Shown here: piece after piece, positions 1-40,240 of the stretch
How positions within the stretch are numbered: position 1 is the first letter of the stretch
Layout of the letters: each line of letters starts with the position of its first letter
NCBI GenBank assembly: GCA_017449215.1
Contig: JAFSJY010000052.1
Coordinates: 1-40,240, forward strand
DNA from: Acholeplasmatales bacterium
GTDB taxonomy: Bacteria > Bacillota_I > Bacilli_A > Acholeplasmatales > Anaeroplasmataceae
DNA length: 40,240 nt
Direction of reading: 5' to 3'
Notes under the pieces: model-generated
Told to the model about the DNA's origin: nothing
Seen by the model: only the letters and a program-made list of their open reading frames with translations
Database searches by the model: none
Position numbers and translations under genes: made by a program

Positions 1-126
1 ATAGACTAAATGATATGTCTTTTCTATTTTTGAATGGGCGAACCCTTAAGGGTTTAAGAATAACGCTACGCTTATTAGGGGACACATTCCCCTATAACCC
101 TTTGTATATTACTGTCAATTTAAATT
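1..126. repeat. Hairpin cluster downstream of the exporter gene
   Basis: No gene is seen here. Three inverted repeats stand in a row: a perfect 14-base palindrome AACCCTTAAGGGTT at 41-54, a short AATAA/TTATT stem at 59-76, and TAGGGG/CCCCTA enclosing a 7-base loop at 76-94. They lie 3' of the exporter gene that ends at 127 on the minus strand. None is followed by a long T-run, so ordinary intrinsic termination is uncertain. They may be a transcription-end structure or part of an element cut off by the window edge. Confidence 0.4.
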
Positions 127-3100
127 TTACAACTGATAATATTCATCTTCTGGATGATAAAATTTAGTATGTCTTGATGTCTTTTCAATTAGCTTATCGC
201 ATAATAATAAGCATTGAGGAAGAACAAATATTATCATTAATACAGATATTAAGCATCCTCTTGATAATAATAATCCTAAATCAGAAACAATTGATACATT
301 AGATACTAAGCCAATGATTAATGTGGCTAGTACTAATATAGAACCAGATACTAATATTGTTGTAATACTGCTTGTTAAAGCATTCTTCATAGCAATATTC
401 TTATCATATGTACTTCTATTAATAATATAATTATTAGTTAATAAAATACCATAATCGATTGTCGCACCCATTTGAACACACATTACTACGATATAGCAAA
501 TGAAGAATACTTCATTTCCAAATATTGTAGAAATACCCATTGTTAACCAAATGGCACCTTGGATTAATAATGTTAATAATAAAGGTACGAAATATGATCT
601 AAATGTTAATGCGATTATTAATAATATTGCAACAAATGAAATAATATTGACTAGGATAATATCATTATTAAATACATCCTTTATTTGTGAATATACGAAT
701 GTTTCAGATACTACCTCTACTCCTTCATATTCGTTATATAAATTATTTGTTATTTCTTTAATTGCGGCAAATGAATCATCACCTGATTTAGCCATATCTA
801 GATTAAAGATTACTCTTATATAATTATCAGATTCAAAATTATTAAATGCTTCATAATTAGATACAAATTGATTATTCATTTCATTTACATAGCTTTGATT
901 TTTATAATAATTTGTACTTGCTAATAAAGCAATTAATGATTGATTAGTTACTTCATTCTTAAATAGCTTTTCTAATGTACCATTATCAATACCATAATTC
1001 ATTACAGCGTATTCCTTTGTGATAACCTCATCCTTTGCTGGAATTTGATTATATTTAGAATTAATTATAGTATTTAAAGCAACTCCATAATTCTTAGCAA
1101 TTTGTTTTAATGATGATGCTTGAATTACTAAATAGTTAGGAATAGTTTCACTACCATTTAATAATGACTTAGCTACATTTTCTGTGATGAATGGATATGT
1201 TGCTAATAATTCATCATAAGTAAATTCCTTTAATACTGTTTTATATTTAGTGTATTCTGCCTTTATTGTTTCATCATCTGTATCTAAAATGCCCTTTTCG
1301 TATGCAGCACAGAATGTATTCATAGCTTTAATTGTAGTAGTATTTACAGAACCATCCTCATTAAATACATGCTTTTCAACTAATTGATTGTAATTATAAT
1401 CAATTTCATTTTGAACACTATTAAATGCATTAACAGCATAATTATTATCTACTATGAATTTTAAAACCTCATATGTAGTCATTTCATCTAATCCAGCAGC
1501 TTCATATACCTTGCTTACTACATCTAAAGATAAATTATTAGCAGCTGCGAATTCTTCTTTTGTTAGCTTTGTATTATATACACTATTTAATTGGTTAATT
1601 AATGCTTGTGATTCATTTGTAATTTTTACAGCACCTTCATTTTTAGCTGCGTATTCAATTACATCATAAACATTAGCTCTTAAATTTCCATTTGCATCTC
1701 TTTTGGCAATTCCTTCTTTTTCTAAATAAGTATATAAAACATTAATACCTCTTAAATTAGCATTATAAGAATTTTTATCTAAATATGTATTAGCAAATTC
1801 TTCTGCGGTTAAGTTATTATAAACACCATATGTTGAATAGCCTTGTGCAGATGAAATAACTTTATTATTTTTATATTCATAATTTGTCAAATAATTAACA
1901 ACGCTATTTTCAGTTTCTGCTAATTCATTTCTATTCTTACCATTCTTTGGTAATAATACAACTAATGTATTTTGAGTACCAAATTCATTTGTTATATATT
2001 CATTATCTAAATTAATAACTGAATTCTCATCAGTTGATGCCTTTAAAGTAAAGCTATATTCAGTTTTATAATTATAAATAGCACCTGCAATTACTACAAA
2101 TAATGCTAAAGCTGGAATAATTATTTTAGTTCTAACCTGGAAATCAGTAATTGTATAAACCTTTTTACCAGCCTTAAGCTTCTTTTCATTATGCTTATCC
2201 ATATGCTCTTTAATAATTATATCTAAAGGCTTATGAGAAGTCTTAACTAATAATTTATCACATAATAGTAATAAGCCTGGCATAAATAAGAATACTGATA
2301 ATAAGCTAATTAAAATACCCTTAGCTAATACTAAACCTACATCAAATCCAATTGAAAAGCTCATGAACATTAAAGCTACTAAGCCCGCAATTGTTGTAAT
2401 AGATGATGAAGATACAGGAGCAAATGATTTAGCAAGTGCCTTAGCCATTGCCTCATTATTAGTTACATTATTTTCTTTTTCTTCTCTATAGGCATGAAGT
2501 AATACAATTGCATAATCCATTGATAATGCTAGTTGCATTACGGCTGCGATACTCTTAGTAATAAATGACATTGAATTACCAATATAAGGAATCCAATTTA
2601 GTAATATATTACTACCCATATTAATTAAGATAGCTCCACCAGCTACTACTAAGAATAATACAGGCTCAAACCATGATGTAGATGTAATAGCTAAGATTAT
2701 AAATACTACCGCTACTACTACAATTAAGATAATTATCATATCTCTTCCTAAGGCTGTTGTTAGGAACTGAGAATCAACTGAACCACCGCTTAATGCAATA
2801 TCATATCCACTTAATGAATCTCTTATTCTATCTAATGTTTTATATGATGCAGTATCAAAATCACCAGTTGTTAGGAATACCTTATATAATGCATCATTTG
2901 AATTATTGTTATAATATTCACTATCATTTTCATTTCTAGCAAATACTACTGATGATACACCATCAATATTTTCAATAACACCTTTAATCTTAATGGCGTC
3001 ATCATATTTTACATTTTTAACTACTACCTGACATTGACCAACTGATCCAAATTCATCTTCCATTTTAGTTAACGCAACTGTAGATGTTGAATCTGAATCA

Positions 3101-3228
3101 AGGTATTGCATCAAATTATAATTGATGTTTACCTGTGTCATTAAGAAACAAGATACACCAACTAAGATTACAAATACACCAAGTAACCAATATCTTGCCT
3201 TCACAATAAAATTACTTATTTTTTTCAT
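127..3228 (-). CDS. MMPL/RND-superfamily membrane exporter
   Basis: This 1,033-residue protein has the duplicated MMPL (RND-like) plan. It has an N-terminal membrane helix at about 13-32, a soluble domain, a first membrane block at about 160-350, a long second extracytoplasmic domain at about 390-840, and a second membrane block at about 850-1020. Each block carries an Asp-Tyr pair in a central helix (SMDYAIVLLHAY near residue 237 and TIDYGILLTNN near 923), the usual proton-relay position. Family members export lipids, peptides or small hydrophobic compounds; the substrate here is not visible. A strong site (GGGAGG, 7 bases before ATG) fixes the start. It is divergent from a TetR-type gene whose product probably controls it through palindromes in the 153-base gap. 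Confidence 0.88.
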   Translation of the reverse strand: MKKISNFIVKARYWLLGVFVILVGVSCFLMTQVNINYNLMQYLDSDSTSTVALTKMEDEFGSVGQCQVVVKNVKYDDAIKIKGVIENIDGVSSVVFARNENDSEYYNNNSNDALYKVFLTTGDFDTASYKTLDRIRDSLSGYDIALSGGSVDSQFLTTALGRDMIIILIVVVAVVFIILAITSTSWFEPVLFLVVAGGAILINMGSNILLNWIPYIGNSMSFITKSIAAVMQLALSMDYAIVLLHAYREEKENNVTNNEAMAKALAKSFAPVSSSSITTIAGLVALMFMSFSIGFDVGLVLAKGILISLLSVFLFMPGLLLLCDKLLVKTSHKPLDIIIKEHMDKHNEKKLKAGKKVYTITDFQVRTKIIIPALALFVVIAGAIYNYKTEYSFTLKASTDENSVINLDNEYITNEFGTQNTLVVLLPKNGKNRNELAETENSVVNYLTNYEYKNNKVISSAQGYSTYGVYNNLTAEEFANTYLDKNSYNANLRGINVLYTYLEKEGIAKRDANGNLRANVYDVIEYAAKNEGAVKITNESQALINQLNSVYNTKLTKEEFAAANNLSLDVVSKVYEAAGLDEMTTYEVLKFIVDNNYAVNAFNSVQNEIDYNYNQLVEKHVFNEDGSVNTTTIKAMNTFCAAYEKGILDTDDETIKAEYTKYKTVLKEFTYDELLATYPFITENVAKSLLNGSETIPNYLVIQASSLKQIAKNYGVALNTIINSKYNQIPAKDEVITKEYAVMNYGIDNGTLEKLFKNEVTNQSLIALLASTNYYKNQSYVNEMNNQFVSNYEAFNNFESDNYIRVIFNLDMAKSGDDSFAAIKEITNNLYNEYEGVEVVSETFVYSQIKDVFNNDIILVNIISFVAILLIIALTFRSYFVPLLLTLLIQGAIWLTMGISTIFGNEVFFICYIVVMCVQMGATIDYGILLTNNYIINRSTYDKNIAMKNALTSSITTILVSGSILVLATLIIGLVSNVSIVSDLGLLLSRGCLISVLMIIFVLPQCLLLCDKLIEKTSRHTKFYHPEDEYYQL

Positions 3229-3281
3229 CTTAAATCCTCCCTATACATTTATATACTTATTAATACAGTTGTATTATTAAG

Positions 3282-3310
3282 TTGACACGTATATGATTTT
3301 AATTTAAAAT
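3282..3310 (+). promoter_or_regulatory. Promoter of the TetR-type regulator gene
   Basis: TTGACA at 3282-3287 and TAAAAT at 3305-3310 are separated by exactly 17 bases, a near-consensus sigma-A promoter reading toward the regulator gene. Both palindromes of the gap lie downstream of this promoter, within the leader, so the regulator could also limit its own transcription. Confidence 0.65.
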
Positions 3311-3326
3311 AAAAAATATACAAGAT

Positions 3327-3359
3327 GTATAAATTATACTATGTTAAACATGAGTTAAC
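3327..3359. promoter_or_regulatory. Two palindromes, candidate TetR-type operators, over the exporter promoter
   Basis: GTATAA-A-TTATAC (3327-3339) is a perfect 6-1-6 palindrome, and GTTAA-n7-TTAAC (3343-3359) is a 5-base inverted repeat. On the minus strand a TATAAT -10 box (3338-3333) lies inside the first palindrome, and a weak -35 (AAGTTA or AGTTAA, about 3355-3361) overlaps the second. A protein bound here would block the exporter promoter. The sites are seen directly; that the neighbouring TetR-like protein binds them is inference from the divergent arrangement. Confidence 0.5.
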
Positions 3360-3381
3360 TTAAGTATACAAAAAGGAGAAT

Positions 3382-3993
3382 TTGTATAATTATATGGAGT
3401 ATAAAGAGGATATTAGAATTCAAAAAACTAGAAGAGATTTAAGAAAAGCTATTCTAGATTTAATTACTGAAAAATCAATTGAGAAGATTTCAGTAAAGGA
3501 AATTTGTGATAAGGCAATGGTAAATAGAATTACATTCTATAAATACTATGAAGATAAATTTACCTTATTAGATGACACAATAAATGAAATTAGAGATGAG
3601 ATAAAGGAAAAGACATTAAAAAATAATTATGTTATTAATACCTTTGATGATGCTTCTTCTTATTTAGCAGAAATTGTAAAGAATGTTGTTGAATATATTG
3701 AAGAAAATAGATATTTAATTATATCAGTACAAAAGAATGGTGATTATAAGCTATTTGATATAATCACATATGTATGTGAGGCTGCAATTACAGAATTATT
3801 AACTCAATTTAATAGAATTAGAAAATTAAAATATCCTATACCTGTAGCCGCATCATTTATCTATGGTGGTTTTGTCGCAACAATTGGATATTGGTTAAAT
3901 CATCCTGATTCAATCAATCAAAACCAATTATTAGATATAATAAATGACATTAAAAATAATATAGATTCTTTAGAATTCCTATTTGAAACATAA
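3382..3993 (+). CDS. TetR/AcrR-family transcriptional regulator
   Basis: The product is about 203 residues. Residues 10-60 form the TetR N-terminal helix-turn-helix, with the typical run KAILDLITEKSIEKISVKEI followed by CDKAMVNRITFYKYYEDKFTL. The C-terminal part is helical and resembles the TetR_C domain found in DhaS-like regulators. The start is not certain: TTG at 3382 is only 3 bases after an AAGGAG site, whereas ATG at 3394 is 15 bases after it, and neither spacing is ideal. The gene is divergent from the exporter and probably represses it; the inducer is unknown. It ends in a shared bidirectional terminator. Confidence 0.85.
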   Translation: MYNYMEYKEDIRIQKTRRDLRKAILDLITEKSIEKISVKEICDKAMVNRITFYKYYEDKFTLLDDTINEIRDEIKEKTLKNNYVINTFDDASSYLAEIVKNVVEYIEENRYLIISVQKNGDYKLFDIITYVCEAAITELLTQFNRIRKLKYPIPVAASFIYGGFVATIGYWLNHPDSINQNQLLDIINDIKNNIDSLEFLFET

Positions 3994-3994
3994 T

Positions 3995-4021
3995 AAAAAA
4001 TGGACATCACGTCCATTTTTT
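3995..4021. terminator. Bidirectional intrinsic terminator
   Basis: AAAAAATGGAC and GTCCATTTTTT are perfect complements around a 5-base loop, giving a stem with an A-run on one side and a T-run on the other. It sits between two convergent genes (TetR-type regulator and typA) and can end both transcripts. Confidence 0.85.
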
Positions 4022-4023
4022 AA

Positions 4024-5850
4024 TTATTCATTTTCAGCTCTCATCTTAGCATCAAATTTCTTACGATTAACAGTATCTAAGATTTTCTTTCTTAATCTAA
4101 TATGATTTGGAGTTACTTCTACTAATTCATCATCGTTAATAAATTCTAGACATGCCTCTAGGCTCATAATGATTGGCTTCTTTAATACTACTGTTGTATC
4201 CTTATTTGATGAACGAGTGTTTGTTTGTTGTTTTGCTTGAACTGGGTTAATTGCAAGATCGATATCCTTATTACACCAACCAACAATCATACCCTCATAA
4301 ATATCCTCACCAGGTCCAACGAACATAGAACCTCTATCTTCTAGATGTCCTAATGCATAAGCTGTAGATTGACCTGTAGCCATAGATACTAATACACCTG
4401 ATACTCTTTCAGCTACATTTACAGCCTCGACAGGTCTATATTCACTAAAGCTATGGTTAATGATACCATAACCCTTTGTAATAGTCATGAAATCAGTATT
4501 GAATCCAATTAATCCACGAGATGGAATTTGGTAAATTACTCTTGTTTGAGTTTCAGTATTTGACATTGTTTCCATAATACCATGACGGTTACCCATCATT
4601 TCAATTACAGCACCTGCATATTCATTAGGGCAGTCAATTACTGTATATTCATATGGTTCACATTCAACGCCATCAATTTCCTTATAAATAACATGAGGAC
4701 GAGATACCTGGAATTCATATCCTTCTCTTCTCATATTTTCAATTAAAATACCTAAATGAAGCTCACCTCTACCAGCAACTCTCCATTCCTCAGCATTATT
4801 GATTCTTGTTACTCTTAAAGAAACGTCCTTTTGAACCTCTCTAAATAATCTTTCTTCAATCTTAGTGGCAGTAACTAGTTTACCATCCTTACCACAAAAT
4901 GGAGATGTGTTAGTACCAAATGTCATTTCAACTGTTGGTTCAGAAATATGAATCTTTTCAAGTGGTTCTTCTTTTCCAACTGTACAAATTGTTTCACCAA
5001 CTGAAATATCACCTAAGCCAGATACGGCTACGATATCTCCAGCCTTACCCTCTTGAATTTCAATTCTATCTAATCCTAAGAAGCCATAAAGCTTTTGTAC
5101 TCTAAATTGCTTAATTGAACCATCAAGTCTACAGCAAGATACAACCTCACCAGACTTAATAGTACCTCTTGCAATTTTACCAATACCAATACGACCAACG
5201 AAATCAGTATAGTCTAATAATGCTGGTTGTAATTGAAGTGGAGAATCACAATCATATGATGGAGCAGGAATTTCCTTAATAATCATATCTAAAAGTGGCT
5301 CCATACCAGGCTTTTGAGTTGAAGGATCTGGGTCTAATGAGCAAGTGTTATTTACAGCAGATGCATAAATAACAGGGAAATCTAATTCATCCTCATCACA
5401 GCCTAAATCAATGAAAAGCTCTAATACCTCATCGATAACCTCTAGTGGTCTAGCAGCTGGCTTATCGATTTTATTTATAACAACGATTGGCTTTAAATGA
5501 GCCTCGAATGCTTTTTTTAGTACGAATCTAGTTTGAGGCATTGTTCCTTCATAAGCATCAACGATTAATACAACACCATCAACCATCTTCATGATACGCT
5601 CAACCTCTCCTGAGAAGTCAGCATGTCCTGGAGTATCTAAAATATTAATTTTTGTTCCCTTGTAAGAAACTGCAGTATTTTTTGCAAGGATTGTAATACC
5701 ACGCTCTTTTTCAATAGCGTTTGAATCCATTACACAGTTATCAACAATTTGGTTATCTCTAAATGTGTGTGAAGAATATAAAAGCTTATCAACCATTGTT
5801 GTTTTACCATGGTCAACGTGAGCTATGATTGCTACATTTCTAATTTCCAT
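4024..5850 (-). CDS. typA: Ribosome-associated GTPase TypA/BipA
   Basis: This 608-residue translational GTPase has the full TypA layout: an EF-Tu-like G domain (G1 AHVDHGKTT at 10-18, DTPGHADF as G3, NKIDKP as G4), a beta-barrel domain II, two EF-G-like domains and the TypA-specific C-terminal region. The length is normal for the family. TypA binds the ribosome and GTP and aids 50S assembly and growth under cold or stress. The site GGAGGA lies 8 bases before ATG. A terminator-like hairpin ends only about 14 bases before that site, so expression may depend on read-through or on a promoter overlapping the hairpin. Confidence 0.97.
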   Translation of the reverse strand: MEIRNVAIIAHVDHGKTTMVDKLLYSSHTFRDNQIVDNCVMDSNAIEKERGITILAKNTAVSYKGTKINILDTPGHADFSGEVERIMKMVDGVVLIVDAYEGTMPQTRFVLKKAFEAHLKPIVVINKIDKPAARPLEVIDEVLELFIDLGCDEDELDFPVIYASAVNNTCSLDPDPSTQKPGMEPLLDMIIKEIPAPSYDCDSPLQLQPALLDYTDFVGRIGIGKIARGTIKSGEVVSCCRLDGSIKQFRVQKLYGFLGLDRIEIQEGKAGDIVAVSGLGDISVGETICTVGKEEPLEKIHISEPTVEMTFGTNTSPFCGKDGKLVTATKIEERLFREVQKDVSLRVTRINNAEEWRVAGRGELHLGILIENMRREGYEFQVSRPHVIYKEIDGVECEPYEYTVIDCPNEYAGAVIEMMGNRHGIMETMSNTETQTRVIYQIPSRGLIGFNTDFMTITKGYGIINHSFSEYRPVEAVNVAERVSGVLVSMATGQSTAYALGHLEDRGSMFVGPGEDIYEGMIVGWCNKDIDLAINPVQAKQQTNTRSSNKDTTVVLKKPIIMSLEACLEFINDDELVEVTPNHIRLRKKILDTVNRKKFDAKMRAENE

Positions 5851-5877
5851 AATTTTAGTCCTCCGTTTTTATATAAT

Positions 5878-5913
5878 AAAAAAACCTTTGATATTATAAC
5901 AAACTATCAAAGG
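5878..5913 (-). terminator. Terminator-like hairpin in the typA leader
   Basis: On the minus strand a 9-base stem (CCTTTGATA/TATCAAAGG, 5913-5905 and 5893-5885) is followed by seven T residues (5884-5878), a textbook intrinsic terminator. It lies between the large lipoprotein gene and typA, about 14 bases before the typA ribosome binding site. It may end the lipoprotein transcript or act as an attenuator for typA. Confidence 0.7.
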
Positions 5914-6080
5914 CTTTTAAAGTGTTTTATTTTTAGAAAACGCTTATTTCATATTTCAATCATTTACGAGAATAGAATTTTTTAACGGAAATATGATTAC
6001 TAGCTATTTTTGCTAGCAACCATATTTCACTATAATTCACAATACTTTATTACTTTTTAAAGTAATATTTATTGTATTTA
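5914..6080. repeat. Intergenic hairpins between the large lipoprotein gene and typA
   Basis: Three further inverted repeats are seen. AAGTGTTTT/AAAACGCTT (5920-5945) pairs with one G-U. A long imperfect stem (GAAATATG at 5988-5995 with CATATTTC at 6021-6028, inner CTAGC/GCTAG) has a T-rich loop. ATTACTTT-TT-AAAGTAAT lies at 6048-6065. A weak minus-strand promoter (TTGAAA 5959-5954, spacer 18, TAAAAA 5935-5930) is possible. I see no open reading frame worth calling. Confidence 0.45.
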
Positions 6081-9000
6081 TTAACTTAAGTATTCATCAA
6101 TTTGATCTAAGATAGCTGCAGATGCTGTATTGTAATTAGCATTAGCCTCTGCCTTAGATTTAACATTAAATGTAGCAACACCATCAGTGTAAGAAATTAA
6201 TGTATTAGCCTTATAAATAGCTAGTAATCTATCAGATAATTCCTTCTTAGCTTCATCTTCAGTAGTGCAACCTAAGTCTTCAATATGTGTTTGAGAAATA
6301 CTCTTTGTTGCGATTTGATTTTTTCTATTAGCAACAAGAGTTAAAATATTATTCTCAACTACTGCAAAGTGAGTATATAAACCAATCTCAACCTCACCAT
6401 TTGCATAATAAGAATCATATTCAGAAATAGAATTCTTTTCTACTGTAAAGTCATCAAATGCGTGAATCTTATTAGTAATTGTTGCAAGTCTAGATGGAGA
6501 TTGATCAGTGTTTTCACCATAAAGCTCTTCAAGCTCTGCTGCAGTATAAACATTATCAATTCTATCTAATGTACCTAATTCAGCATCTGCATCATCAGTC
6601 TTAATTCTTAATCTATTAATTGTATAAGAATGATAATATCTTAATTGCATTGCTGCCTTATCATCAGCACACTTACCTTGTGCTGTAGCTAAATCATTGG
6701 CCTCAATGTATTCGCTGATGTGAAGAATTTCATCTCCTGTAGTTCCATCGATGGCAATAGCATCTAAAATGCCATCAACCTTATCCTTATCAGTTTTCTT
6801 TTCTTGGTCAGTTAACATTGTTAATGCATCTATTGCATCTCTTTGTGATTTAGCATATTCTCTTGCTTTATTAAATTCATTAGCTAATTGTAATGTTAAA
6901 TCGATAGCAACCTTATCAGCATCATATACTCCAGTAACTACTTCATAAACGTTTGATGTTGCTGTACCTTGTGACTCTACGTACTCATCCTTATCAATGA
7001 AGCTTAAAATTCTATTATTGATTTCCTTAACATCCTGTACTCTTAATGAAGTATAACCCTTAACCTGGAAGTATTCAGTACCAGATACCCATTCAGTTGC
7101 TAGAGCATAGCCTGTTCCGCTAGCTACAAAATATGTACCGGCATTAAATGTTTCTTCATTAATTTCAGTACCCTTAGATTCGAATACTAATAATTTACTA
7201 TCAGCATATTCTCTTGCTTTATTAAGCATAACTGCTCGGAATTGTACTATATCAATAGCATCAGCTTCTGCTTCATATGTATCATCAGATTCATAATATT
7301 CATTTTCATCAGTATTCTTTAGGAATGCATCATCTAAGAAATCATTAATATCGATACAAGCATCAATATAACCATTAAATTCAGTAACTTCAGCATCTGT
7401 TAAGTACTTTAAGTAATTATCCTTAGTACTATCAGTATTTTGAACATGCATTGATTTAGCATATGAACGTATCTTATCGTAATTTTGTGCGTTATATACT
7501 GTTAAGTCAATGAATTTCTTACCTTCAGTATAAGTTTCAGCCCAACCTTCAACTGATGTTATATGTTCTGCTATATCATCAAATTTTGCGATATAGCCAG
7601 TATCTGGATCATCATATTTATAAACGAATGCATCTACTTCATCAGCATTTAAATTTTCTAATTCATTAATCACATTATTAACAAATACTGATTTTGCAAA
7701 GTATAATGCTGTATCACTATATGTACCACTAGTAATAGGTGTGAAATAATATGGTTCTAAATCAGTTCCTTCACCATTTCTCTCATATAATGTACCATCT
7801 GTTGTGAATGTATCTGCAGTTACCTTTACACCATAATAATCTAATCTTACATAATTAAATAATTCATTGTATACCTGAACACGCGCATTATAAGCATCTA
7901 AGATGCCAATCTTAGCATTCATTAATTCATCGATTACTTCTCTAACTGTCTTAGATTCATCTGTATCTGTAGTATCAGGATCATCCTCTTCAGCTTCACA
8001 TTCTAATAATGCCTTTAGATATAAGTCATTAAACTTAAGAACACCACCATCATCGTATTCTTCCTTATATTCAGCTATCAATAAGTTATAAACTAAATCA
8101 GTTTCATTCTTTAAAGCTGTATGCTTATTATGATTATAGATATCATAAATATCTACACCTGTATCAAATACATATTGCATCATTGTATAATATGCTTTTG
8201 TTTCATATAACAATAACGCCATAGCCTCTAAGTCACCTGACTTATCTTCCTTATCTTGATCTATTTCAGTAGCTCCAGCTGTACCATATTGAGTAGCAAT
8301 TTCTTGTAACATTCTTTCGATTGCTTCTTCATGAGTTTCAGGTGTTTCACCATCTTGTACATCCTCATATGCAAACTTCTTATAATAATTATCAAATACT
8401 CTAACAGCATTAATATTTCTTATGAATGCAAAGAAGCCATCTTCTAAATCACTAAAAATTTGTGAAGAAGCGATATCCTGTGTAGCCAGATTATCTAATT
8501 TATCAAGAATATCTTTTGAGTAATCATTAGCTACCTTAGTTAAATAGTCGTAGCATGTGGCCTCAAAACGATATAGATTTAGTTCTTCTTCATCATTCTC
8601 ATATTGTGTATCAGCGATAGTATCCTTTAATTCATTAGCTCTAGCTGTACCTTCGGCGTATGTTTCAGTCTCATCAACATCTGTAGTTGCTGCATCGTCA
8701 GCTTGTAATTCGAAATCAATTAAATAATTATCAATATTTGGAACAGTCTTAATTAATTCAACGAACCATTCTTTTGCTGTCTTTGTCACTTCATCACGTG
8801 TAATTGAATCATTTAAATATTCATATGCATCAGTATTAATACCTATAGTTCCGTTAAGAAGTTCATTTGTATATTCACAAATACGATTATATTCAGTAGC
8901 TTGTTCTAAATATAAGTCGATAATTGCCTTATCAAATGTTAATCTTTCACCATCATTTTCTTGAGTAACAGTAACAGCTGTACGTCCTTGGTTAAATTCA

Positions 9001-11015
9001 TAGATAGGTGCGTTATCAGCATCTAGATCTACGTAATTAGCAAATGATACATCTAATCTATTACCTAATTTAGTCTTCTCATTAGCTGTTATATTTGTAA
9101 ATCCATTAATGATTGCCTTCATTTGATTTGTATAAATCATTCCTGAATTATATCCATATCCACGTCTTACAACTAGATCCATTAAATCTACATCTTTTTC
9201 GATTATTTCTTCGATTTCTTCCTCAGCTTTTGCTCTAGTATATTCATCATTTGTACCGATAATTAGATATTCTAATGGGTCAATTTCATCATTAATTGAA
9301 TTAAATAATTGCTCTAATGAACCACCAGCAGCTTGGCTTAAATATTTGGCACTTGTAGTACCATTTGTAGAAGAAATAGTTTCAAGTAGCTTCTTAGATT
9401 CTTCTTCATATTCATAATTTTCATTTAATTCACTTGCTACATATAACCACTTATTCAACTTATCTAATAATGAATCTAAATAATCATCACGCTCTGCCTT
9501 AGTAGTTTGTGGTGTTATTTCTAATTCATAATTAATATCTAATATAGAAGAAACGATATAATCAAATGTTGTAGTATTATTACCAGTTCCAATTACATCT
9601 ATTACACCATCAGATGAATTTATATCAGATAATGCATCTTCTAATGTATAAGCAATATGTCCACTTCCTAAATACTCTAATTTAGAAACTGCTGTCTTAA
9701 TAATTTCTTTATATACAACGAACTTAGCTTCATCATTAAAGCTCATTAATAGGTCACGATATACACCATAAATTCTTTCAATTTCAGTGATTTCAGTACC
9801 AGCTTCTAGATATTCAATGCTTGTAGCAGTTCCATCTTCATATGCCTTAATTGCATCATCAGTTGCGTACTTATCTTCATCAGTAAGAGTATATGGAGCT
9901 TGCTCAACTAATAATAACTTCGCAAAGCCTTCATCAAAATAAATCTTCATATCATGTGTCCATTGACTAGATATTTTAGTAAATACATTATCTAATAAAG
10001 CCTTTATTTCATCTGAATCATAAATATCATCAGATTCAGTTTGAGTATCCTTACCCTTATATTTAAGTGAAGTATTAAATGCTAAGATTTCTGCAGCCTC
10101 TGCTCTTAATTTAGACATAGTCTTATCGAAATCAGCATATACCTTTGATAGATTATAAATATACTGAACCTTTAAATTAATGATTTCATTACTATTAAAT
10201 TTAGCCCATCTATCTTCCATGTAATTAATACGGCCAAAAATAGTACCCTCTACAAAATTAAGGTTATCATCATATTTTGCGATATCATCCTCATCACCAA
10301 GTGCATCATTAATCTTTTTGATTTCACCATCTAGATAAGTCTTTGTTGTAGGGTCTGACTCTAAAACCTCTAAGCGTTCTGATAAAGCATCAACCTGATT
10401 TTTTAATTCTTCCTTAGTTGCTAGTGTTTCAACAACTGCATTTAAAGAAGTTAATTTACCCTCTGCAGTTGTAAGTCTTGACTCAATCGCCTCAAAGCGT
10501 GAACTAAGCTCAGTACCTTCACCCATTAATACTTCTTCGATTGCGTCTAGACGACCCTTTAAAGTTGTCTCAATTTGTGAAACAGTATTTTGTAATTCAG
10601 TAACCTGTGCAGTAGTTGCTAATGTTTCTGCAAGTGCCTCTAAGGCATTTAATCTTGTAGCAGCTGCTGTATCAGCTGCCTGTAATTCAGTAATAAGATT
10701 TTCTAATTCAGAATCAGTACCCTCTAATTCTGCAATAAGTGCATCAAATGCGTCCTTTGCAGCCTTATCAGCAGCGACTAGTTCAGTCTTTAAATCAGCA
10801 ATTTGCTGAGTAATCGATTTAGCTAATTCACTATCTGCTGCTTCTAATTTTTCCTTTAGTTCAGCGATTGATGCATTAGCTGCTTCAATGTTAGCCTGAT
10901 TTTCTGCTATTTTGTTCTTATTAGAAATAATCTGTGGATCAGTTTCACCACAACCTGCTAGTGTAGCTGCCATACCTAATGCAGCTAATGGTATAAAAAT
11001 TCTTTTTAATTTCAT
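6081..11015 (-). CDS. Giant acidic coiled-coil lipoprotein, function unknown
   Basis: This is a 1,644-residue surface lipoprotein. The signal peptide MKLKRIFIPLAALGMAATLA ends in the lipobox LAGC, so the mature protein should begin at lipidated Cys22. Residues 30-235 are an Ala/Leu/Glu-rich coiled coil. The rest is highly acidic and mostly helical, with recurring segments near residues 709, 1179, 1264 and 1382 that share a pattern like N-K-A-R-E-Y-A-x-S. Two short beta-like modules (about 1066-1107 and 1282-1320) have the pattern GTxY...SGTxYF, unlike their surroundings. AGGAGG precedes the ATG at good spacing. I recognise no catalytic domain. It could be a structural or adhesive surface protein. 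Confidence 0.8.
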   Translation of the reverse strand: MKLKRIFIPLAALGMAATLAGCGETDPQIISNKNKIAENQANIEAANASIAELKEKLEAADSELAKSITQQIADLKTELVAADKAAKDAFDALIAELEGTDSELENLITELQAADTAAATRLNALEALAETLATTAQVTELQNTVSQIETTLKGRLDAIEEVLMGEGTELSSRFEAIESRLTTAEGKLTSLNAVVETLATKEELKNQVDALSERLEVLESDPTTKTYLDGEIKKINDALGDEDDIAKYDDNLNFVEGTIFGRINYMEDRWAKFNSNEIINLKVQYIYNLSKVYADFDKTMSKLRAEAAEILAFNTSLKYKGKDTQTESDDIYDSDEIKALLDNVFTKISSQWTHDMKIYFDEGFAKLLLVEQAPYTLTDEDKYATDDAIKAYEDGTATSIEYLEAGTEITEIERIYGVYRDLLMSFNDEAKFVVYKEIIKTAVSKLEYLGSGHIAYTLEDALSDINSSDGVIDVIGTGNNTTTFDYIVSSILDINYELEITPQTTKAERDDYLDSLLDKLNKWLYVASELNENYEYEEESKKLLETISSTNGTTSAKYLSQAAGGSLEQLFNSINDEIDPLEYLIIGTNDEYTRAKAEEEIEEIIEKDVDLMDLVVRRGYGYNSGMIYTNQMKAIINGFTNITANEKTKLGNRLDVSFANYVDLDADNAPIYEFNQGRTAVTVTQENDGERLTFDKAIIDLYLEQATEYNRICEYTNELLNGTIGINTDAYEYLNDSITRDEVTKTAKEWFVELIKTVPNIDNYLIDFELQADDAATTDVDETETYAEGTARANELKDTIADTQYENDEEELNLYRFEATCYDYLTKVANDYSKDILDKLDNLATQDIASSQIFSDLEDGFFAFIRNINAVRVFDNYYKKFAYEDVQDGETPETHEEAIERMLQEIATQYGTAGATEIDQDKEDKSGDLEAMALLLYETKAYYTMMQYVFDTGVDIYDIYNHNKHTALKNETDLVYNLLIAEYKEEYDDGGVLKFNDLYLKALLECEAEEDDPDTTDTDESKTVREVIDELMNAKIGILDAYNARVQVYNELFNYVRLDYYGVKVTADTFTTDGTLYERNGEGTDLEPYYFTPITSGTYSDTALYFAKSVFVNNVINELENLNADEVDAFVYKYDDPDTGYIAKFDDIAEHITSVEGWAETYTEGKKFIDLTVYNAQNYDKIRSYAKSMHVQNTDSTKDNYLKYLTDAEVTEFNGYIDACIDINDFLDDAFLKNTDENEYYESDDTYEAEADAIDIVQFRAVMLNKAREYADSKLLVFESKGTEINEETFNAGTYFVASGTGYALATEWVSGTEYFQVKGYTSLRVQDVKEINNRILSFIDKDEYVESQGTATSNVYEVVTGVYDADKVAIDLTLQLANEFNKAREYAKSQRDAIDALTMLTDQEKKTDKDKVDGILDAIAIDGTTGDEILHISEYIEANDLATAQGKCADDKAAMQLRYYHSYTINRLRIKTDDADAELGTLDRIDNVYTAAELEELYGENTDQSPSRLATITNKIHAFDDFTVEKNSISEYDSYYANGEVEIGLYTHFAVVENNILTLVANRKNQIATKSISQTHIEDLGCTTEDEAKKELSDRLLAIYKANTLISYTDGVATFNVKSKAEANANYNTASAAILDQIDEYLS

Positions 11016-11196
11016 ATTTTTCCCTCCTAGTTAGATAAATTAATATTAACTAATTTGGAGATAACAAAAATAAACACTTTATAAACAAAAAATAGTGTAT
11101 TAAAGTACCACAAAAATCGAAAATATTAATTTAAGAATAGAAATTTATACCTTATTAATACCATAAAATATATTAAATTACAATACATAATTGCAC
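11016..11196. other. AT-rich gap upstream of the large lipoprotein gene
   Basis: This gap has no open reading frame that I would call. It must carry the promoter of the large lipoprotein, but I cannot pick a convincing -35/-10 pair. The minus-strand ribosome binding site AGGAGGG is at about 11022-11028. Confidence 0.5.
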
Positions 11197-11244
11197 AAAA
11201 AAAGCTATCAAGTCCAAAATTAAGCGTTTTCAGGCTTGATAGCT
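11197..11244 (-). terminator. Intrinsic terminator after the HEPN-motif gene
   Basis: On the minus strand AGCTATCAAG (11244-11235) pairs perfectly with CTTGATAGCT (11212-11203) over a 22-base loop and runs into seven T residues. It starts five bases after the stop codon of the gene ending at 11249. Confidence 0.85.
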
Positions 11245-11248
11245 ATTA

Positions 11249-12328
11249 TTATTTCTTTCTATATTCAGATATTGGTAATGCAATTGCATAAATTAGATCA
11301 GATTGATTTCCCATATACAATGTAATCAAAAATCCTAAATAATCCATCGCTCCTTGCATCTTCTTTAATGATACACCCTCATATACAGTTTTTAATGATT
11401 CAAAGAATAATGGATCATCATGATCCTTTAAATGATCAATATATGGAATAAATTCTGGATTTCTATTAAAGAATCTATAAACTGATAATATCATAGAAGG
11501 AAGACCAAATTCATCTCTATGCTTATAATCCTTACCCATGATATGCTTATACATTTTATTTAATTCAAGTCCGATACAATAATCAATAACCTCAATTAAA
11601 TTCTTATTAGAATTAGATATAGCATCTAGCTTCATAATTAGCTCATAACGCCATAGAATTCTATGCTGCTCCTTTTTAGCAGATGGATATACCTGTCTAT
11701 ATTTATCAATGAATTTATTAAGCTCATTAATATAATGTCCATTTCTAAAATAATGATCTAAAACTTCTGTAATTAATATCTTAATTTCAGATGTAACAAC
11801 ATATTTAGTACTTACCTGATATAATTCATCAAGTAGGTTATTAGCTTCTTTTAAATATGAATAAATAAGCTCATTAGTATCAACAGTAATATTTTTAATA
11901 TTATCCTTTGTATAAATGTTATAGGTAAAGAAATTTTTAGTAATTCTATCATTATCTAAAATACAATAAGCATCATTGCCACCATAAATTCTATTAGCTG
12001 GATGACCAACAACATTATTTCTTACATATTTTAGATTTCTTAAATGAATATTATTATTAATATTAATGAAATTTTTAGATCCAGTTAAGGCATATGTAAA
12101 TGAATATAAAGAGTCTACTGAAACAAATAAGCCTTGAAGTAGAGCATATAATCTTAAGATATATTCTTCCTTAGATAATGATGGTTCTTCTATTAAATAA
12201 GCATCTATAATACATGAAGATGTATCTAATGCACCTAATGCACTTGCCATCTGGTAATTTTTTCTTGATAAATAATAATTATAATCAAATTTTTTTAATT
12301 TATTCTTATATTGCTTAAATATATCCAT
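11249..12328 (-). CDS. Uncharacterised helical protein with a HEPN-like RN-x4-H motif
   Basis: I do not recognise this 359-residue protein as a named family. It is predicted mostly helical, Lys/Asn/Tyr-rich and cytosolic (no signal or membrane segment). Near residue 100 it carries YVRNNVVGHP, where R103-N104 and H109 match the R-[NDH]-x4-H signature at the end of HEPN domains, many of which are RNases. The preceding 70 residues (helices at about 20-45 and 55-82) fit an up-down helical bundle. The ATG overlaps the stop of the epimerase-like gene (TAATG), so the two are translationally coupled. HEPN membership is inference from one motif; non-nuclease HEPN proteins also exist. Confidence 0.6.
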   Translation of the reverse strand: MDIFKQYKNKLKKFDYNYYLSRKNYQMASALGALDTSSCIIDAYLIEEPSLSKEEYILRLYALLQGLFVSVDSLYSFTYALTGSKNFININNNIHLRNLKYVRNNVVGHPANRIYGGNDAYCILDNDRITKNFFTYNIYTKDNIKNITVDTNELIYSYLKEANNLLDELYQVSTKYVVTSEIKILITEVLDHYFRNGHYINELNKFIDKYRQVYPSAKKEQHRILWRYELIMKLDAISNSNKNLIEVIDYCIGLELNKMYKHIMGKDYKHRDEFGLPSMILSVYRFFNRNPEFIPYIDHLKDHDDPLFFESLKTVYEGVSLKKMQGAMDYLGFLITLYMGNQSDLIYAIALPISEYRKK

Positions 12329-13212
12329 TAGTTATCCCAGGATATTGTTATAGAATATCCCTTTTCCTCGCTTTCATTAGGATTTAGGCTATGAATCAAT
12401 GGCTTATCTCTAAGCTCAGGATTTGGATTATTTATATCTGGAATTCCCCACCATGGCTCAACACATAAATAATCACCAAAGCCAGGTGATGTCCAAAGTG
12501 CTAATACTTGGGCATCATTTATATCAAAATAGAATCTATATTTTTTAGTTCTTAAAATACATTCATCTATTCTAGAAGCATCTAAAATAATAGTTTTAGC
12601 CTCTTCAATATATTTTTTAGTAATGATTAATTCAGATGGAATTAATACATTATGCTTATTAATAATGTAAGATCCAGTATCATCTAAGAAATATCTATTA
12701 GTATCTATATCAGAAGGGAATTCTAATATAGTATCCTTAATTTCAAATCCAAATTCATTTTCTTCTCCATCAACCTTAAGTGCAGGATGACCACCAAATT
12801 CGTAATATATCTTCTTATTATCAGTATTTACAATTTTATATTTAATAGATAGCTTATTATCAATTAACTCATAAATAATTTCAAAATGGAAATTATATGG
12901 ATAAACCTCCAATGTTTCACTTGTAGAATCTAAATATAGAATCACCTTTGTATCAGTTCTTTCCCATACCTTAAGTCTAGAATATCTTACAATTCCATGA
13001 TTCTTTAAAGAATATTCCTTACCATCAACCTTATATTTTCCATCCTTAAGTCTCGCAACAAATGGGAATATTACAACATCCTGTCCCTGCCAGCTTCTTG
13101 AATCCTTTTGATATAATAATTCATTATTCTTTTTCTTATCATAGATAGATGTTAAAGAGCCTCCATCTAATGTTATATTAATTTTTAAATATTCATTTTC
13201 TAAAAAAACCAT
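12328..13212 (-). CDS. Aldose 1-epimerase family protein (LacX/GalM-like)
   Basis: This 294-residue protein has the galactose-mutarotase beta-sandwich pattern: FPFVARL near residue 50, NHGIVRYS near 70, and GGHPAL near 140, where the His is the usual sugar-binding residue, then a C-terminal segment with LCVEPWWGIPD. These match the LacX-like branch of aldose 1-epimerases, which interconvert alpha and beta anomers of hexoses; the exact sugar is not visible. It is a cytosolic protein of near-normal length for the family. Its stop overlaps the next start. A UUCG-loop terminator separates it from the AAA+ gene upstream, so it probably has its own promoter (a TATAAT lies at 13246-13241). Confidence 0.85.
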   Translation of the reverse strand: MVFLENEYLKINITLDGGSLTSIYDKKKNNELLYQKDSRSWQGQDVVIFPFVARLKDGKYKVDGKEYSLKNHGIVRYSRLKVWERTDTKVILYLDSTSETLEVYPYNFHFEIIYELIDNKLSIKYKIVNTDNKKIYYEFGGHPALKVDGEENEFGFEIKDTILEFPSDIDTNRYFLDDTGSYIINKHNVLIPSELIITKKYIEEAKTIILDASRIDECILRTKKYRFYFDINDAQVLALWTSPGFGDYLCVEPWWGIPDINNPNPELRDKPLIHSLNPNESEEKGYSITISWDN

Positions 13213-13261
13213 ACTACCACCAAACCTAATATCTTCTATAATTATAACAACTATTAGACAA

Positions 13262-13282
13262 AAATAAAAGTCCCGAAGGACT
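13262..13282 (-). terminator. UUCG-tetraloop terminator
   Basis: The minus strand reads AGTCC-TTCG-GGACT followed by TTTATTTTT. It is a compact 5-base stem with the very stable C(UUCG)G loop, starting two bases beyond the AAA+ gene's stop codon (13284). Confidence 0.85.
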
Positions 13283-13283
13283 C

Positions 13284-14483
13284 CTATTTCTTATATGCTT
13301 CAGATATATATGATATAAATTGAGAAGCTGTTCTTCCTGATAATGTACCATTTGACATTTGGAATTTATTAGCCTCTAATAATAAAGTTTTTTCATCCAA
13401 ATCAATATCATTTCTATTTGCAAGTTCTATAACCATATTTCTAAATTCAGTTGGAGATAATGATGAATAATAAATTTGAAGACCAAATCTATAGCATAAT
13501 GATAGCTTTTCAGCTTGAGTTTCATTTCTATGTAAATCATCGAAGATAGTTCCATTATCAGCTGTAGTTTCCTTAATTAAATGCTTTCTATTTGAAGTTG
13601 CATAAATTACTACATTTGATGGCTTTGGTTCAATTCCACCTTCAATAATACTCTTTAAATATTTATATCCAATTTCATTTTCCTCAAATGATAAATCATC
13701 CATATAAATGACATAATAATATGGTCTAGATTTTAAGGTATTAATTATTTTAGCAATCTCCTGCATCTGATATTTATATACCTCAATAATTCTTAATCCC
13801 TTATCAAAATATTCATTTATTAAAGCTTTTATTGATGTAGATTTACCAGTACCAGCATCACCATATAATAAGACATTATTATAAGGCTTATCATTTATAA
13901 ATGCCTCTGTATTAGCTTTTAATAAATTCTTTTGATAATCATATCCAATAAGATCATCAAAGTTAACCTCTAAAACATGCTTAATAGGTTCTAAATTACC
14001 ATCATTTACTCTAAATGCCTTATAGATAGCCATTTCTCCTAAGCCTTTTTCCTTATAAAAGCTTAATATAGCATTCTTAAATGATTTAAATGAATTATCT
14101 ATATTAGAATATAATTCATCGATTAAATCTCTTACATAATGGCTTCCTGTATTTTTTAAGAAATTATAATTATTAACCTTATTTAAGAATTCAGCATTTA
14201 GATTATATAAATTATAAAATTCCTCTAAATCCTTAATAGCAAATTCAGATTCACCTACTACCTCTTGATTCTTCTCAATAGCTCTAGTGTATGGATTATC
14301 ATTATTAACTAATGTATATAAAATATATTTCTTCCAAAGATTCCCTGTTAGCTTCCATTTTGTCGAAAAGGTAACTAATTTAGATAAAGCTAAATCAATA
14401 TCCTTATCATCATTAGTATATTTTGCCTTTAATACAGCATCTAAAATATCCTTTTCCTTTATGTTATTGAATAAATAAAACAT
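13284..14483 (-). CDS. DUF815-family AAA+ ATPase
   Basis: This 399-residue protein matches DUF815. The N-terminal helical part (1-170) precedes an AAA+ core beginning at DDLIGYDYQ. It has Walker A GDAGTGKS (208-215), Walker B YYVIYMDDLSF (D262-D263), a sensor-like YATSNRKHL and the lid motif GRTASQF near the C terminus. DUF815 proteins are widespread AAA+ ATPases, distantly DnaA/DnaC-like, with no settled role. The start follows a GGTG-containing ribosome site. It is divergent from the plsC-like gene across an 80-base gap and ends in its own terminator. Confidence 0.87.
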   Translation of the reverse strand: MFYLFNNIKEKDILDAVLKAKYTNDDKDIDLALSKLVTFSTKWKLTGNLWKKYILYTLVNNDNPYTRAIEKNQEVVGESEFAIKDLEEFYNLYNLNAEFLNKVNNYNFLKNTGSHYVRDLIDELYSNIDNSFKSFKNAILSFYKEKGLGEMAIYKAFRVNDGNLEPIKHVLEVNFDDLIGYDYQKNLLKANTEAFINDKPYNNVLLYGDAGTGKSTSIKALINEYFDKGLRIIEVYKYQMQEIAKIINTLKSRPYYYVIYMDDLSFEENEIGYKYLKSIIEGGIEPKPSNVVIYATSNRKHLIKETTADNGTIFDDLHRNETQAEKLSLCYRFGLQIYYSSLSPTEFRNMVIELANRNDIDLDEKTLLLEANKFQMSNGTLSGRTASQFISYISEAYKK

Positions 14484-14563
14484 AAAATCACCTTCTTATA
14501 GTTTATATTATAGAAAAAGCTATAAAAAAATGATACAATTATTTTATAATTGAGGTTTTAAAT

Positions 14564-15388
14564 ATGAAAATAGAAATTATATTAGGAATAATCGCATTTA
14601 TCATAAATGCTGTTATTACGTATTTTACAGGAATATATACTGTTTGGTATTGGGATTTAATAATGGTTTTATTATTACCAATCACATTTATTTTATTATT
14701 GCCATTATACATATTCTTTATGTTTGTATGTAATTTATTTATGCGTGGTAAAAAGGAAGTTAATAAGCCTAAGAAATTCGCATCATTTATTACTAAGGAA
14801 ACATATAAGCTAGTATTAGATATTTTTAGAATTAAGGTTCATCATACTGGACTTGATTTAGTTCCACAAAATGAGAAATTCTTAATTATATCAAATCATA
14901 GAAGCAATTGGGATCCATTCCCTATTGGATACTTCTTCCCTGGTAACATCGCAGATGTAACAAAGCCAGAAAATTTAACAATGCCTGTTTATGGTAATTT
15001 TATTAAAAACTGTGCTTTCGTTCCAATGCCTAGAGAGGATGATTTCGCAGCTGTAAAATCAATAGTTAGAGCTTCTAAAATCATTAAGGAACAAAATTCA
15101 TCAATGGTAATTTTCCCAGAGGGAACAAGAAATAAAACAGATGATATATTATTAAATTTCCATGCTGGTTCATTTAAAATAGCTCAAAGAGCTAAATGTC
15201 CTATCGTAGTTGTAGCATTAACTAATACTGATACTATTTCTATGAATTTAAAAAGAAATGATATTTATATGGATGTAGTTAAGGTGTATACACCTGAAGA
15301 GGTTGTAGCTATGAATACCGTAGATTTAGCTAATGAAACATCTGAATTAATTAAGAAACAATATCTATTAAGAAAAGAAGGGAAATAA
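14564..15388 (+). CDS. plsC: 1-acyl-sn-glycerol-3-phosphate acyltransferase (PlsC-like)
   Basis: This 274-residue membrane enzyme has two hydrophobic N-terminal segments (about 4-25 and 27-57) and then the acyltransferase domain. The catalytic NHRSNWD (H-x4-D) is near residue 110, and FPEGTRN near 185 binds the glycerol phosphate. It should transfer an acyl chain to lysophosphatidate to give phosphatidate. The site TGAGG lies just before ATG. The stop overlaps the start of the lipid-kinase gene (TAATG), so the two are coupled and act in the same glycerolipid pathway. Close relatives acylate other lyso-lipids, so the exact acceptor is not certain. Confidence 0.9.
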   Translation: MKIEIILGIIAFIINAVITYFTGIYTVWYWDLIMVLLLPITFILLLPLYIFFMFVCNLFMRGKKEVNKPKKFASFITKETYKLVLDIFRIKVHHTGLDLVPQNEKFLIISNHRSNWDPFPIGYFFPGNIADVTKPENLTMPVYGNFIKNCAFVPMPREDDFAAVKSIVRASKIIKEQNSSMVIFPEGTRNKTDDILLNFHAGSFKIAQRAKCPIVVVALTNTDTISMNLKRNDIYMDVVKVYTPEEVVAMNTVDLANETSELIKKQYLLRKEGK

Positions 15389-16221
15389 TGTATTATTTAC
15401 TGTATAATTTAGAAGCTAATAATTCTTCTTCTAAGGATAATTTAATAAAATTATACAGTGAAAAATTTGAGGGTATTACGCCTATTATTTTTAATGGATT
15501 AGATTTTGAAAAATTCTCAAAATCAATAAACAAGGAAGATACAATTATTCTATCTGGTGGAGATGGAACAATTAATCATTTTGTTAATTTATATAAAAAA
15601 TATCCTTTTGAAACAAATATATTATATTCCGCTGATGGAACTGGAAATGATTTTTTAAGAGATATCGAAAAGGATAATTTAGTAAGAATTAATGAATATA
15701 TTAATGATTTACCGAAGGTAATAATTAATAATGAAGAAAGATATTTTGTTAATAATTCAAGCTTTGGTTTAGATGGAACTGTTTGTGAAATAGCAGATAT
15801 ATTAAAGAAAAAGGGAAAAAAGGTTAATTATACAAATATTGCCGCTAAGCTTCTTCTTTTTAAATACAAGCCAACTAACGCTAAGGTTATAGTTGATGGT
15901 AAGGAATACAATTATAAAAATGTATGGCTAGCATCAAGCATGAATGGTAGATATGTTGGTGGTGGAATGATGCTTGCCCCAACACAGGATAGATTAGGTA
16001 ATGAGCTATCATGTGTAGTCATTCATGGTAAAAACAGATTAAAAATAGCAATTGCATTTAAAACTATTTTTACTGGAGAGCATATTAAAAAATACCCTAA
16101 ATATGTAGATGTAATTAAGGGTAAAAATATATACGTAGAATTTGATAGACCAAATTCAATTCAGGTTGATGGTGAGGTTACCTTAAACGTCACCTCTTAC
16201 ACTGCCCAAAGGGGTGATTAA
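15388..16221 (+). CDS. Diacylglycerol kinase-family lipid kinase
   Basis: This 277-residue protein has the DAGK catalytic signature: LSGGDGTINHFVNL near residue 55 and the second Gly-rich loop SADGTGNDFLRD near 85. The C-terminal beta-sandwich domain follows, ending in the characteristic VDGE motif (QVDGEV). The family phosphorylates diacylglycerol or related lipids with ATP (DgkB, YegS, BmrU types). It is translationally coupled to the acyltransferase gene upstream, and both handle phosphatidate. The next gene starts on the base after its stop, completing a three-gene operon. DgkB is a plausible identity, but the sequence alone does not separate it from YegS-like kinases. Confidence 0.88.
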   Translation: MYYLLYNLEANNSSSKDNLIKLYSEKFEGITPIIFNGLDFEKFSKSINKEDTIILSGGDGTINHFVNLYKKYPFETNILYSADGTGNDFLRDIEKDNLVRINEYINDLPKVIINNEERYFVNNSSFGLDGTVCEIADILKKKGKKVNYTNIAAKLLLFKYKPTNAKVIVDGKEYNYKNVWLASSMNGRYVGGGMMLAPTQDRLGNELSCVVIHGKNRLKIAIAFKTIFTGEHIKKYPKYVDVIKGKNIYVEFDRPNSIQVDGEVTLNVTSYTAQRGD

Positions 16222-17352
16222 ATGAATAAGGAACGATACACAAGAGCTTTTAATAGATTCTTATCTGATAATCCAGATATTGATATCGATGAGGCTGAAA
16301 AGGAATTTAATGAATTATATCATAGTGGATTATATAAAATCGATGATGAATTTGATAAAGCAGAGGTTTTATATGAGGAAGCCGCTGATGCTTATGAATT
16401 AGATGATTCTATTAATCTATTACATGAGGCTATTGCCACATGTCCTTATCACTATGATTCTAAAATCCTTTTAGCTCTTCTTGAGGAAAATAATCCTTTA
16501 GATAGAATTAAAAGATTAGAGGATATTAGAGAAGAATTTAAAAAATGGTTATTAACTAGAAACATAGATTTAGATAAGCCAGAGTTTTCCATTTGGTTAA
16601 ATTTAGAATCTAGACCTTATATTAGATTATTATCTGCTATAACAGATGAATGTATATCATGTGCTAAATATAATGAAGCTAGAAAATTCTCTGAGATGCA
16701 ATATCGTCTTGATAAAGAAAATATTGTAGATTCATTATATGATTATGCATTTTGCGTTGCCTTAACAGGTAAATATGAATATGCATTAAGTCTAATAAAG
16801 GATTATGTCTCTTCTTCTAGATATTTATATTTAATGTATTATATTAACATTGCCTTAAATAACAATAAGGAAGCCTTCGAAATATATAAAACATTATTTA
16901 AATTAAATCCATATTATTGTTCATTCTTATCAGGATTTTTTGATGTTAATGAGGATGAAATAAGTGAAATATTAAATCAAGATATTTTACCTCCTGATTC
17001 ATTTGAGGAATCAGTTTATTATATTACTAAATGTCTTCCACTTACTGAAACAATGTATAACAAAATGGATGTATATTTAGATAAGTATTATAATAGGCAA
17101 ATTAATATATTAATTACTATGCCAGATGATGAGGTTATTATTCTTGCAAGAGTAACTAATTCAGAATCAGGATTAACTTTAAAGGAATTAGAAAATCTAT
17201 TTAAATTAGATAATAATGAAATAGATCATGATAAGTTATTAAGAAAGATTAATAAATTAATTAAGAGAAAGTACTTAGAAAAAAGAAATAAAAAATATTA
17301 TATTACAAGGCTAACATATTTCATTATGAAGGCCGCAACTACTACTAAATAG
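16222..17352 (+). CDS. TPR-like repeat protein with C-terminal winged helix, function unknown
   Basis: I do not recognise this 376-residue protein by name. It is acidic and helical, and residues 20-250 look like degenerate tetratricopeptide repeats: EAEKEFNELYHSG, KAEVLYEEAADAYE, EARKFSEMQYRLD, EYALSLIKDYV and EAFEIYKTLFKLNPY. The last 75 residues, with LTLKELENLF and KLLRKINKLIKRKYLEKR, resemble a winged helix-turn-helix ending in a beta hairpin. No membrane segment is seen. A GGGGTGA site overlaps the end of the kinase gene, so it is co-translated with it. The combination suggests a regulatory or scaffold protein tied to the lipid genes, which is inference. Confidence 0.7.
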   Translation: MNKERYTRAFNRFLSDNPDIDIDEAEKEFNELYHSGLYKIDDEFDKAEVLYEEAADAYELDDSINLLHEAIATCPYHYDSKILLALLEENNPLDRIKRLEDIREEFKKWLLTRNIDLDKPEFSIWLNLESRPYIRLLSAITDECISCAKYNEARKFSEMQYRLDKENIVDSLYDYAFCVALTGKYEYALSLIKDYVSSSRYLYLMYYINIALNNNKEAFEIYKTLFKLNPYYCSFLSGFFDVNEDEISEILNQDILPPDSFEESVYYITKCLPLTETMYNKMDVYLDKYYNRQINILITMPDDEVIILARVTNSESGLTLKELENLFKLDNNEIDHDKLLRKINKLIKRKYLEKRNKKYYITRLTYFIMKAATTTK

Positions 17353-17355
17353 TAG

Positions 17356-17384
17356 AAAAATAGGAGAAAGAATCTCCTATTTTT
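17356..17384. terminator. Bidirectional intrinsic terminator
   Basis: AAAAATAGGAGA and TCTCCTATTTTT pair perfectly around a 5-base loop. It ends the lipid operon on the plus strand. The stop codon of the minus-strand MBL gene lies inside its right arm. Confidence 0.85.
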
Positions 17385-18264
17385 CATTTATAAATACTAT
17401 TCTATTATCCTTAAAATAATTCTTTATTCTCTTACTATTAGATAGATATGATAAATAGCTTCTAACAGTAGATAGAATTAATAAATATTTATTATATGTA
17501 ATTCTTAATCCATAATGATCAAAGATATGGCTGCAGCACTCAGTACAATTATGCTCCTCATGAAGATAATCTAAAATTACATCCATAATTTCAAACATAG
17601 TTCTTCTGTTAAACTCTACTACAGGCTTAATATTTAATGTTGCTTGACTATGAGATGGTACTACCATCTTACCCTGTAATGATTCAACAAAATCTAATGA
17701 TTTTAAATATCCAGCAACATCATATATTAATAATATATGTGCTCTTTCAACTAAATCAATTGAACCTAATGTATCGGCAACGAAATATACATCATCACTT
17801 GTTTTAATTCCAATCATACCCCAGTGATGTCCTGGTAAATGGAACCATTCTAATCCCTCTGGTATTTGGTCTAATGCATAAATTTCATCATTCATATCTA
17901 CATGCATCAACTTAGAATCATATTCATCTAATGGATATCCACCGTAAAGAAAGCCAATATCTAGCTTAGGATCTCTAAAGAATCCTCTTTCTACCTTCGA
18001 TGCTATCATCTTACAGTTAGTCTTATGGTAAATGAATTCCCATCCACCTGAATGATCAGCATGACAATGACTAAATATCAAATGAGTTATTTTCATATTA
18101 TGTTTTGTTAATGTTTCATATATTTTAGGTCCATCTTCTGCAGTTCCACAATCAAATAGTGCAACCTCATTTTTATCATTTATTACATAGACACCACAAT
18201 TTGTAGGACCATCTATATAATATGTATTACCTTTTATATGATGTAATTCATAATTATAATTCAT
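17377..18264 (-). CDS. MBL-fold metallo-hydrolase
   Basis: This 295-residue protein has all metallo-beta-lactamase-fold ligands: SHCHADHSGG (H66, H68, D70, H71), LPGHHWG (H146), FVADT (D164) and PSHS (H205). These bind two metal ions in hydrolases such as glyoxalase II-like thioesterases or phosphodiesterases; the substrate cannot be told. After the core is a C-terminal helical extension of about 85 residues containing CTECCSHIFDHYG, a Cys/His-rich stretch that might bind another metal. It lies five bases after the DUF4250 gene, likely in one operon, and has only a weak ribosome site. Confidence 0.87.
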   Translation of the reverse strand: MNYNYELHHIKGNTYYIDGPTNCGVYVINDKNEVALFDCGTAEDGPKIYETLTKHNMKITHLIFSHCHADHSGGWEFIYHKTNCKMIASKVERGFFRDPKLDIGFLYGGYPLDEYDSKLMHVDMNDEIYALDQIPEGLEWFHLPGHHWGMIGIKTSDDVYFVADTLGSIDLVERAHILLIYDVAGYLKSLDFVESLQGKMVVPSHSQATLNIKPVVEFNRRTMFEIMDVILDYLHEEHNCTECCSHIFDHYGLRITYNKYLLILSTVRSYLSYLSNSKRIKNYFKDNRIVFINEK

Positions 18265-18269
18265 ACTAA

Positions 18270-18443
18270 TTACTTCTTTCTAAATTGATTTATTTCTTCT
18301 ACATATTGATAATCATTTTCCTTTAGAAGATTTACCATTTCCTCTCCATCCTCTAAATCATCAATAAGTGCATCTAAATTATTATAATAATCTCTTAATT
18401 TTAAATTAATTATACTTAATACAATATTTGGATCCTTAACCAT
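18270..18443 (-). CDS. DUF4250-family small protein
   Basis: This short cytosolic protein of about 57 residues has the DUF4250 pattern: KDPNIVLSIINLKLRDYYNN, LDALIDDLED, then the terminal EINQF. Family members are found mainly in Clostridia-like Firmicutes and have no assigned role. I chose the ATG at 18443 because AAGGAA lies about 9 bases before it; an upstream in-frame ATG at 18452 would leave almost no spacing. It is five bases from the MBL gene and about 65 bases downstream of tRNA-Arg on the same strand. Confidence 0.8.
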   Translation of the reverse strand: MVKDPNIVLSIINLKLRDYYNNLDALIDDLEDGEEMVNLLKENDYQYVEEINQFRKK

Positions 18444-18508
18444 TTTAATCATTTCCTTTTTTTAGCAATAGTATTTTATCATAAATAAATTATAAATCAA
18501 TTTTAATT

Positions 18509-18583
18509 TGGCATCTCTATCAGGAATCAAACCTGAATTTCAGGCTCCGGAGGCCTGCGTTCTATTCATTAAACTATAGAGAT
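18509..18583 (-). tRNA. tRNA-Arg (anticodon CCG)
   Basis: The 75-base minus-strand sequence folds as a full cloverleaf. The acceptor ATCTCTA/TAGAGAT is perfect, the D arm starts GTTT, the anticodon stem is CAGGC/GCCTG with loop CTCCGGA (anticodon CCG), the T stem is TCAGG/CCTGA, the discriminator is G, and CCA is encoded. It reads the codon CGG, rare in such AT-rich DNA. Its 5' end is only four bases after the T-run of the ATPase gene's terminator. Confidence 0.93.
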
Positions 18584-18586
18584 AGG

Positions 18587-18607
18587 AAAAAGGGGTTATC
18601 CCCCTTT
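18587..18607 (-). terminator. Intrinsic terminator after the metal ATPase
   Basis: On the minus strand AAAGGGG(G)-ATAA-CCCCTTT is followed by more T residues. It overlaps the stop codon of the ATPase gene and ends just before the tRNA-Arg 5' end. Confidence 0.75.
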
Positions 18608-20504
18608 AATTATACTTTGAATTTACTCTAATTGCATTTAATATTGCAATAATTGCAACACCAACATCGCCAAATACGGCAAGCCACATATTTGTAATAC
18701 CAAATGCTGATAGGATTAAGATAGTAAATTTAACTAAGAGGGCAAAGATTATATTTTCAAATACAATTCTCATTGTCTTTCTAGCAATCTTTTTACCAAT
18801 TAATAATCCATTTAAATTATCATCCATTATAACAATATCAGAAGCTTCAATAGCAGCGTCACTTCCAACACCACCCATTGCTATACCAATATCTGATCTC
18901 ATTAATACTGGTGCGTCATTTATACCATCACCAACGAAGCATAATAATTCATTCTTATCCTTATTATTTAATAGCTTTTCTACCTCATTAACCTTATTAT
19001 TAGGAAGTAAATTAGCTCTATATTCACTAATACCTATCTCAGAAGCTATATTTTTGGCTATAGATTCATTATCTCCTGTAAGCATGATAGTTTTATTACC
19101 CATCTTATTTAAAGCTGAAATAACATCCTTTACTTCTTCTTTAATCTCATCTTGAATAAGAATATATCCTAGATATTCTAAATCTTTAGCTACATAGATA
19201 ATTGTTCCAAAATCATTAGACTTTTCATATTTAATATGATATTCGTCCATTAGCTTATCATTACCACAATAGATGTCATTTTCTCCTTTAGCAACTATTC
19301 CCATACCAGCTAAATTAGTTAATGCATAATTAGTATCTATTTCATTCTTATATTCATTCTTAATTGATAAAGCTATTGGATGATTTGAATTATTCTCTGC
19401 GATAGCGGCTAATCTTAATATTTCATCCTTCTTGTTTTCAGGATAAATCTTAGTAATCTTAAAATTACCCTTTGTTAATGTTCCTGTCTTATCAAAAACA
19501 AATATTTTAGATTTATTAAATGCTTCTAGGTAGTTTGATCCTTTTACTAAAAGACCATGTCTTGATGATGCTCCAATTCCTGCAAAAAATGATAAAGGAA
19601 TTGATATTACTAAAGCACATGGGCAAGATACTACTAGGAAGCATAAGCTTCTATAAATCCATGTTGACCATTCTCCTGTAATAAATGATGGAATTAAGCA
19701 TAATAGTAATGCCATTATTACTACAGTAGGTGTATAAATTCTTGCGAATTTAGTAATAAAATTTTCTGCCTTAGATTTATTTGAGGATGCATTTTCAACT
19801 AACTCTAATATCTTAGAAACTGTAGATTCATAAAAGCTTGTTGTTACCTCAACATAAATATCTGAAGATAAATTTAAGGTACCAGATATTACCTCATCTC
19901 CTACCTTAACATCCCTTGGTAATGATTCACCAGTTAATGCCTTAGTATCAAGTGATGTACATCCCTTAGTTACAATACCATCTAGTGGAATCTTTTCACC
20001 TGGCTTAACTAGAATAATATCTCCTTCACTTACCTCTTCAGGTGATACTTCAATAATATTATATTCCTTTACTAAATTAGCCTTATCAGGTCTAATATCC
20101 ATTAGACTTGATATTGATTTTCTTGATTTTGATACAGCATATGACTGAAACCATTCACCAACCTGATAGAATAATAATACAGCACAGCCCTCATCAAAGC
20201 CTTCTAGCTCCTTACCACTAATACCACAATAGATTCCTAATGAGAAAGCACCTATAGTTGCCACAGCCATCAAGAAGTTTTCATCTAATAATTGGCCATG
20301 AATTATACCTAAAATTGCTTTTTTAAGTACATCATATCCGATTAATAGGTAGATGAAAAAATATAAGAAAAATGGCAAAAACCAAGAATATTTACTATTG
20401 ATTAAAGTATTTAAGTCAACAATCTTATCTACTGTAAATACAATAATAAATAAAACTAAAGCTATTATTATTCTAATTAATAATTTCTTTTGTTTTCTTG
20501 TCAT
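18606..20504 (-). CDS. cadA: Zn2+/Cd2+/Pb2+-type P1B ATPase (CadA/ZntA-like)
   Basis: This 632-residue metal-efflux ATPase has membrane helices in the first 110 residues. It has the actuator motif LTGESLP, the CPC metal site (SCPCALV, near 293), the phosphorylation motif DKTGTLT (near 338), the HP motif (NNSNHPIA) and the hinge GDGINDAP (near 525). The last membrane pair has VKFTILILS and an Asp in FGDVG, as in Zn/Cd/Pb pumps rather than Cu pumps. It lacks the usual N-terminal heavy-metal-binding domain, which is encoded by the small gene just upstream. It is the third gene of the arsR-HMA-ATPase operon, induced by metal through the upstream operator. Confidence 0.93.
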   Translation of the reverse strand: MTRKQKKLLIRIIIALVLFIIVFTVDKIVDLNTLINSKYSWFLPFFLYFFIYLLIGYDVLKKAILGIIHGQLLDENFLMAVATIGAFSLGIYCGISGKELEGFDEGCAVLLFYQVGEWFQSYAVSKSRKSISSLMDIRPDKANLVKEYNIIEVSPEEVSEGDIILVKPGEKIPLDGIVTKGCTSLDTKALTGESLPRDVKVGDEVISGTLNLSSDIYVEVTTSFYESTVSKILELVENASSNKSKAENFITKFARIYTPTVVIMALLLCLIPSFITGEWSTWIYRSLCFLVVSCPCALVISIPLSFFAGIGASSRHGLLVKGSNYLEAFNKSKIFVFDKTGTLTKGNFKITKIYPENKKDEILRLAAIAENNSNHPIALSIKNEYKNEIDTNYALTNLAGMGIVAKGENDIYCGNDKLMDEYHIKYEKSNDFGTIIYVAKDLEYLGYILIQDEIKEEVKDVISALNKMGNKTIMLTGDNESIAKNIASEIGISEYRANLLPNNKVNEVEKLLNNKDKNELLCFVGDGINDAPVLMRSDIGIAMGGVGSDAAIEASDIVIMDDNLNGLLIGKKIARKTMRIVFENIIFALLVKFTILILSAFGITNMWLAVFGDVGVAIIAILNAIRVNSKYN

Positions 20505-20516
20505 AAAACCACGACC

Positions 20517-20732
20517 TTACATCTTCACTTCAAAATCAGGCTCTACCTTTTTACCAGTCTTAATTGCTAGTTTTAATAATTCATCAAATTTCTCATCTTC
20601 TGCCTCAAATAGCATCTTTTGAGTCATGAAATTAATATTAACTTCCTTTACTCCTTCAATTTTAGAAATTGCCTTTTCTACCTTAGCAGCACAATTTGCA
20701 CAATCAACCTCAATTTTAAATACCTTTTTCAT
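20517..20732 (-). CDS. Stand-alone heavy-metal-associated (HMA) domain protein
   Basis: This protein of about 71 residues is a single ferredoxin-like HMA domain. It has the metal-binding loop CANCAAKVEKAI (Cys-x2-Cys) and GVKEVNINFMTQKM in the second strand. It is like the N-terminal domain of CadA pumps or a CopZ-type metallochaperone, and probably delivers metal to the ATPase 12 bases downstream. I chose the ATG at 20732 because the strong site AGGAGGAGAAGG lies just before it. A frame-compatible ATG at 20753 would read through that site and overlap the arsR stop. Confidence 0.88.
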   Translation of the reverse strand: MKKVFKIEVDCANCAAKVEKAISKIEGVKEVNINFMTQKMLFEAEDEKFDELLKLAIKTGKKVEPDFEVKM

Positions 20733-20745
20733 AATCCTTCTCCTC

Positions 20746-21060
20746 CTACTCATTTATATGTGATAAACCACATTCAATTATTTTAGATACATGATCATCA
20801 TCTAATGAATAGATGACATCCTTACCACTCTTTGTTGCTTTAACAAGCTTACTATTTCTTAATACTCTTAATTGATGTGATACAGCTGATATAGATATAC
20901 CTAATACATTAGATATATCAGAAACACATAATTCACCAACTTCAAGAGCACATAGAATACCCATTCTAGTAGAATCACCAAATACCTTAAATAATTCTGC
21001 TAAATCATAAATCGTTTCAGTAGTGGGCATTTTATCTTTTACTTCTTCCATTTTCTCCAT
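20746..21060 (-). CDS. ArsR/SmtB-family metal-sensing repressor (CzrA-like)
   Basis: This 104-residue winged-helix regulator has the recognition segment SDISNVLGISISAVSHQLRV. The C-terminal helix carries D88-x-H90 ... H101-x2-E104, the spacing of the alpha-5 zinc site (D-x-H-x10-H-x2-H/E). The alpha-3 motif is ELCVSD, with only one of the two Cys of CadC sensors. So it is best read as a Zn(II)-type sensor that leaves DNA when metal binds. It heads the operon with the HMA protein and ATPase. A perfect TTGAACA-AA-TGTTCAA operator lies about 20 bases before its start. Confidence 0.92.
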   Translation of the reverse strand: MEKMEEVKDKMPTTETIYDLAELFKVFGDSTRMGILCALEVGELCVSDISNVLGISISAVSHQLRVLRNSKLVKATKSGKDVIYSLDDDHVSKIIECGLSHINE

Positions 21061-21078
21061 GTTATCACCCTTTCACAT

Positions 21079-21102
21079 TTGAACAAATGTTCAACTGTTC
21101 AA
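21079..21102. promoter_or_regulatory. ArsR/SmtB-type operator
   Basis: TTGAACA-AA-TGTTCAA (21079-21094) is a perfect 7-2-7 palindrome with the TGAACA-NN-TGTTCA core typical of SmtB/CzrA/CadC sites. A further TGTTCAA-like half site follows at 21096-21102. It sits just downstream of the -10 box, over the transcription start, where bound repressor blocks transcription. Confidence 0.85.
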
Positions 21103-21107
21103 TTATT

Positions 21108-21135
21108 ATTATAATCAAAAAAAATCTAACGTCAA
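21108..21135 (-). promoter_or_regulatory. Promoter of the metal-efflux operon
   Basis: The minus strand has TTGACG (21135-21130), a 16-base spacer and TATAAT (21113-21108), directly upstream of the operator. Confidence 0.7.
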
Positions 21136-21158
21136 TAGCAAATTACATAATTTTATTA

Positions 21159-21187
21159 TTGACATTAGAGTTAAAATAAAGTAAAAT
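21159..21187 (+). promoter_or_regulatory. Promoter of tRNA-Glu
   Basis: TTGACA (21159-21164), a 17-base spacer and TAAAAT (21182-21187) stand 13 bases before the tRNA 5' end. This is the strongest promoter match in the window. Confidence 0.8.
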
Positions 21188-21200
21188 TAAACGCGTCTAT

Positions 21201-21276
21201 GGTCCCTTGGTGGAACGGCTAACACGTCTCCCTCTCAAGGAGAAGATTACGGGTTCGAAACCCGTAGGGACTACCA
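21201..21276 (+). tRNA. tRNA-Glu (anticodon CTC)
   Basis: The 76-base sequence folds as a cloverleaf. The acceptor GGTCCCT/AGGGACT has one G-U, the anticodon stem is TCTCC/GGAGA with loop CTCTCAA (anticodon CTC), the T arm is ACGGG-TTCGAAA-CCCGT, the discriminator is A, and CCA is encoded. It reads GAG. It is a single-gene transcript with its own promoter and terminator. Confidence 0.95.
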
Positions 21277-21287
21277 AATAAAAAATC

Positions 21288-21320
21288 AAAAGCTTTGACA
21301 AATATGTCAAGGCTTTTTTT
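21288..21320. terminator. Bidirectional terminator between tRNA-Glu and the XRE gene
   Basis: AAAAGCTTTGACA pairs with TGTCAAGGCTTTT (one G-U) over a 4-base loop and is followed by T residues to 21320. On the other strand the same stem precedes an AT-rich run, so it can also end the XRE gene whose stop is at 21329. Confidence 0.85.
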
Positions 21321-21328
21321 AATGTTAT

Positions 21329-21604
21329 TTAAATTGTTTTAGCAACTAATGTTAAGCCAAGAGGTTTCATAATTTTGATTAATGTCTCAACTTTAGGTTT
21401 AACAGCACATGATTCGATTCTTGCAACTGATGAATGAGGAAGACCGCATATATTGGCTAATTCTCTCTGAGAAATACCCATTTCATTTCTTCTTTCAATG
21501 ATTGCACTAATAATATGAGCCAATATTTCCATTTCTTCAATATCATCTTTTATATCATTATTAATCTTCTTTATATCTTTTTTAAAGTCTTCCCATGTCC
21601 TCAT
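21329..21604 (-). CDS. XRE-family helix-turn-helix protein (HigA-like, orphan)
   Basis: This 91-residue protein has a charged helical N terminus (1-30) and then an XRE helix-turn-helix, ISQRELANICGLPHSSVARI with SCAVKPKVETLIKIMKPLGL. The layout is that of HigA-type antitoxins. No RelE/HigB-like toxin gene is found on either side, so it is an orphan regulator or a remnant of a toxin-antitoxin pair. It has a good promoter of its own (21715-21687), and about 180 bases separate it from the palindrome array. Whether it acts on the array is unknown. Confidence 0.8.
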   Translation of the reverse strand: MRTWEDFKKDIKKINNDIKDDIEEMEILAHIISAIIERRNEMGISQRELANICGLPHSSVARIESCAVKPKVETLIKIMKPLGLTLVAKTI

Positions 21605-21686
21605 TATTATTTACCTCCATATCTTGATTAATAATCATTGCTTTAATTTATTACCACTTTGTTTTAAATGGCATTTATTCAAGTTA

Positions 21687-21715
21687 ATGATAGCATCAAT
21701 GCGTTCAAACGTCAA
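21687..21715 (-). promoter_or_regulatory. Promoter of the XRE gene
   Basis: The minus strand has TTGACG (21715-21710), a 17-base spacer and TATCAT (21692-21687), about 85 bases before the XRE start codon. Confidence 0.6.
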
Positions 21716-21782
21716 ATAAAACGCTTATTGTATATAATTTTAAATCTATAATAATCAAATAAAATGTTAGCTGATTATTTTG

Positions 21783-22077
21783 GGTCACAAGTTGTGACCT
21801 AATTATGCTTTTATATTAGCTTTATTATTCGAGCAGTCTGCTCGAATATTCTATTAGTTAAATTCCTCTCACATGTTGTGAGCTAATTAATTTTATTAGT
21901 ATTGCCATTTGGTCAACAGCTTGTTGACTAATTTATTTGTCAACAATTTTGCAGTAAGTTGCTGCAAAAATCCATTGTTTTCAATTATGTCGCAACTTGC
22001 GACATAATTAATTATATTAGTATTTTGTCACCAACTTGGTGACTAATTCATACTTTTCTATTCATATCAAACTTGAT
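21783..22077. repeat. Array of eight divergent palindromes at 37-46-base spacing
   Basis: The gap between the XRE gene and the DUF1016 gene has no open reading frame but eight palindromes, by arms: GGTCACAA/TTGTGACC (21783-21799), ATTCGAGCAG/CTGCTCGAAT (21827-21847), CTCACA/TGTGAG (21868-21882), GTCAACA/TGTTGAC (21912-21928), TTTTGCAG/CTGCAAAA (21947-21969), AATTATGTCGCAA/TTGCGACATAATT (21983-22009), GTCACCAA/TTGGTGAC (22027-22043) and ATCAA/TTGAT (22066-22077). Centres are 46, 38, 45, 38, 38, 39 and 37 bases apart. Most have TTTG or TTG at the left and TAATTA or TAATT at the right. The arms differ and the design is shared. A ninth copy lies in the DUF1016 coding sequence. Not CRISPR: there is no constant repeat. 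Confidence 0.88.
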
Positions 22078-22089
22078 GGCTAATTATTT

Positions 22090-23061
22090 CTATTTATTTT
22101 TTTCATTTAATCTCTTTTCTAGATATTCAGGTAATTCTTCTATTATCTTATATTTAGATATACCTAGTTTTAATGAACTTTTATTTAATGATGTCTTTGC
22201 TACATAATTGTCTGCATCCTTACATAGTAATAAGCCTATAGTGTCATTGTCACCTTCAGTTCTTTCTAAATCATCTATGGCATTTACATAAAATATTAAT
22301 TGTCCTAAATCTGCAGGATTAAATTCACCAATCTTAATCTCTATTACTACATATGCATGTATTTTTGTATGATACATCAATAAATCTATATAAAATTCCT
22401 TTCCTGTTGGTGTTACTAATTTATACTCTTTTCCAAATAAAGAAAATCCAGGTCCTAATTCATTTAATAATTTAATGATATTATCTATCATTTGATTCTT
22501 TAAATCCTTTTCAGTCTTTAAATTATTCTTATCTATGAAATCTAATACAATTGTATCCTTAAACATTTCTTTTAATGTATCATCTGATTTTACTACTTCG
22601 GTTGTATCAGGTTCTATTAATGATCTTTCATAAGCCTTCATTTCTATTTGGTTTAATACCATCGCTCTTGACCAGCCATATTTATGTGTGGCATTTATAT
22701 ACCATAACATTTCTTTATGAGATTTAGATTTACTCATAATCTCAATAATTGTTCTCCAAGGAATTTGTGCACCAGGTTGGTGCATAATTTCATCTTCATT
22801 AAAATTTTCAGCAAACTGACTCATATAATGTAGATTTCTAGTAGAATAACTATTCCCATATTCTTTTAAATCATTAGCTAGGTTCTGTATATATTTTGAG
22901 CCCCATGTCTTCCTCTGATTGATAATAGTACCTATCTCATAATAGGTCATTATCATTTGACTATTAACATAAACCATTGCTTTATTTTGATTTTGTCTAA
23001 TAGTCTCCTTAATTTTGTTTAAATCATTAAAATAATCTTTTTCTAGTATTTCTTTATTCAT
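22090..23061 (-). CDS. DUF1016/YhcG-like PD-(D/E)xK nuclease-domain protein
   Basis: The product is about 323 residues. The N-terminal DUF1016 domain (about 10-160) includes TYYEIGTIINQRKTWGSKYI, STRNLHYMSQFAENF, QIPWRTIIEIM and WYINATHKYGWSRAMVLNQI. The C-terminal nuclease-like domain has FYIDLLMYH with D226 and VVIEIKIGEF with E241-x-K243, the PD-(D/E)xK core. Family members are linked to DNA cleavage and restriction systems, but the exact role is unsettled. GGAGG 8 bases upstream selects the ATG at 23061 over one at 23094. Codons for M93-H-Q-P-G-A98 form a 17-base DNA palindrome of the same design as the eight just 3' of the gene. No restriction-modification genes are adjacent. Confidence 0.9.
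   Translation of the reverse strand: MNKEILEKDYFNDLNKIKETIRQNQNKAMVYVNSQMIMTYYEIGTIINQRKTWGSKYIQNLANDLKEYGNSYSTRNLHYMSQFAENFNEDEIMHQPGAQIPWRTIIEIMSKSKSHKEMLWYINATHKYGWSRAMVLNQIEMKAYERSLIEPDTTEVVKSDDTLKEMFKDTIVLDFIDKNNLKTEKDLKNQMIDNIIKLLNELGPGFSLFGKEYKLVTPTGKEFYIDLLMYHTKIHAYVVIEIKIGEFNPADLGQLIFYVNAIDDLERTEGDNDTIGLLLCKDADNYVAKTSLNKSSLKLGISKYKIIEELPEYLEKRLNEKNK
22768..22784. repeat. Ninth palindrome, inside the DUF1016 coding sequence
   Basis: TGCACCAGGTTGGTGCA on the plus strand is a perfect 7-3-7 palindrome flanked by ATTTG on the left and TAATT on the right, the flanks seen in the downstream array. In the coding frame it covers the last two bases of Met93 through Ala98 (M-H-Q-P-G-A), just before Q-I-P-W. 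The closest array members are GTCACCAACTTGGTGAC (22027-22043) and GTCAACAGCTTGTTGAC (21912-21928). Confidence 0.9.
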
Positions 23062-23131
23062 GTCTCTTCCTCCATATATAGTAATAAGAGGCATGATGTA
23101 TTAAAAAATTGAAAAAATATTTTAAAAATAT

Positions 23132-23176
23132 AAAAAAGCTTGCTTCATGATGAGTAATCAATCACAAAACAAGCTT
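23132..23176 (-). terminator. Intrinsic terminator after gltX
   Basis: On the minus strand AAGCTTG pairs with CAAGCTT across a loop of about 27 bases and is followed by six T residues, 14 bases after the gltX stop codon. Confidence 0.7.
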
Positions 23177-23189
23177 ATTTTATTTAATA

Positions 23190-24878
23190 TTATAAATTAT
23201 TAATTAATCTATTAATTCTTTCGAATACCTTATCCTTACCTAAGATTCTTTGAACAAAGTAAATATTAGGTGTATTCTTTCTACCAGCTAATGCTAATCT
23301 TAAGAAACCAGCACAATCTCCAGCTTGTCCATTAAAATCATTTGGATTTGCTTTATATGCCTTTCTATCAGATGTGAAATTATATTTAGCCGCTACAGTC
23401 TTTAAATTTTCAAACCATTCTTCTTCTGTAACATCTACATTATATGAATTCATATAATCATTTAAGAATGATTTAATAACATCATGAGCTACTTCCTTAG
23501 TCTCATTCTTATTTACCATAACTGTATAATCTAAATTAGACATATCTAAATTATTATATACATCATCAAAGAAGAATGAAATAATTGGATAAATATCAGA
23601 ATACTTAGCATAATCCTTTCTAGGCTTATCCTTTTCTCTTTCAATATTTAAAATATCAGTAAAGAATTTCTTATCCTTTAAAATTTCAGCTTCAAATTCT
23701 TTATTATATTCATTAGCCCAAGTTAAAACCTCTTCACATAGGTCAGCTGCTTTTCTATAAGCCATTCTTTCTTTTGAAATTGATTCTACCTTTTCAATAT
23801 CGAATAAGGCACCATCAACGCCCATCTTATCAAATGAAAGCTTGAAATCAAAGTAATCCTTATCTAGATTTTGTTCTCTCCAAGCTTCGTAATTAGAATT
23901 TGCTAATGTTAATAGATATTCAATGAAGCCGTACTTAGGATAACCTTGCTCTAAGAAGAATGCAGTTGCAGCCTCAGGGTCCTTTCTCTTAGAAAGCTTT
24001 CTTCTATTACCATTTTCTACCTTCATAATTACAGGAAGGTGTGCATACTTTGGTCTTTCAAATCCCATTGTATCAAATAATTCAAGATGGATAGGTAAGC
24101 TTGATAACCATTCCTCTCCTCTTGTTACATGAGTTGTTCTCATGAAGTGATCATCAACTAAGTGAGCGAAATGATATGTAGGAAGTCCATCTCCCTTTAG
24201 GATAACTATATCCTGATCATTTTCTGTTAATTCAAGGTCTCCTTTAATTTCATCATGAACAGCAATCTTATTATTATGGTCACCCATAGATTTAAATCTA
24301 ATAATATAAGAATCTCCATTCTTAATCTTAGCTATAGCCTCATCGATAGGTAAATTTCTATATTTTGCATACTTGCCATAATATCCAGGAATTTCCTTAT
24401 TAGCCTCTTGAACCTTTCTTAATTCAGCAAGCTCTTCCTGTGTTGCGAAGCATGGATATGCTCTACCAATCTTAATTAAATGCTTAATGCATACCTTATA
24501 AATATCAGCTCTATCTGATTGCTTATAAGGACCATAGTTACCTATTTCTTCTGAATCAGATACATAACCCTCATCTAGAATTACACCAAACTTCTTTAAT
24601 TGTGTAACTAGTGAAGCACCAGAACCTTCAATTTCTCTTTTAGTATCTGTATCCTCAAGTCTAATATAGAATACACCACCAGATTGCTTAGCAAATCTAG
24701 ATGACACTAATGAAGTAAATAAGCTTCCTGTATGTAAAAATCCTGTAGGTGATGGTGCGAATCTTGTTACCATAGCTCCTTCAGGTAAATTTCTCTTTGG
24801 ATATCTCTTTTCTAAATCTTCTACTGTCTCTTTAATATCTGGAAATATTAATTCTGCTAAATCATTATAATTTGACAT
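23190..24878 (-). CDS. gltX: Glutamyl-tRNA synthetase
   Basis: This is a 562-residue class I aminoacyl-tRNA synthetase. RFAPSPTGFLHTGSL (near 39-53) holds the HIGH-type motif, and RRKLSKRKDPEA (near 293) is the KMSKS loop. GEEWLSSLPIHLELF marks the GluRS/GlnRS catalytic domain, followed by the helical anticodon-binding part. The N-terminal extension of about 35 residues and the total length fit the longer GltX form of some Firmicutes. It charges tRNA-Glu with glutamate in the cytosol, and through an amidotransferase possibly tRNA-Gln. It stands alone between two terminators; tRNA-Glu lies 2 kb away on the other strand. Confidence 0.95.
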   Translation of the reverse strand: MSNYNDLAELIFPDIKETVEDLEKRYPKRNLPEGAMVTRFAPSPTGFLHTGSLFTSLVSSRFAKQSGGVFYIRLEDTDTKREIEGSGASLVTQLKKFGVILDEGYVSDSEEIGNYGPYKQSDRADIYKVCIKHLIKIGRAYPCFATQEELAELRKVQEANKEIPGYYGKYAKYRNLPIDEAIAKIKNGDSYIIRFKSMGDHNNKIAVHDEIKGDLELTENDQDIVILKGDGLPTYHFAHLVDDHFMRTTHVTRGEEWLSSLPIHLELFDTMGFERPKYAHLPVIMKVENGNRRKLSKRKDPEAATAFFLEQGYPKYGFIEYLLTLANSNYEAWREQNLDKDYFDFKLSFDKMGVDGALFDIEKVESISKERMAYRKAADLCEEVLTWANEYNKEFEAEILKDKKFFTDILNIEREKDKPRKDYAKYSDIYPIISFFFDDVYNNLDMSNLDYTVMVNKNETKEVAHDVIKSFLNDYMNSYNVDVTEEEWFENLKTVAAKYNFTSDRKAYKANPNDFNGQAGDCAGFLRLALAGRKNTPNIYFVQRILGKDKVFERINRLINNL

Positions 24879-24936
24879 AATAACTACCTCATTTCAATTC
24901 TTTTTAATTATATTAAAAATTAATTTTATTTTCAAC

Positions 24937-24961
24937 AAAAATAGGCGATTGCTCGCCTATT
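24937..24961 (-). terminator. Intrinsic terminator after the HtrA-like gene
   Basis: The minus strand has AATAGGCGA-GCAA-TCGCCTATT followed by TTT. It is a 9-base perfect stem that overlaps the stop codon of the protease gene. Confidence 0.85.
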
Positions 24962-26201
24962 AAATAGAATATATAAATTGAACTACATCAAATGATACCT
25001 TTGTGCCATCTTTGTATGTAATTGTAATTGTATCACCTAATGCTAAATCAGCGTCATATAAGAATTTCATAGCAGATGTAGCATCACTTGATGATGGATA
25101 ATTTGATACACCAAATGTTGAATCAAATTTAGAATCATCCTTATAATCAATTGCTATACTTGTAATAATATAATTTTTGCTTAATGAAGTACCAGTATAT
25201 GTATCATTAGATTTTACTGATGAAATATATAATGAACCAGATTGATTAAATTGACCTGCATAATAAGATATTTCAAATCCAAATTCATAATCACCTGTTA
25301 CATATCCATATGACCATACATTATTAGCAGTATCATATTTTGAATTATTTAATAATTCTGTAATTACTCTAATAACCTCTTTTGATGGAATTGCAAATCC
25401 CAAGCCCTCAATTCCAGATGATGAATATTTAGCATTAACTATACCAATTAAAGCACCAGCTGTATTAAATAATCCTCCACCTGAATTACCACTATTGATA
25501 GCTACATCAGTTTGAATTAATGACATCTTTGTATATGTATCTACACTCACACTTCTATTTACATATGATACTACACCTGATGATACTGAACCTGGTAAAG
25601 TACCAAGTGGGTTACCAATACAAATTACACTTGATCCTAGCTTTAAATCATCTGAATTTTCAAATATATCTGCATATACTAAGTTTGTAGCATCTATAGA
25701 TAATATTGCTAAATCTGAATCCTCATAGCCACCAACAAGCTTTGCTTGATATGTAACATCATCAGATTCATCCATTGTGTTATTATTATATGTTATTGCA
25801 TAATCAGTATAATCCTCAATTACATGGAAGCATGTAACTATAAAGCTCATGTTATAATCATTTGAATAAGCAAATAATACACCAGAGCCTGCCGCGGCAC
25901 TACTTGTGTTTGAAGCAACGATAGATACAACTGAACCATAAATGTCCTCTACTGTATCACTAACCTCCCTCTTTGTTGTATCTATTGTTGTTCCAAAATC
26001 AACATCATAATGTACATATACAGGATCATATGCCAATGATGTTTTTGAGCTATAATTACCATAATTTGATTTAGCTTCTGTTGTTGTTAATGAATTATCT
26101 TCAGTTTCAGTGACAGTTGTTGAAGAACTATCTAAATTACAAGATGCTAAGCCTACAAGCATTGATAAGCATCCTAAAGCTACTAAGAATTTCTTTTTCA
26201 T
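24960..26201 (-). CDS. HtrA/DegP-like trypsin-fold serine protease, lipoprotein
   Basis: This 413-residue secreted protease is anchored as a lipoprotein (signal MKKKFLVALGCLSMLVGLAS, Cys21 in the LASC lipobox). A Ser/Thr-rich linker follows (22-60). The trypsin-like domain has H126 (CFHVIED), D163 (DSDLAIL) and S240 (NSGNSGGGLF), and ends with GLGFAIPSKEVIRVI. The C-terminal 130 residues look like one PDZ domain. HtrA proteases degrade or refold damaged exported proteins. The triad is complete, so activity is likely. It is a single gene with its own terminator and a good ribosome site. Confidence 0.92.
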   Translation of the reverse strand: MKKKFLVALGCLSMLVGLASCNLDSSSTTVTETEDNSLTTTEAKSNYGNYSSKTSLAYDPVYVHYDVDFGTTIDTTKREVSDTVEDIYGSVVSIVASNTSSAAAGSGVLFAYSNDYNMSFIVTCFHVIEDYTDYAITYNNNTMDESDDVTYQAKLVGGYEDSDLAILSIDATNLVYADIFENSDDLKLGSSVICIGNPLGTLPGSVSSGVVSYVNRSVSVDTYTKMSLIQTDVAINSGNSGGGLFNTAGALIGIVNAKYSSSGIEGLGFAIPSKEVIRVITELLNNSKYDTANNVWSYGYVTGDYEFGFEISYYAGQFNQSGSLYISSVKSNDTYTGTSLSKNYIITSIAIDYKDDSKFDSTFGVSNYPSSSDATSAMKFLYDADLALGDTITITYKDGTKVSFDVVQFIYSI

Positions 26202-26297
26202 ATCCCTTACCTCCGTCTTTTCACTTAAATTATAAGCTTCAAATATGGGATAAATATGTCAAACTTGTAGTATGATTTTGTAAATTTCAAAGAAAAG

Positions 26298-26325
26298 AAA
26301 AAACTGGATATCTTAAGATACCCAG
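26298..26325 (-). terminator. Intrinsic terminator after rubrerythrin
   Basis: The minus strand has CTGGGTATC-TTAA-GATATCCAG (one G-U) followed by TTTTTT, just after the rubrerythrin stop codon. Confidence 0.8.
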
Positions 26326-26335
26326 CTAAAATAAA

Positions 26336-26929
26336 TTACTTAAAGTTTCTCTTTAATAAGCCTTCTAATGCTCTACCATGTCTTGCCTCATCACGAGCCA
26401 TTTCATGTACTGTATCATGGATAGCGTCTAGGTTATACTTCTTAGCTAGCTTAGCTAAATCAGTCTTACCCATTGTAGCACCATATTCGCATTCTACTCT
26501 CCAAGCTAAATTCTTCTTTGTTTCTGCAGTCATATTAGGTTCTAAATCACTACCTAATAATTCAGCGAATTTAGCTGCGTGCTCAGCTTCCTCATAGGCA
26601 GCCTTTTCCCAATATAAGCCAATTTCAGGATAACCCTCTCTATGAGCAACACGAGCCATACATAAATACATACCAACCTCTGAGCATTCACCTTGGAAGT
26701 TAGACATTAATTGATCAAAAATAGACTTCTTAACATCCTCTGGAATATCAGGGTTATTCTTTACTGTCTTTGCATAAACACCAAATTCATGCTCTGCAGC
26801 TAATGGCATTTCTCCTTCTACCTCTTGGAAAGCCTTAGCTGGTGCCTTACATACTGGACACTTGAAATCCTCAGGAAGAGAATCTCCTTCATAAACATAT
26901 CCACAAACCTTACATACAAATTTTTTCAT
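26336..26929 (-). CDS. Reverse rubrerythrin (rubredoxin domain first), NADH peroxidase-type
   Basis: This 197-residue protein has the reversed order of domains. The rubredoxin domain comes first (C6-x2-C9 in VCKVCGY, C24-x2-C27 in CPVCKAP). A ferritin-like four-helix domain follows, with di-iron ligands in [10 protein letters not shown] (E81/E84), YEEAEHAAK (E114-x2-H117), VECEYG (E147 area) and DEARHGR (E181-x2-H184). Such proteins reduce hydrogen peroxide in anaerobes with electrons passed through the rubredoxin iron. It is 19 bases after the perR-like gene in one operon, which fits peroxide-induced expression. Confidence 0.92.
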
Positions 26930-26948
26930 TTTTTTCTCCTTTCGCTTT

Positions 26949-27323
26949 TTAGCTTATTTTTTTGCATTTCTTACAAATACCAACAAACATTAAATCAGTA
27001 CCTGTTACTTCATTTCCATCTATTTCTTCAAAAGATGGAAGATTGACCATACTAGGTGAAATATCATATATCATTCCACATTTAGCACATTTAAAATGAT
27101 AATGCTTTTCTTTAACTGTTTCATAGATTTCCTCTTGGCCTAATCTAAGCTTTTTGATTTGGCCCTCTTCTAATAGCTTAGATAGATTTCTATAAATGGT
27201 TGCTAAAGAAATATTTTCATAATTGGAATTGATATATTCAATTAGCCTTTCTGATGTAGTGTGGCCCATAAACTCTATTGACTTATATACGATTTGACTT
27301 TGATTTGTATTTCTTCTAATCAT
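26949..27323 (-). CDS. perR: Fur-family peroxide regulator, PerR-like
   Basis: This 124-residue Fur-type regulator has the winged helix in residues 20-60 ([16 protein letters not shown]). It has two structural-zinc Cys pairs (C79-x2-C82 and C117-x2-C120) and H74/H76 in KHYHFKC. Asp87 lies at the position of PerR Asp104, which favours a peroxide sensor over an iron sensor. His21 matches PerR His37. Glu68 replaces PerR Asp85, a small deviation. It precedes the rubrerythrin gene, a usual PerR target. A 6-1-6 palindrome upstream is the likely operator. Confidence 0.87.
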
Positions 27324-27374
27324 ATGTCAACTCCCTTTCATCAATATTAACTTACGTTACATCTAACTAATTTT

Positions 27375-27403
27375 ATTTTATCAATAATATAATTACTTGT
27401 CAA
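27375..27403 (-). promoter_or_regulatory. Promoter of perR-rubrerythrin
   Basis: The minus strand has TTGACA (27403-27398), a 17-base spacer and TAAAAT (27380-27375), about 50 bases before the start codon. Confidence 0.75.
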
Positions 27404-27411
27404 TCCTTATC

Positions 27412-27424
27412 GAGAATAATTCTC
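27412..27424. promoter_or_regulatory. Fur/PerR-type operator palindrome
   Basis: GAGAAT-A-ATTCTC is a perfect 6-1-6 palindrome with the 7-1-7-like Fur-family design. It begins 9 bases upstream of the -35 box of the perR promoter. Binding by the neighbouring PerR-like protein is inferred. Confidence 0.6.
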
Positions 27425-27436
27425 AAATAGAAAATA

Positions 27437-27459
27437 AAAGAAAACCCGTAAGAATACGG
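27437..27459 (-). terminator. Intrinsic terminator after the Na/Pi transporter
   Basis: The minus strand has CCGTA-TTCT-TACGG followed by GTTTTCTTTTA, one base after the stop codon. The stem is short (5 bases) and the T-run interrupted. Confidence 0.6.
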
Positions 27460-27460
27460 A

Positions 27461-29218
27461 TTAGTGATTGAATTCATCATATTTAGTAATATCTTTAATA
27501 ATAATTGAATCCAAAATGTTAGTTAAATGGTCACCCATTCTTTCAACATTTGATAGAATTTCAACATAATGCTCTGTGTTCATAAATGAACAATAGCCTG
27601 ATTGAACTCTATGAACATGACGCTCATGTAATACTTCCTCTAATTGATCAATCTGATCCTCATAAGGAAGTGTTTCAATAGCTCTTGTCCTATCCCAGTT
27701 CTTAACTGCCTCTGTTGTTCCATCAACCATTGTTAATAAAACACCAAAGTAGCTTTCTAGATCCTGTACACCATCCTCTGATAGATGCATATCTTTTGAA
27801 TATCTATCCTCGAAGAATTCCAATATATTTGTACAGTGGTCACCTATACGTTCGATATCCTTAATATTATCTAGATATTTAGATATTAATGCTGTTTCTT
27901 GATTATCTAGCTTAGCTAATGTTAACTTAATTAAATAATCATGGATACGCTTATCTAAACAGTTAATAGTTCTTTCTAGCTCGGCACCCTCTGTTAAAAG
28001 CTTTTCATCTCTCTTAAATGCGAAGCTTTTAGCAACATGTACAGCGTTATTCATTGTTTCAATCATATAATCTAGAGCACTCTTAGCAAATGTTATTGCT
28101 AGTGTTGGAGACTTTTGAATTAATGTGTAATCTAATAAAGAATCCTCAATAGATGTACCCTCTTGAGTTTTAATAAGCTTATTACATATAAATGTAAGTG
28201 GTGTTAATAAGAATAAGAATACAAATGAGTTAACAATATTAAAGAATAAGTGAGCCAAGGCTATAATCATTGGATTATAGAATGGAACATTATTCGAATC
28301 TAATATTTGACCATTCATATTAAATGCATTCGCGGCTGTTTCGCATAACCAATAATATGGAACAAATAAGCACATGAACACTAATACACCAACTAATTTA
28401 ATTAATATATTAGCTAAAGCAACCTTTTTCGCGGTCTTATTCGAACCTAAGGAAGCTAGCAATGCGGTTATTGTTGTACCTACATTAGCACCAAGCATAA
28501 TTGCAAGTGCACCCTTTAATGAAATTGCTGCTTCTGCGAATAATTCTTGAACAATACCAATTGTCGCTGAAGATGATTGAACAACAAATGTAAATAATGT
28601 ACCAACTATAACACCTAAAACTGGAACATTTTGTAAGCTTTCAAATAATCCAACTATTGCTTGATTAATTGAAGGATCCTCTAAGAAATGCTTAAACGAC
28701 ATATCAATTAATGCAAGTCCTAGGAAGATAAAACCAAAGCCTAAAACAACTGAACCAATTTGATTAACCTTCTGCTTTTTGAAAAAGAAATTCATAGTAG
28801 CGCCAATAAATACCAATACTACTGATACAATAGGCATTATCTTTAATTGAGAAAAGAACGCTAGGATTATTGTTAAAATAGTACCACCAATATTAGCACC
28901 AAGTAATACACCAAGAGCTTGACCAAAGGTCATAAGTCCGGCGCCAACTAGTGATACAGCTAATGCTGATGTACCAGACGCTGATTGAGTAAGCATTGTT
29001 GTAACAAAACCAACAAGCATACCCTTAATAGGTGTGTTTGTACCTTTAGCAATAATGACCTTCATCTTATCTCCGGCCATTGCCTTTAGGGATGATCCCA
29101 TCATGTTAATACCAAATAGGAAAATACCTAAGCCACACAATATATAAAGGATTGCTACTACATTACCATAGGCGCCATCAGGAAATCCGAGGTTAACGCC
29201 ATCAAGAATATTTACCAT
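27461..29218 (-). CDS. Na+/phosphate cotransporter with PhoU-like domain (NptA/YjbB type)
   Basis: This 585-residue membrane protein has the duplicated Na/Pi-cotransporter core, with repeated motifs TQSASGTSALAVSLVGAG (near 78) and VQSSSATIGIVQEL (near 215). Each lies in a hairpin of the eight-helix domain. After about residue 365 the soluble C-terminal half has PhoU-like helices (IERIGDHCTNILEFF and VERMGDHLTNILDSI). The family moves phosphate with sodium; bacterial forms with a PhoU tail may import or export phosphate. It is a single gene. No pho box is seen. Confidence 0.9.
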   Translation of the reverse strand: MVNILDGVNLGFPDGAYGNVVAILYILCGLGIFLFGINMMGSSLKAMAGDKMKVIIAKGTNTPIKGMLVGFVTTMLTQSASGTSALAVSLVGAGLMTFGQALGVLLGANIGGTILTIILAFFSQLKIMPIVSVVLVFIGATMNFFFKKQKVNQIGSVVLGFGFIFLGLALIDMSFKHFLEDPSINQAIVGLFESLQNVPVLGVIVGTLFTFVVQSSSATIGIVQELFAEAAISLKGALAIMLGANVGTTITALLASLGSNKTAKKVALANILIKLVGVLVFMCLFVPYYWLCETAANAFNMNGQILDSNNVPFYNPMIIALAHLFFNIVNSFVFLFLLTPLTFICNKLIKTQEGTSIEDSLLDYTLIQKSPTLAITFAKSALDYMIETMNNAVHVAKSFAFKRDEKLLTEGAELERTINCLDKRIHDYLIKLTLAKLDNQETALISKYLDNIKDIERIGDHCTNILEFFEDRYSKDMHLSEDGVQDLESYFGVLLTMVDGTTEAVKNWDRTRAIETLPYEDQIDQLEEVLHERHVHRVQSGYCSFMNTEHYVEILSNVERMGDHLTNILDSIIIKDITKYDEFNH

Positions 29219-29290
29219 ACTTTCTCCTTTAAGAAAATCTTTACCAATATAGATTTTAATATTTATTATAAAAATTTACAACAAATTAAA

Positions 29291-29303
29291 ATACTTTTAG
29301 TAT
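29291..29303 (-). terminator. Weak hairpin after the RNase H gene
   Basis: ATACT-AAA-AGTAT on the minus strand is followed by TTTAATTTG, ten bases after the stop codon. It is a weak terminator candidate. Confidence 0.4.
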
Positions 29304-29312
29304 AGAAAACAC

Positions 29313-29894
29313 TTACATACCAACTGCTTCTTTTGCTAATCTATCAACTTTGTCGTTATATTCATTATTAGTATGACTTTTTACCTTATGGAAAACTACT
29401 TCTATCTTTCCATTCATTAAATCAGAAAACTTCTGATATTCTATAGCTATTTTAGTATTAGCCTTCCAAGCCTTTGTATACCAAGATTCAATCCCTTGAT
29501 AATCAAAGAATATATGTAATCTTTTAATACCCTTTTTATACGCATAATTGATAATAAATCCCGCTGCCTTTATTTCACCAGCTACATTTCTATTTTCGGT
29601 ATATTCATCAATTTCCTCATATCCCTTTTTAAATGTATATTCCTTATTATCAATAATAAGTATAGCTCCAAAGCCATATACTGATGTTTTTGAATTAAAT
29701 GAACCATCAATATAAGCCTTTGGTTCAGTTACACCATCAGAAAAAGGTCTATCCTCTAAATAAGCTATAGCCTCTTCTTTAATTGAAAAAGATTTATATT
29801 TAGGACCCTTACATTCCTTAATAACAGATTGAGCCTCTTCCCAAGATTCAACTATTACCTTATGTGTTTCATCCTTAATTGCATAATACTTCAT
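29313..29894 (-). CDS. rnhA: Ribonuclease HI with N-terminal viroplasmin-like RNA/DNA-hybrid-binding domain
   Basis: This 193-residue protein has an N-terminal viroplasmin-like hybrid-binding domain (about 1-48: YYAIKDETHKVIVESWEEAQ and KYKSFSIKEEAIAYL). It is joined to a type 1 RNase H domain with the full D-E-D-D set: D63 (YIDGSF), E107 (GEIKA), D131 (FFDYQG) and D184 (DKVDRLA). It cleaves the RNA strand of RNA-DNA hybrids. It is the last gene of the yggS-ylmH-mtnN-rnhA operon, four bases after the nucleosidase gene. Confidence 0.93.
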   Translation of the reverse strand: MKYYAIKDETHKVIVESWEEAQSVIKECKGPKYKSFSIKEEAIAYLEDRPFSDGVTEPKAYIDGSFNSKTSVYGFGAILIIDNKEYTFKKGYEEIDEYTENRNVAGEIKAAGFIINYAYKKGIKRLHIFFDYQGIESWYTKAWKANTKIAIEYQKFSDLMNGKIEVVFHKVKSHTNNEYNDKVDRLAKEAVGM

Positions 29895-29898
29895 GTTT

Positions 29899-30585
29899 TT
29901 AACCTAAATTCTTTAATAATTTAATACAAATTGTAGCAGATTCGTGAGCCATATCATTTTCAAATTCTATATATGATTCCTCTTGATTTGCCTCACCTAC
30001 AACATCAGATATATATCTTAATACAATAAAATCAACACCTGCTCTAACACAAGTTTGAGCAACACCAGCACCTTCCATTTCAGTTACAATGCCTTCTGTA
30101 TTCTCAATATACTTAAATGCATCCATGCTAGATACAAATTGATCTCCTGAATAAACCTTAGCTGTTTTATATTCAATACCAAGCTTATTTAATACAGATT
30201 TAACCATAACAATATTTTCAATACCAACAGCATATTCAGCTGGCATTCCAGGTACTTGTCCATGCTTATATCCAAATATTGTAGCATCAACATCATGATA
30301 TGCTAAGCTTTCAGCAATTACTATATCTCTATGCTTTAAAGGCTTTGTACCACCAGCAATGCCTGTATTAATAATAAATGAGCATTCAAATTCTCTAATT
30401 AGAATTGTTGTAGCTATTGCGGCATTAACCTTTCCCATTCCACTTTCAGTTAATACAACTTCAACATTTCCAATATATCCTCTATGAAATTCTGATCCGA
30501 AAATTCTAACACTTTCTAAATCTTCCATTTCATTTAAGATTTCTTCCATTTCAGGCTTCATAGCCGCTACTATTCCAACTCTCAT
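29899..30585 (-). CDS. mtnN: 5'-methylthioadenosine/S-adenosylhomocysteine nucleosidase
   Basis: This 228-residue protein of the nucleoside phosphorylase fold has the MTAN signatures GIVAAMKPEMEEIL (E12), INTGIAGGTKP, VTEMEGAGVAQ (E171) and RYISDVVG (D194). E12 and D194 are the usual catalytic pair. It splits adenine from methylthioadenosine and S-adenosylhomocysteine, part of methyl-donor recycling. Length is normal. The start has a GGAGG-like site, and it follows ylmH by nine bases in the same operon. Confidence 0.95.
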   Translation of the reverse strand: MRVGIVAAMKPEMEEILNEMEDLESVRIFGSEFHRGYIGNVEVVLTESGMGKVNAAIATTILIREFECSFIINTGIAGGTKPLKHRDIVIAESLAYHDVDATIFGYKHGQVPGMPAEYAVGIENIVMVKSVLNKLGIEYKTAKVYSGDQFVSSMDAFKYIENTEGIVTEMEGAGVAQTCVRAGVDFIVLRYISDVVGEANQEESYIEFENDMAHESATICIKLLKNLG

Positions 30586-30594
30586 ATTTTCCTC

Positions 30595-31329
30595 CTACAC
30601 TCTCTTAGATAAGGTAACATTTAATCTATCACTTCTAGTTTTACCATTTAGTGCAGTAACCTTAAATTTACCCTTATGTCTAACAGATACAATATCATCT
30701 ATTTTTAAAACATGTGAAACATTCATATTAATAATATGATTGACCTGTACTAAACCTTCTATTATTAATTCCTGAGCTTCACTTCTAGATATACCATAGA
30801 TTGCAGATACAACACAATCTATTCTTAATGAAGATATAAAATAATTCTTATCTTCATATCTAATTACATTTTCTATTCTTTCATTGCATTCCTCTAATTC
30901 AATAGGTGCCTTACCTACAAATTTAAATTCAGATTCAATGAACTTAGAAATTTCCTCTGTACATGCAATATATACATCACCATTATTTATAACAATATCA
31001 CCAAGAGATTCTCTTTTAATACCTAACCCCATTAATGAACCTAATACATTTCTATGGTTTATCTCATAATACTTTTTATTATATTTTATTTTATAAACTA
31101 CTATTTTAAAATCATCATCACTTACATCATATTGTGATAATATATATCTATTTCTATCTGCATTTATAATCTTTCCATATTTTTCAAATGGTGCCTTTTG
31201 ATACTTACACATCTCTTCTAAAATAGCACCATATGTTTCATCTAAAAATGGTAATAATACTACATTACCCATATAGCTTCTTTCTATAGCAGATTCTATC
31301 CTCTTTTTAAATTTTATTACATCTTCCAT
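30595..31329 (-). CDS. ylmH: YlmH-family S4-domain RNA-binding protein
   Basis: This 244-residue protein matches YlmH. It has an N-terminal alpha/beta region with the family stretch ALIENRNVLGSLMGLGI-like (HRNVLGSLMGLGIKRESLGD at 94-113) and a C-terminal S4 RNA-binding domain (about 165-225, RIDCVVSAIYGISRSEAQEL). YlmH binds ribosome-associated RNA and takes part in ribosome quality control and division-linked functions in Firmicutes. It overlaps yggS by 13 bases. The sepF, ylmG and divIVA genes usually nearby are absent. Confidence 0.9.
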   Translation of the reverse strand: MEDVIKFKKRIESAIERSYMGNVVLLPFLDETYGAILEEMCKYQKAPFEKYGKIINADRNRYILSQYDVSDDDFKIVVYKIKYNKKYYEINHRNVLGSLMGLGIKRESLGDIVINNGDVYIACTEEISKFIESEFKFVGKAPIELEECNERIENVIRYEDKNYFISSLRIDCVVSAIYGISRSEAQELIIEGLVQVNHIINMNVSHVLKIDDIVSVRHKGKFKVTALNGKTRSDRLNVTLSKRV

Positions 31330-31952
31330 AATACTCTACCAAGTCTTACATGAGTACTACCAGAAGCAATAGCTTCCTTATAGTCATCACTCATACCCAT
31401 TGATAAATATGGCATACTGATATTAAAATCCTTTTCTACTCTTTCCTTTAAATATTTTAATGATTTAAATTGCTTAATTAAATCATCATGAGTATCAGCC
31501 TTAATAGCCATCATCATAAATCCAACTACATTAATCTTTTTATACTTTAATACCTCAGTCATAAATTCATTGATTTTATGATAATCTACACCATTTTTAT
31601 TTTCTTCTAGATTAATAGATACCTCAATAAATACATCAAGTGGTTCTTCTCTATATTTTTCAATCATTTTAGCTAAATCTAAAGAATCTAAAGAATGTAA
31701 TACATCAATTTTATTGATAATATCCTTACATTTATTTCTTTGAAGATGACCAATAAAATGCCATCTAATATCCTTATAATCCTTTAATTCTTCATATTTA
31801 GTTAAAAAAGCTTCTACTCTATTTTCACCAAAATTATTAACTCCATGCATCAATAATTCCTTCATTTCATTACTACCAACATACTTAGTAGCCGCAACTA
31901 CATTTACAGGAATTGTTTTTAAGAATTCATCTATATCTTCTCTTAGCATCAT
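31317..31952 (-). CDS. yggS: PLP-binding protein YggS/PLPBP
   Basis: This protein of about 211 residues matches the YggS/PROSC family: VAATKYV with the PLP Lys (K23), GVNNFGENRVEAF, WHFIGHLQRNK, and SMGMSDDYKEAIASG with the phosphate loop HVRLGR. It carries pyridoxal phosphate and buffers the free cofactor. It shows no racemase activity in studied members. I chose the ATG at 31952, since GGAG lies 8 bases before it; the frame extends to 31970 without a site. It heads a four-gene operon. Confidence 0.94.
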   Translation of the reverse strand: MMLREDIDEFLKTIPVNVVAATKYVGSNEMKELLMHGVNNFGENRVEAFLTKYEELKDYKDIRWHFIGHLQRNKCKDIINKIDVLHSLDSLDLAKMIEKYREEPLDVFIEVSINLEENKNGVDYHKINEFMTEVLKYKKINVVGFMMMAIKADTHDDLIKQFKSLKYLKERVEKDFNISMPYLSMGMSDDYKEAIASGSTHVRLGRVLWKM

Positions 31953-31996
31953 AAATATCACTCCAAACATTTATTATTATACAATAATAATTTATT

Positions 31997-32038
31997 AAAA
32001 AAAAGAACTTCAAGGTCAATGGTAGACTTTGAAGTTCT
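31997..32038 (-). terminator. Strong terminator after the DUF4353 lipoprotein gene
   Basis: A 14-base stem (AGAACTTCAAAGTC with GACCTTGAAGTTCT, one G-U) is followed by eight T residues on the minus strand, eight bases after the stop codon. Confidence 0.9.
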
Positions 32039-32045
32039 ATTTATA

Positions 32046-34181
32046 TTAGCTAATTGTAAATGAAGATACTACTGTAGTTCCTCTTGTAATTACGTAAGAT
32101 GCGGCATCACCATAGAATTTAATAACATTAGATGAATAGTTATTCTTTAAAGTGAAATTATAAGTTAATGAATCCTTACTAAATGTATAATCACCTGAAG
32201 ATAATTGAGGAATCGTATATGTTTTCACATTTGATGTTGAAGGTGTTCTTTCAATAGTACCTAAGCATATTAGTGTACCACCAGTAACCTTAACTGTACT
32301 ATCAGTGTCTAATGCAGTTGCGGTACCTGATGTACCACCAGCTGCAGATATTACAACACCACCAGTTTGTGTATATGTTCCATTTGCGTCTATTGCGTCT
32401 GTATCACCAGAACCAACACTTGCAAATAGGAAGCCACCACTAACATTAATAGTACCTGAATTACCACCAGCATTTACACCATCGTCTGTGGCATATACAT
32501 CTACCACTGAACCATCAAAATTAATTATTGGTCCTTCTATTCCTTCATATGCAGTTAATACACTAACCTTACCACCTGATAATGTAACAGTACCTTCACC
32601 ATGGATTCCATCATCCTTTGATGTAATAGATAATGTGCCACCTGAAATATTAACATTACCAGTTGAACTATTATTATTTTCTAATAATACATTTGCATTT
32701 GTATGTAATGCATCATCATATGATTCTATCTTAATATTACCAGCTGAAATATTTATTTCATTATCAGCCTTAATACCCTTAGTTGAGTATTCAGTCTTAT
32801 CAGTATTTCCCTGATCCATCATACCCATTCCACCAGGTCCCATTTGTCCTTGTTGAGTTGAGTTTGAAGATGAATAAGATGTCCAATCTCCACCAATTTT
32901 CTTAGTTGATGCAGTTACACTAGATACCTGGAACATATCCTTTGTTGTATTAATAGTTTGACCTGTAGAAACTGCGTAATAATCTGTTTCTGATGTTGTA
33001 TCAGTTGTAAATATATAAAATTGTACATTTTTATACTTTGAAGAATCTATATCTCCCTTTAAATAATAATATGTAGTTGATGATTGACCACGAGGACCCA
33101 TACTAATTGATGTTTGAGTATAGAATGATAATTTAACCCATTCTCCTACCTTATTGTTATTATCATCAAAATTATAGCAATATGCATAGTAATAATACGA
33201 TGTATTATATGTATTACCAGTTAATGATAAATATAATGTAGTTGATTGACTTAATGATGATGCAGTATCACCTGAGTATTCTGAATATGAGCTTGTATAA
33301 ATATTTAATGTTGGCTCATTATTAGAATCATCCTTTACTATTTCAGTATTGTATGCGGCATCAATTCCGTCGCAGCATGCATAAATATCTAAAGCAGATG
33401 TTCCTGTAATTGTTACAGTACCTCTTTGATTTCCTTTAGATGAAATATCAGAGCTTGTAGTTTTAATACCATCTCCACCTACTGAAATAATCTTTCCTGT
33501 TACATTTGTAATAGTTACTGAATCATTTCCTTTTACAGCATTATTTACTGCGTTAACATTCAATGTTTGATTTTTAATTCGTAAATCATCCTTTGAATGA
33601 ACTCCGTTATTTACGGCACCAATAACATTTAGGGTACCCTTGCCCTTTAATGTTAAATCTACCTTAGAGTAAATCGCAGCGGTACCTTGTGATTCATCAC
33701 TTTCATCGATTGAGCTTCTTCTATCTATAATAGTATTTTCAGTACCATTCTTAGCTGAAATATCAACATCTGTTTCTGATGCTTCTACATAAATAGGTGA
33801 ATTAGTAGTTGATGTAATTGTACATCCATTTAAATTCAATACTACATCATTAACTGTATCATTAGAATTTATAACAATCATTCCATCTGGTAATACACCA
33901 CTTAAATTGTATTCACCTCCTGATGTAATTGTGTATGTACTACCATCCTGTGTGAAGCTTCCTACACCAGCTGTAGCTAGCGAGATATTAAATGTAGATG
34001 ACATATTATCATATTCAGAGTATTCATCTGAAAATATAAAATTTGTAGTATCTACATTTGTTTTATTTTCATCACTTGTATTTGTTGTTGCATTATCAGT
34101 ATTACCACCATCAGAGCATCCTACTAATGCTAGTAATGATAAAGCTCCTATTAACGCACTTCCAATTGATTTCTTCTTCAT
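32046..34181 (-). CDS. DUF4353 (carbohydrate-binding-domain-like) lipoprotein
   Basis: This protein of about 711 residues has signal MKKKSIGSALIGALSLLALV and a lipobox VGCS. I chose the ATG at 34181, which starts the signal peptide after GAGAGG; longer reading would add an unlikely 27-residue tail. The body has beta-rich repeats of the DUF4353 type: SGEYNLSG-like GGEYNLSGVLPDGMIVINS, then VVLNLNGCTITSTTNSPIYV, and later GNVNISGGTLSITSKDDGIHG and DGVNAGGNSGTINVSGG. These suggest a right-handed beta-helix-like array. A Gly/Met-rich stretch (GQMGPGGMGMMDQG) splits the two halves. It probably binds glycans or wall polymers on the surface, which is inference. Confidence 0.85.
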   Translation of the reverse strand: MKKKSIGSALIGALSLLALVGCSDGGNTDNATTNTSDENKTNVDTTNFIFSDEYSEYDNMSSTFNISLATAGVGSFTQDGSTYTITSGGEYNLSGVLPDGMIVINSNDTVNDVVLNLNGCTITSTTNSPIYVEASETDVDISAKNGTENTIIDRRSSIDESDESQGTAAIYSKVDLTLKGKGTLNVIGAVNNGVHSKDDLRIKNQTLNVNAVNNAVKGNDSVTITNVTGKIISVGGDGIKTTSSDISSKGNQRGTVTITGTSALDIYACCDGIDAAYNTEIVKDDSNNEPTLNIYTSSYSEYSGDTASSLSQSTTLYLSLTGNTYNTSYYYYAYCYNFDDNNNKVGEWVKLSFYTQTSISMGPRGQSSTTYYYLKGDIDSSKYKNVQFYIFTTDTTSETDYYAVSTGQTINTTKDMFQVSSVTASTKKIGGDWTSYSSSNSTQQGQMGPGGMGMMDQGNTDKTEYSTKGIKADNEINISAGNIKIESYDDALHTNANVLLENNNSSTGNVNISGGTLSITSKDDGIHGEGTVTLSGGKVSVLTAYEGIEGPIINFDGSVVDVYATDDGVNAGGNSGTINVSGGFLFASVGSGDTDAIDANGTYTQTGGVVISAAGGTSGTATALDTDSTVKVTGGTLICLGTIERTPSTSNVKTYTIPQLSSGDYTFSKDSLTYNFTLKNNYSSNVIKFYGDAASYVITRGTTVVSSFTIS

Positions 34182-34301
34182 AGTAAATACCTCTCTTTCG
34201 TTTTCTAGCCTCATTATAATCACTAAAAAATTAGAAAAAAAGCATTTCAAATTGAATAACATTATTTCACATTTATGTGCGTTTTTAATAACATAAACAA
34301 G

Positions 34302-34344
34302 AAAAAAATCCGGAATTTATGTCAATCAAATCACAAATTCCGGA
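34302..34344 (-). terminator. Intrinsic terminator after the Sel1-repeat gene
   Basis: The minus strand has a 10-base stem TCCGGAATTT/AAATTCCGGA over a 16-base loop, followed by seven T residues, six bases after the stop codon. Confidence 0.85.
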
Positions 34345-34350
34345 ATATTT

Positions 34351-36924
34351 TTATAATGAATAATCAAAATTTTTATTTAAGAAATCTTGAGCATCTGGAT
34401 TACCTAAGTTTTTAGCCTTAGTTGCTAAATCCTTAGCATAATCAGAATCCTTTTCAATTCCGATACCTTTTAAGTAGCAATCAGCTAATCTTAAAATAGC
34501 TGGTGTGTAATTAGCTCTAGCCGCATCTTCAATATAATTGAAGCCATCATCTACATCATAATCTGCATTCTTCTCATTTAGATAATAATCACCTAAATAA
34601 TACATAGCCTCTAAATCGCCACCCTCAGCAGCTAGCTTATAATATTTCATGGCTTCCTTATTACTCTTTAGCATACCACCATAGCCTTGTTCACTACATC
34701 TTCCTAGCATGTAATATGAATGTGGATCAGAATTTCTAATACCCTTCTTATAATATTTAACTGCTTCCTTATAATTTTGGATTACACCATCACCATTGTA
34801 ATAACAATCACCAAGCTTACCTTGGGCAAGTGGAGATTCTGTTAAAGCAGCATTTTGATAATACTTAAATGCTTCAGATGGATCCTTATTTACACCAATA
34901 CCATATAAATAGCATTCAGCAATATTTAAGTATCCCTTTGCAGAACCTAGCTCTGCAGCCTTCTTATACCATTCAATCGATTCAATGATTTCTTCATCAT
35001 TTTCTGCATTAGCTCTAATGATATCACCAATTGCAATCATCGAATCAATATCCTTTAATTCAGCAGCCTTTAAATACCACTTCTTAGCAATGGCATCATT
35101 AGCTTCTACACCAGTACCATTGTGGTAGCATAATGCAAGCTCATAAATTGCCTTAGCATTTCCTTGCTCTGCTGCCTTCTTATACCAATAGAATGTTTTT
35201 TCATTATCTCTTTGAGTACCATATCCAAAATAGTAATGTCTAGCTAATTCAGCTTGACCTTCTGGATAACCATCCTCAGCTGATTCAGTAAAGAACTTAA
35301 ATGCTAAATCAGGTGAAATATCTACAGTATCACCCTTTTCGTAAAGACATGCAAGTTCATATGCTGCCTCACCAGATTTTAGATTTGCTGCCTTCTTATA
35401 ATAAGCAACTGCTTTACTCTTATCTTGCTTTACTCCAAGACCATCATAATAACAATCACCTAAATTCTTTAATGCAGATGGCTCTCCTTGCTTTGCAGCA
35501 TCAGCATAAAGCATAACAGCTTGTCTAATGTCTTGTTCAACGCCAAGACCATCTCTATATAAATTACCTAAATCATTTTCTGCTCTAGGATAATCATTCT
35601 TTGCTAATTCAGAGAAAATTCTAAATGCTTCCTTATAATCCTGCTTAGCACCATTTCCATCTCTATATAATGTTGCTAAATTATATAAAATAATAGGGTC
35701 ATCTAGCTTATCACTTAAATATGAATATAATTCAAATGCTTTAATATAATCTCTTGTATCAATATCTCCATAGTAATAGCAATTAGCTATATGAAGCATA
35801 ACTTCATCAGAATGCTCTGGGTCCTCTAGATAATATTTTAAAGCTTCTAAAATATCAACATCAGTACCAATACCATAGTAGTAACAATCTGCTAATCCAC
35901 AATAAGCATGGTCATTACCCATATCTACAGATTTCTTATAGCATTCAAATGATAATTTCTTATCAACATTTGTACCAAGTCCATTTTGATACATATAACC
36001 TAAATATTCTAATGCAATAGGATTACCCTTAGTTTCATTAAATACCTCTACAGCCTTTTCAAATTCATCATTATCAAATAGCTGAATACCAATGGCAACC
36101 TTATTAGGATCATCAACATCCTTTGGCTCTTCAGGTTCTGGTTCAGGAGTAACCTCTTCAACAGCTTCCTCTACAACTTCTTCAGTTGCCTCATCTGGAT
36201 TTACATCATCTTCAGCTACTTCATTATTTTCTTCATTAGTCTGTGCTTCTACAGCTTCCTCATTATTTTGAGGTTCAGCATCTTCAGTAACTTCCTCTGA
36301 CTCAGCAGCTTCTTCAGCTACATTTTCATCTTCTGGCTTTGCTTCTTCGGCAGTTTCCTCAACAACAGGGGCTTCCTCATCTTGAACTTCAGCTTCTACC
36401 TTTGGTTCCTCAGTAGCTTCCTCTACAACTTGTTCAGGTTCAGCCTCTGTTTCAGGTTCCTGAGCTTCAACCTCTTCAGGCTTTTCCTCAACTGGCTCTT
36501 CAACCTTCACCTCAGGTACAACATTATATTTAGCTAATTCATTAATGATATTATCCACACTTGGATATAAAACAAATTCATTAATAGAATTTTTAAATTC
36601 ATCAGCTGAAACAATGATATCATCTGGTAAACTATCATCAGAATAAACCTTATCAAATAAATCATCAATTGATTCATCAACGATAACATTAATTGATGGC
36701 TTTCCCTTTATGTTGCTATCAACTATCTTCATAGCTTCATAAAAATCCTTCATTTTTAATGCATCAAATGAAATAACTTTTACAACTGCATCAGAACGTA
36801 ATATTCCGGCTCTAATTTTAATTTCACCACAATCATCACATTCCTTAGTTTGAAATCCAGCGTTTTGTAATTCATTTGCTACACTTGAATTATTTGATAA
36901 AATAAATAAACGACTCTTCCCCAT
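34351..36924 (-). CDS. Sel1-repeat protein with Glu-rich linker and unassigned N-terminal domain
   Basis: This protein of about 857 residues has three parts. Residues 1-140 form an alpha/beta domain I do not recognise (SRLFILSNNSSVANELQNAG...KVISFDALKMKDF). Residues about 140-270 are a Glu/Pro/Ala/Val-rich acidic linker. The rest is about 15 Sel1-like (SLR) repeats of 34-38 residues, each like ALKNLGDCYYDGLGVKQD then KAVAYYKKAA. SLR solenoids bind proteins and often act as adaptors. No signal or membrane segment is seen, so it is cytosolic. GGAGG 7 bases upstream selects the ATG at 36924 over the one at 36945. Confidence 0.85.
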   Translation of the reverse strand: MGKSRLFILSNNSSVANELQNAGFQTKECDDCGEIKIRAGILRSDAVVKVISFDALKMKDFYEAMKIVDSNIKGKPSINVIVDESIDDLFDKVYSDDSLPDDIIVSADEFKNSINEFVLYPSVDNIINELAKYNVVPEVKVEEPVEEKPEEVEAQEPETEAEPEQVVEEATEEPKVEAEVQDEEAPVVEETAEEAKPEDENVAEEAAESEEVTEDAEPQNNEEAVEAQTNEENNEVAEDDVNPDEATEEVVEEAVEEVTPEPEPEEPKDVDDPNKVAIGIQLFDNDEFEKAVEVFNETKGNPIALEYLGYMYQNGLGTNVDKKLSFECYKKSVDMGNDHAYCGLADCYYYGIGTDVDILEALKYYLEDPEHSDEVMLHIANCYYYGDIDTRDYIKAFELYSYLSDKLDDPIILYNLATLYRDGNGAKQDYKEAFRIFSELAKNDYPRAENDLGNLYRDGLGVEQDIRQAVMLYADAAKQGEPSALKNLGDCYYDGLGVKQDKSKAVAYYKKAANLKSGEAAYELACLYEKGDTVDISPDLAFKFFTESAEDGYPEGQAELARHYYFGYGTQRDNEKTFYWYKKAAEQGNAKAIYELALCYHNGTGVEANDAIAKKWYLKAAELKDIDSMIAIGDIIRANAENDEEIIESIEWYKKAAELGSAKGYLNIAECYLYGIGVNKDPSEAFKYYQNAALTESPLAQGKLGDCYYNGDGVIQNYKEAVKYYKKGIRNSDPHSYYMLGRCSEQGYGGMLKSNKEAMKYYKLAAEGGDLEAMYYLGDYYLNEKNADYDVDDGFNYIEDAARANYTPAILRLADCYLKGIGIEKDSDYAKDLATKAKNLGNPDAQDFLNKNFDYSL

Positions 36925-36989
36925 TTGAATACCTCCAAACTTCATATTTAAAAATATTATATCAAAAAAAATATATTTTTTTAGTCATT

Positions 36990-38117
36990 TTAATTATTTA
37001 AGGCCATTTTTTTATGTTTTTTAGCTTTTCGTTTAATACTAGACTTTAATTCCGACCTAAAAATTCTAAAGATTTTTCTAGAAAATTCCTTATAAAATAC
37101 AGAATTTTCCTTATCTAAAACCTTTTTTCTTTCTCTCATTTTTCTAAAATATCTAAAAGGCTTCTTCTTGACATCTAGTAATGAAGAATCGGGCTTTTCC
37201 TTAGCAATTTTAACTAAAATCTCAATAAATCTTTTTCTATCATCATTAGTTGTTTCATTAAAAAATCTATCAATAGATCTTTCAAAATATCTTGATGTAA
37301 TAGAATTTCTTTTTACTCTTTTAAATCTAGTACTAGATGCAATATGCCAATTAAATGGATCATGCTGTAAAACAGTAAATCCACTTGTTTTTAAGAATTC
37401 AATATTAGAAACATTATATAGTAGCATAGCTACTGTACTCATTGTTGAGCTCATAGCACATACTCTATTTTGAATTCTATAATATTCTGGTGTATGTAAT
37501 ATTGTTTTATCTAAGAATCCAGGCCCATCAAAATCATAAACCTTTATTATATCATCCTGAACATCTATTTCTGCAAATATAGATGCATATAATGCTAAAT
37601 TACCACCCTTAGAATGACCACCAATAATCATTTTTCTATTGTATAGATTATAGATATCCATAATGTATTTAACAGCATCTCTTTGAGATGGCACTTCATT
37701 CATATATGCCATATTTAAATCTTCTTCCCAGCCCGTAATTGTTAAATCTGTACCTCTAAATACGATATAACAAAAGTCTTCGAAAAAGAAGGTTACACCA
37801 AAGAATTGTTCTACTGTATCATTATCAATAATACTTCTAAATGCTTTGAAATAGATATTATCATATCTTGTTGTTCTTTCCATTAAAGCACAAAGCTTTT
37901 CATTTCTTGGTCTTGTTGTAGTACCATATGATAATTTCTTTGCGTTCTTAGCATTAACAATATCCTTAATAAATATTTCTTGATTAACATCAGACGAAAA
38001 AAGTTCAAAATTTAGATATCCTAGTTCAGCAAAAATTAGGGCATCTATCTCATTGAATTCAAGCTTATCAAATGATTCATTTCCATATTTTTTTAAATAC
38101 CAAAGCATGTTTTTCAT
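36990..38117 (-). CDS. Mbeg1-like (DUF2974) alpha/beta-hydrolase protein
   Basis: This protein of about 375 residues matches DUF2974/Mbeg1-like hydrolases. It opens with KYGNESFDKLEFNEIDALIF, has FCYIVFRGTDLTITGWEEDL at the oxyanion side, and holds the nucleophile elbow GGHSKGGNLALYAS (Ser in G-H-S-K-G). It then has VYDFDGPGF with a likely catalytic Asp. The C-terminal 80 residues are very basic (RYFRKMRERKKVLDK, KRKAKKHKK). The family is lipase-like with poorly known substrates. I chose the ATG at 38117, which follows GAGG at good spacing; the frame reaches 38141. Confidence 0.87.
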   Translation of the reverse strand: MKNMLWYLKKYGNESFDKLEFNEIDALIFAELGYLNFELFSSDVNQEIFIKDIVNAKNAKKLSYGTTTRPRNEKLCALMERTTRYDNIYFKAFRSIIDNDTVEQFFGVTFFFEDFCYIVFRGTDLTITGWEEDLNMAYMNEVPSQRDAVKYIMDIYNLYNRKMIIGGHSKGGNLALYASIFAEIDVQDDIIKVYDFDGPGFLDKTILHTPEYYRIQNRVCAMSSTMSTVAMLLYNVSNIEFLKTSGFTVLQHDPFNWHIASSTRFKRVKRNSITSRYFERSIDRFFNETTNDDRKRFIEILVKIAKEKPDSSLLDVKKKPFRYFRKMRERKKVLDKENSVFYKEFSRKIFRIFRSELKSSIKRKAKKHKKMALNN

Positions 38118-38174
38118 ATGATACCTCAAGAAAGCAAACAATTTAAAGTATTATAACATATATTTAATTAATAA

Positions 38175-38714
38175 TTAAAGACTTTTGTTCTTAATTAAGT
38201 ATCTTGTTATCGCAATTATAGTTTTAGCATCCTTAATTTCATTATTTTCAATCATTTTAACTACCTTATCAAGTGGAACATATTCTAGTTCTATTACCTC
38301 ATCATCGTCAAAATGAGTTTGTGTCTTAATAAAATTCTCTGCTAAATATAAATAAATAATTTCAGAGCTATATCCACATGTAGGATAGCACTCACCTAAG
38401 GATATAAGCTTATCTGTTTTATTACCAGTTTCTTCTTCAAATTCTCTTAATGCAGCATAATAAGGATCCTCACCCTTTTCTAGCTTACCTGCAGGAATTT
38501 CATAGATTACCTCATCATAGGCATATCTAAATTGTCTTTCTAATATAACCTCATTATCCTTTGTAACAGCTAAAATAGCGGCACCACCTGGATGTCTTAC
38601 TATTTCTCTTAAGCTTTCATTTCCATTAGGACATAACACCTTATCCTTTTCTAACTTAACTACCTTACCATCGTAAATAACCTCACCAGTTATTTTCTTT
38701 TCTCTCATATCCAT
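38175..38714 (-). CDS. NUDIX hydrolase, ADP-ribose pyrophosphatase-like
   Basis: This 179-residue protein has a complete Nudix box, starting at GKLEKGEDP and ending in REFEEETG, with all Gly and Glu positions of GX5EX7REUXEEXGU. The N-terminal part (TGEVIYDGKVVKLEKDKV) and the RHPGGAAIL strand match ADP-ribose pyrophosphatases (NudF/YqkG type), which cut ADP-ribose to AMP and ribose 5-phosphate. AGAGGTG precedes the first ATG. It is separate from the AraC gene upstream by 44 bases. Confidence 0.92.
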   Translation of the reverse strand: MDMREKKITGEVIYDGKVVKLEKDKVLCPNGNESLREIVRHPGGAAILAVTKDNEVILERQFRYAYDEVIYEIPAGKLEKGEDPYYAALREFEEETGNKTDKLISLGECYPTCGYSSEIIYLYLAENFIKTQTHFDDDEVIELEYVPLDKVVKMIENNEIKDAKTIIAITRYLIKNKSL

Positions 38715-38758
38715 AAAATTTCACCTCTATACAATACTATTTTAACATATATAAATTC

Positions 38759-39583
38759 TTAATTTATATTTCTTTTACTATTTCTATACTTTAAAGGGGA
38801 TAATCCAAACCACTTTTTAAAGGCATTTGTGAAATGCTCAATAGATGAATACCCAACTAGCTCAGATATTTCTGTTATAGATAAATCTGAATACAATAAT
38901 TTGTTTGAAGCAAATGACATTCTTGCTTCATTTTTTAATTCTATAAATGTTTTCTTATAATTTTCATTTAAATATCTTTGTAATTCTCTAACACTTATAA
39001 ATAATCTATTAGCTAAATCCTCAATAGTAATTGTTTGAAATTCATTTCTAATAATTGTATCAATTTGGAATTGAAAATTATTTAAATCCCAATGAGATAA
39101 TCTTTCTCCTTCTATTTTTTCATTTCTTAATATTTCTACAATTATTGCCTTAAACATAGAAACGACTATTTCATTATATCCAAATTTAGTTTTTTCTAAT
39201 TCTCTATGTACAACACTAAACGGATACCTAAGTTCAGGCTCTAATCCAACAAAGTTTTTATCTAATAAATATAAATATTTTTTAAATGCAGTTGTTTTAT
39301 CAATTACGAAATATATAGAATAATATGTTAATTCACCATCAGGAATAATTTGACATTTAGAAAATTGTGAAACAACAAAATAATAGTTTTCTTTTACATC
39401 AAATTCTTCTTCATCAATTATTAATTTACCTTTTCCAGACTCTATATAATTAACAATCATTACATCTAATCCATATTCCATATAAATAGTAGGCTCTGTT
39501 ATTTTTTGATATGAAAATTCAGCCATATGTAAAAATATCTTAGCCATCATAAATTTTATTGAATCATTACTCTTAAATGTCAT
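38759..39583 (-). CDS. AraC-family transcriptional regulator
   Basis: This 274-residue regulator has an N-terminal cupin-like sensing domain (about 20-110, IVNYIESGKGKLIIDEEEF). The C-terminal AraC DNA-binding domain has both helix-turn-helix units: IEDLANRLFISVRELQRYLN, then ITEISELVGYSSIEHFTNAF with KKWFGLSPLKYR. Such proteins usually activate sugar or stress genes on binding a small ligand; the ligand and targets are not visible. The site GAGAGG lies before ATG. The 3' end of the IS200/IS605-type element lies within about 50 bases upstream of its start, so insertion may have affected its promoter. Confidence 0.9.
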   Translation of the reverse strand: MTFKSNDSIKFMMAKIFLHMAEFSYQKITEPTIYMEYGLDVMIVNYIESGKGKLIIDEEEFDVKENYYFVVSQFSKCQIIPDGELTYYSIYFVIDKTTAFKKYLYLLDKNFVGLEPELRYPFSVVHRELEKTKFGYNEIVVSMFKAIIVEILRNEKIEGERLSHWDLNNFQFQIDTIIRNEFQTITIEDLANRLFISVRELQRYLNENYKKTFIELKNEARMSFASNKLLYSDLSITEISELVGYSSIEHFTNAFKKWFGLSPLKYRNSKRNIN

Positions 39584-39629
39584 ATTGAACCTCTCATAAT
39601 TAAAATCATAAGATTCTAACTTCTAATAT

Positions 39630-39728
39630 CGTTATAGAGACTATAACGGCATAGATATAATGCTGATAAAGTTGCCTAAATCCTGTCTATAAGACACATT
39701 ATATCTACCTAACATATTAGACTATTAG
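39630..39728 (-). ncRNA. Candidate omega RNA (reRNA) scaffold of TnpB
   Basis: Directly 3' of tnpB the minus strand can fold into an 11-base outer stem (TAGATATAATG/CATTATATCTA, 39707-39697 with 39662-39652), with an inner hairpin TGTCT-TAT-AGACA (39696-39684). It is followed by the CGTTATAG-type hairpin (39648-39630). TnpB omega RNAs come from this place and end at the element's right end, with the guide from flanking DNA. The folding is seen; the RNA role is inferred. Confidence 0.5.
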
Positions 39729-40240
39729 TTAAATAACATTTAATAATACTTTGAAAGTATTATATGTTAATTTTGTTCCACTCAAAGCTAAAGAAGCTTT
39801 TGTCTCTAGCTCTGACCTTGAATTCACATCCAAGGGTTTTAATGTCTCTCTTATATAATATCTTGCTGCGATATTATATGATGCACTTAAATCACAATTA
39901 TATGTCTTTCCACTTACAAATTTGCATATAGAATAATTATCATTATCTCTTTCTACTAATCCAGATCCATCATAAGCATATTTGCTTGTCCCATTTGGAT
40001 TAACTGTTGATACTCTTATTCCATTTCTATGTGCCATTTCATATGCTTTATTATATATTGCTATTTTTCTCCAGCGATGTAATCTTGCTCTAAAAGATTT
40101 TTTTGCCCTTTTGAATTTATGTCTTAAATTCTCAAATACTATTACATCTACTCCATATGATAAGCATATTTTAATAATTTGATTTACAGTATGATTAACT
40201 ATATTTTCATTAATTGAATTTATTTTATTATTAATATGTA
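39729..40240 (-). CDS. tnpB: TnpB-family RNA-guided nuclease, C-terminal part (5' end outside window)
   Basis: The frame is open from the stop at 39729 to the window edge, about 170 residues. It includes VDVIVFENLRHKFKRA (the RuvC Glu), NPNGTSKYAYDGSG and NCDLSASYNIAARYYIRE (the last RuvC Asp). So it runs past the Met codon at 40037 and is the C-terminal third of an IS200/IS605 TnpB. Where most TnpB proteins have the first C-x2-C of a zinc ribbon, this one has KYAYDGSG, and no four-Cys finger remains. The two RuvC acids seen here are intact. The N terminus, and so the intactness of the protein, is not visible. Confidence 0.87.
   Translation of the reverse strand, partial: HINNKINSINENIVNHTVNQIIKICLSYGVDVIVFENLRHKFKRAKKSFRARLHRWRKIAIYNKAYEMAHRNGIRVSTVNPNGTSKYAYDGSGLVERDNDNYSICKFVSGKTYNCDLSASYNIAARYYIRETLKPLDVNSRSELETKASLALSGTKLTYNTFKVLLNVI

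What the first reader, a model, noticed from the sequence alone, without database searches (positions are those of the whole stretch)
21783..22784. Array units read in the gene's frame give variants of one short peptide: possible cassette store for a variable protein site
Lining up each array unit (minus strand) with the gene gives: gene I-M-H-Q-P-G-A-Q-I; units 1, 3, 4, 5, 6, 7: I-R-S-Q-L-V-T-Q-N, I-S-S-Q-H-V-R-G-I, I-S-Q-Q-A-V-D-Q-M, F-L-Q-Q-L-T-A-K-L, I-M-S-Q-V-A-T-stop-L, I-S-H-Q-V-G-D-K-I; unit 2: I-F-E-Q-T-A-R-I-I; unit 8: I-S-H-Q-V-stop. Gln is always central, position 6 is small or beta-branched in most, and position 8 is often Gln or Lys. The CAA core forces the Gln, but not the rest. 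Possible meaning: the array is a donor set that rewrites six residues of the nuclease-like protein by gene conversion at 5-base flanks. Alternatives: the palindromes are sites bound by the protein, or a palindromic repeat family.
Basis: inference. Interest (0 to 1): 0.92.

Follow-up and report, generated by a model that had tools for sequence, protein, structure and literature searches.

The report
Nuclease gene containing its own binding site
A widespread bacterial nuclease gene carries, inside its own coding sequence, the palindromic DNA site that its protein appears to read, and which amino acids go with which bases can be read off from hundreds of relatives; the nearby array holds sites of sister proteins rather than spare parts for rewriting the gene.

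Summary
In detail: a DUF1016/YhcG nuclease gene (22090-23061, minus) holds a palindrome at 22768-22784, and seven or eight similar palindromes follow it (21783-22080). The donor-cassette reading is not supported. Across 264 DUF1016 genes from several bacterial phyla and an archaeon, most carry a long palindrome at the same codons, usually centred exactly 18 nt before an invariant Trp. Its arms vary but stay complementary, without the G-U bias expected of RNA. Residues not encoded by the palindrome (74, 77, 78, 102, 105, 131, 132; at helix starts of a predicted ParB/Noc-like DNA-binding domain) match its bases: Arg74 with C at +7 in 83/83, Tyr78 with T at +5 in 81/82, Arg132 with G at +2 in 57/57. 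These residues predict a gene's own site when trained only on proteins under 40% identical (85% in the top 5%), and find displaced in-frame sites blind (43 of 72). So the protein almost certainly binds a site inside its own gene. Autoregulation is the likeliest use (inferred); self-cutting is a rival. Array units carry specificities of sister copies, not of this gene. A second, unrelated family (RhuM) shows the same pattern. I found no earlier description in the open-access library searched.

The parts
22090..23061 (-). DUF1016/YhcG nuclease gene: ParB/Noc-like DNA-binding domain (residues about 34-148) and PD-(D/E)XK nuclease domain (163-317)
   Evidence: Pfam PF17761 E 1.9e-33 and PF06250 E 4.5e-46; PADLOC PDC-S02; AF2 models and PDB comparison
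22768..22784 (-). In-gene palindrome TGCACCA-ACC-TGGTGCA, inferred binding site of the gene's own product; centre 22776, 18 nt before the codon of Trp101
   Evidence: best-scoring site for this protein's reading residues (17.8; array units -37 to 6)
22825..22839 (-). Codons of reading residues Arg74, His77 and Tyr78 at the start of the recognition helix (73-85)
   Evidence: residue-base coupling 74/+7, 77/+8 and +9, 78/+5; helix in the AF2 model
22744..22758 (-). Codons of invariant Trp101, reading residue Arg102 (W+1) and Ile105 at the start of helix 101-110
   Evidence: W+1 is the top column of 294 against the half-site triplet
22663..22668 (-). Codons of reading residues Arg131 and Ala132 at the start of helix 131-139
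   Evidence: 131 with base +3, 132 with base +2
22663..22961 (-). Codons 33-132, the predicted ParB/Noc-like double helix-turn-helix region
   Evidence: VIA-align to Noc-NBS 6y93 Z 9.1, Noc 7nfu 8.9, ParB 6sdk 8.5, Spo0J 1vz0 7.2
22063..22079 (-). Array unit, degenerate (ATCAA-GT-TTGAT)
22027..22043 (-). Array unit GTCACCA-AGT-TGGTGAC
   Evidence: perfect palindrome
21988..22004 (-). Array unit TGTCGCA-AGT-TGCGACA; same arms as the in-gene site of the own-genome copy on contig C64
21949..21971 (-). Array unit TTTTGCAG-CAACTTA-CTGCAAAA (imperfect core)
21912..21928 (-). Array unit GTCAACA-AGC-TGTTGAC
21867..21883 (-). Array unit GCTCACA-ACA-TGTGAGA; its right half is that of the own-genome copy on contig C41
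   Evidence: score 10.8 with that copy's reading residues, best of all genes
21829..21845 (-). Array unit TCGAGCA-GAC-TGCTCGA; specificity of a genus-mate copy (L051)
   Evidence: score 19.6 with that copy's residues
21783..21799 (-). Array unit GGTCACA-ACT-TGTGACC; specificity of a genus-mate copy (L026)

Best explanation
The palindrome inside the DUF1016/YhcG gene is the DNA-binding site of the protein that the gene makes. A dimer of the N-terminal ParB/Noc-like domain reads the two half-sites with residues 74, 77, 78 (recognition helix), 102 and 105 (next helix) and 131, 132 (second helix-turn-helix). The hexapeptide is only what the site happens to encode in a tolerant loop just before the conserved Trp; site and reading residues change together when a copy takes a new specificity. 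The most likely use is feedback: the protein binds its own gene and limits its own transcription or copy activity, keeping a dangerous nuclease scarce and each paralogue under its own control. The array behind the gene is a cluster of such sites with specificities of sister copies, probably relics or cross-binding sites. Shown here by computation: conserved palindrome, DNA rather than RNA signature, residue-base code, near-uniqueness of the site in sampled genomes. Inferred: actual binding, dimer, autoregulation, role of the array.
For: At least 7 of 8 pairs form at the fixed position in 64% of 264 genes against 1.9% after synonymous recoding; centre at W-18 in 186 of 194 odd-centred sites. 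Mismatches in arms +3..+8: G-U 10, A-C 13, other 16 of 1050, so no RNA wobble bias. W+1 tops 294 columns, z 26.6. Code: Arg74-C(+7) 83/83, Gln74-G 12/12, Tyr78-T(+5) 81/82, Arg78-G 35/40, Lys77-C(+9) 65/65, Arg132-G(+2) 57/57. Couplings of 102/+4, 74/+7, 78/+5 and 77/+8 hold among 37 close relatives, P <= 2e-4. Hold-out below 40% identity: own site in the top 5% for 85% of genes; random columns, tested at a 50% cut-off where the code reaches 86%, average 36%. Blind search for displaced sites: 43 of 72 at -18..-170, all in frame; 15-18 with other genes' residues. Reading residues lie at helix starts of a ParB/Noc-like fold. Same-arm sites also occur upstream or downstream of some genes. In 20 genomes the long palindrome is essentially confined to DUF1016 loci.
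Against: No binding was measured. Autoregulation is an inference: most genes lack a second site at the promoter, and the window gene has none upstream. The nuclease could instead cut its own site. Some members have no recognisable site. ParB/Noc Z scores (7-9) are moderate for a helical domain. Sequences are related, so the couplings are not independent events, although the hold-out and close-pair tests address this.
Confidence: 0.8

Rival explanations
1. Self-addressed nuclease: the protein binds and cuts its own site, and breaks in its own gene or in sister copies are mended by recombination. This would drive gene conversion, tandem partial copies, arrays of leftover sites and rapid change of specificity.
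For: Nuclease motif residues conserved (D225, E240, K242); genus-mate G021 holds 26 matches including tandem fragments; in-frame tandem sites inside genes (L115, L129, L302); array beside the gene; the fast-changing reading residues.
Against: The intact site is kept in the gene of an apparently active nuclease, which would be self-destructive without protection; no cleavage data; most genomes hold one or few copies.
Confidence: 0.15
2. Donor-cassette store: array units are copied into the gene and rewrite the hexapeptide.
For: Array and gene sites are one family; 8 of 18 array arms (window and L042) equal an in-gene arm of the clade (P 0.018).
Against: Reading residues outside the site change with it; array centres differ from gene centres; stops in two units; peptide likeness vanishes against DNA-level controls; many genes in other phyla have the site without an array.
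Confidence: 0.03
3. Selection on an RNA hairpin in the mRNA of the gene (translation control or RNA processing).
For: The palindrome is transcribed and would fold; array units keep the gene's orientation.
Against: No excess of G-U over A-C mismatches; couplings fall on predicted DNA-binding helix starts; a code symmetric about a dyad fits double-stranded DNA and a dimer.
Confidence: 0.04
4. Dispersed palindromic selfish repeat (REP-like, or like Rickettsia palindromic elements) that happens to sit in this gene.
For: Palindromes also occur between genes near DUF1016 (window, L042, L130).
Against: No such palindromes in 477 kb of the same genome or away from DUF1016 loci in most of 20 genomes; fixed codon position across phyla; residue code.
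Confidence: 0.03

Closest known systems
ParB/Noc family with parS/NBS sites
   Same: Predicted fold of the DNA-binding domain (Noc-NBS 6y93 Z 9.1, ParB 8.5); short palindromic site; specificity set by few residues on the recognition helix and a later helix (R173/Q, 179, 184, G201/R in PMC7383237). From memory, untested here: Bacillus subtilis has a parS site inside spo0J itself.
   Different: No ParB CTP-binding domain found; a PD-(D/E)XK nuclease is attached; each gene carries its own, often unique, specificity inside its coding sequence, with many specificities in the family.
LacI-type local recognition code (PMC2978694)
   Same: Residue-base rules deduced from sites that regulators keep near their own genes.
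   Different: There the sites were sought in intergenic regions next to the gene; here the site is inside the coding sequence of its own reader, and the protein is a nuclease.
DUF1016/YhcG, PADLOC PDC-S02 (phage defence candidate)
   Same: The gene is a member by sequence; some relatives sit between HsdM and HsdS or beside HamA or CARF genes.
   Different: No self-site or recognition code was found described for it in the library searched.
PARCELs (PMC2996958) and Rickettsia palindromic elements
   Same: Palindromic DNA read as protein, tandem in some genes.
   Different: Those are described as coding repeats or inserts spread over different genes; here a short site at one codon position with a matching reading domain.

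Membership tests
DUF1016/YhcG (PDC-S02) | DUF1016_N plus YhcG_C domains | tested here: met
   PF17761 and PF06250 well above cut-off; PDC-S02 E 2.6e-96
DUF1016/YhcG (PDC-S02) | PD-(D/E)XK nuclease core with conserved acidic residues and lysine | tested here: met
   D225, E240 and K242 invariant in the first alignment, D225 and K242 at least 90% in the second; NucS/EndoMS 2vld Z 12.1 over 106 residues, rmsd 2.4
DUF1016/YhcG (PDC-S02) | Protection against phages | not testable with these tools
   only candidate status and defence-type neighbours
ParB/Noc | Helical DNA-binding domain that reads a short palindrome | tested here: met
   top four structural matches are Noc, Noc, ParB, Spo0J (Z 7.2-9.1; next unrelated row 6.0), plus the residue-base code; the fold comparison alone is moderate
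ParB/Noc | N-terminal CTP-binding (ParB/Srx) domain | tested here: not met
   residues 2-48 are one long helix in both models; no ParB family match to the N-terminal domain even at E 10
REP/RAYT dispersed palindromes | Many copies dispersed between genes of one genome | tested here: not met
   none in 477 kb of the own genome; confined to DUF1016 loci in most of 20 genomes
Rickettsia palindromic elements / PARCEL | The same element inserted in many unrelated genes | tested here: inconclusive
   not seen elsewhere in sampled DNA; RhuM carries a different palindrome with its own helix couplings
Donor-cassette gene conversion | Recipient sequence identical to a donor unit | tested here: not met
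   no array unit equals the gene's site; centres differ

The most novel reading that the evidence does not exclude
A general class of self-addressed genes: in at least two unrelated families (DUF1016 and RhuM) the gene carries within its coding sequence, just after the codons of the helix that reads it, the main genomic binding site of its own product, and the protein acts on its own locus and copies of it (copy control, self-cutting or homing), with specificity and address evolving as one linked unit.
Probability: 0.3. Interest if true: 0.97.

Novelty: new variant of a known kind. Interest (0 to 1): 0.9.

Why it matters
A large nuclease family of unknown function gets a predicted binding site, a residue-to-base code that simple binding assays can test, and a natural set of 95 distinct half-sites paired with their readers. 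Because reader and site lie within about 100 bp, the gene is a ready-made system for studying how DNA-binding specificity evolves, and it can show why defence-island proteins keep their own target inside their own gene.

Tried and rejected
Donor-cassette reading: see rivals. RNA hairpin: rejected on mismatch types. Dispersed repeat: rejected. Rfam: only two tRNAs in the window; no family in L036, L037, L055, L042. Peptide-motif test: the first run had two units out of register; corrected. PDB sequence search found no relative. Foldseek alone gave no significant match for the N-terminal domain; only the VIA second look pointed to ParB/Noc, and an absence of other families there is no evidence. 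An early guess that a 17-nt cassette and its reading residues might be exchanged independently was dropped. No text on the phenomenon was found in the open-access library; subscription papers are not held.

Full report
WHAT IS THERE. The gene at 22090-23061 (minus) is a DUF1016/YhcG protein: DUF1016_N and the YhcG PD-(D/E)XK nuclease domain, PADLOC's single-gene phage defence candidate PDC-S02. It lies in a small variable region between a tRNA gene (21201-21273), an HTH gene (21329-21604) and a glutamyl-tRNA-synthetase-like gene (23190-24878; naming by inspection of the translation, not searched). Inside it, at 22768-22784, is TGCACCA-ACC-TGGTGCA. Behind its stop codon, 21783-22080, are seven or eight further palindromes in the same orientation. 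Such strings do not occur elsewhere in the window or in 477 kb sampled from the same genome beyond background.

RELATIVES IN THE GENUS. The own genome holds six matches to the gene: the gene itself, three further full copies (79-86% identical) and two halves of one more; genus-mates hold 0 to 26, some as tandem fragments. At the same codons nearly every copy has a palindrome with different but complementary arms: TGCACCA..TGGTGCA, CGCAGCA..TGCTGCG, GCCAACA..TGTTGGC, TGTCGCA..TGCGACA, TCTCACA..TGTGAGA, GGGCACA..TGTGCCC.

RELATIVES IN OTHER PHYLA. A scan of genome contigs and of genomes drawn from three phyla gave 264 usable genes. Most carry a palindrome at the same place, often with arms of 12-18 nt, for instance ggaatttgtgcagacGGTgtctgcacaaattcc in L058. 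Members come from Bacillota, Bacteroidota, Pseudomonadota, Cyanobacteria, Spirochaetes, Chlamydiae and an archaeon. The centre lies exactly 18 nt before the invariant Trp codon in 186 of 194 odd-centred sites. In 64% of all genes at least 7 of 8 inner pairs form, against 1.9% after synonymous recoding with the gene's own codon usage. In L063 and L130 the right arm is read in another frame and the palindrome persists. The constraint is therefore on nucleic acid, not on the peptide.

DNA, NOT RNA. Of 1050 pairs at +3..+8, 39 are mismatched: 10 G-U, 13 A-C, 16 other. An RNA stem would favour G-U.

A RESIDUE-BASE CODE. The triplet +2..+4 from the centre was compared with every protein column. Of 294 columns the residue after the Trp (102 here) came first, excess information 1.32 bits, z 26.6; GT at +2,+3 goes with Ser in 33 of 33, TGC with Phe/Tyr in 20 of 23, TGG with Arg in 8 of 9. 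Position by position, after background correction, the strongest couplings outside the palindrome's own codons include residue 74 with +7 (Arg with C 83/83, Gln with G 12/12), 78 with +5 (Tyr with T 81/82, Arg with G 35/40), 131 with +3, 132 with +2 (Arg with G 57/57), 102 with +2..+4, 105 with +4, and 77 with +8/+9 (Lys with C 65/65). None of these residues is encoded by the palindrome. Among 37 relatives at least 50% identical to the window protein the couplings 102/+4, 74/+7, 78/+5 and 77/+8 hold (P <= 2e-4); 131 hardly varies there and cannot be tested, and 132/+2 and 105/+4 are not significant.

TESTS AGAINST SHARED ANCESTRY. (1) Predicting each gene's half-site from these seven residues, trained only on proteins under 40% identical, puts the true site in the top 5% of 95 sites for 85% of 175 genes. 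Random variable columns, run at the 50% identity cut-off where the code reaches 86%, average 36% and reach 48% at best. (2) Among close pairs (at least 65% identical elsewhere), residues 74, 77, 78 and 102 differ in 25% when the site is the same and 72% when it differs; other residues differ in 24% and 27%. (3) For 72 genes with no palindrome at the usual place, the site predicted from the residues was sought over 5 kb: in 43 the best hit lies 18-170 nt before the Trp codon, every one in the same reading frame; chance expectation is 2.4, and residues of random other genes give 15-18.

STRUCTURE. AlphaFold2 models (pLDDT 85 whole, 92 for residues 1-149) place residues 74, 77, 78 at the start of helix 73-85, 102 and 105 at the start of helix 101-110, and 131, 132 at the start of helix 131-139; the palindrome-coded residues form the loop before Trp101. 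The nuclease domain is nearest to NucS/EndoMS (2vld Z 12.1, 106 residues, 2.4 A). The N-terminal domain is nearest to Noc bound to its site (6y93 Z 9.1, 103 residues, 3.6 A), Noc, ParB and Spo0J, above the next unrelated row at 6.0; Foldseek alone was not significant. In ParB/Noc, specificity resides in four residues of the recognition helix and a later helix (PMC7383237), a similar arrangement to that inferred here. The ParB CTP domain is absent. No coordinates could be measured, so the claim that the reading residues share one face rests on their helix positions and the ParB/Noc likeness.

HOW IT MOST LIKELY WORKS. Shown by computation: each gene holds a palindrome that matches its own protein's reading residues. 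Inferred with about 0.9 probability: the protein binds it as a dimer. Inferred with about 0.5: binding restrains the gene's own expression. In support, some genes have a second site with the same arms just upstream (L066, L084, L086, L095, L098) or downstream (L089, L113, L042), and in 20 genomes the long palindromes are essentially confined to DUF1016 loci. Neighbours such as HsdM/HsdS (L078, L108), a CARF protein (L083) and HamA (L060) fit a defence role, which is not tested. The rival, that the nuclease acts on its own locus, would explain tandem fragments and arrays, but needs protection of the intact gene.

THE ARRAY. Scored with the reading residues, the gene's own site gets 17.8 with its own protein; array units get -37 to 6 (the unit at 22063 is degenerate and its score means little). 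Unit 21867 fits the own-genome copy on contig C41 best (10.8), 21988 has the arms of the copy on C64, 21829 those of a genus-mate copy (19.6 for L051). Eight of 18 array arms (window and L042) equal an in-gene arm of the clade (P 0.018). The array is thus a set of sister sites. Its peptide likeness is fully explained by site likeness.

A SECOND FAMILY. RhuM genes (PF13310) show the same: 30 of 31 loci have a long palindrome at a fixed codon position. In 29 usable genes the strongest couplings outside the palindrome's codons fall mainly on residues 61-66, the likely recognition helix by inspection. This sample is small and related, but the pattern points to a general design.

LIMITS. No strain-level data, no experiment, draft genomes for the own genus, one genome per species, and an open-access literature library only.

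Noticed in passing
L357-L386 and L130:3146-4198 (RhuM genes): Virulence_RhuM (PF13310) genes carry a long palindrome at a fixed codon position in 30 of 31 loci, with couplings to the likely recognition helix (residues 61-66 of the L130 protein): a second, unrelated family with an apparent self-site.
   Followed up: partly
G000:C64 end (L037:2560-2809) and G000:C54 start (L036 reverse, first 140 nt): One own-genome DUF1016 copy is split by what looks like a group II intron, inserted about 14 nt after the palindrome; the same element follows a terminator hairpin in L055 (about 6070), so a hairpin-seeking intron may use the palindrome as a target. Rfam gave no hit on the fragments.
   Followed up: partly
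L046 (G021:C39) and L047: Tandem runs of partial DUF1016 copies, each with its own palindrome of different arms.
   Followed up: no
L130:3020-5640: Legionella locus: intergenic palindromes with compensatory arm changes between DUF1016, RhuM, a hydrolase and an integrase-like gene, two of them within about 75-bp direct repeats that flank RhuM.
   Followed up: partly
L115, L129, L106, L110, L111, L302, L312: In-frame tandem copies of the site inside the DUF1016 gene, often with the same inner bases but different outer ones.
   Followed up: partly
L042:946-1400 (G008:C32): A second array, 10 or more sites directly behind a DUF1016 stop codon, partly in 24-nt tandem units sharing AAATT; one unit has the same right half as the gene's own site.
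   Followed up: partly
window residue 73 (codon 22840-22842): The most variable residue of the clade (next to reading residue 74) shows no clear coupling to the site.
   Followed up: no
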